A DNA stretch of 42,000 bases. Source: Bernardetia sp. Its GTDB lineage: Bacteria > Bacteroidota > Bacteroidia > Cytophagales > Bernardetiaceae. The position numbers and the translations under genes are program-made. A model generated the notes under the pieces. That model was not told the DNA's origin. It ran no database searches and worked only from the letters and a program-made list of their open reading frames with translations. Of this stretch, positions 1 through 42,000 are shown in pieces (the first letter of the stretch is position 1; every line of letters starts with the position of its first letter). The stretch covers positions 1-42,000 of the forward strand of contig NZ_JAHDIG010000041.1 in NCBI RefSeq assembly GCF_020630935.1, read 5' to 3'.

Positions 1-106
1 CTATTTTTAATCAGAAATACAAAATAACAATTTTGTGAAAACTAACTACTTAAGATTGGTTTTTAATCCCGAGTTCACGTTTTTTTTATTTCCAATTTCT
101 CTTTTT

Positions 107-1630
107 TTAATCGTTTCTCAAATCTACAAACTCATTTTGTCCTGCATTCCACATTAGTTCTGCCTTTGCTTTAGCGTATTTCATTTCTAATTGAATGAGT
201 TTTTGCTTTGCATCAAGATAATAGCGTTCTCTATAATTTATCAAAAAGACAGTGCTTTTTCCAAGTTCGAAAAGTGTTTGCTCTCCATCACGCAAAACAA
301 GTGCATTCGCAGCATTTCTTCTTTGAAGCTCTACCATTTGTGCCAGACGATTGACTTGAATATAAGCCTGTTCTACACCAATCTGAATATTTCTTTGTGT
401 GAAGTTTAAATCTAGTTCTTGTTGGCGTATTTTTATTCTTGCCATATTAAAACTAGCTCGTTCTTTTCTCAAAAATAGAGGAGCATAAAGTGTTAATCCA
501 AATTTATAATCTTCCGTCAGAGCCAAATTATCGGCTTTTCTTGGATAAAGAATGGGTTTGTAAGACAAATCTAACTGTGGCATCAAAGAAAATTGATACA
601 AACGTCTGTCTATTTTGAGGGCATTGAGTTTAAATTGTTGTTTCAATAGTTCGGGATGAAATTCGGCAGCCGTAGTAAGCATACTTTGTAAATCAAAATT
701 TTCTATCTGACCTCCTCTACCAGAAGGCGCAATAGTGGGTTTTATAAAAACAGCTACTCCATCTTCCGACCATACGTGTCCAGAAAGAGCCAAACGAGTT
801 TTTTCAAAGTCCACAAGGGCTTGTAAACGCTCCACTTTTCGTTTTTGAAGTTCCATTAAAGCCTCTGTGGTATCGATAGCACGATATTTCCCATATTCGT
901 AAGCAGCTTTTACGCCCTCAAATCTAAACTCAGCTACTTCTATTCCCTCTTCGGCTACCAAAAGACTTTGATATGCTGCATACCATTCCCAATAATCTTT
1001 TGCTACTCCAAAAAATAGTTTATTGATTTCTTTTCGTTGCTCTGCCTCTGCCATCTCTGCAAAAACTTGTGCTTTTCGAAGGGTTGCTCTTCTTTCATCA
1101 AAAATAAGATTTCTGAGAAGTGGAATATCTATTCCTGCATAAAAAAGTCCTTCCTCTGGAACAGTAGATTCATTGCCCAAATAAACACCAGAATTATTTT
1201 CATAACCTGCTTTTATATCAAAACCCAAAATTGTAGGTATCTTAATTTCGGTATGTATTTTTTGATAATATTGCGTTTCCTTGTATTGTTTTTCTGTCCA
1301 ATCTCCCATTATGGTAGGGTCAAACATTCCTCGTGCTTTGCGTATATCTTGAATAGCAAGAGCCGGAATCAGTTTGGCTTTTTGAATAAGAGGATGATAT
1401 TCGAAAATAACCTCATATACTTCTGCCAAAGAGAGTGTATCTTCAATAGTTAGACCTGAAAGGGTAGGAACAGTCTCAATTTCTAATAAAGGGTCTTGAA
1501 TAATGAGAGAATCAGGCGTTTGAGCCTTTAGGTTGGAAGAGAGAAAAAATAAAAAAAGGTTGAAAGTTAAAAAACAACCTATGTAAAATGACTTAGTTTT
1601 GAAAGCGTCAAAATAATTCAGATGATTCAT
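107..1630 (-). CDS. TolC family outer membrane efflux protein
   Basis: The 507-residue product starts with a basic and hydrophobic signal peptide (about residues 1-36, ending near LKAQ). The rest is long, charged and mostly helical with two related halves, as in the alpha-barrel outer membrane channels of type I secretion and RND efflux. Recognisable stretches are the periplasmic helix region around EYHPLIQKAK and the strand-like segments GFDIKAGYEN and GLTLYAPLF. The length is normal for Bacteroidota TolC homologues (about 430-520). It faces away from gldC. No membrane-fusion or pump gene follows within the 106 bases to the window edge, so its partners may lie just outside. The family is secure; the substrate is unknown. 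Confidence 0.88.
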   Translation of the reverse strand: MNHLNYFDAFKTKSFYIGCFLTFNLFLFFLSSNLKAQTPDSLIIQDPLLEIETVPTLSGLTIEDTLSLAEVYEVIFEYHPLIQKAKLIPALAIQDIRKARGMFDPTIMGDWTEKQYKETQYYQKIHTEIKIPTILGFDIKAGYENNSGVYLGNESTVPEEGLFYAGIDIPLLRNLIFDERRATLRKAQVFAEMAEAEQRKEINKLFFGVAKDYWEWYAAYQSLLVAEEGIEVAEFRFEGVKAAYEYGKYRAIDTTEALMELQKRKVERLQALVDFEKTRLALSGHVWSEDGVAVFIKPTIAPSGRGGQIENFDLQSMLTTAAEFHPELLKQQFKLNALKIDRRLYQFSLMPQLDLSYKPILYPRKADNLALTEDYKFGLTLYAPLFLRKERASFNMARIKIRQQELDLNFTQRNIQIGVEQAYIQVNRLAQMVELQRRNAANALVLRDGEQTLFELGKSTVFLINYRERYYLDAKQKLIQLEMKYAKAKAELMWNAGQNEFVDLRND

Positions 1631-1802
1631 TGACAGTAAAATGAAGTAAAAAGTTTTGGTAGATAATTGACGAAATTATAGCAAAAAAAGATAACCCAAA
1701 TTTACAAAGATAGTTTTACTATTAGCTTTTTTTGTGAGGAATTTTATTTGAAATGAGGTATTTACAAAAAAGAAAATCCAATAAACACCATTTATTTTTT
1801 TG

Positions 1803-1810
1803 TAAATTTG
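1803..1810 (+). promoter_or_regulatory. Possible Bacteroidota -7 element of gldC
   Basis: The octamer TAAATTTG matches the Bacteroidota -7 consensus TAnnTTTG and lies 35 bases before the gldC ATG, which would give a short leader. I do not see a clear TTG at the -33 position, so the assignment is tentative. Confidence 0.35.
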
Positions 1811-1844
1811 TACTCTTATAAAATAGACATCATACCAATAGAAA

Positions 1845-2189
1845 ATGAAACAATCTGAAATACGTTTTAGCATAGAGTTAGACGATAAAAATCTTCCAGA
1901 AAAAATATTTTGGAAAGCAAGTGATAATGGACAACAGCTTGAAGAAGCAAAGGCGATTGCCTTGGCAATATGGGATAGCCATCAGAAAAATTGTTTGCGC
2001 TTAGACCTTTGGACAAAAGACATGCCTGTTGAAGAAATGAAAGGATTTAGTATCAATATTTTAGGAGGAATGGCTGATACATTGTTGAGGGCAACCAACG
2101 ACGAATATATGGCGCAAGAGATACACCAACTTTGTGAGAAATTAGCACTATATTTAAAAGAAAACCAACAAAATACAGAAGACAAATAG
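1845..2189 (+). CDS. gldC: Gliding motility protein GldC
   Basis: The 114-residue cytoplasmic protein matches GldC over its whole length: an N-terminal IELDDKNLPEKIFW segment, then LRLDLWTKDMPVEEMK (about residues 53-68) and MADTLLRATNDE near residue 80, all characteristic of the family. GldC is part of the Bacteroidota gliding gene set and is linked to the type IX secretion/gliding apparatus; it is an accessory protein of unknown biochemistry. Here it stands alone, diverging from the tolC-like gene, with no gldB beside it. It is the best taxonomic marker in the window. Confidence 0.93.
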   Translation: MKQSEIRFSIELDDKNLPEKIFWKASDNGQQLEEAKAIALAIWDSHQKNCLRLDLWTKDMPVEEMKGFSINILGGMADTLLRATNDEYMAQEIHQLCEKLALYLKENQQNTEDK

Positions 2190-2191
2190 GT

Positions 2192-2248
2192 TTAATTACG
2201 AATTAAAAACTTTCTACATCGTAATTCGTAATTGACTAATTCGTAATC
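2192..2248. repeat. Triple half-site inverted/direct repeat before the HNH-ATPase gene
   Basis: AATTACGAATTA (2193-2204) is inverted as TAATTCGTAATT (2222-2233) and repeated a third time as TAATTCGTAAT (2237-2247), seven bases before the ATG at 2254. The first two can form a 12-bp stem with a 17-base loop. It may act as the gldC transcript end, or as an operator or leader structure for the downstream gene. There is no U-run, so a classical terminator is unlikely. Confidence 0.6.
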
Positions 2249-2253
2249 AAAAT

Positions 2254-4359
2254 ATGATTTCAGTACGCAAAAATCCAGACGATATCCCATCTATTTTACA
2301 ATCTGCTCAAACAGAAAAGGCTATTGCAACATTGCTTGAGATTGGAAAGTTTGTGGGGTATCCTCGTTTGGATATTTTGATGCATGAAGAAGTATTGGGT
2401 AAACTGCTTGAAATACATTACAACAAATGTGCTTTCTGTGAGGTAGGAATTTCTATTCAAGATTCGACAGCTTTTATTACACACTATCGCTCACCAGAAC
2501 TGTATTATTGGTTAGTCTATGAGTGGACAAACCTTTTGCCTGTCTGTGAAGAGTGTAAACTCTACGAAGATAGCCAGTTTCCGATAATGAATAAGCATAA
2601 AAGGGTAAAAAAGCCTCCCACTGACCGAATGCTTTGGCGTGCAGATTCAGATATTCATTTGGCTGAAGACCCACTTATCATAAATCCTGAATTAGATATT
2701 CCTGAAAAGTATATTGCCATTGATAGAAAGGGCAATCTACAACCTATCAAAAGAAATTTGCGTGCAGCTTCTACCATTACGGCATATAAGATAAATATGG
2801 GGTCGTCTGCTGTGGCTCGCCATAGAATTATACGAGATATTACACAAAAATTCTATAGAGCATCCGAACAACTATTAGAAGAAACATATCGTTACCCTGC
2901 TCCTGTAACTCTGTTACAAAAATACTTTGAACCTGTTTTGACAGAACTCAATGCTATGGCAGCACAGCGAACACCACACGCTATGCTAGGTAAAAATATG
3001 ATTTTCAATTTTGAGTATTTTTTTATAGAAGAATGTGAAGATTTTGAAATTATGCGCCTTTTAGAACAGGTGCAAGTTCATTTTATTGAAACCATCACTC
3101 CTTTTATTCCTATTGATTTTCCAGAAGAGCAGCGAGCAGTTGAAGATAATACACTAATTTTGGAATCAATGTTTATCAAAAATATACGTTGTTTTGATAA
3201 ACTTTCTATTGACTTACCTCATATTCATACCAAAGAAAATATTACGTTGATTGTTGGTACGAATGGAACTGGTAAATCAACTATTCTGCAACTTATTGCA
3301 CTAGGGCTTTCCAATATTCCAAAGCCTCCTATAAATTATGGTTGGGAAAATGTGGTTCACGGAAATAAAGATGCAGGACATTTGGTATTGCGCCTACAAG
3401 GCTTTGGAGAAGAGGTAAATGTAAAATTCAAAATTGATAAACATGGCGTGATGAACACGGGAAGTCATCGTCGATATTTTGAAATGATACGTGAAAACTT
3501 ATTGATTTTGGGGTACAGTACAGGAAAAAGAGGACTTCGAAACTACGATTTTCAGCACAGAACATTTGCTCCTATTGCTTCGCTTTTTGGAGAAAATGGT
3601 TTTCTAAAAAGTGAAGACGACCACAGTACTTACACTTTTATTGAAAATAATATTGAGAGCATAAAGAAAGTGGTCAATCGTCTGCTTGCTCCTTCCAAAA
3701 CTGCATTAGAAAATCTGCAAAACCAAAAAATTGAACAGCAACTCTTGGGTTTAAACAAGGATGGAGATTTTGTATTCCAAACGTCCTCTGGCGAATCGCT
3801 TATTTCTGCTATGTCAGATGGTTTTCAGACAGTTTTTAGTTGGATTTTAGATTTGTGCGTACGTGCTATTCAACATCCTTTCGACTTAGAAAAACCAGAA
3901 AGCATACAAGCGATTGTGTTGATTGATGAGATTGATGTTCATTTGAGTCCGAATCTACAACGAACTCTTATTCCACGCCTTTCCGAAGTTTTCCCTAACA
4001 CACAGTTTATTATCGGAACGCAAAGTCCGTTTATGATTCAGTCTATGTCAGCTAATAATATCATCTCGTTGGAGTGGGAAGACGAGCGTATTATTGCTCA
4101 TCCTCTTTTGATGGAAGGAATGCCTTGGGCTTGGACAATCAGTGAAATATTAGCTCGTTTGTTAGGTAATGTAACAGAAATTTCCCCAATTATGGATAAT
4201 TATCTTACTGAACTTTCACAAGCAATTGGAAAAGATGACAAACTTTATGCAGAACAACTCTATCTAAAAATAAAAAATGCTCTTCCAAAGCTAAGTCCGT
4301 ATCACGAATATTTAGAAATTATAGCAAAAGATTTTTTCTCCACAACAGATGAAAAATAA
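2254..4359 (+). CDS. Fused HNH nuclease-AAA/ABC ATPase, Septu (PtuB-PtuA)-like
   Basis: This 701-residue protein has two modules. Residues 1-115 resemble the TIGR02646/PtuB HNH family: a zinc knuckle CAFC (C59, C62), H77 in THYRSPE, then EWTNLLPVCEEC with N93 and the second Cys pair C98/C101. Residues 300-701 are an OLD/PtuA-like ABC ATPase: Walker A GTNGTGKST (335-343, K341), a signature-like GESLISAMSDG (513-523) and Walker B IVLIDEIDVHLSP (554-566, E559). PtuA and PtuB are normally separate genes of the Septu anti-phage system, and PtuAB also serves as effector of some retrons; there is no reverse transcriptase here. Oddities: the switch His of THSP is Gln (GTQSP, Q590), and the usual CxxCN ends in Lys (K102). 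Residues 120-300 are a helical linker. The domains are clear; the defence role is inferred. Confidence 0.8.
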   Translation: MISVRKNPDDIPSILQSAQTEKAIATLLEIGKFVGYPRLDILMHEEVLGKLLEIHYNKCAFCEVGISIQDSTAFITHYRSPELYYWLVYEWTNLLPVCEECKLYEDSQFPIMNKHKRVKKPPTDRMLWRADSDIHLAEDPLIINPELDIPEKYIAIDRKGNLQPIKRNLRAASTITAYKINMGSSAVARHRIIRDITQKFYRASEQLLEETYRYPAPVTLLQKYFEPVLTELNAMAAQRTPHAMLGKNMIFNFEYFFIEECEDFEIMRLLEQVQVHFIETITPFIPIDFPEEQRAVEDNTLILESMFIKNIRCFDKLSIDLPHIHTKENITLIVGTNGTGKSTILQLIALGLSNIPKPPINYGWENVVHGNKDAGHLVLRLQGFGEEVNVKFKIDKHGVMNTGSHRRYFEMIRENLLILGYSTGKRGLRNYDFQHRTFAPIASLFGENGFLKSEDDHSTYTFIENNIESIKKVVNRLLAPSKTALENLQNQKIEQQLLGLNKDGDFVFQTSSGESLISAMSDGFQTVFSWILDLCVRAIQHPFDLEKPESIQAIVLIDEIDVHLSPNLQRTLIPRLSEVFPNTQFIIGTQSPFMIQSMSANNIISLEWEDERIIAHPLLMEGMPWAWTISEILARLLGNVTEISPIMDNYLTELSQAIGKDDKLYAEQLYLKIKNALPKLSPYHEYLEIIAKDFFSTTDEK

Positions 4360-4360
4360 A

Positions 4361-4397
4361 AGCATCAAAACACTTAAAAAATAAGTATTCTGATGCT
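4361..4397. terminator. Imperfect hairpin after the HNH-ATPase gene
   Basis: Starting two bases after the stop codon, AGCATCAAAACACTT (4361-4375) pairs with AAGTATTCTGATGCT (4383-4397) at 13 of 15 positions. No clean U-run follows, so this may be a 3' stabilising hairpin and not an intrinsic terminator. Confidence 0.4.
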
Positions 4398-4478
4398 CTA
4401 AAAGATATTGAAGCAATATATTAAATTGAAATAGGTTGTATTTGAATGTATTGCTATTGGAGCAAGACTACTGCAAAA

Positions 4479-4655
4479 TTAGTATAAAAATTCTTTCTGA
4501 TTTAAGAGGTAGCTTTCATTTACCCAAAGGATAGCACGGTGTTCGTTGTCGAATTTTCTAATCCATTTGAAGCCTTTTTCTTTGAGTTGTTTTTTGTTTT
4601 TTGAAAAAAATGCAGTTATTTTCCCTTTCTTGTCTTGCGTTGCAATAAAAATCAT
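4479..4655 (-). CDS. Hypothetical protein, 58 residues
   Basis: A complete reading frame runs from ATG at 4655 to TAA at 4479, on the strand opposite to both neighbours. The product begins MIFIATQDKKGKITAFFSKN and continues with a basic, aromatic segment (KEKGFKWIRKF) to the ending NQKEFLY. A TAATTAA box sits directly before the ATG, as is common for starts in these genomes. I do not recognise the family. The balanced composition (Trp, Phe and Lys in regular spacing) looks coding. It sits alone between the HNH-ATPase and capA genes, so it could be an accessory of the defence locus or an unrelated orphan. Confidence 0.55.
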   Translation of the reverse strand: MIFIATQDKKGKITAFFSKNKKQLKEKGFKWIRKFDNEHRAILWVNESYLLNQKEFLY

Positions 4656-4931
4656 TTAATTAGTGTTTAAAAAATTGAAGCACAAAGGAAGTAACTTGTA
4701 ATTGTTTTAAAACAATAGATATAGTAGTAAAATGGATAAAACAATCTCTTACTTCCGTTATTAATTTATTTACCAGTGTGGATAATATACAAAATTTTAT
4801 TTTATTATGCAAATAAAAATGAAATTTTATTTTATGTGCTTATTTATTCCAATAAAATATTTGGATGTATTACTTGAAGTTTAATCTAGCAAAATAATTT
4901 AACTTATAAAATTGTCTATCAATTTATCATT

Positions 4932-6125
4932 ATGAAATTAAAAAATATACTCTTTATTGTTTTTCTACTTCCCACTATCAGTATTTCACACTTTGGTTGT
5001 AGTCAAACAGATTATCAAGCCATACAAAATACCAATACAGCCAAAGATTCGCTTGCTCTTCTCAATACTTTGACAGATTCTTTGAAAATAAAACTTAATG
5101 ATACTACTTTATCTTATGTAGAAGAAAAAGCCAAATCAGAAAAAAAGACTTTGCAGATTATAGGTGTGGGTGATATGATGTTTGGAACTAATTTTCCTTC
5201 GACTGCACACTTACCTCCCAACGAGGGAAAAGATTTAATTTCAGACGTTGATTCTATCTTGAAAAGTGCAGACCTTACTTTTGGTAATTTAGAAGGTGCT
5301 GTATTGGATAAAGGAGGAGCTGTAAAACGCTGCTCTGACCCTAGCAAATGTTATGCGTTCAGAATGCCAGAAAAACTTGTAGAAGATGTATTGAAACAAG
5401 GAGGTTTCGATGTAGTAAGTATTGCTAATAATCACGTAGGTGATTTTGGAAATGAAGGCAGAGAAAATGGAAAGAAATTCTTGAAAAACATTGGAGTAGA
5501 GTATGCTGGACTTACCTCTTGTCCCTATACAATGTTTGAAAAAGAAGGCATAAAATACGGTTTTGCTGCCTTTGCTCCTAACTCTGGCACAATGGATATT
5601 AGAGATATAAAAGCAGCCGAAAAAATTGTAAAGCAGTTAAATGATTCTTGTGATGTAGTCATTGTTTCATTTCACGGTGGCGCAGAAGGAAGAAGTAAAC
5701 AGCATATTACACGCAAAACCGAAACTTTTTATGGCGAAAATAGAGGAAATGTATATGCTTTTTCGCACGCCATGATTGATGCAGGAGCAGATATTATTTT
5801 CGGACACGGCCCTCACGTTACTCGTGCTATGGAAGTCTATAAAGATAGGTTTATTGCGTATAGTTTGGGCAATTTTTGTACTTACGACCGTTTTAGTTTG
5901 CGTGGAGAAAGTGGACTTGCTCCGATTGTAAATATTGAAGTAGATAAAGAAGGAAAGTTTATTTCTGGGCAAGTTACGCCTATTATCCAGCTGGGGCGTG
6001 GTGGCGTTACGCTTGACAAACAAAAACGAGTAATCCCTATCATCCAAAACCTTAACAAAACTGATATTCCAGAAGGAATTATTGAAGTTACAGATGATGG
6101 AAAGATTCTGAGGAAAGATAAATAA
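4932..6125 (+). CDS. CapA family lipoprotein (PGA_cap metallophosphatase-like)
   Basis: The 397-residue product has a signal peptide and a Cys at residue 23 (HFGC), so it is probably a lipoprotein, although the lipobox is weak. The CapA/PgsA-type calcineurin-like fold follows from about residue 74, with the expected metal-site motifs in order: GVGDMMFG, LTFGNLEGAV, SIANNHVGDFG, SFHGGAE and IIFGHGPHVTRAME, then YSLGNF. CapA proteins were named for poly-gamma-glutamate capsule synthesis, but most lone homologues have an unknown substrate. No capB or capC lies nearby. It is monocistronic and ends at a strong hairpin. Confidence 0.88.
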   Translation: MKLKNILFIVFLLPTISISHFGCSQTDYQAIQNTNTAKDSLALLNTLTDSLKIKLNDTTLSYVEEKAKSEKKTLQIIGVGDMMFGTNFPSTAHLPPNEGKDLISDVDSILKSADLTFGNLEGAVLDKGGAVKRCSDPSKCYAFRMPEKLVEDVLKQGGFDVVSIANNHVGDFGNEGRENGKKFLKNIGVEYAGLTSCPYTMFEKEGIKYGFAAFAPNSGTMDIRDIKAAEKIVKQLNDSCDVVIVSFHGGAEGRSKQHITRKTETFYGENRGNVYAFSHAMIDAGADIIFGHGPHVTRAMEVYKDRFIAYSLGNFCTYDRFSLRGESGLAPIVNIEVDKEGKFISGQVTPIIQLGRGGVTLDKQKRVIPIIQNLNKTDIPEGIIEVTDDGKILRKDK

Positions 6126-6128
6126 GTT

Positions 6129-6158
6129 AATTGCACAGGGTTGAAGCCCTGTGCAATT
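6129..6158. terminator. Bidirectional hairpin terminator
   Basis: AATTGCACAGGG (6129-6140) and CCCTGTGCAATT (6147-6158) form a perfect 12-bp stem with loop TTGAAG. It lies between the convergent capA-like and rhodanese genes and probably serves both. The U-tract is weak on both sides. Confidence 0.7.
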
Positions 6159-6168
6159 ATAGTATTTC

Positions 6169-6483
6169 TTAAATCTTATTATTTAGGCTTGCCCAGCCAC
6201 CACCATTATAAACATTGGTGTAACCTTTTGATTCTAAGAGCCTTTTTGCACTTCCACTACGCATTCCAGAAGCACAACATGTTATGATGGGTTGAGTTTT
6301 GTCTTTCAACTGGCTAAGTTGTTTTTCTAATGTGTCTAAAGGAATGTTTTTAGAGTTTTTGATATGCCCTCCTGCGTATTCCCCTTTTGTACGAACATCA
6401 ACAATTATAGCACCTTCTTGTAAGAGTTTTTTATAATCAGTAGGTGGTTTCGAATTAAATAAGTTTTTTAACGCATCTATCAT
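6169..6483 (-). CDS. Rhodanese-like domain protein
   Basis: I place the start at 6483 (MIDALKNLF), giving 104 residues. The frame is open 28 codons further upstream, but that extension runs into a repeated non-coding element (6527-6635). The product is a single cytoplasmic rhodanese domain: IIVDVRTKGEYAGGHI, then the active-site loop CCASGMRSGSA with the catalytic Cys, and the C-terminal GYTNVYNGGGW. Such single-domain proteins carry persulfide sulfur. The loop has two adjacent Cys. There is no thiosulfate or sulfide gene beside it, so its acceptor is unknown. Confidence 0.9.
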   Translation of the reverse strand: MIDALKNLFNSKPPTDYKKLLQEGAIIVDVRTKGEYAGGHIKNSKNIPLDTLEKQLSQLKDKTQPIITCCASGMRSGSAKRLLESKGYTNVYNGGGWASLNNKI

Positions 6484-6526
6484 AGTATTAGTGGTTTTGG
6501 GTAAATTTTCAGAAGTGTTTCTACAA

Positions 6527-6635
6527 TAAAGTACTGAACACAAAGAAATTTGCTGTTCTGTGAGCAAAAAACACTGTTCATTGCTGTTTTAGCATAGCGA
6601 CACCAACAACTTTTTATCTCATGTTCAATACTCTA
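6527..6635 (-). mobile_element. MITE-like structured element, copy 1 (109 bp)
   Basis: Read on the minus strand this is nearly identical over its first 50 bases to the element at 40641-40763, and it ends with a diverged form of the same terminal inverted repeat (TAGAGTATTGAACATGA at one end, TAAAGTACTGAACA facing it at the other). Compared with that copy it has lost about 14 bases, including the left arm of the small internal hairpin (CCCTGTTCTGTG). The 9 bases on each side do not match, so any target duplication has decayed. It sits 43 bases upstream of the rhodanese start and could supply or disturb its promoter. Confidence 0.8.
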
Positions 6636-6685
6636 ACAAAAATAAATATTTTGTTACTCTTGTTTTGTAACAGAGGTTACAGAAA

Positions 6686-7741
6686 CTATTTGTTTTTCTT
6701 TTTTTTAAAGAAATGTAATATAGGTTTTACTGTATAATTGAGTGGAAATGAACGCAATCTAAAAGCCTTTGATAAGCTATCTTTCTTGTTTGCAGAAAGT
6801 AAGGGGGATAATAGAGAGTTTTTAAAACTTTCTTTTGCTAAGTCTAAGTCAATATTTTTTGATAGAAGTTCTGCCCAGTATTCTCCCAAAAGCTCATTAA
6901 AAACGAGTGTTTTATATACTCTTATTCTTTGATTCTTTGTATGCAAGAGTTCTAACCAGTTTTTAGCTTTTTCAAAAAAGACTTTATTATTTACTTCAAA
7001 ATTCATATTTCCTATTTTTGTATGAGTTTTGAGTTCGTCTGGAGTAGCATATACTCCTAATTCTTCTAACTGATTTTTATAGATTTTCAAAACATTTCTA
7101 TCTGCTGTTTCTCGTTGTGTTTGGCTTATATTATTATCATGGATTCTATACTTTATCAATGATTCTGGTAGGTTTATCACTCTTGTTTTGTGAGCAATAC
7201 GTATCCAAAGGTCATAGTCTTCAGCAGGAGGATATTCTTTCCTATATTTTAACTCTGAAAACTCTTTTCGCATCATAATAGAAGACTGTGCAAACTGATT
7301 GAGAAATAACAGTTTGGCTGCTATGCGTTCTGGACGGTGTTCTAGTTGCCAAGCTCCTTTGATAGTATTCTCATTGTCAATAATCGTAATCCAAGAACCC
7401 ACTAAGCCAAACTCTTCGTTTTCATCTAAAAAGGCGACTTGTTTTTCTAATCGGATGGGTTCTGCACAATCATCACAATCTAAAATAGCAATATACTCTC
7501 CTTTTGCTTCTTCAAAAAGGCGATTGCGAGTATAAAAAATACCTCTATTACCTTCATTTTCTAAAAAACGAATGCGCTCGTCTTGGTAGGATTGTATAAT
7601 TTCTGCACTGCTATCTGTTGAGCCATCGTTTATAATCACTAATTCAAAATCTTTATAAGTTTGATTCAAAATGCTTTCAATCGCCATTTTGATGAATTTT
7701 TCTCCATTAAAAACAGGCATCACAACCGAAACTTTTGGCAT
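6686..7741 (-). CDS. Glycosyltransferase family 2
   Basis: The 351-residue cytoplasmic protein begins with the GT-A nucleotide-binding strand VSVVMPVFNGEKF and has IINDGSTD (37-44) and the DxD-type metal site ILDCDD (86-91), followed by WIRIAHKTRVINLP and IKYRIHDNNIS, which are typical of GT2 enzymes acting on cell-surface glycans. The C-terminal 100 residues are basic and helical, with no membrane segment. No other polysaccharide gene is adjacent, so donor and acceptor are unknown. Confidence 0.92.
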   Translation of the reverse strand: MPKVSVVMPVFNGEKFIKMAIESILNQTYKDFELVIINDGSTDSSAEIIQSYQDERIRFLENEGNRGIFYTRNRLFEEAKGEYIAILDCDDCAEPIRLEKQVAFLDENEEFGLVGSWITIIDNENTIKGAWQLEHRPERIAAKLLFLNQFAQSSIMMRKEFSELKYRKEYPPAEDYDLWIRIAHKTRVINLPESLIKYRIHDNNISQTQRETADRNVLKIYKNQLEELGVYATPDELKTHTKIGNMNFEVNNKVFFEKAKNWLELLHTKNQRIRVYKTLVFNELLGEYWAELLSKNIDLDLAKESFKNSLLSPLLSANKKDSLSKAFRLRSFPLNYTVKPILHFFKKKKNK

Positions 7742-8130
7742 AACGATATTAAGGATTCAAATAAATATACATTTTCATTTAATTACTTGAACAAAATTAA
7801 ACAGTATTTTGTATTTCATTCAAGTTTGCATTGAAGGTTTGATTTGGATGAATACGTTTTTCTTAAGTTTTGAGTGTATATTTCAAATTGGTCTGTACTG
7901 AAGAACTGACCAGTTTAAAATAAAAATTAGGTGCAATTAATTTTGCCCCACTACTTAAGTGAAAATACTGAAGTTGTATGAGAAGTTTTTTTAACCGTAA
8001 ACAACGGCTATTTTCTCATTCTTAAATAACTTTAATGTAAACTTTATCTCTTCACAAACACTTCTTTATACAAACATACTTAATTTTACTACTATTTTTT
8101 TCTTAATTTTTTTAACTATGAACTATTACT
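7742..8130. other. Intergenic region, no gene seen
   Basis: This 389-base AT-rich spacer lies between divergent genes and must hold both promoters. At 7977-8018 TGAGAA and TTCTCA bracket a small CCGT/ACGG hairpin and the string ACAACGGCTAT, which recurs in the hairpin at 15057-15080. I found no convincing short coding frame or known RNA. Confidence 0.5.
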
Positions 8131-8454
8131 ATGCATCCTTTATTTAGCCAGCCATCTGTCCCTCAAAGAAAAGAACTTACCGAAACCCTTATCAAAACGC
8201 TTACTGATTCAGAAGAACAACTAGATAATACATTAGAAAGAGAATTAGTTTTGTTTGATGATAACAAGAATAAACCTAGCTACGTCATCGAAATACTTGT
8301 TCAGACGTGTAAACTTTCACTAGATGATGCTTTTGATGTTGTAACCGAAGCCAGCAAAAAAGGACATTCTACCATCACGACAGGAACTTTTAACCAGCTC
8401 AAACCTCTACGAAAGGCTATTTGTGATAAAAATATTTGGGTAGAAATTTTATGA
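8131..8454 (+). CDS. Degenerate ClpS-like adaptor protein
   Basis: The 107-residue protein matches Bacteroidota ClpS in layout: ELVLFDDNKNKPSYVIEIL (38-56), TCKLSLDDAF, then GTFNQLKPLRKAI and a C-terminal VEI. ClpS binds ClpA/ClpC and delivers N-degron substrates. Here the residues that read the N-degron are changed. The canonical NDD is DDN (43-45) in an ungapped alignment, and the conserved His of the VHYKGK segment is Ser75. It may therefore bind ClpC but select other substrates, or none. The Crp/Fnr gene starts 34 bases downstream and may be co-transcribed. The fold is fairly sure; the function is open. Confidence 0.65.
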   Translation: MHPLFSQPSVPQRKELTETLIKTLTDSEEQLDNTLERELVLFDDNKNKPSYVIEILVQTCKLSLDDAFDVVTEASKKGHSTITTGTFNQLKPLRKAICDKNIWVEIL

Positions 8455-8488
8455 TTTTTAGAAAAAAATGACTCTATAAAGTAACAAA

Positions 8489-9097
8489 ATGATAGACTTA
8501 GAAAAATTAAACCATTATTTTGGAATATTTAAGGGGTTGGGCTTACAAGACCTCAAAGATATGTTTGCAAGTGTAAGCCGAAAAAAACTTGCTCCTTTAG
8601 AATTTTTTATTGAAGAAGGTGAAACCAAAAGACAAATTGCTTATGTCAAAAAAGGACTTATTCGTTCATTTTTAGTCAATGAGAAAGGGGAGGAAGTTAC
8701 AACCATGGTACGTTGGGAAGACCAATTTTTTTCGTCTCACGACATCATTTTACATAACTCTCCATCTCGTTTTTATTATCAAGCCCTAGAAAAAACAGAG
8801 CTTTTAGTCGTCGATTATGATTTGGCGCAAGAAATAATGAAACGGAATCCCAAACTAGAACAAGGGCGAAAATATTTTCTACTAGATATGCTCAAAGAAT
8901 CTATTGAAAGGGTAGAATCTTTTATATTGTACTCTCCAGAAGAACGTTACATAGAGTTTGTAAAGGCAAAACCAGATATTGTAAATAGAGTCCCAGATAA
9001 ATACATTGCCACTATTTTGGGAATGACTCCTGTTTCGCTTTCAAGAATTCGAAAACGTATCGCTACAAAAGAAATGGAACAAGCGAAGCGAAAATAA
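8489..9097 (+). CDS. Crp/Fnr family transcriptional regulator
   Basis: The 202-residue protein has an N-terminal cyclic-nucleotide-binding-like beta-roll (IEEGETKRQIAYVKKGLIRSF, about 38-58) and a C-terminal winged helix with recognition region IATILGMTPVSLSRIRKRI (173-191). It lacks the RxS cAMP-binding signature and the N-terminal Cys cluster of FNR, so its ligand is unknown. Proteins of this kind are very common in Cytophagales, often as single-gene regulators. It is close behind the ClpS-like gene and may regulate itself or the hydroxylase downstream. Confidence 0.85.
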   Translation: MIDLEKLNHYFGIFKGLGLQDLKDMFASVSRKKLAPLEFFIEEGETKRQIAYVKKGLIRSFLVNEKGEEVTTMVRWEDQFFSSHDIILHNSPSRFYYQALEKTELLVVDYDLAQEIMKRNPKLEQGRKYFLLDMLKESIERVESFILYSPEERYIEFVKAKPDIVNRVPDKYIATILGMTPVSLSRIRKRIATKEMEQAKRK

Positions 9098-9223
9098 AAA
9101 AACAAAAAATTAAGAATGAAAAATTATCTACTGAACGAAATTATCTTTTGTTAATCTCTAGAAGCTATGAAGTGTAGTATATTTGTATAAATCAAAACGT
9201 TCAAAATGAGAAGGTTATGATTT

Positions 9224-10045
9224 ATGCACTCTAAAACAAATACTACAATTATGGAATCTCAAACACCTTATTTTTCGCCTTTTCTTCCTGTTTTTATAAA
9301 CCTCATTCGTTATTTTATTTTTGCTGGATTGGCTTTTTTGCTAGTGTACAAAGTTTTCAATTATAAGTTCTTGAAAAACAAGATTCAAAAACGAATTGCA
9401 AAAAACACCGATTTTTTAAGAGAAATAAAAAACTCTATTTTCTCAACTGTAATTTTTGGGTTGGTAGGTTTTGTATTGATTAATAGTTCTATCGGAGAAC
9501 ACACAAAAATTTATAGAAACATTAGTGATTTTTCTATTTGGTGGCTGCCTTTGAGTGGCATTTTGATGCTAATTATTCAAGATACTTATTTTTATTGGGT
9601 TCATAGAGCGATTCATTCTCCAAAGGTTTTCAAATATATTCACCGAGTTCATCATCAGTCGATAAATCCGTCGCCTTGGGCTTCTTATTCTTTTCATTTT
9701 TCAGAAGCAATTATAGAAGCTCTTATTTTTCCAATAATGCTTTTCATTATTCCTCTGCACCCTCTTGTTATTTTCAGTTTTACTTTTGTAGCATTTCTAT
9801 TCAATGTGTATGGGCATTTAGGTTTTGAGATTGTTCCCAAATGGTTTAGATATTCGTGGCTTTTCGAAATCTTCAACACATCGGTACACCACAACCTACA
9901 TCACGAAAAGTTCAAGGGTAACTATGGTCTCTATTTTAGATTTTGGGATAGAGTTATGAATACAGAAAATCCAAACTATGTAAAAGTATTTGATAAAGTA
10001 CAAGAACAGCGATTTGGTGGAAAAACAATTTATTTAATCAATTAA
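9224..10045 (+). CDS. Sterol desaturase / fatty acid hydroxylase superfamily membrane protein
   Basis: The 273-residue integral membrane protein carries the histidine clusters of the di-iron hydroxylase superfamily: HRAIHSP, HRVHHQS, and the later SVHHNLHHEKF. These sit between four or more hydrophobic helices. Members oxidise lipids (sterols, fatty acids, carotenoids); the substrate here cannot be read from sequence. Translation may begin at 9224 or at the second ATG (9251, MESQTPYFS), which keeps all motifs. It stands alone, followed by a lipoprotein gene 79 bases on. Confidence 0.88.
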   Translation: MHSKTNTTIMESQTPYFSPFLPVFINLIRYFIFAGLAFLLVYKVFNYKFLKNKIQKRIAKNTDFLREIKNSIFSTVIFGLVGFVLINSSIGEHTKIYRNISDFSIWWLPLSGILMLIIQDTYFYWVHRAIHSPKVFKYIHRVHHQSINPSPWASYSFHFSEAIIEALIFPIMLFIIPLHPLVIFSFTFVAFLFNVYGHLGFEIVPKWFRYSWLFEIFNTSVHHNLHHEKFKGNYGLYFRFWDRVMNTENPNYVKVFDKVQEQRFGGKTIYLIN

Positions 10046-10124
10046 ACTTTTTTAAATTTTATATGTCTAACAACACAAAACACTCTTAAATTTTTATTCA
10101 ACTCATTTTTAAATTTTATCTATT

Positions 10125-10985
10125 ATGAATATCCAAAGTAAATTATTTCGTTTTTTTGTTCTATTAATTACAGTTTCAATGCTTGGCTTTACGGCTTGTA
10201 AAGAATCGGAAGAAACTGAACCCGAAGAAGATACACAAGCAGCCTTTGACACTTCAAAGGATGTAGAGACAGCAGAAGCACAGTTTTTTGATGCCTACAA
10301 TACAGCATTAGATGGCTTAGATGGCGAGCTAGATGGTTCTCGTTCTGGACGTGTAGAGAGCTGTGCTATCATTACAAATGATGAGGTGGCTAGAGTACTT
10401 ACTATAGATTTTGGCACAGGCTGTGTGGGAGAAGACGGACGCAACCGTAGTGGTAAAATTATGATTGGTTACAGAGATGGAGACAGAAGTACAAGAGATG
10501 AACTGACTATCACTTTTGAAAACTACACAGTTAATGATTATGGCGTAAATGGAACACTTGGCACAAATGGTTTTTCAAAAAACTCGTCTGACCAATGGCA
10601 ATACAACTTGACATTAGAAAATGGAATATTAACTTTCCCAGACCGAAGCATGCAGCTTAGTTTTGAAAAACTTTATACGTGGACAGAAGGAACTGGCAAC
10701 TTAGATGCTGGAGATGATGTATTCACAATCACAGGAAATTCTTCTGGAACAACTGCTGATGGAATAGCCTTTACTTCTACTATCACAACACCTCTAACTA
10801 AAAAATCTATCTGTTGGACAAGTCAAATTATCTATCCTGTAAGTGGTATTTTGACTATAGAATTTACAGGAAACTCAACAGGCAGAGCTGTTCCTAGTGT
10901 TACTTTAGATTATGGAAATGGTGATTGCGATAAAGAAGCAACCATTACGGCAGGTAATAGAACAGAAGTTATCACTTTACCATAA
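10125..10985 (+). CDS. Hypothetical lipoprotein
   Basis: The 286-residue product has a signal peptide ending in the lipobox LGFTAC (Cys25), then an acidic tether (ESEETEPEEDTQ), as in surface-exposed Bacteroidota lipoproteins. The remaining 240 residues are rich in beta-strand, Thr and Gly, with four Cys, including GTGCVGEDGRNRSG and a C-terminal YGNGDCDKEATI. I do not recognise a family. It ends at a strong terminator, so it is probably monocistronic. Confidence 0.8.
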   Translation: MNIQSKLFRFFVLLITVSMLGFTACKESEETEPEEDTQAAFDTSKDVETAEAQFFDAYNTALDGLDGELDGSRSGRVESCAIITNDEVARVLTIDFGTGCVGEDGRNRSGKIMIGYRDGDRSTRDELTITFENYTVNDYGVNGTLGTNGFSKNSSDQWQYNLTLENGILTFPDRSMQLSFEKLYTWTEGTGNLDAGDDVFTITGNSSGTTADGIAFTSTITTPLTKKSICWTSQIIYPVSGILTIEFTGNSTGRAVPSVTLDYGNGDCDKEATITAGNRTEVITLP

Positions 10986-11007
10986 TTTTTGATATTTTTT
11001 ATTTAAG

Positions 11008-11041
11008 TGGACAGGAAAATGAAATCCTGTCCATTTTTTTT
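11008..11041 (+). terminator. Intrinsic terminator of the lipoprotein gene
   Basis: TGGACAGGA (11008-11016) pairs with TCCTGTCCA (11025-11033) and eight T residues follow. It abuts the stop codon of the convergent serine hydrolase at 11040. Confidence 0.85.
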
Positions 11042-12374
11042 ATTCTACTTTCAAGCCTTCCCATTTTGCTCCCTTAAAATCCATCAAAACTTTATATTCA
11101 TTGTTTTCATTTTTTTGAAAAATGATAGATTCAGCAGATTTTTTGTCCCAAAAAAAAGTAGAATCATTTTCTGCAAGAAGTTTTCCACTAAATTTACCAT
11201 CTTGATAAGCAACAAGAGTATCTTTTTCTACGACAAATTTTAGCTTTAGATGTTCTATTTCAGCAAAATCGTAAGTGCCTTCATAATTTGAAAGGATATT
11301 TTGAGGGATTTCGATAGCTGTTCTGTTTACTTCTTTAGGGATTTGATATGGCTTTCCTTCCAAGATATTTTTCAAATCTTCTGTAATCTGTTGGAAAGGA
11401 ATTTCATCGTAGTTGGTTAAAAAGACAATGCTATACTCTTTCTCATAGTTTTTAAAAACGTAAGCTCGTTTCCCTTGTGTTCCTCCTGCGTGTCCGATGA
11501 TATTTTTATCTTGTAAGGCAGAAAAGTAAGGCTCATTTTCCAGATGATTGATAAACTTCGAAAGGTCTTCTACTGTCGAATACAAATGCCCCACCTTACA
11601 ATCGTCTTTTGGAAATTCTAAAATAGGAATAAGTTTTTTGTCTTTTTTATAATGACCGTAGGCATAATTTTTTAGATTTGAGTTATCAAAATCAAAATGT
11701 CCACCAGAGTTTTTCATTTCTAAAGGTTCAAAAAAGGCTTCTTTCAAGTAATTGTGATACGACTTTTGACTAATTTTTGAAATAACATAATACAACAACT
11801 GAAAGCCTACATTCGAATAACGCTCATCTGTATTAGGTTCAAATTCTAACTTTTCCTTTTTTGCAAGTGCTATGATTTCATCCGAACCAAGTTCTAGACA
11901 GTTGTCGTTATTTGTTGTAAACTCTCTAGGCAAGCCCGAACGGTTGTGCATCAGATGTTCTATCGTGATTTTGTTTCCATTGGGGAAATTGGAAATATAT
12001 TTTTCTATAAAGTCATTTCGATTTAGCCTTCCCTCATTTTCTAGTTTTATTACACTTGCTTTGGCAAATAGTTTGGCAATAGAGCGCAAATCAAACTGAT
12101 AGTTTTTCTCTACCCACAAAGAAGGCAGTGAGTCTAGTGGTTTTTGGGAGATATTATAGGCTTTTTGTAGCACTATTTTATTATTCTTTTCTAGCAAAAC
12201 GACACCATTAAACTTTCCTAGATTTGTAAGAGCTTGCATATACTCATCAGCTTTGTAGTGAAGAGAGTCTATTTTTTCTGTGTTTTTTGTATTAGAAATA
12301 GGAGTTTTTTGAGATGTTTGGCAAGCTGACAAGAGAAGAATAAGAAGCAAAGAATAAATGCAGGTAGCTTTCAT
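11040..12374 (-). CDS. Serine hydrolase, beta-lactamase/penicillin-binding-protein-like, lipoprotein
   Basis: I choose the start at 12374 (MKATCIYSLLL), because it yields a proper signal peptide with lipobox LLSAC; the frame is open 19 codons upstream but that extension breaks the signal. The 444-residue product shows the class C-type catalytic set: SIAK (SxxK) after FDLR, YSN in DERYSNVGFQLLYY, and GHAGGTQG as the HxG-type third motif. A C-terminal beta-rich domain follows residue 320. Such proteins are esterases or peptidases acting on peptidoglycan or small esters; antibiotic resistance should not be assumed. The AraC regulator lies 80 bases upstream, on the same strand. Confidence 0.85.
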   Translation of the reverse strand: MKATCIYSLLLILLLSACQTSQKTPISNTKNTEKIDSLHYKADEYMQALTNLGKFNGVVLLEKNNKIVLQKAYNISQKPLDSLPSLWVEKNYQFDLRSIAKLFAKASVIKLENEGRLNRNDFIEKYISNFPNGNKITIEHLMHNRSGLPREFTTNNDNCLELGSDEIIALAKKEKLEFEPNTDERYSNVGFQLLYYVISKISQKSYHNYLKEAFFEPLEMKNSGGHFDFDNSNLKNYAYGHYKKDKKLIPILEFPKDDCKVGHLYSTVEDLSKFINHLENEPYFSALQDKNIIGHAGGTQGKRAYVFKNYEKEYSIVFLTNYDEIPFQQITEDLKNILEGKPYQIPKEVNRTAIEIPQNILSNYEGTYDFAEIEHLKLKFVVEKDTLVAYQDGKFSGKLLAENDSTFFWDKKSAESIIFQKNENNEYKVLMDFKGAKWEGLKVE

Positions 12375-12454
12375 AACTGATTTTTTAAGTGAGTAAATGT
12401 GAGCTACAAAGAAACAAGATAAGTCAGCCAAAAAATTGTAAAAATGGTAAAGGG

Positions 12455-13267
12455 TTATTTATGTCTTTCTAAAAAAGGAGGTAAATCTTTGAAAAATGCA
12501 GAAGGCGAAACTCCACAAATACGTTTAAAATCGTTGTTAAAATGGGCTTGGTCAAAATATCCAAATTCATAACTTAGTTCTGTGAAAGAAAGATTGTGAT
12601 GTCTAACTTTGTGCTTGATAACCTCCATTATTCTGACAATGACAATAAATTTTTTGAGTGTGTAGGTAACTTCATTTTTGAAAATTTTATTGATTGTCTG
12701 TCTGCTCAGTTCAAACTGCTGTGCTAACTCTTGTACTGAAGTGATACCTTTTTTCTCATAAATTTTCTCACAAACAGATTTTACTAATCGAATTTCTTCT
12801 GTAAAAATAGGTTTGTTTTTCTCTACAAAATTAAGAGCTAGTTTTTTCTGTTCTTCAAAATCATTACTACTAAATAATTCTTGGTGTAATTTGGTAACTT
12901 CTTTTCCATAAAGACTTTCTAAATTTATAATCCCTTCTTGCTTGTGGAATTTATTAAGAGGAAAAAAAGAAGCATTGAACCAAGGTTGAACTTTGATTGT
13001 GAAAAATGTAATGGAGTTATCAAATTTGAGCTTATAAGGAGGTTCAGAAAGACTGATAGTGAATGTGTCGTAGTCAATAGGAAGTTTTTTTTTATTCTTT
13101 CCAAATTCTAAGGCTGTTTGCTTTTCGTTGAAAAAAATAAAATCATAACAACCATCATCAATCACAGGTTTGAGCTTTATACCCGAAGTGGCTGGAATGT
13201 GTGCAAAGTAAAATTCCTTAATCAGAGCAGAAGATTCATTACTTAGAATATCGTTTTCTAAAATCAT
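12455..13267 (-). CDS. AraC family transcriptional regulator
   Basis: The 270-residue protein has an N-terminal sensory domain of the DUF6597 kind (residues 10-110) and a C-terminal double helix-turn-helix: SVQELAQQFELSRQTINKIF then LSFTELSYEFGYFDQAHFNNDFKRICGVSPSAF, the latter given here in part only as FDQAHFNNDFKR. The second half is the canonical AraC signature. The serine hydrolase gene follows in the same direction 80 bases downstream and is a plausible target. Confidence 0.9.
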   Translation of the reverse strand: MILENDILSNESSALIKEFYFAHIPATSGIKLKPVIDDGCYDFIFFNEKQTALEFGKNKKKLPIDYDTFTISLSEPPYKLKFDNSITFFTIKVQPWFNASFFPLNKFHKQEGIINLESLYGKEVTKLHQELFSSNDFEEQKKLALNFVEKNKPIFTEEIRLVKSVCEKIYEKKGITSVQELAQQFELSRQTINKIFKNEVTYTLKKFIVIVRIMEVIKHKVRHHNLSFTELSYEFGYFDQAHFNNDFKRICGVSPSAFFKDLPPFLERHK

Positions 13268-13339
13268 TTTATCCTGTGTTTATTTTGAAGCGATTACTTT
13301 TTTTTATCTCTAAATAAGAAAAAACTAAACTATAACATT

Positions 13340-13684
13340 TTGAATTACTATATTCCAAATCAGAAAGAATATCATTTTACTTTTCCTATGAAAGTATTAG
13401 CTAAATATAATGGGCTAGATAACTTAGATACTACAGTTGATGACACTCTAATACCTATCATACTTGAGCCTATCTTGAAAAAACAGGTGGAGTATAAATT
13501 TGATTTTTTGTGGGATAAAAAGAATAATAGTTCTCTCACTATTTGTTTTCAATTAAATGAAGAGAAATTTTCTTTATCTGATGTGATAAATAATTTACAA
13601 AAAAATGAAATGATAGAAGGTCTAAAAGTATTGGCAAGGGAATATGGAAAGATGGTTGAGGCTTTTCACTATGAAAAGACATAA
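13340..13684 (+). CDS. Hypothetical protein, 114 residues
   Basis: The frame begins with a TTG codon at 13340 (NYYIPNQKEYHF); the first ATG is 16 codons later at 13388. The predicted product is a small soluble alpha/beta protein with strand-rich YKFDFLWDKK and SLTICFQLNEEKF and a C-terminal helix EMIEGLKVLAREYGKMV. No family is recognised. It diverges from the AraC regulator and converges on the oxygenase gene, ending eight bases before it. The start is uncertain. Confidence 0.55.
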   Translation: MNYYIPNQKEYHFTFPMKVLAKYNGLDNLDTTVDDTLIPIILEPILKKQVEYKFDFLWDKKNNSSLTICFQLNEEKFSLSDVINNLQKNEMIEGLKVLAREYGKMVEAFHYEKT

Positions 13685-13692
13685 CAATATTT

Positions 13693-14250
13693 CTAAGATA
13701 CTAATCTATACATCACATCACTTCTCAAAACATATTTTCGCCCTTCCAAAACCTCCATTCCTTCGTGGTAGAGTTTATGAAGAAAAATAAGAGCCATTCC
13801 TTCTCTTGGGATAATATTATGCTTTATGAACCTTGTTTCTCCTCCTTTATAGCCGTCGTTGAGATAAATCATAAAGGTAAAATAACTAGCTTCGGAAGCA
13901 TTTCTGATAAAACTTCCGTCTTGGTGTCCTTTAAATTTGTGTCCTTTTTCATATTTATAGAACCTAAAAAGTTCGTTGATACCCACTACTTCACTATTTC
14001 CAATTTTGGGAACAAAAAAATCTTTGCCACGCTCAAAAATAAGGTCAGCAAGCTGCTCATTTTTATGAAATACTCTCTCATTATTTCTCACTTCTGAAAC
14101 TACTTTTCCTGTGTCTATTGTAGCAGCTTCATAACCTAGCTCCTCACTAAGAGCAATATATTTTTTACATTCTTCTGGGCTAAAGAAATTGTTTATTGTA
14201 ATGATTCGGTTTTCTATTAGATGTGTTGCTTTCATTTTAAGATTCTTCAT
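13693..14250 (-). CDS. 2OG-Fe(II) oxygenase, prolyl 4-hydroxylase-like
   Basis: The 185-residue protein is a single jelly-roll dioxygenase domain. The iron ligands are H109 and D111 (GHQDGS) and H162 (YHEGMEV), and R176 in LRSDVMYR is the expected 2-oxoglutarate contact. ECKKYIALSEELGYE near the N terminus is the usual prolyl-hydroxylase helix. Either M1 (14250), overlapping the upstream gene by 14 bases, or M6 (14235), without overlap, could be the start; both suggest translational coupling with the membrane protein before it. The hydroxylated substrate is unknown. Confidence 0.88.
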   Translation of the reverse strand: MKNLKMKATHLIENRIITINNFFSPEECKKYIALSEELGYEAATIDTGKVVSEVRNNERVFHKNEQLADLIFERGKDFFVPKIGNSEVVGINELFRFYKYEKGHKFKGHQDGSFIRNASEASYFTFMIYLNDGYKGGETRFIKHNIIPREGMALIFLHKLYHEGMEVLEGRKYVLRSDVMYRLVS

Positions 14251-15010
14251 ATAAAGTGATTTTATGCTGTAATGAAGAGGTTTTAAAGTCTTCTTGTAAT
14301 TCTTTTATCTTGGTAATGGTTTTTTCATCTTTGAGTATTTTAATTCTTTTTATCTGCCCACTTGTTAGAAAAAGTATGAATGATACGTAGTGAAGATGTT
14401 TTTTATCATTAGGCTTATCAATATTTTTGTCAATAAACTCTAACTTTTCTACTTCTGATAAGTAAATTGTTTTAGATTCAAATAATGACGAAAATACAAC
14501 TTTACTATTGTTTATTTTTATGTTTTTGTAAAAGTGAAAGAGCGTATATAGTAAAAAAATGAAAAGAGCAGAGATCCATAAAGTTCCAAAAACAAAGCCT
14601 AATGATTTATGTATCGAATTCATCAGACCACACAATATGGGAGTAAATAATAACATAAAAATAATAAAGAAGGGGGAGGAATCGTTGGTCAATATTTTAA
14701 AATCATATTTCTTTTCTTCTTCCACTTCTCTCTGAACGTGCTGCTTACTTGGAATTTCTTGTAAGGTAAAAGGCTGGCTACAATGTTTGTTGTCCATATA
14801 ATTCCAAGAGTCTAACAAAAATGCTGACTTACAAGCTCCACAAAGCACAATCTCATCCCCTTCCATAATTACATCTCCTGTAATGGGGTCTTTTCTTTTC
14901 TCTTTTAAGAAATTTTTATGATGTTTATTTTTCTTAGAAAGCGTATGAGGATAAATCATAAAGTTATAGTTGAAACTAATACAAAATAAACAGAAAAACT
15001 CCTTTCTCAA
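14237..15010 (-). CDS. Membrane protein with N-terminal zinc-binding segment
   Basis: The 257-residue product may start at M1 or at M18 (14959, MIYPHTLSKK). A Cys/His segment, VLCGACKSAFLLDSW followed by NKHCSQP, is placed like a RING- or treble-clef-type zinc site (roughly residues 56-82). Two hydrophobic helices follow (about 113-160), then a charged C-terminal domain with repeated Lys-rich strands that resembles a PH-like fold. I do not know the family. It is upstream of, and overlaps or abuts, the oxygenase gene. Confidence 0.6.
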   Translation of the reverse strand: MRKEFFCLFCISFNYNFMIYPHTLSKKNKHHKNFLKEKRKDPITGDVIMEGDEIVLCGACKSAFLLDSWNYMDNKHCSQPFTLQEIPSKQHVQREVEEEKKYDFKILTNDSSPFFIIFMLLFTPILCGLMNSIHKSLGFVFGTLWISALFIFLLYTLFHFYKNIKINNSKVVFSSLFESKTIYLSEVEKLEFIDKNIDKPNDKKHLHYVSFILFLTSGQIKRIKILKDEKTITKIKELQEDFKTSSLQHKITLYEES

Positions 15011-15056
15011 AACTGAACGATGTCAAATTATGAAAAAGGAGTTGAAAATAAGTTTT

Positions 15057-15080
15057 GTCGTTGGAGAAGAAACCAACAAC
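15057..15080 (-). terminator. Hairpin downstream of hemD
   Basis: GTCGTTGG (15057-15064) pairs with CCAACAAC (15073-15080) apart from one mismatch, 21 bases past the hemD stop. It resembles the larger hairpin at 32960-33000 (both read GTCGTT...AACAACG.CTAT), so it may belong to a repeat family. There is no clean U-run. Confidence 0.35.
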
Positions 15081-15101
15081 GGCTATGAAAAAAATATAGT
15101 A

Positions 15102-15902
15102 TTAATCAATACCCAATTCTTCTCTCATCTTACGAATATATTGTTCGATGGCTCCAGTCATAGATGGTGCATTTGGAAGTGGAGCTTCAATGTCTAGTCG
15201 TAGATTGTGGTCTCTTACTGCTTTTGCTGTTGTTGGACCAAAAGCTGCAATACGAGTAGTCTTTTGTTTGAAATCTGGGAAGTTATCAAAAAGAGATTTG
15301 ATTCCAGATGGACTAAAAAAGGCAATTACATCGTAGTTTACATTTTTTAAATCAGACAAATCACTAGAAACTGTAGCATAAATGATAGCTTCTGAATGCT
15401 CAATATTGTTTTCCTTTAAGAAATTTGGAATATCGTCTCTACGAATATCAGAACAAGGGAATAAGAATTTCTCTTTTTTATGCTTGGCAATTACTTTATT
15501 GAGGTCTTCTGCCGTACGGTCGCCTACAAAAAGTTTACGCTTGCGAAGATTGATATATTTTGGAAGATAGATAGCAGTTTGTTCTGACACACAGAAGTAT
15601 TTCATATCTTCTGGAATCGTGATTTTTAACCCTTTACAAAGCGTAAAGAAATGGTCAACAGCATTTCTGCTTGTGAAAATAACGGCTGTGTGGTCTAAGA
15701 TATTGATACGTTGTTTTCTAAACTCACGTAAAGAAACAGGCTGTACTTCAATAAATTTTCTAAAATCTACCTTCACATTATATCTTTGGGCAAGGTCGTG
15801 GTAAGGAGATTTGTCTGTCAGAGGAGCAGGCTGTGAAATCAGTACACTACGAATTTGCTTAGGTTTCGGTGTTGGGTGTGAGGCATTTGCTTCGTTTGCC
15901 AT
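15102..15902 (-). CDS. hemD: Uroporphyrinogen-III synthase
   Basis: The 266-residue protein matches the HemD family of Bacteroidota, with two alternating Rossmann-like lobes. Clear segments are SVLISQPAP at the start, TAVIFTSRNAVDHFF (about 91-105), LFPCSDIRRDDIPNFL, YDVIAFFSPSGIKSLF and IAAFGPTTAKAV, the last being the usual C-terminal signature. It closes linear hydroxymethylbilane to uroporphyrinogen III with inversion of ring D, supplying heme and, through precorrin-2, cobalamin. Its classic neighbour, DUF4271, lies 260 bases upstream on the same strand. Confidence 0.92.
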   Translation of the reverse strand: MANEANASHPTPKPKQIRSVLISQPAPLTDKSPYHDLAQRYNVKVDFRKFIEVQPVSLREFRKQRINILDHTAVIFTSRNAVDHFFTLCKGLKITIPEDMKYFCVSEQTAIYLPKYINLRKRKLFVGDRTAEDLNKVIAKHKKEKFLFPCSDIRRDDIPNFLKENNIEHSEAIIYATVSSDLSDLKNVNYDVIAFFSPSGIKSLFDNFPDFKQKTTRIAAFGPTTAKAVRDHNLRLDIEAPLPNAPSMTGAIEQYIRKMREELGID

Positions 15903-16056
15903 ATCGTTGCAAAAATTGGTTTGTTAAAAACTACGACTAAAACAGTTTGAGCTATAAAAATATTTTTTTCAATAAATCTTTGATAAAAGAGATGTTTTTT
16001 TGAAAAATAATTTATATTTACACAAACTATACATACAGATTTGTCAGATTATCTCT

Positions 16057-16096
16057 AAAAAAGTGTATGAAGTAATTCTAATTACTAATACAACAC
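16057..16096 (-). terminator. Terminator of the DUF4271 gene
   Basis: On the minus strand GTGTTGTATTAGTAATT folds back on AATTACTTCATACAC with small mismatches, followed by seven T residues. It lies 66 bases after the DUF4271 stop and separates that gene from hemD. Confidence 0.6.
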
Positions 16097-16162
16097 ATAC
16101 AATTCGGAAAATTTGGTTTAAAGATTTAGAATTTCAAATTAGTTGTATTATCTGATAATTAG

Positions 16163-17413
16163 TTACATAACTGATATAATCCATTTCGAAAGTAATAGAA
16201 GTGGAATTATTTCAGTGGCGCAAAGGTACGAAAAAAGATACAACTTACCAGCATTTGTTCGTGTAAACAAATAATAACTAATTAATAAACTGTGAGTTAG
16301 GATAGAAAAAACGACTATCAAGACAAAATAGTAGAGAAAAGAACTACTTGCAGCTTCTACATCAGAAATATATAAAGTGTCTGCTATGAAGGAAAATATG
16401 ACACTTGTTATAAAAATTACGCCCATTATAAAAGTGTTGCCCAACAGAAGTGCTTGTGTGTGTTGTTCGTCAATATTACTGCTCTTAAAAAATAATTTCC
16501 CCATAAATTGAATCCAAAGCAGTCTTAAAATAGCAATACACAAACACCAAAAAGCTGCATACAACCAATCTAAAAGAAAAGAGAATAGGCTATTGTTGAT
16601 AAGAAAATAATCACTTGCACTTGTTCCATATAGATTCAAGTAATCATAAAAAATCCATACAAAACCCATTACAAGGCTAAAATAAACCACATAGCCAATT
16701 TGTGGCAAGAGTTCAGTTCTTTTGAGAGCTTTGGCAGGACGGAAAAAGTAGTTCCACGAGTCGCCAAATGCTTCCTTTCCAACAATCGGATAGGCAATCA
16801 CAGAAAAGACAACCACAATGCCTACCATAAACCAGTTTATTAATAAAATCCAGTCGGGAAGTGGTGAAATAGGTTTTTCTACGATGAGAGAGTTTTGAGG
16901 GGTTTGCTGGCTAATCTTTGGTGGGGTAAAGCTATTTTTTTTTGTAAGAATATAGGCTGAATATGGTTCAATAATCTGATTTTGAGGTTTTTCTTGATAA
17001 ACAGTAAGCATCAGAAAACCATTGAAATCTCTATTGTTTGCAGAGTAGGAACGAAGTAAACTATCAAAAGAAACTTCTATATATTCTTTTTCTGTAACAA
17101 GCGAAGAAAAATGAGTATTCCAAAATAGTTTTGCATCTTGTGGTAAGGCAATCCCTAAATAATTATTTTTGTAATCTTGAAGGTTTTGATTGACATTGAA
17201 AATCAAATGCAAAGCTCTATACTGACTATGAATGGTAGGCAAATAAGGAACATAGCTTTCTAAATCTTCATCATAGATGACCCACTTTTCAGTAAGTGTC
17301 TGATAAACAGCATCTTTTTTAACAATAGGCAAAGCCATAGTAGAATGCTGAATAGTATAAAAAACTATTAGAAATAGAACAAAAACCGTAAAAGAAGAAA
17401 TAAAACTTTTCAC
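16163..17413 (-). CDS. DUF4271 membrane protein
   Basis: The 416-residue product has an N-terminal signal/anchor helix, an extracytoplasmic beta-rich region (residues 30-185), and seven or so C-terminal transmembrane helices from about residue 190. The sequence around FGDSWNYFFRPAKAL and the position before hemD identify the Bacteroidota DUF4271 family. Its function is not established; the constant hemD linkage suggests a link with heme synthesis or envelope assembly, but that is inference. Confidence 0.8.
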   Translation of the reverse strand: MKSFISSFTVFVLFLIVFYTIQHSTMALPIVKKDAVYQTLTEKWVIYDEDLESYVPYLPTIHSQYRALHLIFNVNQNLQDYKNNYLGIALPQDAKLFWNTHFSSLVTEKEYIEVSFDSLLRSYSANNRDFNGFLMLTVYQEKPQNQIIEPYSAYILTKKNSFTPPKISQQTPQNSLIVEKPISPLPDWILLINWFMVGIVVVFSVIAYPIVGKEAFGDSWNYFFRPAKALKRTELLPQIGYVVYFSLVMGFVWIFYDYLNLYGTSASDYFLINNSLFSFLLDWLYAAFWCLCIAILRLLWIQFMGKLFFKSSNIDEQHTQALLLGNTFIMGVIFITSVIFSFIADTLYISDVEAASSSFLYYFVLIVVFSILTHSLLISYYLFTRTNAGKLYLFSYLCATEIIPLLLLSKWIISVM

Positions 17414-17491
17414 ACAAATTATTTAAACATCTGAATTAGATACGTCAAAGGATGCGTTACACAACAAAATTAGCTAATTTCTGACTAAAAT

Positions 17492-19303
17492 ATGACTTTT
17501 ATTTTCTGGTTATTATTTTTTGGCATTTCATTTTTAAGTATCCTTACCTCCATTTTCTGTAAAACTGGACAAACTATACAGTTATTATTAGTTCCATCTT
17601 TATTTTTTTCAATATATTTTGTGATTCAAAGTTTTGGTAAGCATCAACGAAATGTTAGCTTTTCTAAGACGAGAGAACTTCTTTTTTTAGTAAGTGGTAG
17701 CGTGCTGATTTGGCTTCTGAATGCTTCTTTTGTCTTTGATATTTCTGCTATTTTTAACGCTGAACAAAGTTTTAAATTTCTGATTCCTTCAAAAGATAGT
17801 TTTTTTTATGGTAGGCTTTCTGAAAAATTACTGACTTCTTCTTATGAAACTATTTTTCTTTTTCACGAAGACTTTCCTAGCGTTTTGGGAACAACTCCCT
17901 ATCACTATTTTGAATTTTGGCTCTCTGCATTTTTTGTAAAAGTATTTTCTGTCTCTGGCTATGTTGCCTATTCACTTTTTACATTGCCACTTTTACAAAT
18001 TTGTGCTTGGATAGGAATTTTGGCAATATTTGAGCAGGTAAGACGACAAAAACTATCATCAACTATTTTTCTGTGGTCGTTTGCCTTGCTTTTTGTAGGA
18101 GGAATTTATCTGCCATTTTATAATGAACTAAAAGGCTTTCAATCTACCTATTGGCTCGCCAACACTATTTTTACAGGACTTTCAGAGCATTATTTTTTTT
18201 GGATAGCCATTTTCTTAGCCTATCAGAATAAAAATTATAAGACTTCTGTTTGGATAATCTTTATGCTTCCTATTGCTTCGCCTACACTTTGGGCTGCCTG
18301 TTGGGGAGGTGTTTTTTTTATAGGAATATTTCTTTGGGTTAAAGAGAAATCAAGTTTTTTGAAGACAAATAGCTTAGAAATTTTAGCTTTTTTTTTACTC
18401 CCTGTATGTTATTTTTTGTTTTACTATTTTACAAAATCCTCTGAAAACGTGGCAGATGCAAGTACAACGGTTTTTGCCTTCTTAAAAAGTGGAAGGAGTA
18501 TTTTAGAGGTTTTCAAAGAAGTTATACTATACTTATTTTCGTTTTTAGTCATCTATTTTCCTTTTCTATTGCTGTTGTACACTGGTTTTAAAAAAAATAA
18601 TAGAACGACAATTCTTCTTGTATTTTTGCTAGGAGGTCTCTTAGGAGGTGTTGTGCTTTATTTTTTACTTCCACTTCATCAAGAGCGTTTTCAGTTTTTG
18701 AGAAATTTTATTTTACCTTTTGTGCAAGTAAGTTTGATTTATTTAATTATTAATTTAAAAAATATTTTGAATTACAAAGTAAAAGGTATTTTTATAATTC
18801 TGCTTTGTTATGGATTTGGTTTTACACTGCATTGGTTTTGGAAGGAAACGCAGCCTCATCAAGTGTATTCTTCTGCTTATTTAGATGTATTAGAAAAAGA
18901 ACTGATAGAAAATAATAAACTCAAAAGAGGTTCAATTTTTCACTCTGACAGTTATTATGATGATAAAAAACTATTCAATAGAAATGAAAATTTTGAAATA
19001 GAGGGGCGTTATTTAGCTTTTAAAAAAGACCTAGAAAGGTTTTATAATTTAGATATGGCGTGTCTAATAGAAAATGAGAAGGTAACCGTAAATCACTTTA
19101 TAAATACCGATATTTTTGCAAAGTGGCTTATCAAGAGAAACCAAGAATGCAGTGATTCTCTAAAATGGCTTTTCGTGGAAGAGCAGCAACTAGATTTTGT
19201 CATTATTGGAAAAGATGTTGTTATTCCCAATAATATTCAATCAAAAACTGCCTTTCAAGCAAAAGACAGCAAAAGTGGAGAAATATTTTTGAAGTTGAAA
19301 TAG
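17492..19303 (+). CDS. Polytopic membrane protein, glycosyltransferase-C-like
   Basis: The 603-residue protein has about eleven hydrophobic helices up to residue 455 and then a soluble C-terminal domain of about 150 residues. The layout, with a conserved acidic luminal segment in the loop after the third helix (FHEDFPSVLGTTPYHYFEFW), resembles GT-C lipid-linked sugar transferases, though I see no signature that proves it. It diverges from DUF4271 with a 78-base promoter region. No glycan genes flank it. Confidence 0.6.
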   Translation: MTFIFWLLFFGISFLSILTSIFCKTGQTIQLLLVPSLFFSIYFVIQSFGKHQRNVSFSKTRELLFLVSGSVLIWLLNASFVFDISAIFNAEQSFKFLIPSKDSFFYGRLSEKLLTSSYETIFLFHEDFPSVLGTTPYHYFEFWLSAFFVKVFSVSGYVAYSLFTLPLLQICAWIGILAIFEQVRRQKLSSTIFLWSFALLFVGGIYLPFYNELKGFQSTYWLANTIFTGLSEHYFFWIAIFLAYQNKNYKTSVWIIFMLPIASPTLWAACWGGVFFIGIFLWVKEKSSFLKTNSLEILAFFLLPVCYFLFYYFTKSSENVADASTTVFAFLKSGRSILEVFKEVILYLFSFLVIYFPFLLLLYTGFKKNNRTTILLVFLLGGLLGGVVLYFLLPLHQERFQFLRNFILPFVQVSLIYLIINLKNILNYKVKGIFIILLCYGFGFTLHWFWKETQPHQVYSSAYLDVLEKELIENNKLKRGSIFHSDSYYDDKKLFNRNENFEIEGRYLAFKKDLERFYNLDMACLIENEKVTVNHFINTDIFAKWLIKRNQECSDSLKWLFVEEQQLDFVIIGKDVVIPNNIQSKTAFQAKDSKSGEIFLKLK

Positions 19304-19400
19304 TCGCAAATCAGTTTTTTATATAGGCATAGTACGACAGACACTATAAATAAATGGAGAAGTAAAGTAAATATTGTGTGGATAAAAATTAAAAACAATA

Positions 19401-19841
19401 TTATTCTCTTTCCTTATCAATGTAGCTTTGATAATCATTTGCAAGGCTACCTTTCTGCTTTTCTGAAAGCACTTTGCCTGCAAGTTGAAAAATAGTATGT
19501 TCCTCATCTTTCAAATGGTGATGGACTTTATCTTGCAACTGCTTTGCATAGGTAAGCCAAGCAGGCGAACTCATATCTGTCTCGTCTAGTTTTTCCATCA
19601 GTTCATCCATTTCATGATGTTCGGCTACTCCATGACGAGCGTGTTCTTGTGTTTTTTCATCTTCAAACAACGGAATATAAAAATGACGCTCTTCGCCATC
19701 GGCGTGTATTTTGAGTTCGTGTTTGAGTTGTTTGTATAGAGAGCGTCTTTCCTCTGTGTCTCCAGAGGTTTGGATAAGTTTGTCTGCCAAATCTCGTTGG
19801 ATATCGTGGTCTTTTCGTAGAGCTTCAAAAATAGTTGTCAT
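19401..19841 (-). CDS. Hemerythrin HHE domain protein
   Basis: I choose the start at 19841 (MTTIFEALRKDHD), since the helix carrying the first His begins there; an upstream start at 19883 would add only a non-family tail. The 146-residue product is one four-helix bundle with the HHE metal pattern: KDHD, IHADGEERHFY, VAEHHEMDEL and HHHLKDEEH. The family binds a non-heme di-iron centre and O2, NO or peroxide; small cytoplasmic forms often protect Fe-S proteins or store oxygen. It is monocistronic, with no NO reductase or ytfE partner in view. Confidence 0.88.
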   Translation of the reverse strand: MTTIFEALRKDHDIQRDLADKLIQTSGDTEERRSLYKQLKHELKIHADGEERHFYIPLFEDEKTQEHARHGVAEHHEMDELMEKLDETDMSSPAWLTYAKQLQDKVHHHLKDEEHTIFQLAGKVLSEKQKGSLANDYQSYIDKERE

Positions 19842-19956
19842 TTTCGATAGATTTAAGAGTTGTATATTTTTAAAGTTGAACAACTACAAACAGCTCAAAT
19901 TTGTTTATTACAGCTAAACAAAGCAATATCCACGACTATTTTTACCTTGTCTTATA

Positions 19957-20011
19957 TTTAGAACCTGTTTAAATTTCTGATAGTAAAACAAAAATTTAAA
20001 CAGGTTCTAAA
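19957..20011. repeat. Perfect 20-bp inverted repeat after the hydrolase operon
   Basis: TTTAGAACCTGTTTAAATTT (19957-19976) is perfectly inverted at 19992-20011 with a 15-base loop. It begins 11 bases beyond the stop of the CMD-hydrolase gene. No U-run follows, so it is a possible terminator, attenuator or remnant of a short mobile element. Confidence 0.7.
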
Positions 20012-20021
20012 CTTGACTACA

Positions 20022-21812
20022 TTACTTTAAATTTTCTGTGAAAAAGTTAGTTAACTTATCAAAAGGTATTATATCTATTTTGTCATATAAATCTACATGA
20101 ACTGTATTTGGTATTATTATCAATTCTTTTGGTTGAGCTGCTGCTTTGTAAGCATCTTCACTAAAATATTTAGAATGTGCATTTTCTCCTGCGATTATCA
20201 ATACTGGTCTTGGAGATATTTCTTCAATATAGGTTAGAATTGGCATATTCATTAGAGACAAAGGTGTTGTTTTAGTCCAAGCACCATTTGAATTAATAGA
20301 ACGAGGATGAAAACCTCTAGGTGTTTTGTAATAGTTGTGATATTGTGCTACAAATGAAGGTTCATCTCCAGTTAGTTTTTCGGGTAAATTATTTGATGAT
20401 GTTTCAGGTTTTTCATTTTTTGCATCTTCCCAACGCTGTTCGCTTAAGTCTTCTAATATTTTAGTACGTTGTTCTAGTGTATTAGCATCAAAATAACCTT
20501 TTGCATTTACTCGTGACATATCATACATACTGGTAGTTGCAACAGCTTTCACTCGTTTATCAATAGCAGTTGCATTTAGTGCAAAGCCTCCAAAACCACA
20601 AATACCTATAATACCTATTTTGTTCCTATCAACTTTTTCATGTAGTCCAAGGTAATCTATAGCAGCACTGAAATCTTCAGTATTGATATCTGGTGATGCT
20701 ACATTTCGTGGTTCGCCACTACTTTCTCCTGTATAAGAAGGGTCAAAAGCAAGCGCAATAAAACCTCTTTCAGCCATTTGGTTGGCATATAAACCAGATG
20801 CTTGTTCTTTGACTGCTCCAAAAGGACCACTAATGGCAATGGCTGCTAAAGGCTCATCACTATCATCTTTGGGAATATATAAATCACCTGATAAAGTAAT
20901 ACCGTATCGGTTTTTGAATGTTACTTTTTGACGAGTTACTTTGTTACTTAACTCAAAGGTATAATGTTCTGTATTATTCATTATTATTTCTGTTTTTTGT
21001 TTTGATGTTTCTTCTTTTAAAATAGCCTTAGATTCTTCTAAATCTTGAGGTAAGATTTCTGCTTCTGAAATATGCACTATCATATCTGACTCACTAACTG
21101 ATAGAGGTTTTACATCAATTATTTTTCGAAGTATATTTGCCTGCTTTTGGTTGATAACCTTTCCAATAATATCTGCCACTTTTTCTAATTGTACTTCAGT
21201 GATTCCAGTGTTTTTTCCCATATCAATGTGTGCTTGTAATTGTGCTTCTACATCGGTCATTGCTGCTAAAGCTGAGATGGTAACTAACTCTCTTTGCTGA
21301 AAATTGAGTACATCACAAGCAAAAATATCAGCAAATAAGTGTTCTTTTAGAAATGCATCTATTCGTGGCACAAATTCTCCAAAATTAGGTGCAGGTTTGG
21401 GCTGATATTTATTAGTCAACTCCTGCAACACTTTTCTGCCTTGTTCATATTTGTCTAGCGAGTTATTTTCAATAACGATTTTCTTTCCCTCTTTATCAAT
21501 AATCCCTTTTGCTTTTCTTTCTTCTACTACTGTTTTAAAGGCATTGATAGCATTTAAACTTCTTGGAAAGCCACAATAAGCATAAAGCTGAGTTAATGAT
21601 TCCTTGATTTCATTAATGCTAAGACCATTGTCTAACCCATTGTTGAGTTTGATTTTCAACTGTTCAATATTTCCCGTTGCAGTAAGTGCAGAAATTTCTA
21701 CTAAGCTTTGTTCATTACTATTCAACGTAGTTTTATCCTGTGCATTCATTTTTGATGTAGTTAGAGTAAATACAAGAAAGAGAATTCCAACAATCCACTG
21801 ATGCTTTTTCAT
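20022..21812 (-). CDS. Secreted carboxymuconolactone-decarboxylase-like x2 / alpha-beta hydrolase fusion
   Basis: A signal peptide (1-24, MNAQ end) leads to two CMD-type helical domains. The first (35-110) has the Cys80 position in YAYCGFP. The second (145-232) reads FACDVLNFQQRELVTISALAA. Both belong to the AhpD/CMD superfamily. A DLH/YcjY-like alpha/beta hydrolase follows (295-596) with nucleophile elbow GICGFGG (Cys405) and a probable catalytic His572 (PNTVHVDL). The usual CMD and hydrolase enzymes are separate small proteins. The start codon overlaps the cupin stop by one base (TAATG), so the two are coupled. It probably acts in the periplasm on a small lactone, ester or peroxide, but the substrate is unknown. 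Confidence 0.85.
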   Translation of the reverse strand: MKKHQWIVGILFLVFTLTTSKMNAQDKTTLNSNEQSLVEISALTATGNIEQLKIKLNNGLDNGLSINEIKESLTQLYAYCGFPRSLNAINAFKTVVEERKAKGIIDKEGKKIVIENNSLDKYEQGRKVLQELTNKYQPKPAPNFGEFVPRIDAFLKEHLFADIFACDVLNFQQRELVTISALAAMTDVEAQLQAHIDMGKNTGITEVQLEKVADIIGKVINQKQANILRKIIDVKPLSVSESDMIVHISEAEILPQDLEESKAILKEETSKQKTEIIMNNTEHYTFELSNKVTRQKVTFKNRYGITLSGDLYIPKDDSDEPLAAIAISGPFGAVKEQASGLYANQMAERGFIALAFDPSYTGESSGEPRNVASPDINTEDFSAAIDYLGLHEKVDRNKIGIIGICGFGGFALNATAIDKRVKAVATTSMYDMSRVNAKGYFDANTLEQRTKILEDLSEQRWEDAKNEKPETSSNNLPEKLTGDEPSFVAQYHNYYKTPRGFHPRSINSNGAWTKTTPLSLMNMPILTYIEEISPRPVLIIAGENAHSKYFSEDAYKAAAQPKELIIIPNTVHVDLYDKIDIIPFDKLTNFFTENLK

Positions 21813-22315
21813 TATTCTTTGATTTGATTATTGGCTTGATTATAAATTTCATCTGTTACAGGTTCTAGCCATGTATTTTCATTTGTTTGTGGATTTCCAC
21901 TTGTGGCAAGATGAGCAAACCAACTTGTAGCTGTTGCACCGTGCCAATGCTCTACGTTTGGTGCTATTTCTACAATATCACCTTTTTGTAAATGGCGTGC
22001 TGGTTTCCCTCTTTCTTGATACAAACCTTCTCCACCTACAACAATTAAAAGTTGTCCTCCTGTATGGCTATGCCAATTGTTTCTACAACTTGGTTCAAAT
22101 GTTACATTAGCAAGTGGAACATTCAATTCTTTGTTGTTTGTCAATGGAGCTAACCAAGATTTACCTGTAAAGTATTGCTCATAGCCTGTATTTTCTTTCC
22201 CTGTTGGAAAGTCGCTTATGTTTGGAACTTCTGTTTTCATTTGTTCTTGAGTTTTATTGTTACAACTCATTGTAAGTGTGCATAGTACAATGAGAATTAG
22301 TATATTGATTTTCAT
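21812..22315 (-). CDS. Cupin domain lipoprotein
   Basis: The 167-residue protein has a lipoprotein signal (LTMSC, Cys18) and a single cupin barrel. The metal ligands are H82 and H84 in NNWHSHTGG, with Gln88 where Glu is usual, and H123/H125 in NVEHWHGA. RHLQKGDIVEIAPNVEHWHG is the second cupin motif. Cupins of this type accompany CMD-like and hydrolase genes in many bacteria and are grouped with quercetinase/RmlC-like enzymes. It is sandwiched between the acetyltransferase (one base away) and the fusion gene. Confidence 0.88.
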   Translation of the reverse strand: MKINILILIVLCTLTMSCNNKTQEQMKTEVPNISDFPTGKENTGYEQYFTGKSWLAPLTNNKELNVPLANVTFEPSCRNNWHSHTGGQLLIVVGGEGLYQERGKPARHLQKGDIVEIAPNVEHWHGATATSWFAHLATSGNPQTNENTWLEPVTDEIYNQANNQIKE

Positions 22316-22316
22316 A

Positions 22317-22865
22317 TTAAATTGGTTTAATAATTTTTGCAGGTATGCCTCCTACTATCGTATTGTCAGGTACATTTTTTAAAACAACTGAGCCTGCTGC
22401 CACTATAGAGTTTTTACCAATCGTTACGCCTTGTAAAATTGTAGCATTTGCGCCAATCCAAGCATTTTGTTTGATATGTATTTTTCCCACCGTTAGTGTT
22501 TGTCTGTCTTGAACTGAAATAGGATGTCCTTCAGATAACAAACATACTTTGGGTGCAAGCATCACATTATCTTCAATAGTAATTCCTCCCAAGTCTAAAA
22601 ATGTACAATCAAAATTGATAAAAACGTTTTTACCTATTTTGGTGTTTTTTCCGTAATTGATTTGAAATGGTGGTAAAATAGTTGTGCTTTCATCTATTTG
22701 CGAATTAATTATTTCATTTATCAATGCTCTTGCTTTTTCTACATCAGTTTCATTGTTCAATTGTATAAGTAATGATCGTGTATGATTACAAGCATTTCTG
22801 ATTTTGAAATAATCTGGATCGTTGAATGAAATAGCTTCTCCTTTTAATAATCGCTGAAATATCAT
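22317..22865 (-). CDS. Hexapeptide acyltransferase, maltose/galactoside O-acetyltransferase type
   Basis: The true start is MIFQRLLKGEAISF at 22865. A longer frame to 23003 would run through the divergent promoter and into the neighbouring regulator gene. The 182-residue product has the maa-like N-terminal helical segment, then a left-handed beta-helix of hexapeptide repeats (KNTKIGKNVFINF, ITIEDNVMLAP, IGANATILQGV, IGKNSIVAAG) and the end segment IVGGIPAKII. LLSEGHPI is where the catalytic His of the family lies. It transfers acetyl from CoA to a sugar or similar hydroxyl. It is the first gene of a compact operon with the cupin and the hydrolase fusion. Confidence 0.9.
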   Translation of the reverse strand: MIFQRLLKGEAISFNDPDYFKIRNACNHTRSLLIQLNNETDVEKARALINEIINSQIDESTTILPPFQINYGKNTKIGKNVFINFDCTFLDLGGITIEDNVMLAPKVCLLSEGHPISVQDRQTLTVGKIHIKQNAWIGANATILQGVTIGKNSIVAAGSVVLKNVPDNTIVGGIPAKIIKPI

Positions 22866-22975
22866 TGTATCTATTGTTTTAGTAGATACAAAGCTATGGA
22901 AACAATTAATTATATTTGTTACACTATTTGCGCACATAATGTCAAATATCACATATATTAAAAAATAATATAGAA

Positions 22976-23809
22976 ATGGATACAGAAAAAGCAGGTTTTC
23001 CACTTATTATTATGCTACAATTGTCAAGTGAAAAAGATTTTCCAAAAGACTTTCAAGCTAATTATCATACACATTTACTTTGTCATCGTGGTAGCCTTAC
23101 CTTCGTATTTAATGATACAAAAATGAAATGTAGTGGTGGGGAATTTGTATTTTGGTTTGCCAACAGTAAATTATCAGATTTAAAATTTTCAAAGACTTTT
23201 AAAGCAACCGTTTTACTTGTAGAAAATCAATTTTTGAAAGACAATGTGCCTGACCAAAATTGGAGTATTGATGCAATATTACACTCTCGGCAGTATCCTG
23301 TTAAACAGCTCAATGATAAAAATGACAGAAAGAGAGTTTTGTCAAACTTTCATTTATTACATAATAAATTTGAGAATAAAGAACATCGTTTTTATGAAGA
23401 AAGCTTAAAGCTGCAAACAAGACTTTTTATTCTTGAAATGTGGCATACATTTGCCAATGAATATGAACGTAGAAAACGCAGTTTGGAAACAGGAACATTT
23501 TATGAAAGATTTATGCATTTAATTCAAGAACACTGCATTAAAGAGCGTGAAGTTCAATTTTATGCCGATAAACTACATATTACTGCCAAATATCTGAATT
23601 ATATCAGCAAACAAAACTCTGGAATTACAGCTTCTGAATGGATTCAGCGTTATACTAAGGAACGTATTGTATTACTTTTACAGAATGAAAATATAACTAT
23701 TTCTGAAATTGCTGATGAAATGGAATTCTCTAGTCGTTCATTTTTCACTCGTTACGTGAAAAAAATATTAGGTGTTACACCAAGAGAATATAGAAATCGT
23801 TTAAGATAA
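22976..23809 (+). CDS. AraC family transcriptional regulator
   Basis: The 277-residue protein has an N-terminal cupin-like ligand-binding half (LLCHRGSLTF, GGEFVFWF) and a C-terminal two-HTH domain with YADKLHITAKYLNYISK and SEIADEMEFSSRSFFTRYVKK, plus the closing GVTPREYR signature. It faces the acetyltransferase-cupin-hydrolase operon across about 110 bases and is its obvious candidate regulator. Confidence 0.92.
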   Translation: MDTEKAGFPLIIMLQLSSEKDFPKDFQANYHTHLLCHRGSLTFVFNDTKMKCSGGEFVFWFANSKLSDLKFSKTFKATVLLVENQFLKDNVPDQNWSIDAILHSRQYPVKQLNDKNDRKRVLSNFHLLHNKFENKEHRFYEESLKLQTRLFILEMWHTFANEYERRKRSLETGTFYERFMHLIQEHCIKEREVQFYADKLHITAKYLNYISKQNSGITASEWIQRYTKERIVLLLQNENITISEIADEMEFSSRSFFTRYVKKILGVTPREYRNRLR

Positions 23810-23971
23810 CAAACTGCTGTATGATAGAGTCTTTTGAATGGAAATGAAGTGTGTTTCATAAACATTCAAAAAATAATTTATTTTTTTCTCTATTAGATTC
23901 GCTCACTTTTAGGTCTTAAACAATTTCAAAGTATTGATAATCAGACCTGTAAAAAACGTAATAACCTTTAG

Positions 23972-24607
23972 TTATAGCTTAAACTCTGTTATTTTTTCAT
24001 CTACATCAAAAATATGAGGATAATGTTTTCTTAAATTATTTCTCATAAAATCTAGTGGAACATCGTCAAAATATCCATAGTCATCTGTATATTCCATAAA
24101 CCGAGTACCTTGGTTATTGTATTGTTGTAAAAATGAATTGTTTTCTCCATCAAAATCTAAAGGTTCAACATTTAGTTTAACACAAAGTGATTTATTGAAG
24201 GCTGGCGACATTTTCAACCACTTGCCGTTTAGATATACATTTACCATTCCGTGTGGCGTTAGCTCGTTCGAACCAAACTTTTCTGTCAATCTTTCTACTG
24301 CGATATGATTCTTAACCTTTCCCAAATGTAATCTTGATGGAATCTCTAAAGCACGAAGGCAAGCGATTAGAAGTATTGATTTTTCTACACAGTTTCCTAC
24401 TTCTTTTTGAGCAATGTAGCTCGCCTTATATTTTTCTTCTGAAAGGCTTATATCATAAGGATAATATTTCCAATTATCACGTACTTTAGTATAAACTCTG
24501 ATAGCTTTTTCTTTGTTGGACAGGGCATATGTTTTAAACTCAGAAACTAGGCTCTGGATTGAGTCATCTTCAAAGTCAAGGTAATAAGTTGGTTCTAAAT
24601 ACTTCAT
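23972..24607 (-). CDS. Transglutaminase-like protein
   Basis: The 211-residue cytoplasmic protein has the transglutaminase-like (papain-fold) core: Cys in VGNCVEKSILLIACLRAL with the following RLHLG, and His in LTPHGMVNVYLNGKW. The Asp of the triad would be expected after this in an LDPT-like position, where LKMSPAFN stands, so Ser replaces it. The family includes proteases, amidases and non-catalytic forms. It is monocistronic. Confidence 0.75.
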   Translation of the reverse strand: MKYLEPTYYLDFEDDSIQSLVSEFKTYALSNKEKAIRVYTKVRDNWKYYPYDISLSEEKYKASYIAQKEVGNCVEKSILLIACLRALEIPSRLHLGKVKNHIAVERLTEKFGSNELTPHGMVNVYLNGKWLKMSPAFNKSLCVKLNVEPLDFDGENNSFLQQYNNQGTRFMEYTDDYGYFDDVPLDFMRNNLRKHYPHIFDVDEKITEFKL

Positions 24608-24640
24608 TCTTGATTAATCTGTGTTCAAGGATTTTACAAA

Positions 24641-24676
24641 AAACACCACCAATTTAAGAAAAAATTAATGGTGTTT
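24641..24676 (-). terminator. Terminator of the epoxide-hydrolase-like operon
   Basis: On the minus strand AAACACCATTAATT pairs with AATTGGTGGTGTTT with small mismatches, followed by T residues. It is almost the same sequence as the hairpin at 28086-28121. Confidence 0.75.
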
Positions 24677-24732
24677 GCAATATATACAACTGTTTTAATT
24701 AATGACTTTTAGAGTGATATATTTCAATCATT

Positions 24733-25683
24733 TTATGAATCATGTTTTTCTAACCAGTTTAAAATTGCTTGATTAGTTTCATTTGGTTTTTCTTGTTGAA
24801 TACAATGTCCACAATCTAAGCTAACCACCTCTACATTGGGAACAAAATCTATTAGATTTTCAGATTTAGGAATCATATCTTTTTCTCCATATATCATAAG
24901 TGTAGGATGTTGAATGACTGGGTTTATATCTGCTAATATATGCCAATTTCTGTCAAGGTTTCTGTACCAATTTATTCCTCCTGTAAACCCAGATTTCTCA
25001 AAAGCAGAAACATAAACAAGCAATTCATTTTCGCTCATAATTGGTTCTCCAAGTGGTTTTTCTGCGTTGGCAAGATTAATCATCAACATACCTGATGTTG
25101 GCATTGCAGAAGGTATGTTCTTACGAAACAAATTGTTAAGAAACTGATATTTATTTTCATATAATATAGCATCTGCTACTCCTACCTGTCGATTAAAATG
25201 AACAAAATAGTTGTCTGCTCCAAATATTTCTTCCATAAACTCTATCCAAGGTTTTTCTCCTCGCTGTTGATAAGGTAAAGCCAAGTTTATTATTTGACTT
25301 ACTCGCTCAGGATGAAGTAAAGCAAGACTCCAAACAATATTTGCACCCCAGTCGTGTCCTATAAAAGTAGCTTTTTTATATCCGTAGTAGTCAAGTAAAG
25401 CAATTAGGTCTCCTGTTAGATGTTGAATGTCGTACTCTGTTATTTCAGTTGGACAAGACGAGTTTCCATAACCTCTTTGATTTGGGATGATAACATGATA
25501 ACCAGCTTTTACAAGTTCAGGAATCTGAAAACGCCAAGAAAACGCATTTTCTGGAAAACCGTGACAGAGTACAATTGGTTTTCCTTTATTTTGTTTACCT
25601 GCTTCAAATACTTCAAGTTCAATACCATTGACTAAAATCATATTAGAACTTGGAAATTCGATTGATTTAATATTTTTGCTCAT
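24733..25683 (-). CDS. Alpha/beta hydrolase, epoxide hydrolase-like
   Basis: I prefer the start at 25683 (MSKNIKSIEF) over the upstream ATG at 25695. The 316-residue enzyme has the oxyanion motif HGFPENAFSW, the NQRGYGNSS strand, and the nucleophile elbow GHDWGA with Asp as nucleophile, which marks the epoxide hydrolase/haloalkane dehalogenase branch. MIYGEKDMIP carries the acid and CGHCIQQEKP the catalytic His. The cap carries possible Tyr ligands. The WYL-type regulator gene upstream, with a 75-base gap, is likely its regulator. Confidence 0.9.
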   Translation of the reverse strand: MSKNIKSIEFPSSNMILVNGIELEVFEAGKQNKGKPIVLCHGFPENAFSWRFQIPELVKAGYHVIIPNQRGYGNSSCPTEITEYDIQHLTGDLIALLDYYGYKKATFIGHDWGANIVWSLALLHPERVSQIINLALPYQQRGEKPWIEFMEEIFGADNYFVHFNRQVGVADAILYENKYQFLNNLFRKNIPSAMPTSGMLMINLANAEKPLGEPIMSENELLVYVSAFEKSGFTGGINWYRNLDRNWHILADINPVIQHPTLMIYGEKDMIPKSENLIDFVPNVEVVSLDCGHCIQQEKPNETNQAILNWLEKHDS

Positions 25684-25770
25684 AATGCTTATCATTTTTT
25701 ATTTACTAAATTTTTATACTACAAAAGTAAATGCAAGCAGTGACAGCCTTATGGCAAGGGTCAAAAAGAA

Positions 25771-26460
25771 TCAATGATATTTGTCGAAATATTCTTGTAA
25801 AGTCATATTATGAGGCTCAAATTTTTCTGTTAGAATCTCCATTTTTTGAATTCTGTCTGGTCTGAAAAACCTAAATTCATTACGCAAACGACAAAATGCA
25901 ATTAAATACCAATTTTCAGAATTTAGTATAGCAAATGGTTCTATCAATCTAATTGATATAGAATTTTCTTTATTGATATATTCTATTTTAACAAGGTTGT
26001 AATTAGTCAATGCATTCTGTAAATCTGATAAATTATTACTGTTTCTTTCTTGATTGATGACTTGGTTGTATTGAGTTCTATCTGTCAGTAAATTTGTTTT
26101 GTCTTTGACAGTGTATTTTAGAATTGATTTTATTTTATCAATTGCCTCTGAGTAATCCTTTATAAATGAAGCGTCATTATTTTTTAATACTAATTGTTCT
26201 GCAAGTATTAGAGCGTTTGCTTGTTTTTCGGTAAACATCACAGGTGGAATTCTATATCCATCCATTAATGTATAACCCTTACCCTCTTCTGTTAAAACTG
26301 GAACGCCAGATTGCTCTAGTGCTTTTATGTCTCGGTAAATAGTCCTTTTACTTATATTAAATTTAGTTGCTAATTCCGAAGCAGTTACAATTCGTTTAGT
26401 CTGTAATTGAATTAAGATTGCTGTTAATCTTGATAGTCTATTTGTTTCGGAATAATCCAT
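25771..26460 (-). CDS. YafY-type HTH/WYL domain transcriptional regulator
   Basis: The 229-residue protein has an N-terminal HTH_11 domain (TASELATKFNISKRTIYRDI, residues 22-41), a KALEQSGVPV wing, and a C-terminal WYL domain (about 140-225) with the typical IRLIEPFAILNSENWYLIAF. WYL proteins sense small ligands or nucleic-acid fragments. This one lies directly upstream of the epoxide-hydrolase-like gene, same strand, and probably controls it. Confidence 0.92.
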   Translation of the reverse strand: MDYSETNRLSRLTAILIQLQTKRIVTASELATKFNISKRTIYRDIKALEQSGVPVLTEEGKGYTLMDGYRIPPVMFTEKQANALILAEQLVLKNNDASFIKDYSEAIDKIKSILKYTVKDKTNLLTDRTQYNQVINQERNSNNLSDLQNALTNYNLVKIEYINKENSISIRLIEPFAILNSENWYLIAFCRLRNEFRFFRPDRIQKMEILTEKFEPHNMTLQEYFDKYH

Positions 26461-26558
26461 ATTAAGTATAATTCGTTTTTTTAGTGGTTCAAAACGTTGT
26501 TATATACAATTTATTATAAGGTTCTCTATACAAAAATAGAACTTTATTATACTTTTCT

Positions 26559-26627
26559 TAGAGTACTGGACACGAGATGAAAAGTTGTTGATGTCGCTTT
26601 GCTAAAATATCAAAAATGGTAGAAAAA
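26559..26627 (+). mobile_element. MITE-like element, decayed copy
   Basis: TAGAGTACTGGACACGAGAT (26559-26578) and the following GTTGTTGATGTCGCTTTGCTAAAA match the left half of the 40641-40763 element with few changes. The right half is not recognisable; the following stretch (26630-26660) instead resembles part of the piece at 32960-32985. It lies downstream of the membrane-protein gene that begins at 27354. Confidence 0.65.
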
Positions 26628-26673
26628 TGAGACATTTAGGTTCGTAGTATTACACTATGAACAAGGGAGAGTT

Positions 26674-27354
26674 TTAGTAACTTTTTTTCTTAACTAGCAA
26701 TTGCCTAATACTAGCTAAGTGTGAAAACAAGACTATCGGAACTATGACTGTTGGAAGCCATACAAAAGGAAAGTAAGTTACTCCAATATTGGGTTGGTCA
26801 AATGCTAATTGTTGAAAGGGAGTTTGTGCACTTAGTACAGCTATTACCAATATATTAATCAATAATCCTAAACATATAATATTCCATATTAGAAGACCTG
26901 TTCGTCCTATTATTTTCTTAACAAACATGAAATAATATAGTATTGGAGCTGTAATTCCTGATATGATGTCATAATTATAGCCTTCAAAGGTCATTAAGTC
27001 AGGAATTAGCCCACCTAAAAAGATATAATAAAGAGTTATTTCCACAGGAATACGTACAATATGCAGGATAGTTAAATATTTTAGACTAAGACTATCAATA
27101 AACTTTTTGCTCTTTTTATTGGTGAAAAGTATCAAAATAAATAAAATAGCTGGAGCAAGTAGCAAAGTAAATCTCGGTGGAAATGTTCCCAGTTTTTGGT
27201 AAAATCCAGTTACTCCTAATATACCTACAAAAAGCATCCATATAATAATGCCATAAAGAGTTTTTTTATGATTAGAAGTTTTAAAAAATAACCAAACAGA
27301 AAGTAGGGTTGTAAAAATTAGCCCAAGAGATGTGAAAATTGAAATATCTGCCAT
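26674..27354 (-). CDS. Seven-helix membrane protein, unknown
   Basis: The 226-residue product is almost entirely hydrophobic, with seven segments that could cross the membrane; the loop YQKLGTFPPRFTLL is distinctive. I do not recognise the family with confidence. It follows the Crp/Fnr gene by 97 bases on the same strand, so the pair may form a regulator-target unit. Confidence 0.65.
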   Translation of the reverse strand: MADISIFTSLGLIFTTLLSVWLFFKTSNHKKTLYGIIIWMLFVGILGVTGFYQKLGTFPPRFTLLLAPAILFILILFTNKKSKKFIDSLSLKYLTILHIVRIPVEITLYYIFLGGLIPDLMTFEGYNYDIISGITAPILYYFMFVKKIIGRTGLLIWNIICLGLLINILVIAVLSAQTPFQQLAFDQPNIGVTYFPFVWLPTVIVPIVLFSHLASIRQLLVKKKSY

Positions 27355-27451
27355 TTTGTAATCTTTAATTATGAATAATCTTTATTGTGAAATTCAAAGT
27401 TAGGCAGTCAAAAATGCAATCCACTTGACAAAAGGCAAGAAAAAGCTAGGG

Positions 27452-28030
27452 TTATTTTTTCTTTCGTATTCTACTTAGTGTACTATCTGTAACTCCTATG
27501 TAGGAAGCTATGTATTTTAAGGGTACATATTTTACTATTTCAGGTCTTGAAGTCAGTAAGTGTTGGTAGCGTTGTTCGGCAGTTTGATTAATCATTGCAT
27601 AGTTTCTCTTTTTGGACGCAATAAATTCTTTAACTAAAATAGCTCTTCCAAAATCTCTAAATGCAGGTTTATGATGAAACAGCTTGTTTAATTCTTCGTA
27701 AGAAATACGATAACCTATACAATCAGTTAGAGCTTGAATATTTGCTTCAGATTTAACTCTATTAAAAAAAGAAGTGATTTCAAAAACGATGTTATTTTCC
27801 GTAAAAATATCTGTAGTGATTTCATTTCCTTCTAAATCATAAAGAAAAACTCTCATTAATCCTTTTTGAAGAAAAAAATAGTCGTCACTAACTTTATTCT
27901 CTTCTAAAAAAAGGGAGTTTTTTTCAATTTTTGTAAAGTGAAATACATCAGCAATTTCTTCAGCTTCAATTTCATTTATTGGAATGATTTGTTGAATGAA
28001 ATTTATTAATGAAGATTTATTTTTATCCAT
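27452..28030 (-). CDS. Crp/Fnr family transcriptional regulator
   Basis: The 192-residue protein has a cNMP-binding-like N-terminal domain (YFFLQKGLMRVFLYDLEGNE, about 50-69) and a C-terminal winged helix ending in LKYIASYIGVTDSTLSRIRKK. It is close in layout to the regulator at 8489 but not a recent duplicate. The likely target is the membrane protein gene immediately downstream. Confidence 0.88.
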   Translation of the reverse strand: MDKNKSSLINFIQQIIPINEIEAEEIADVFHFTKIEKNSLFLEENKVSDDYFFLQKGLMRVFLYDLEGNEITTDIFTENNIVFEITSFFNRVKSEANIQALTDCIGYRISYEELNKLFHHKPAFRDFGRAILVKEFIASKKRNYAMINQTAEQRYQHLLTSRPEIVKYVPLKYIASYIGVTDSTLSRIRKKK

Positions 28031-28085
28031 ATTTCAAATTGCATCTAATGTATTTATAAACGGCAACTGCGTTCAGTTATTAAAA

Positions 28086-28121
28086 AAATACCACCAATTC
28101 AAAAAAAGAACTAATGGTGTT
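28086..28121 (-). terminator. Intrinsic terminator beyond the RAYT locus
   Basis: On the minus strand AAACACCATTAGT pairs with AATTGGTGGTATT, followed by seven T. Together with flanking ATTGTAAAC-like bases it repeats the hairpin at 24641-24676. Confidence 0.65.
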
Positions 28122-28172
28122 TACAATATACAAATAATTATGTATTAATAATTCAAATCAAAACTTTTATAT

Positions 28173-28325
28173 CTGTCAGACACTTTCAGAAGTGTCAGAC
28201 AGTTTAGTTGATTTAAATTATCTGACATCTAGGAAAATGTACTGACAATATTTGGAATATAATTTTTACTTTTCAGACAATTAGCTTAGTTGAATTATCT
28301 GGTATTTATGAAAGCATCTGATAAT
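28173..28325. repeat. REP cluster downstream of the RAYT gene (three palindromes)
   Basis: The first unit (28173-28202) is CTGTCAGACACTT, loop TCAG, AAGTGTCAGACAG, with one A:A mismatch in the stem. The second (28217-28249) and third (28294-28325) are imperfect palindromes of similar length with TATCTG..., separated by related spacers containing TTAG..TTGA. The last ends eight bases from the RAYT stop. This is a typical REP/BIME arrangement. Confidence 0.85.
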
Positions 28326-28332
28326 AAGATTT

Positions 28333-28920
28333 TCAGAATATAAATTTTAGCTTTTCCTCTGGAATCATTTGATAAGATTCTTCTAAAAAATTATCTTTAT
28401 CAAAATCTATAAATTGATTTGCTAGTTCTTTGTTGCATAATGTTCCGTTTCTAAGTTTAGCATAATCTTGAAAAGAGCAAAATTCCCAATCTTCTAATTT
28501 GCTTACCAAACCTGCTTTTAATGGGTTTTGATGAATGTAGTAAAAACACGTATCAGCATAATTTGCATCTCCATCTTCCAAACTTTTAGCTATTGTCTTT
28601 GGCTTAAAAAGTGCATTTTCTCTTTTCTCTTGAACATTCACACCTTTTGCATAACTACTTAAAACAATTCGGAAAGCATTTGAAAGTCTATTCATGATTA
28701 AACTTCCAATTCTAATTTCTTCTACTGAATATTCAGTTGTGGAAATCAAAAAGTGAAAATGATTAGGCATCAAGCAGTAATTTATTATCTCACAACAAGG
28801 TGCTACATGTTTTCGAACAAATCTCAAGAAATACAAATAGTTTTCTCTATTGAAAAATAACTGATGTTTGTTATTTCCTCTATTGTAAATATGATAAAGT
28901 TGTTCAGATTGAAGATACAT
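28333..28920 (-). CDS. REP-associated tyrosine transposase (RAYT, Y1_Tnp)
   Basis: The 195-residue protein is a Y1-family HUH transposase. It has LYHIYNRGNNK near the start, the HUH motif PNHFHFLI (H54, H56) and a Tyr-containing helix FYYIHQNPLKAGLV (Y127/Y128). These match TnpA_REP, which cleaves and mobilises REP hairpins in single-stranded DNA. The frame is intact, flanked on both sides by REP palindromes, and directly downstream of metH on the same strand. It lacks an obvious promoter, so it may be expressed by readthrough. Confidence 0.92.
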   Translation of the reverse strand: MYLQSEQLYHIYNRGNNKHQLFFNRENYLYFLRFVRKHVAPCCEIINYCLMPNHFHFLISTTEYSVEEIRIGSLIMNRLSNAFRIVLSSYAKGVNVQEKRENALFKPKTIAKSLEDGDANYADTCFYYIHQNPLKAGLVSKLEDWEFCSFQDYAKLRNGTLCNKELANQFIDFDKDNFLEESYQMIPEEKLKFIF

Positions 28921-28945
28921 TTTTGTAGTTGTATTTGTTTATGTA

Positions 28946-29028
28946 ATTGTCTGACACCTATGAAGGTGTACTGACAATCTAAAATTTTGTTTGAACTGTC
29001 AGACACTTTCAGAAGTGTCAGACAGTTC
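28946..29028. repeat. REP pair between metH and the RAYT gene
   Basis: Two palindromes: 28946-28978 (ATTGTCTGACACCT, loop, AGGTGTACTGACAAT) and 28993-29028, which repeats the 28173 unit in full and extends it to GAACTGTC...GACAGTTC. The second ends 11 bases before the metH stop, so it may also act as the metH 3' hairpin. Confidence 0.85.
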
Positions 29029-29039
29029 TGTATTCAAAA

Positions 29040-32000
29040 TCAATAATTCAAATTACTCCCTAGCCATTTTTCTACTTCTTCTACTGACATATTTTTACGT
29101 TTTGCATAATCCTCTATTTGGTCTTTGCTGATTCTGCCTACTCCAAAATAAATAGATTCTGGGTGGGAGAAATACAAGCCTGAAACGGAAGCCGTCGGTA
29201 GCATCGCAAGGCTCTCGGTGAGTTCTATGCCTGTGTTGTCGGTGGCTTTCAAGAGGTCGAAGAGGAGCGTTTTTTCGGTGTGGTCTGGGTTGGCAGGATA
29301 ACCGGGGGCAGGACGAATTCCTACATATTTTTCTCTTATGATGTCCTCATCACTTAGATTTTCGTTTTTAGCGTAGCCCCAAAGCTGTGTACGGACTTGC
29401 TTGTGCATCAGTTCGGCAAAGGCTTCGGCTAGTCTATCGGCTAAGGCTTGTAGCATAATCTTGCTATAATCGTCGTTTTTAGCTTCAAACTGTTTGAGTT
29501 TTTTCTCAATGCCTACGCCTGTCGTAACAGCAAAAAGACCTAAGTAATCTTTCTTGCCAGTCTCTTTTGGTGCGATGAAGTCCGAAACGGAAAGATTTGG
29601 TGTTTTGCCTGTTTTTTCTTGCTGCTGACGAAGGTTTCTAAAGTGTGTCAAGACTTCAGTACGCTCGTCGTTGGTGTAGATTTCAATATCATCATCATTT
29701 ACCACATTGGCAGGATAAAAACCTATTGCTCCGTTTGCTGTCAGCCAACGCCCAGTAATGATTTGGTCTAGCATTTTTTGAGCATCATTGTAGAGTTTTT
29801 GAGCTTCTACACCGTGTTTTTTATTATCAAAAATACGTGGAAATGCTCCTTTTAGTCCCCAAGTCATGAAAAACGGACTCCAATCGATATATTCTCTAAT
29901 CTCACTCAAATCATAGTTTTTGAAATAACGGTTTCCTAAAAATGTAGGCTCGGTAATTTCAGTCTTTTCCCAATCGATTTTGAGTTTGTTTTTTCTTGCT
30001 TCTTCAATGGAAACATATTTTACTTCCATTTGTCGTTTGGCGTGGTCTTCGGCAAGTTGCTGATATTCGTCTTTTACCGTTTTTGAAAACTCTTCTTTTG
30101 CCTCATCGCTTAAAAGATTAGACATTACTGGAACTGCTTTTGAAGCATCTACCACGTGAACTACCGAACCCGAATAACTAGGCGCAATCTTGACAGCTGT
30201 ATGAATGCGTGAAGTAGTCGCTCCACCAATCAGAACAGGAAGTTTCAGACCTTGTTTTTCCATTTGTTGAGCCACAAAAACCATTTCATCTAGCGATGGC
30301 GTAATCAGTCCACTAAGTCCAATTACATCAACACCATGATTGACAGCTTCTTGCAAAATCTTATCAGCAGGAACCATTACACCCAAATCAACTACATCAT
30401 AATTGTTGCACGCCAAAACAACCCCAACAATATTTTTTCCAATATCATGAACATCACCTTTTACAGTGGCTAACAAAATTTTTCCATTTTTCTTGACTTC
30501 GTGTCCTGCATCGATGAGTTTTTGTTTTTCAGCTTCCAAAAAAGGCACTAAATGAGCAACAGCTTGTTTCATCACACGAGCAGATTTCACTACCTGTGGT
30601 AAGAACATTTTTCCTTCTCCAAACAAATCTCCTACGACGTTCATTCCGTCCATCAAAGCTCCTTCAATAACGTGCAAAGGATGTTCTGCCTTTTGTCTTG
30701 CTTCTTCTGTGTCTTCAATGATATAATCTGTAATTCCATTTACCAAAGAATATTCTAGGCGTTTTTCTACTGAATTTTCTCGCCACGTTTCGTCTTTTAC
30801 TCGTTTTTTGCCTTCTCCACGGTATTTTTCAGCAATATCAACTAAAAGTTCTGTTCCGTTTTCTGGATTTTTATTCAGCACAACGTCCTCAACATACTTT
30901 AAAAGCTCTTTATCTACGTTGTCATAGACTTCCAACATTCCAGCATTTACAATACCCATATCCATACCTTTTTTGATGGCATGGTACAAAAATACAGCGT
31001 GGATAGCTTCACGAACTACGTCGTTTCCTCTAAAAGAAAAGGATACATTACTCACTCCTCCACTTACTTTTGCGTGAGGAAGATTTTTCTTAATCCATTC
31101 AGTAGCTTGAATAAAATCAACAGCATAATTGTTATGCTCTTCGATTCCTGTGGCGATAGCAAAAATATTTGGGTCAAAGATTAAATCCTCTGGAGGGAAA
31201 CCGAGTTCGTTTACCCAAACATCATAACTGCGTTTACAGATTTCAATTTTTCTTTCGAAAGTATCAGCTTGTCCGTCTTCATCAAAAGCCATCACAATGA
31301 CAGCAGCTCCATAACGACGTACAAGACGAGCTTGTTCTATGAATTTTTCTTTGCCTTCTTTTAATGAAATTGAATTTACAACACCTTTTCCTTGTACGCA
31401 TTTCAGACCTGCTTCAATAATTTCCCATTTTGAGGAATCTATCATAATTGGAAGGCGTGCAATATCTGGCTCTGATGCCAAAAGATTGAGGAAATGAACC
31501 ATAGCAGCCTTTGAATCTAGCATTCCTTCATCCATATTGATGTCGATGATTTGTGCGCCTCCTTCTACTTGTTGGCGTGCTACTTCTAAGGCTTCATCAA
31601 ATTTCTTTTCTTTGATAAGACGAGCAAATTTTCTTGAACCTGTTACGTTTGTTCTCTCTCCGACGTTTACAAAATTGGTGTTTTCATCTATCGTAACGGC
31701 TTCTAATCCAGACAAACGCATAGCCGTTTTGTGTTTCGGGATTTTGCGAGGTTCATATTTAGCTACTTCTTCGGCAATGGCTTGAATGTGGTCTGGCGTA
31801 GTTCCACAGCAACCTCCAACAATATTGAAAAGTCCTTCGCTTGCAAAATCTTCTAAAAGTCTTGACATTTGTGTAGCCGTTTCGTCGTACTCTCCAAATT
31901 CATTTGGTAATCCTGCATTTGGATAACAAGAAACATAACAATTAGCTACCCTTGAAAGCTCACGCATATACGGTTTCATTAGTGCAGCACCTAAGGCACA

Positions 32001-32768
32001 ATTCAAACCCACAGAAATAATATTGGCGTGAGCAATAGAATTATAAAATGCTTCAGTTGTTTGCCCAGAAAGAGTACGTCCACTAGCATCAGTAATTGTA
32101 CCTGAAACCATAATTGGCAAACGGTCTTGTTGTGGAATATTTCTATCATCAAAGTACTTTTCTACAGCAAAAAGAGCTGCTTTACAATTTAAAGTATCAA
32201 AAACAGTTTCTATCAAAATCAAATCCACACCACCATCAACTAAGCCACGCACTTGTTCATAGTAGGCTGTTACGAGTTCATCAAAAGTTACAGCACGATA
32301 TGCAGGGTCGTTTACATCTGGCGAAATAGAGGCTGTTCTATTTGTTGGTCCCATTGCACCAGCCACAAAACGAGGTTTTGTCTTGTGTTCTACTCCTCCA
32401 AATTCGGCAGCTGCTTCTTTGGCTAGTTTGGCTGATTCGTAATTGAGTTCATACGCCAGTTCTTCCATTCCATAATCAGCCATAGCGATTGTGGTGGCAC
32501 TAAATGTATTGGTTTCTACAATATCAGAACCTGCTTCAAAATATTTTTTATGAATATCTCTAATAATATCTGGTTGTGTGATGGAAAGAAGGTCGTTATT
32601 TCCTTTTACATCTTGTTTCCAATCTTTAAAACGCTCGCTTCTAAAATCTTCTTCTTCTAATTTGTGGCGTTGAATCATTGTTCCCATCGCACCATCCAAA
32701 ACTAGAATGCGTTCTTGAAGATGTTTTTTGATGAGATTTTGTATGTTGATAGTAGTTTCTGTATTCAT
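29040..32768 (-). CDS. metH: Cobalamin-dependent methionine synthase
   Basis: The 1242-residue length equals full MetH. Four modules are visible: homocysteine S-methyltransferase ([11 protein letters not shown] at the start, [10 protein letters not shown] at about 319 as zinc ligands), the pterin-binding domain ([16 protein letters not shown], about 363), the B12 domain ([11 protein letters not shown], His near 775 as the cobalt ligand, [13 protein letters not shown]) and the C-terminal AdoMet reactivation domain ([12 protein letters not shown] near 1152). It makes methionine and tetrahydrofolate from homocysteine and 5-methyl-THF. No metF is adjacent. I see no cobalamin or SAM riboswitch in the 240 bases upstream. 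Confidence 0.97.
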
Positions 32769-32899
32769 ATCTGGATGGTATTTTTACAATTCTGTATGGG
32801 AATATTGTTTTTTGTCAAAGGCGAGTTCTTGTCTTACGAACGACTATGAATCATTACAGCGTTCAGACTAGATACTAAGTTATGTAACTCCGTTTAAAA

Positions 32900-32929
32900 A
32901 ACATACTTGCCTTAAAAGACAAGTATGTT
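32900..32929 (-). terminator. Intrinsic terminator of the lipoprotein gene
   Basis: AACATACTTG (32900-32909) and CAAGTATGTT (32920-32929) form a perfect 10-bp stem; on the minus strand six T residues follow. It ends the transcript of the gene at 33012-33503 before metH. Confidence 0.8.
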
Positions 32930-32935
32930 AGATGG

Positions 32936-33000
32936 TAGAGTACTGGACATGTATAAACTGTCGTTTAGGTTTGTAGCATTAAATTAACCTAAACAACGAC
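32936..33000. mobile_element. MITE-like fragment joined to a hairpin
   Basis: TAGAGTACTGGACATG (32936-32951) is identical to the left end of the 40641 element. A different hairpin follows directly: GTCGTTTAGGTT (32960-32971) pairing with AACCTA and ACAACGAC (32986-33000). This second hairpin recurs in part at 26630-26660 and in shorter form at 15057-15080. Confidence 0.55.
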
Positions 33001-33011
33001 TATAGGTCTTA

Positions 33012-33503
33012 CTACTCAGATTCAAAAATAAACTCCTGTAGGTCATTTTCAGTCCACGTGAGGTTGAATCTATCTTCTATAATTCCGAAACCTATTTTTT
33101 CAGAACTATCTGGAAATTGTAGTGTGCCAGAATATCCAGATATTTCGTCATCTACGTATTCTTGATCGACGATAGTGAGCTTGACTTTCTCTTCATTTTG
33201 CACATTCCAATACCAAATTTCTAATAATTGATGAGATTCTTGATCTACTTTAACTTCTATCCATTCACTGACCATATTTGGGCGATAACCATCAGAACGA
33301 TAAATGTCAGTTAGATTTTTGTCTTCCTCTGCTTCTGTAACAGCAGTCGTAGTTATTTCAACATTTTCTTGCGTGTTTACCGTAGCGATACTATCAGAGG
33401 TTTCTGTATTTTCTTCAGAAGAAGAGTTAGTAGAAACTTGACAAGAAAAACACATAAAAGCAATAAAAAAAAGTAGTTGTAAGGAAAAAACAATTTGTTT
33501 CAT
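33012..33503 (-). CDS. Hypothetical lipoprotein
   Basis: The 163-residue product has a signal peptide with lipobox MCFSC (Cys21), a Ser/Glu/Thr-rich spacer (22-65), and a small folded region of about 95 residues with a regular strand pattern (MVSEWIEVKVDQESHQLLEI, then YSGTLQFPDSSEKIGFGI). It probably faces the periplasm or surface. No family is recognised. It is followed by a strong terminator before metH and preceded by the NeuD-type gene on the same strand (52-base gap). Confidence 0.75.
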   Translation of the reverse strand: MKQIVFSLQLLFFIAFMCFSCQVSTNSSSEENTETSDSIATVNTQENVEITTTAVTEAEEDKNLTDIYRSDGYRPNMVSEWIEVKVDQESHQLLEIWYWNVQNEEKVKLTIVDQEYVDDEISGYSGTLQFPDSSEKIGFGIIEDRFNLTWTENDLQEFIFESE

Positions 33504-33555
33504 TTTTGTAATTTTAATTAAATAAAAAGTAATAAATCACGTAGTAGTTTTTTAT

Positions 33556-34242
33556 CTATACAGAAACAGCCTTTGCAGGATTACCTAAAACGGTTTCTTT
33601 AGCTTTAATGTTACTTAAAACTACACTTCCTGCTCCAACTCTTGCACCTTTTCCTATCGTAACGCCTGCAATTATGGTTACACCATTGCCAATAAAAACA
33701 TCTTCTTCAATTTTTACGCCTGCGCCGATATTTGCTCCAATGCCGATTTGAGTAAAATTAGCTATCTCTACATCATAATCTAAAGTAGCATTTGCGCCAA
33801 TAATACAGCTTGTTCCGATTTTTGCATTTGCACCTATCATCGTTCCCATTCCTATCATTGTTCCATAACCCATTGTAGCATCGTCTGCAATATGCGCTGT
33901 GGAATGAACAGCAATAGCTGGATATTTTTTTCTTTGTTTATGGATTTTCTTGATAAGTCTTTTTCTATCTGAGCTGTTTTCTATGGCTACGAAATAATCG
34001 CATTTATCATTGATGAGATTGAGCATATCTTCATCATCTGAACTTCCCATAATTGAAACATGATTGATTTCACTAATTTGAGCATCTTCTTTGTATTCTT
34101 CATCAAGAAAACAATAGATTACATTATCTGTACTTTGCAAGACTTCTAAAGCTACTTTTCCAAGTCCTTTTGCTCCAACAATAATCAGAGGTAAAATAGG
34201 GGGTAATTCGTTTGGTTCAGTAGGAAGAGAATGAATATCCAT
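33556..34242 (-). CDS. NeuD-family sugar O-acetyltransferase
   Basis: The 228-residue protein has the NeuD/PglD layout. An N-terminal Rossmann-like nucleotide-sugar domain (PLIIVGAKGLGKVALEVLQ, 17-35) is followed by a left-handed beta-helix of hexapeptide repeats (HIADDATMGYGTMIGMG, IGANATLDYDVEI, IGNGVTIIAGV, VGAGSVVL) and the end VLGNPAKAV. It acetylates an amino sugar or sialic acid-like residue using acetyl-CoA. No sialic-acid or flagellin glycosylation genes are nearby, so the acceptor is unknown. Confidence 0.9.
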   Translation of the reverse strand: MDIHSLPTEPNELPPILPLIIVGAKGLGKVALEVLQSTDNVIYCFLDEEYKEDAQISEINHVSIMGSSDDEDMLNLINDKCDYFVAIENSSDRKRLIKKIHKQRKKYPAIAVHSTAHIADDATMGYGTMIGMGTMIGANAKIGTSCIIGANATLDYDVEIANFTQIGIGANIGAGVKIEEDVFIGNGVTIIAGVTIGKGARVGAGSVVLSNIKAKETVLGNPAKAVSV

Positions 34243-34344
34243 AAATGATGAGTGTAGTTTAACTTTATTTCGATAAAGAATGGAATTTTAAAGTAACAAA
34301 GATACTCTATTTTTATGTGAAGGCATAAAATTGTGTGTGGACAT

Positions 34345-34382
34345 AAAAAAAACTCTTCCAGTTGAAAAATGGGAAGAGTTTT
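34345..34382 (-). terminator. Strong intrinsic terminator in a gene-poor spacer
   Basis: On the minus strand AAAACTCTTCC pairs perfectly with GGAAGAGTTTT and a run of T follows. It lies upstream of the NeuD-type gene and downstream of a 31-codon frame (34596-34691), so something between it and 34860 appears to be transcribed leftward. Confidence 0.8.
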
Positions 34383-34425
34383 CTCAATATTCTTAAAAAG
34401 TGTAACTGAATAGCTAAAAAATAAG

Positions 34426-34462
34426 AAGCTCTAAAAAATTGATTTCTAAGAAATCTGAGCTT
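34426..34462 (-). ncRNA. Nested hairpin, possible structured RNA
   Basis: AAGCTC (34426-34431) and GAGCTT (34457-34462) enclose GATTTCT/AGAAATC, giving a two-part stem just before the terminator at 34345-34382. Taken with that terminator it suggests a small structured transcript on the minus strand. Confidence 0.3.
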
Positions 34463-34595
34463 ACTTACTACCCAAGTTTTGACTTTTCTATGTTATGTTT
34501 CTAAAAAATGAAGTTTCTGTAAAAAATTTTGAGATACTACCTTTCCTTTTAGCCTCAATCAGAATCTTGTAGAAACGATTACATATTATTTTGAT

Positions 34596-34691
34596 TTACT
34601 TACTCGCTTTATATATTTCAAAGGCTTTACCAATGCCAAAACAATCTAAGAAATAATTATATTTTTTGATAAAATGCTGTTTATAGCTCAT
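34596..34691 (-). CDS. Possible 31-residue peptide
   Basis: ATG at 34691 to TAA at 34596 encodes MSYKQHFIKKYNYFLDCFGI followed by GKAFEIYKASK. It has no nonsense or low-complexity look and lies in an otherwise empty 619-base spacer, about 210 bases before an intrinsic terminator on the same strand. I do not recognise it; a chance frame remains possible. Confidence 0.3.
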   Translation of the reverse strand: MSYKQHFIKKYNYFLDCFGIGKAFEIYKASK

Positions 34692-34741
34692 ATAAAGCGA
34701 TTTTTGTTTTCCTACTCAAAAGAGTAATATTCTGATTTTAC

Positions 34742-34770
34742 CATTATGAAAAACCTTAATTTTCATAATG
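34742..34770. promoter_or_regulatory. 11-bp inverted repeat upstream of the cytochrome c peroxidase
   Basis: CATTATGAAAA (34742-34752) is inverted as TTTTCATAATG (34760-34770), 92 bases before the peroxidase ATG. It could be an operator for a dimeric regulator or a hairpin in the opposite transcript. Confidence 0.4.
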
Positions 34771-34861
34771 AAAAGAATTTCCTAATTTTTAAAAGGTATA
34801 AAATAAAACAGCAGCGTTCAGAAACCGTTCTACGTATAGATGATAAATAGCAAAAAATACA

Positions 34862-35971
34862 ATGAGAAAATACTTGATACTTTTTGGGGCTATCTTCATT
34901 TTTGCCTGTACAGAAAAAGAAAACCCAACGCCTAAAGAAGAACTAACAGGAAAATATCCTACCGAAGAACTCCTCTACTTTGGAGATGCTGACCTTCCAA
35001 CAGATAATATCACAACTTATGAAGGTGTAGAATTAGGAAGAAAGCTTTTTTATGATAAACGTCTTTCTTCGGATAAGACAATTTCTTGCGCCAGTTGTCA
35101 TAGACAAGAATTAGCCTTTACGGATGGAAGAGCAAAAAGTATTGGCGTAAATGGAGCAGAAATGCCTGTTAGTGCGATGTCTTTGGTTAATTTGACTTGG
35201 AATAGCCGACTGACGTGGGATGGAAAAAGCCAAACATTAGAAAAACAAGCCATTTTGCCAATGAAAAATCATTTGGAAATGAATCAAGAAGCAGAAATTA
35301 CAGCTCAAATTCTGTCAGAAACAGAAGAATATCCACCACTTTTTGAAAAAGCCTTTGGAAGTAGAGAAATTACACCAACACAAATAACAAAAGCCTTAGC
35401 GCAGTTTCAGCGAACACTCATCAGCAACAATTCAAACTACGATAAGTATCTAAGAGGAGAATATCAGCCCACCGAATCAGAACTTAGAGGCATAGAATTA
35501 TTTTTTACACATCCAGATGCAGAACAAGGAATCCGTGGAGGAAATTGTGGCGATTGTCATTTGGGCTCGCTCACTTCTGGTAGTACAATAGGTTTTGAAG
35601 GCTTACACAACAACGGTTTAGACAATGATGAAAATTTAAAAGATGGATTATTTGCCGTTACACAGAGTCGTTTTGATAAAGGAAAATTCAGAACGCCATC
35701 GCTTCGAAATATCGCTCTTACAGCTCCTTATATGCACGATGGAAGGTTTCGAACCTTAGAAGAAGTCATTGAACATTATGATAATGGTGTCAAAAAAAGC
35801 CAAACGCTTTCTTCACTTATTACGGCTGCCAGCAATGATTTTATTACTGACCCAAATGGAGAAGTTTATTTAGCTCTCACAGAACAAGAGAAAAAAGATA
35901 TAATTGCATTTTTAAATATGCTTACTGATGACGAATTTATTACGAATCCAGCTTTTAGCAGACCAAAGTAA
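34862..35971 (+). CDS. Di-heme cytochrome c peroxidase, lipoprotein
   Basis: The 369-residue product starts with a lipoprotein signal (IFIFAC, Cys16). It carries two c-type heme sites, CASCH (76-80) and CGDCH (229-233), and the family's C-terminal FRTPSLRNIALTAPYMHDGR with axial-ligand Met. It reduces hydrogen peroxide at the outer face using electrons from a c-type cytochrome. MauG-like cross-linkers share the fold but usually lack this full CCP pattern. It stands alone on the plus strand. Confidence 0.93.
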   Translation: MRKYLILFGAIFIFACTEKENPTPKEELTGKYPTEELLYFGDADLPTDNITTYEGVELGRKLFYDKRLSSDKTISCASCHRQELAFTDGRAKSIGVNGAEMPVSAMSLVNLTWNSRLTWDGKSQTLEKQAILPMKNHLEMNQEAEITAQILSETEEYPPLFEKAFGSREITPTQITKALAQFQRTLISNNSNYDKYLRGEYQPTESELRGIELFFTHPDAEQGIRGGNCGDCHLGSLTSGSTIGFEGLHNNGLDNDENLKDGLFAVTQSRFDKGKFRTPSLRNIALTAPYMHDGRFRTLEEVIEHYDNGVKKSQTLSSLITAASNDFITDPNGEVYLALTEQEKKDIIAFLNMLTDDEFITNPAFSRPK

Positions 35972-36021
35972 ATTTCATTAAGCCTCGTTGAGGTCAGAAT
36001 CGTCAACAAGGAAAAAACAAT

Positions 36022-36306
36022 TTATCGCTTGCTAATTTTATTTAGTGTAACCATTTTTTGACGACTACATTTAAAACGCTTTAAATCGTCTGCTGCTTTT
36101 GCCTTATGTTTCGTTTTTCTACCTTGTACACGCTTGCGCCACATTTGGAATGAAGAAGGTTTCATTTCTCTTCGCATAAGTGTAATGGTTTCTTTTTCTG
36201 TAATTCCAAATTGAGAAAGAATAGCATCAAAAGGAGTTCGGTCTTCCCACGCCATTTCTATAATTCTGTCTGTGTCTCGCTCTGAAAGTTGTTTTAGCTT
36301 TTTCAT
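36022..36306 (-). CDS. TIGR03643 family protein
   Basis: The 94-residue basic protein has the family pattern LSERDTDRIIEMAWEDRTPF, FDAILSQFGITEKETITLMR, and PSSFQMWRKRVQGR. It is a helix-turn-helix-like small protein of unknown function found mainly in Bacteroidota and marine bacteria. The C-terminal 30 residues are Lys/Arg-rich, which fits nucleic-acid binding (inference). Confidence 0.85.
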   Translation of the reverse strand: MKKLKQLSERDTDRIIEMAWEDRTPFDAILSQFGITEKETITLMRREMKPSSFQMWRKRVQGRKTKHKAKAADDLKRFKCSRQKMVTLNKISKR

Positions 36307-36611
36307 AGTGGTTGAAATGTAAAGTCTAAGGTTGTTGGTGTCGCTTGCAATAAAATACCAAACAATGGTATTGGATTCTTTTCTTACTCAAATCTTTTGT
36401 GACAAAAAAAAGTTTGCATAAATCTTTATACAAACTTCGTTAATCTAATTTTTAAGTAGTTGAGTAGTACAATTTAGTTTATAAAAACTATTGTCAAGGT
36501 CTGTTTTTTTCTTCGAAAAGACCCTTGACAAAGTTAAAATTCAACATTTTATAAAATTGCACTAGCTTTTGAAAATAACAAAATTATACCAGCTAACTAC
36601 TTAAAGTAATT
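36307..36611. other. Intergenic region with a repeat fragment and a hairpin
   Basis: No gene is seen. At 36331-36370 GTTGTTGGTGTCGCT followed by a TACCA/TGGTA pairing resembles the internal hairpin of the MITE-like element. At 36491-36531 TTGTCAAGGTCT and AGACCCTTGACAA form a long hairpin that may end the transcript of the ArsC-like gene. Confidence 0.5.
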
Positions 36612-37034
36612 CTACTTCAATTTTTCATTGGCTGGACGATTAGAATAAAGTGCTGTAATTTCATTTCTTTGAGCGCACAAGACAGCTTTTTTGTTGATGG
36701 CTGCAATAGGAAATTTTATCATGTCGTAGTCATTGACTAAAATGGTAAGCCAATCTTGTCTATCATAATCTTTATCCTTAATTTTTTCATCGTATTTTTC
36801 ATGTTGTTCATCAAAGAGTTCTTTGGGTTCTAGGTTGAGCCAATCTAGAAGTGTTTGCCACATTGTATTTGTGAGGTCTTGCAGTTCCATCTCACGTACA
36901 AACTCAGCAATTCCTTTGGCCTCGGTACGCCTTTCTTCCCAGTTTTTTTGATTTTTGTGATAGATAAATACCAATTCTTGAGGCTGTATTGAGATAGTTT
37001 CCATAGTTTCGTCTTTAATTGAGTCGTGTTCCAT
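36612..37034 (-). CDS. ArsC/Spx-fold protein lacking the catalytic Cys
   Basis: The 140-residue product (start 37034, or M11 at 37004) follows the arsenate reductase layout: VFIYHKNQKNWEERRTEAKG at the place of the CxxS loop, a central helical insert LLDWLNLEPKELFDEQH, and MIKFPIAAINKKAVLC near the end, matching the LIKRPIV segment of ArsC. The catalytic Cys is absent (NQKN instead), so arsenate reduction is unlikely. In Spx-like proteins this fold binds RNA polymerase. Function unknown. Confidence 0.6.
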   Translation of the reverse strand: MEHDSIKDETMETISIQPQELVFIYHKNQKNWEERRTEAKGIAEFVREMELQDLTNTMWQTLLDWLNLEPKELFDEQHEKYDEKIKDKDYDRQDWLTILVNDYDMIKFPIAAINKKAVLCAQRNEITALYSNRPANEKLK

Positions 37035-37114
37035 AATAGATTAAAAAGTATAGGTTAAAAATATCATAACACTATGAAACGAAAAAAGTTATTACAGAAA
37101 GTATAGACAACTTA

Positions 37115-37840
37115 TTAGTTTTTCAGTTCTCTGATTTGCTCAATTATTTCACTTGGTCTTAAATATGTATTTCGTTTAAATTCTTTATAACTCTCTGAAG
37201 CATCAGAAAGGTTGATAGCATAATAAGACCAGTCGTAAAGTTGCCATTTTAGTCCTCTAGCAACAGTCATACTATCAATTTCTCTTTCATACTTTGCTTT
37301 TGCCTTATCACTTGTATATGCCCAAAGACGCTCCAAAACACCTCCAAAAGTACGGTTTTGATAATCTATAAAATGACTAAACTCGTGGGCAAAAATTCCT
37401 ATTCTAGCATTAAAAGGCACTTCATCAATCGTAATCATTCCCTTTTTTTGACTGTTATTGATACGAACAGTGTAACTTCTTTTTTTCCTTGATTTGAAGC
37501 AAAGTGAAGCAATCGTAGGGCGTGCATTTAACGTTGTAGAAATTTCGCACTCTTTAAAATCTATGGGTGTATCAATAAGTTCTGGATAATACGAAAGTGC
37601 AATCAGGATAGCAGAGCGATATTTTTGAGGAATATTTTTGTGCTGCCCATATATCTTTTCCAAACTATCTATTGTACGACTCTCTTCTAAGCTATCCATC
37701 GCAAATAAACTGTAATAAGATACAGGGTTTGGCGTATGTAATGTGTGGTTGTGTTCAGATGAGCAAAGATTTTTTTGAGCGACAGAGTAGTTTGAAAAAC
37801 AATAAATAATAAAGAAAAGAAATGTGAGTTTGATAGACAT
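37115..37840 (-). CDS. Secreted HExxH protein, putative zinc metallopeptidase
   Basis: The 241-residue product has a signal peptide (1-21, SVAQ end). HEFSHFIDY (H152, E153, H156) is a zinc-binding HExxH motif, and the later YEREIDSMTVARGLKW gives a glutamate or aspartate at 187/189 suited to be the third ligand of a gluzincin. The family is not recognised and no known propeptide is present. It may be a small envelope or secreted peptidase. Confidence 0.6.
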   Translation of the reverse strand: MSIKLTFLFFIIYCFSNYSVAQKNLCSSEHNHTLHTPNPVSYYSLFAMDSLEESRTIDSLEKIYGQHKNIPQKYRSAILIALSYYPELIDTPIDFKECEISTTLNARPTIASLCFKSRKKRSYTVRINNSQKKGMITIDEVPFNARIGIFAHEFSHFIDYQNRTFGGVLERLWAYTSDKAKAKYEREIDSMTVARGLKWQLYDWSYYAINLSDASESYKEFKRNTYLRPSEIIEQIRELKN

Positions 37841-37971
37841 AAGATAGTAAGAAGTATATAAGAGTGTTTTTTATATATAAAATGCAAATATCACGCTAAA
37901 AGTTCCGATTATAATTCTGAAATATAATTTTTTATCAGAATAATATTCTTTGTGTATTTATAACTCTAACA

Positions 37972-39288
37972 ATGAAGTTAGATTTTTCTAACTTTGTAAT
38001 TATGGATAAAATAATAGATTTCTTATTGCTCACAGAGCCAAATACACGTTATGTAGTTTTGGGTTCGATACTTTTAGGAGCGAGTTCAGCAATTGTAGGC
38101 TGTTTTACATTTTTGCAAAAACGTGCTTTGGTGGGTGATGCTGTGGCACATTCGGTTTTACCAGGTGTTTGTGGTGCTTTCTTAATGGCTGGAACTAAAA
38201 ATCCTTTGTTTTTGATTTTAGGGGCTTTTGTTTCAGGTTGGCTTTCGATTATCTGTATGAATCTTATTACAAAATACAGTAAGCTCAAAGAAGATACGGC
38301 TGTTGCGCTGATTTTGTCTGTTTTTTTTGGTTTTGGCGTGATGCTTCTTACTTATATTCAACAGTCTGGAAATGCTGCACAATCTGGCTTAGAGGGATTT
38401 TTGTTTGGAAAAGCTGCCGCTCTTGTGGGTAGCGATGTTTGGGTTTTTGGAGGGTTAGCTGCCTTAATGCTAGTTTTGGTTGGACTTTTTTACAAAGAAT
38501 TTATTATCGTCATTTTTCACAAAAGTTTTGCTCAAACAATAGGACTTCCTATTACTGCAATTGAAATTTTACTCACTACACTTACCGTTTTGGCTGTCGT
38601 GGTAGGGATTCAGTCTGTGGGGGTAGTTCTGATGGCTGCTATGCTAGTTACACCTGCTGCTGCTGCTCGTTTTTGGACAGACAAATTACACAAAATGCTA
38701 TTTATTGCAGCCAGTTTTGGAGCGTTGGCTGCTATTGGAGGCGCTTTTGTTTCATATATCCAAACACAAATGCCAACAGGACCTTGGATTGTTTTGGTAG
38801 CTTCTGCAATCGCAATGTTTTCATTTTTCTTTGCACCCAAAAAAGGAATTGTGGCACGACGAAGACGACAATATCTGTACAAAAAACAGATTTTGGAAGA
38901 GAATATTTTGAAAGCAATATATCATGATATAGAAAGAAGTTCTACTCAAAAAACTATCTCATCTTTAGAAGATATTGGCATACAAAGGCAATTCAAAACT
39001 GTTCTTTTGAAAAAAGCATTAAAAAAACTCACAAAAAAGCAACTCATCGAACAAGTAGAAAGGGGTTGGAGACTAACAGAAAAAGGTAACACAAAAGCTA
39101 GAAGACTTGTAAAACTACATCGTCTGTGGGAATTATATTTGACAGAGTTTGTGCGCCTTGCACCAGACCACGTACACGAAGCAGCCGAAGCCTTAGAACA
39201 TATCTTAACGCCAGAAATAGAAGCACAATTAGAAGCCAACCTAAAATATCCACAAAAAGACCCTCACGATAGCGATATTCCATACTGA
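37972..39288 (+). CDS. Metal ABC transporter permease fused to DtxR/MntR-like domain
   Basis: The frame opens with MKLDFSNFVI, but the second ATG (38002, MDKIIDFLL) may be used. Residues 11-290 are a ZnuB/TroC/MntB-type permease with eight or nine helices; GDAVAHSVLPGVC is the family's signature. After a basic linker (RRRR, 296-299) residues 305-438 form an iron-dependent repressor domain with winged helix and dimerisation helices. Metal ligands align: H383, E387, H402, E406, E409 and H410. The Glu at 406 replaces the DtxR Cys102 and is what MntR has, suggesting Mn(II) sensing. No ATPase or substrate-binding gene is adjacent. Permease-repressor fusions of this kind occur in some Bacteroidota (knowledge, not checked). 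Confidence 0.9.
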   Translation: MKLDFSNFVIMDKIIDFLLLTEPNTRYVVLGSILLGASSAIVGCFTFLQKRALVGDAVAHSVLPGVCGAFLMAGTKNPLFLILGAFVSGWLSIICMNLITKYSKLKEDTAVALILSVFFGFGVMLLTYIQQSGNAAQSGLEGFLFGKAAALVGSDVWVFGGLAALMLVLVGLFYKEFIIVIFHKSFAQTIGLPITAIEILLTTLTVLAVVVGIQSVGVVLMAAMLVTPAAAARFWTDKLHKMLFIAASFGALAAIGGAFVSYIQTQMPTGPWIVLVASAIAMFSFFFAPKKGIVARRRRQYLYKKQILEENILKAIYHDIERSSTQKTISSLEDIGIQRQFKTVLLKKALKKLTKKQLIEQVERGWRLTEKGNTKARRLVKLHRLWELYLTEFVRLAPDHVHEAAEALEHILTPEIEAQLEANLKYPQKDPHDSDIPY

Positions 39289-39344
39289 TTATTTTGTAAG
39301 AGATAATGCATGTGTTATCTCTACTTTGCAAAATATCTTCAATA

Positions 39345-39379
39345 AAAAAACTGACTACTTTTTTAGCAGTCAGTTTTTT
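39345..39379. terminator. Bidirectional terminator
   Basis: AAAAAACTGACT (39345-39356) and AGTCAGTTTTTT (39368-39379) pair perfectly and give T-runs on both strands, between two convergent genes. Confidence 0.85.
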
Positions 39380-39407
39380 GTAAGGAAATATGAAATTTAA
39401 TTATCCA

Positions 39408-40520
39408 TTAACGAAGTATGGCTGCAATTTCTTCTTTTCCACCCATTACAGTCTCGGCATCGTCTATAAACACTTTACCACCGTTTTTGAGCGTATAATA
39501 GGCAGCTTCATTATAAAGACATTCGTCGCCTCTATTGGTTCTGACTTTGTAATTTTCTTTGTCAAACTCTCCCCAACGGTGTCCATTACCAACAAAGAGC
39601 GTATCTATTCGTCCTTCATAAGCAGCTTCTACTACATCGGCAATTTCTGAAACTGTTTGACTCTGACTAGAGTTGTATTCTTCTACTTTTTTGTTTCTAT
39701 TTTCTGAAAAACGAAGTCGCATAGTAGGATGTACAGCATCAAAAATTTCTTTTTCCGAACTCTCATCAAAGTTTTTAGTAAACTGGTGTGCAATTAGGTT
39801 CGGATATGTATTTGCATCTTCATAAATGGCGTGCATTCTCTCATAACCTACCAAAACTAAAGGCACATAACTACCTCCTGTATTGATTGCAGGACGGATA
39901 GCTTCATCTATTTTTCTAAAAAACTCAAAGACAAATTCTTTTTCTCGGTCTTCTATTGGTGCGCTGGCGTGTGTTACGCTGCTATTATTGGGACGGCTTT
40001 GAGGTTCTTTTTCCACATCGTAATACTTTGTTACTTCGCTAATATCTTTTGGCATATCACAAGCCACCCTAGAAATACCACCATTAGCTACCATAAATAA
40101 GATAGGTTTTTCTTGAGAAAGACGCAAGATGTAATACATGTTGTCGTTGTCTTCCATCTGTCTCATGAGTTCCTTTACGTGCATACGACCATTGACAACA
40201 TTGTGTGCTTCTACTTCGTAAGGAATAGAAACTGTTTTGAAAAAGTTATCTCCTAAAAAGATTCCTAATCCTTGTTTTTGGTTTGACCAAAAAGTTCTAT
40301 CATCTAAAAGGTTGCGAACAGGCTTTAAATACTCATTAATTTCGTTTTCTAAAAGACCTTTTCTTTGAAGTTTGCCTTCAACTTCTTTAATTTGATTCTT
40401 CAAATTTAGTCTATCGTGTCCTTCCTTCACTTGATGTCCTTTCTGATGTGTAGGAATATAAATACTGATACAATGTTCAGATTTTTTTGAGGCGAGTTCT
40501 ATTATTTCGTTGCGATTCAT
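39408..40520 (-). CDS. Archaeo-eukaryotic release-factor-like domain protein (baeRF)
   Basis: The 370-residue cytoplasmic protein shows the bacterial baeRF family pattern: SIYIPTHQKGHQ, LGIFLGDNFFKTV, YYILRLSQEKPILFMVANGG and, near the C terminus, RIDTLFVGNGHRWGEFD and NEAAYYTLKNGGKVFI. The family is homologous to eRF1/Pelota but is thought to act in RNA metabolism or stress response; its activity is unproven. It is monocistronic, with a perfect terminator after it. Confidence 0.8.
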   Translation of the reverse strand: MNRNEIIELASKKSEHCISIYIPTHQKGHQVKEGHDRLNLKNQIKEVEGKLQRKGLLENEINEYLKPVRNLLDDRTFWSNQKQGLGIFLGDNFFKTVSIPYEVEAHNVVNGRMHVKELMRQMEDNDNMYYILRLSQEKPILFMVANGGISRVACDMPKDISEVTKYYDVEKEPQSRPNNSSVTHASAPIEDREKEFVFEFFRKIDEAIRPAINTGGSYVPLVLVGYERMHAIYEDANTYPNLIAHQFTKNFDESSEKEIFDAVHPTMRLRFSENRNKKVEEYNSSQSQTVSEIADVVEAAYEGRIDTLFVGNGHRWGEFDKENYKVRTNRGDECLYNEAAYYTLKNGGKVFIDDAETVMGGKEEIAAILR

Positions 40521-40631
40521 ATCTTGTAAAAAATTAAGGTTAAAAAATGATTGTCAATGTGTTTTTATTGACTAAACTATACTATTAATAACATAAAAAC
40601 TGCTTAAATGTTTAATAAAATAGGCATATAG

Positions 40632-40772
40632 CACTGTTTATAGAGTACTGGACATGAGATAAAAAGTTGTTGGTGTCGCTATGCTAAAACACCAACGAAC
40701 GGTATTTTTTCCCTGTTCTGTGGCTCACAGAACAGCAAATATCTGTTCATGTCCAGTACTCTACACTGTTTA
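40632..40772. repeat. 9-bp target site duplication around a MITE-like element
   Basis: The nonamer CACTGTTTA occurs at 40632-40640 and again at 40764-40772, exactly bounding the element at 40641-40763. Confidence 0.85.
40641..40763 (+). mobile_element. MITE-like structured element, copy 2 (123 bp, intact)
   Basis: Perfect 17-bp terminal inverted repeats, TAGAGTACTGGACATGA and TCATGTCCAGTACTCTA, enclose two hairpins: GTTGGTGT/ACACCAAC (40669-40676/40689-40696) and CTGTTCTGTG/CACAGAACAG (40713-40722/40726-40735). The whole would fold as a three-way junction. A 9-bp direct repeat flanks it. It contains no reading frame and needs a transposase in trans. It lies upstream of the divergent baeRF and DUF4126 genes. 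Confidence 0.88.
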
Positions 40773-40811
40773 ATAAAGTAACTTACAACCTATCAAAACC
40801 AAATTTATCTT

Positions 40812-41996
40812 ATGTCATTAGCAGTCTTATTACATGCCATTGGTACGATTCCACTTTTTGCGTCTCGTGCTTTTCTACCTGCTTTCCTTACTTCCTTACT
40901 TTTTCGATTTCCAAATTTGTTTCCTTTTACAGAAGTGGATGCCCCATCGGCTGAACTCTTTATTACCAAAACTCCAGTTATCATTGTGTTAGGTATTTTG
41001 GCAGTTTTGGAGATTTTGGCAGATAAAAACACAGATATAAAAGCAATATGGCTACAAGGAGAACCTTTTTTAAAGCCTCTGATTTATGCGATTATGCTTT
41101 TGGGAGTAGTGGATAATGATTCGGAAGCAATTATGCAGGGAATTTATATGCAGGCTGGAATGGGAGATTACATAATGATTTTCTTTACAGCTGGTGCTGT
41201 ATATGGACTAACTGTGCTGAGAGCTTCCATACAACAGTGGCTTTTAGAAGTTGATAGTGATGGTAGTCTTTTCCTTCATTATATTTTTTCTAGCATTGAA
41301 GATACGTTTGTCTTTTTTGGATTTCTATGGCTTATGATAAGTGGTGTTTCTGCTATTATCTTTTTTGCGATAGTAGTAGGTATTTTATATTTATGGCAAC
41401 AAAAAATTAAAGCTAATGAAGAAAAGCAAAAGGTAACTTGTTTTTCTTGTAATCATAAAAACTCTCCTTTTGCCTTGGAATGTAGCAACTGTCATACGCC
41501 ACAAGATAAAGTCTATAAAATAGGTTTCTTGGGTCAGAAAAAAGATACACAAATAGATAAAGAAACAAGTGATAGAAAAAAACATGCACTTACTCTACTC
41601 TCACAAGAACGCTGTGGATTTTGTGCTACCAAAACAAGTAAAAAAACGTGTCCTGCTTGTAAAAAAGAGCATATTTTGAACAGTTCAGAAAATAGAAAGG
41701 CTTATGTGATGTTTGTCCAAAAACGCTATGCCATGTGGCTTCCTCTAAGTATCGCACTTGGGTTTATTCCAATTGTAGGTATTGCTATTGCTGTTATGGG
41801 AGCTAATTTATATGTTTTTGCTCCTCTTAAAAGGCAGATTCCGACAGTAAAAGCAGTTGGTGTTCAGATTCTGACCAAGTTACTTATCTTTCTTGTGATA
41901 TTTTTTGGTTCGATTGCAGGGTTTGTTGTAGCTCCTCTTTATTGTTCGATACGATTTTTTGTTTGGAGAACGGCTTTTGTGAAGCATTGGAAGTGA
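40812..41996 (+). CDS. DUF4126 membrane protein with two zinc-ribbon segments
   Basis: The 394-residue product begins with the DUF4126 family pattern (AIGTIPLFASRAFLPAFL, then VIIVLGILAVLEILADKNTD) and about five membrane helices up to residue 195. A soluble insert follows with two Cys clusters: CFSCNHKNSPFALECSNC (near 212-229) and CGFCATKTSKKTCPAC (near 272-287), each fit for one zinc. At least one more helix pair (305-395) ends it. Function unknown. The stop at 41994-41996 lies four bases from the window edge. Confidence 0.75.
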   Translation: MSLAVLLHAIGTIPLFASRAFLPAFLTSLLFRFPNLFPFTEVDAPSAELFITKTPVIIVLGILAVLEILADKNTDIKAIWLQGEPFLKPLIYAIMLLGVVDNDSEAIMQGIYMQAGMGDYIMIFFTAGAVYGLTVLRASIQQWLLEVDSDGSLFLHYIFSSIEDTFVFFGFLWLMISGVSAIIFFAIVVGILYLWQQKIKANEEKQKVTCFSCNHKNSPFALECSNCHTPQDKVYKIGFLGQKKDTQIDKETSDRKKHALTLLSQERCGFCATKTSKKTCPACKKEHILNSSENRKAYVMFVQKRYAMWLPLSIALGFIPIVGIAIAVMGANLYVFAPLKRQIPTVKAVGVQILTKLLIFLVIFFGSIAGFVVAPLYCSIRFFVWRTAFVKHWK

Positions 41997-42000
41997 GAAA

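What the first reader, a model, noticed from the sequence alone, without database searches (positions are those of the whole stretch)
40632..40772. New short mobile element with a perfect 9-bp target duplication and three-way fold
The 123-bp element has perfect 17-bp terminal inverted repeats, two internal hairpins and an exact CACTGTTTA duplication on both sides. It has no gene, so it must be moved in trans. Together with a second near-full copy it defines a family.
Basis: seen in the sequence. Interest (0 to 1): 0.7.

Follow-up and report, generated by a model that had tools for sequence, protein, structure and literature searches.

The report
Gene-less hairpin transposon in Bernardetia
This is one copy of a short gene-less jumping element that has spread through this bacterium's genome, very likely moved by the enzyme of a longer relative found in sister species; an ordinary kind of element, except that its internal hairpins also turn up inside jumping elements with unrelated ends.

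Summary
Window 40641-40763 is a 123-bp element with perfect 17-bp inverted ends, two internal hairpins and an exact 9-bp duplication. It is one of 75 full or partial copies found in fetched parts of the genome. Of 57 copies with both ends readable, 34 have an exact 9-bp duplication and 44 one within a single mismatch; mismatched flank pairs gave 0 of 3192 exact. Three sister species have the same neighbouring genes and no element between them. It is a MITE.

A likely mover was found in sister Bernardetia genomes: a 1208-bp IS4-family insertion sequence with ends TACAGTACTGGACATG (15 of 16 bases as here), 9-bp duplications and a 373-aa YREK transposase. It was not found in the window's own assembly (10.8 kb of which is withheld), so movement in trans is inferred.

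The three-way fold does not define the family: six of eight elements with the same ends but other interiors fold as one long arm, and I found no clear sign of selection on an RNA. Unexpectedly, both hairpins recur in the genus, alone and inside elements with unrelated ends, as if hairpins were portable parts. New member of a known kind.

The parts
40632..40640 (.). left target-site duplication CACTGTTTA
40641..40657 (+). left terminal inverted repeat, 17 nt
40666..40700 (+). hairpin 1 (GTTGTTGGTGT ... ACACCAACGAAC, one bulged G); its 28-nt core recurs across the genus outside this element
40713..40735 (+). hairpin 2 (CTGTTCTGTG GCT CACAGAACAG)
40747..40763 (-). right terminal inverted repeat, 17 nt
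40764..40772 (.). right target-site duplication CACTGTTTA
6527..6635 (-). second copy, 109 bp, both ends degenerate, no duplication, hairpin 2 partly deleted
26559..26619 (+). left-end fragment of the element (TIR plus a decayed hairpin 1)
39408..40520 (-). neighbouring gene, archaeo-eukaryotic release-factor-like protein (baeRF family 3/7)
40812..41996 (+). neighbouring gene, DUF4126-like protein (26.9 bits, just under the Pfam cut-off of 27.5); its start lies 48 bp after the element and it diverges from the other neighbour

Best explanation
A MITE: a non-autonomous element moved in trans by the DDE transposase of an IS4-family insertion sequence. The transposase binds the roughly 16-bp ends (core AGTACTGGACATG), cuts the element out and joins it to staggered cuts 9 bp apart in an A+T-rich target; repair makes the 9-bp duplication. 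Shown here: ends, duplications, copy number, empty orthologous sites, and an intact IS with near-identical ends and the same duplication length in sister species. Inferred: that this transposase subgroup, rather than another with the same ends, moved the copies in this genome, and the cut-and-paste chemistry (from established knowledge of the IS4 family; PMC2266710, passages).
For: 75 full or partial hits in the fetched parts of the genome; modal length 123 bp, in 24 of 57 copies. 34 of 57 copies carry an exact 9-bp duplication and 44 of 57 one with at most 1 mismatch; none has 6-8 or 10-12 bp as its exact repeat; control of the left flank of one copy against the right flank of another: 0 of 3192 exact, 5 of 3192 within 1 mismatch. 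Orthologous gene pair without the element in G005, G002 and G003. The C71 copy sits inside a dispersed palindrome and duplicates GCAAGCCTT. IS of 1208 bp with ends TACAGTACTGGACATG in G001-G003; 9-bp duplications at the 5 full-length G002 copies and the G003 copy; transposase PF01609 E 3.9e-16, best NCBIfam transpos_IS4_2 E 4.7e-34, YREK motif and D-64-D-102-E spacing. In 3 of 7 genomes with more distant relatives (G298, G212, G331) my search found ends with ...TRCTGGACAT.
Against: No matching transposase in the window's own assembly or in G004, the two genomes with the most end matches (none of 7 and of 12 candidates). Five contigs of the assembly (10,828 bases) are withheld and read N throughout, and contigs end inside repeats, so absence is weak evidence. 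The IS end differs from the MITE end at base 3 (C instead of G). Beyond the ends, by eye, the MITE shares only about 7 further bases with one IS end, so it is not a plain internal deletion of that IS. In 3 of 7 genomes with more distant relatives the search found no such ends, and 1 was too short to test. The two G001 copies of the IS have no duplication of their own (they share one between their outer ends).
Confidence: 0.88

Rival explanations
1. The element is mobile in its own right as a structured single strand or RNA (for example as a substrate of an HUH-type enzyme), or is kept for an RNA function, and the three-way fold is the point.
For: Strong predicted fold. 10 of 38 pairs show a change on both sides (shuffled mean 4.9, reached in 4 of 500 shuffles) and the covariation score is 0.075 (shuffled mean 0.065, reached in 0 of 500; slid versions 0.024-0.068). 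In helix 2 alone G-U changes outnumber A-C changes 25 to 10 (p 0.017, one of three helices tested).
Against: Exact 9-bp duplications point to a DDE enzyme. Over the three helices one-sided changes give 73 G-U and 61 A-C, little strand preference, as under neutral decay (the two innermost TIR pairs left out). A structure slid by -3 shows as many two-sided changes (11 pairs), and related sequences can beat shuffles without any structure. Six of eight elements with the same ends and other interiors fold as one long arm. No Rfam match.
Confidence: 0.05
2. A fossil family: the cognate IS has been lost from this species and no copy moves any more (compatible with the best explanation for its past).
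For: No transposase match in the assembly; median pairwise identity of 57 copies 86.8%, minimum 68.1%; several copies with decayed ends.
Against: The closest pair of copies is 99.2% identical and 34 of 57 duplications are still exact; five contigs are withheld; in a sister strain the IS is carried by a plasmid, so a source in trans could return.
Confidence: 0.4
3. The repeat is dispersed by recombination or is a fixed regulatory hairpin, not a mobile element.
For: Its two hairpins also occur without these ends in the genus.
Against: Target duplications of one exact length, and empty orthologous sites.
Confidence: 0.02

Closest known systems
IS4-family insertion sequences (IS10-like by size and duplication length)
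   Same: 1208-bp partner IS, single open frame, DDE with YREK motif, 9-bp direct repeats; PMC2266710 Table 1 gives 1200-1350 bp and 9 bp for subgroup IS10 (passages seen)
   Different: Ends begin TA (TACAG/TAGAG), not the CT given for subgroup IS10 or the CA/CAT given for IS4Sa, IS231 and ISH8 in that table; the NCBIfam IS4 models match below their cut-offs
IS-derived MITEs of Bacteroidota, e.g. MITECca01 of Cardinium (PMC9769881, passages seen)
   Same: Gene-less, high-copy, ends shared with an IS
   Different: That one is about 240 bp, from an IS982-family parent present in the same genome; here the likely parent family is IS4 and was found only in sister species
REP sequences (PMC3733652, passages seen)
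   Same: Hairpins 1 and 2 are short palindromes dispersed in the genome
   Different: GTAG or CGTC tags were not tested (interiors of the two folded G001 elements do contain CGTC near a stem) and no RAYT gene was looked for; inside this element the hairpins ride on IS ends with target duplications
Mosaic non-autonomous elements such as TIMEs (PMC4133298, search listing with title and start of abstract only)
   Same: By their title, miniature elements that generate mosaics
   Different: Tn3-derived by their title; not compared further

Membership tests
MITE | short, no coding capacity | tested here: met
   123 bp; no open frame of 60 aa or more overlaps it
MITE | terminal inverted repeats | tested here: met
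   17 nt perfect here; about 15 nt in the family
MITE | target-site duplication of constant length | tested here: met
   9 bp exact in 34 of 57, control 0 of 3192
MITE | dispersed multi-copy, with empty sites | tested here: met
   75 full or partial hits in fetched pieces; empty in G005, G002, G003
MITE | ends shared with an autonomous IS | tested here: met
   15 of 16 end bases shared with a 1208-bp IS in sister species; not found in the own assembly
MITE | moved by that IS's transposase | not testable with these tools
   needs a transposition assay
IS4 family (partner IS) | YREK motif Y(2)R(3)E(6)K and D(60-110)D(100-150)E | tested here: met
   YYLRWKIECLFKHLK; spacers 64 and 102; definition from PMC2266710 (passages)
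IS4 family (partner IS) | single-frame transposase and duplications of about one helix turn | tested here: met
   373 aa in one frame; 9 bp at the 5 full-length G002 copies and the G003 copy
IS4 family (partner IS) | scores over NCBIfam's curated IS4 cut-offs | tested here: not met
   best 118 bits against a cut-off of 152; over the PF01609 cut-off
IS4 subgroup IS10 | 5'-CT ends | tested here: not met
   ends are TACAG
REP sequence (hairpins 1 and 2) | short palindrome in many dispersed copies | tested here: met
   28 to 147 hairpin-1 sites per genus genome at up to 3 mismatches, 0 in reversed-pattern controls; whether they lie between genes was not counted
REP sequence (hairpins 1 and 2) | associated RAYT transposase | not tested

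The most novel reading that the evidence does not exclude
In Bernardetia a small stock of hairpins works as interchangeable cargo: the same hairpin sequences sit alone and inside elements with unrelated ends and different duplication lengths (TAGAGTACTGGACA, 9 bp; GAAGTTGTTTAAGAAT, 3 bp; perhaps CTGATGTTACGCA, 6-7 bp). They would be picked up repeatedly, either because the hairpins are mobile themselves (REP-like) or because hairpins protect the element or its host, for example as insulators.
Probability: 0.35. Interest if true: 0.6.

Novelty: new member of a known kind. Interest (0 to 1): 0.4.

Why it matters
It gives a clean candidate MITE-IS pair for an IS4-family subgroup in Bacteroidota, with ends, duplication length, empty sites and transposase in hand, so trans-mobilisation can be tested directly. 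The sharing of hairpins between elements with unrelated ends makes testable the question of how MITE interiors arise, which internal deletion of the IS found does not explain here.

Tried and rejected
Rejected: an autonomous IS sharing the first 56 bp (C103:9806-9906, C82:1-97). It looked like the parent, but C28:1-130 carries the same tail beside hairpin 1 without the inverted end, so the tail belongs to some other multi-copy sequence that starts beside the hairpin. Searching 7 genus genomes for the tail found only those three contig ends.

Led nowhere: PF01609 in G000 and G004 gave 5 matches, none with this end within 3 mismatches in the fetched flanks. Rfam at gathering threshold on window 39000-42000 gave nothing. 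Phage and plasmid records held nothing like the MITE at E 1e-5. No solved structure matched the transposase by sequence up to E 1. The readable small contigs C138-C148 held no copy of the tail. A paper on triplex repeats that names Flexibacter litoralis (PMC4666352, passages) did not bear on the element.

RNA-level selection was tested and not clearly supported. Dropped before the duplication count: of 75 hits, 15 were short at one model end and 3 had no recognisable end; 57 remained. An earlier count said 45 of 57 within one mismatch; the recount gives 44. Of the short elements with these ends and other interiors seen, three (L184, L185, L187) were not folded.

Literature: nine of ten searches used. 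By title, none listed a paper on MITEs or insertion sequences of Bernardetia; only open-licence PMC text is held, and long lists were shown in part.

Full report
What is there. Window 40641-40763 is a 123-bp element with perfectly complementary 17-nt ends, flanked on both sides by CACTGTTTA. Two hairpins fill the interior, and the single strand folds far better than shuffled sequence. No open frame of 60 aa or more overlaps it. It lies between two divergent genes, a baeRF-type release-factor-like protein and a DUF4126-like protein, 48 bp before the start of the second.

It is a family. The window lies in G000, a draft genome of 4.75 Mb in 153 contigs. A DNA search gave 41 matches there, a lower bound (161 candidates, 40 scored). 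In 85 fetched pieces (259,193 bases, nearly all picked because they held matches) nhmmer found 75 full or partial hits at E <= 1e-5. The whole-genome number was not counted directly; hairpin 2 has 98 places in G000 at up to 2 mismatches and hairpin 1 has 62 at up to 3, but not all of these lie inside the element.

It moves. Of 57 copies with both ends, 34 have an exact 9-bp duplication and 44 one within one mismatch; no copy has an exact repeat of 6-8 or 10-12 bp. Pairing the left flank of one copy with the right flank of another gave 0 of 3192 exact and 5 of 3192 within one mismatch. The duplicated sites are A+T-rich, with A commonest first and T last. One copy (C71) is inserted in a dispersed palindrome around AAGGCAAGCCTT, of which uninterrupted relatives exist (three hits in fetched loci, two of them the same place). 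At the window's own site, the DUF4126-like gene was found in 5 relatives and not in G006. In G005, G002 and G003 the start of the same baeRF-like gene lies beside it and the intergenic region has no element; in G004 and G001 the upstream sequence is unrelated. These intergenic regions have diverged, so the single uncut copy of CACTGTTTA cannot be pointed out.

What moves it. Searching the genus for the end (18 bases, up to 2 mismatches) gave 102 hits in G000 (reversed-pattern control 19), 85 in G004, and 11, 8, 6, 1 and 0 in G001, G002, G006, G003 and G005 (controls 0). Several of these in G001-G003 are ends of a 1208-bp insertion sequence, TACAGTACTGGACATG. Its five full-length G002 copies and the G003 copy have 9-bp duplications; the two G001 copies have none of their own. 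It codes for a 373-aa transposase: Pfam DDE_Tnp_1, E 3.9e-16; the best NCBIfam models are IS4-family, below their cut-offs; D-64-D-102-E and the YREK motif meet the published IS4 hallmarks (PMC2266710, passages). Size and 9-bp repeats fit subgroup IS10, the TA ends do not. In 390 genomes of the order, 10 matched at E <= 1e-40. Of the 7 outside the genus, G298, G212 and G331 have ends with TGGACAT at the corresponding place; for G179, G086 and G052 my inverted-repeat search found no such ends, and the G009 locus was too short to test. The transposase was not found in G000 or G004; five G000 contigs, 10,828 bases, are withheld.

Names. G003 contig 2 has the length of NZ_CP147021.1, a 35,014-base plasmid of Bernardetia sp. 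ABR2-2B, and carries the IS at the same place; so I take the genus as Bernardetia.

Is the fold functional? The alignment of 57 copies gives 91.9% standard pairs and slightly more covariation than shuffles (0.075 against a mean of 0.065, 0 of 500 as high); slid versions score 0.024-0.068, but one has as many two-sided changes. One-sided changes give G-U and A-C in similar numbers (73 and 61), which is what neutral decay of a DNA palindrome gives; helix 2 alone leans to G-U (25 and 10), nominal p 0.017 among three tests. Eight elements with the same ends and other interiors, six from G001, G002 and G006 and two from G000 (C9, C40), were folded with RNA parameters: six give one long arm (both G002 ones with a small side stem), while the 124-bp G006 element and C40 form separate hairpins. 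Of these eight, six have identical 9-bp flanks; the 124-bp G006 element and C40 do not. So I take the fold as a by-product of the hairpins.

The odd part. The 28-nt core of hairpin 1 occurs 28 to 147 times in each of the 7 genus genomes at up to 3 mismatches, 0 in reversed-pattern controls, including genomes with few or none of these ends. Of 37 distinct hairpin-1 loci classified (best matches fetched, not a random sample), 6 had both ends of this element, 11 both ends of a second type (GAAGTTGTTTAAGAAT), and 20 neither pair in full; half-matches there are loose and partly chance. The second type was paired at 11 distinct places, 49-176 bp long; 9 of 11 share 3 flanking bases, against 12 of 110 mismatched pairs, and 10 of the 11 contain hairpin 1. 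One of these, in G002 (locus L131), carries hairpin 1 and hairpin 2 together. A 931-bp IS with such ends and an IS4/5-type transposase is present in G000, without a clear duplication. Hairpin 2 too stands without these ends in G000: of 16 further hairpin-2 places fetched (picked from the part of the list outside known copies), seven showed neither this element's end, nor the second end, nor hairpin 1 (L274, L275, L276, L280, L283, L285, L286). A hairpin-2-like pair sits inside a third, 102-bp inverted-repeat element in G002. How the hairpins come to be shared is not known; the most novel reading is that they are portable parts.

Verdict. A real MITE family with a likely IS4-family partner: a new member of a known kind. 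The hairpin sharing raises it above routine.

Noticed in passing
L292 (G001:C1:84560-98175): Two inverted copies of the 1208-bp IS bound a 13.6-kb segment whose outer edges share the 9-bp repeat ATTCCCAAA, like a composite transposon; six open frames of 138 to 1547 aa between them have no Pfam match at E 1e-5.
   Followed up: partly
L131, L133, L137, L138, L151, L152, L154 and others: A second MITE-like family with ends GAAGTTGTTTAAGAAT that carries the same hairpin 1; 9 of 11 places share 3 flanking bases.
   Followed up: partly
L125:1085-2015 (G000:C20): A 931-bp IS with GAACTTGTTTAAGAAT / ATTCTTAAACAACTTC ends and an IS4/5-type transposase, a likely partner of that second family.
   Followed up: partly
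L290, L291 (G002): A 102-bp inverted-repeat element, ends CTGATGTTACGCA, with two hairpin-2-like hairpins and, by eye, 6-7-bp flanking repeats.
   Followed up: partly
G000:C103:9862-9906, C82:1-41, C28:1-41: An unidentified multi-copy sequence starts directly beside hairpin 1 at three contig ends, twice in this MITE and once at a hairpin without the MITE end, as if something inserts beside the hairpin.
   Followed up: partly
window 28939-29026: Two neighbouring hairpins (TGTCTGACACC..., CTGTCAGACACTTT...) resembling the interior of the C9, C40 and G002 elements, here with no inverted ends seen by eye.
   Followed up: no
window 19957-20011: 23-nt inverted repeat, 96% complementary, 9 nt apart.
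   Followed up: no
L293 (NZ_CP147021.1): The partner IS sits on a 35-kb plasmid in Bernardetia sp. ABR2-2B, a possible source of transposase between strains; PLSDB types the plasmid as non-mobilizable.
   Followed up: partly
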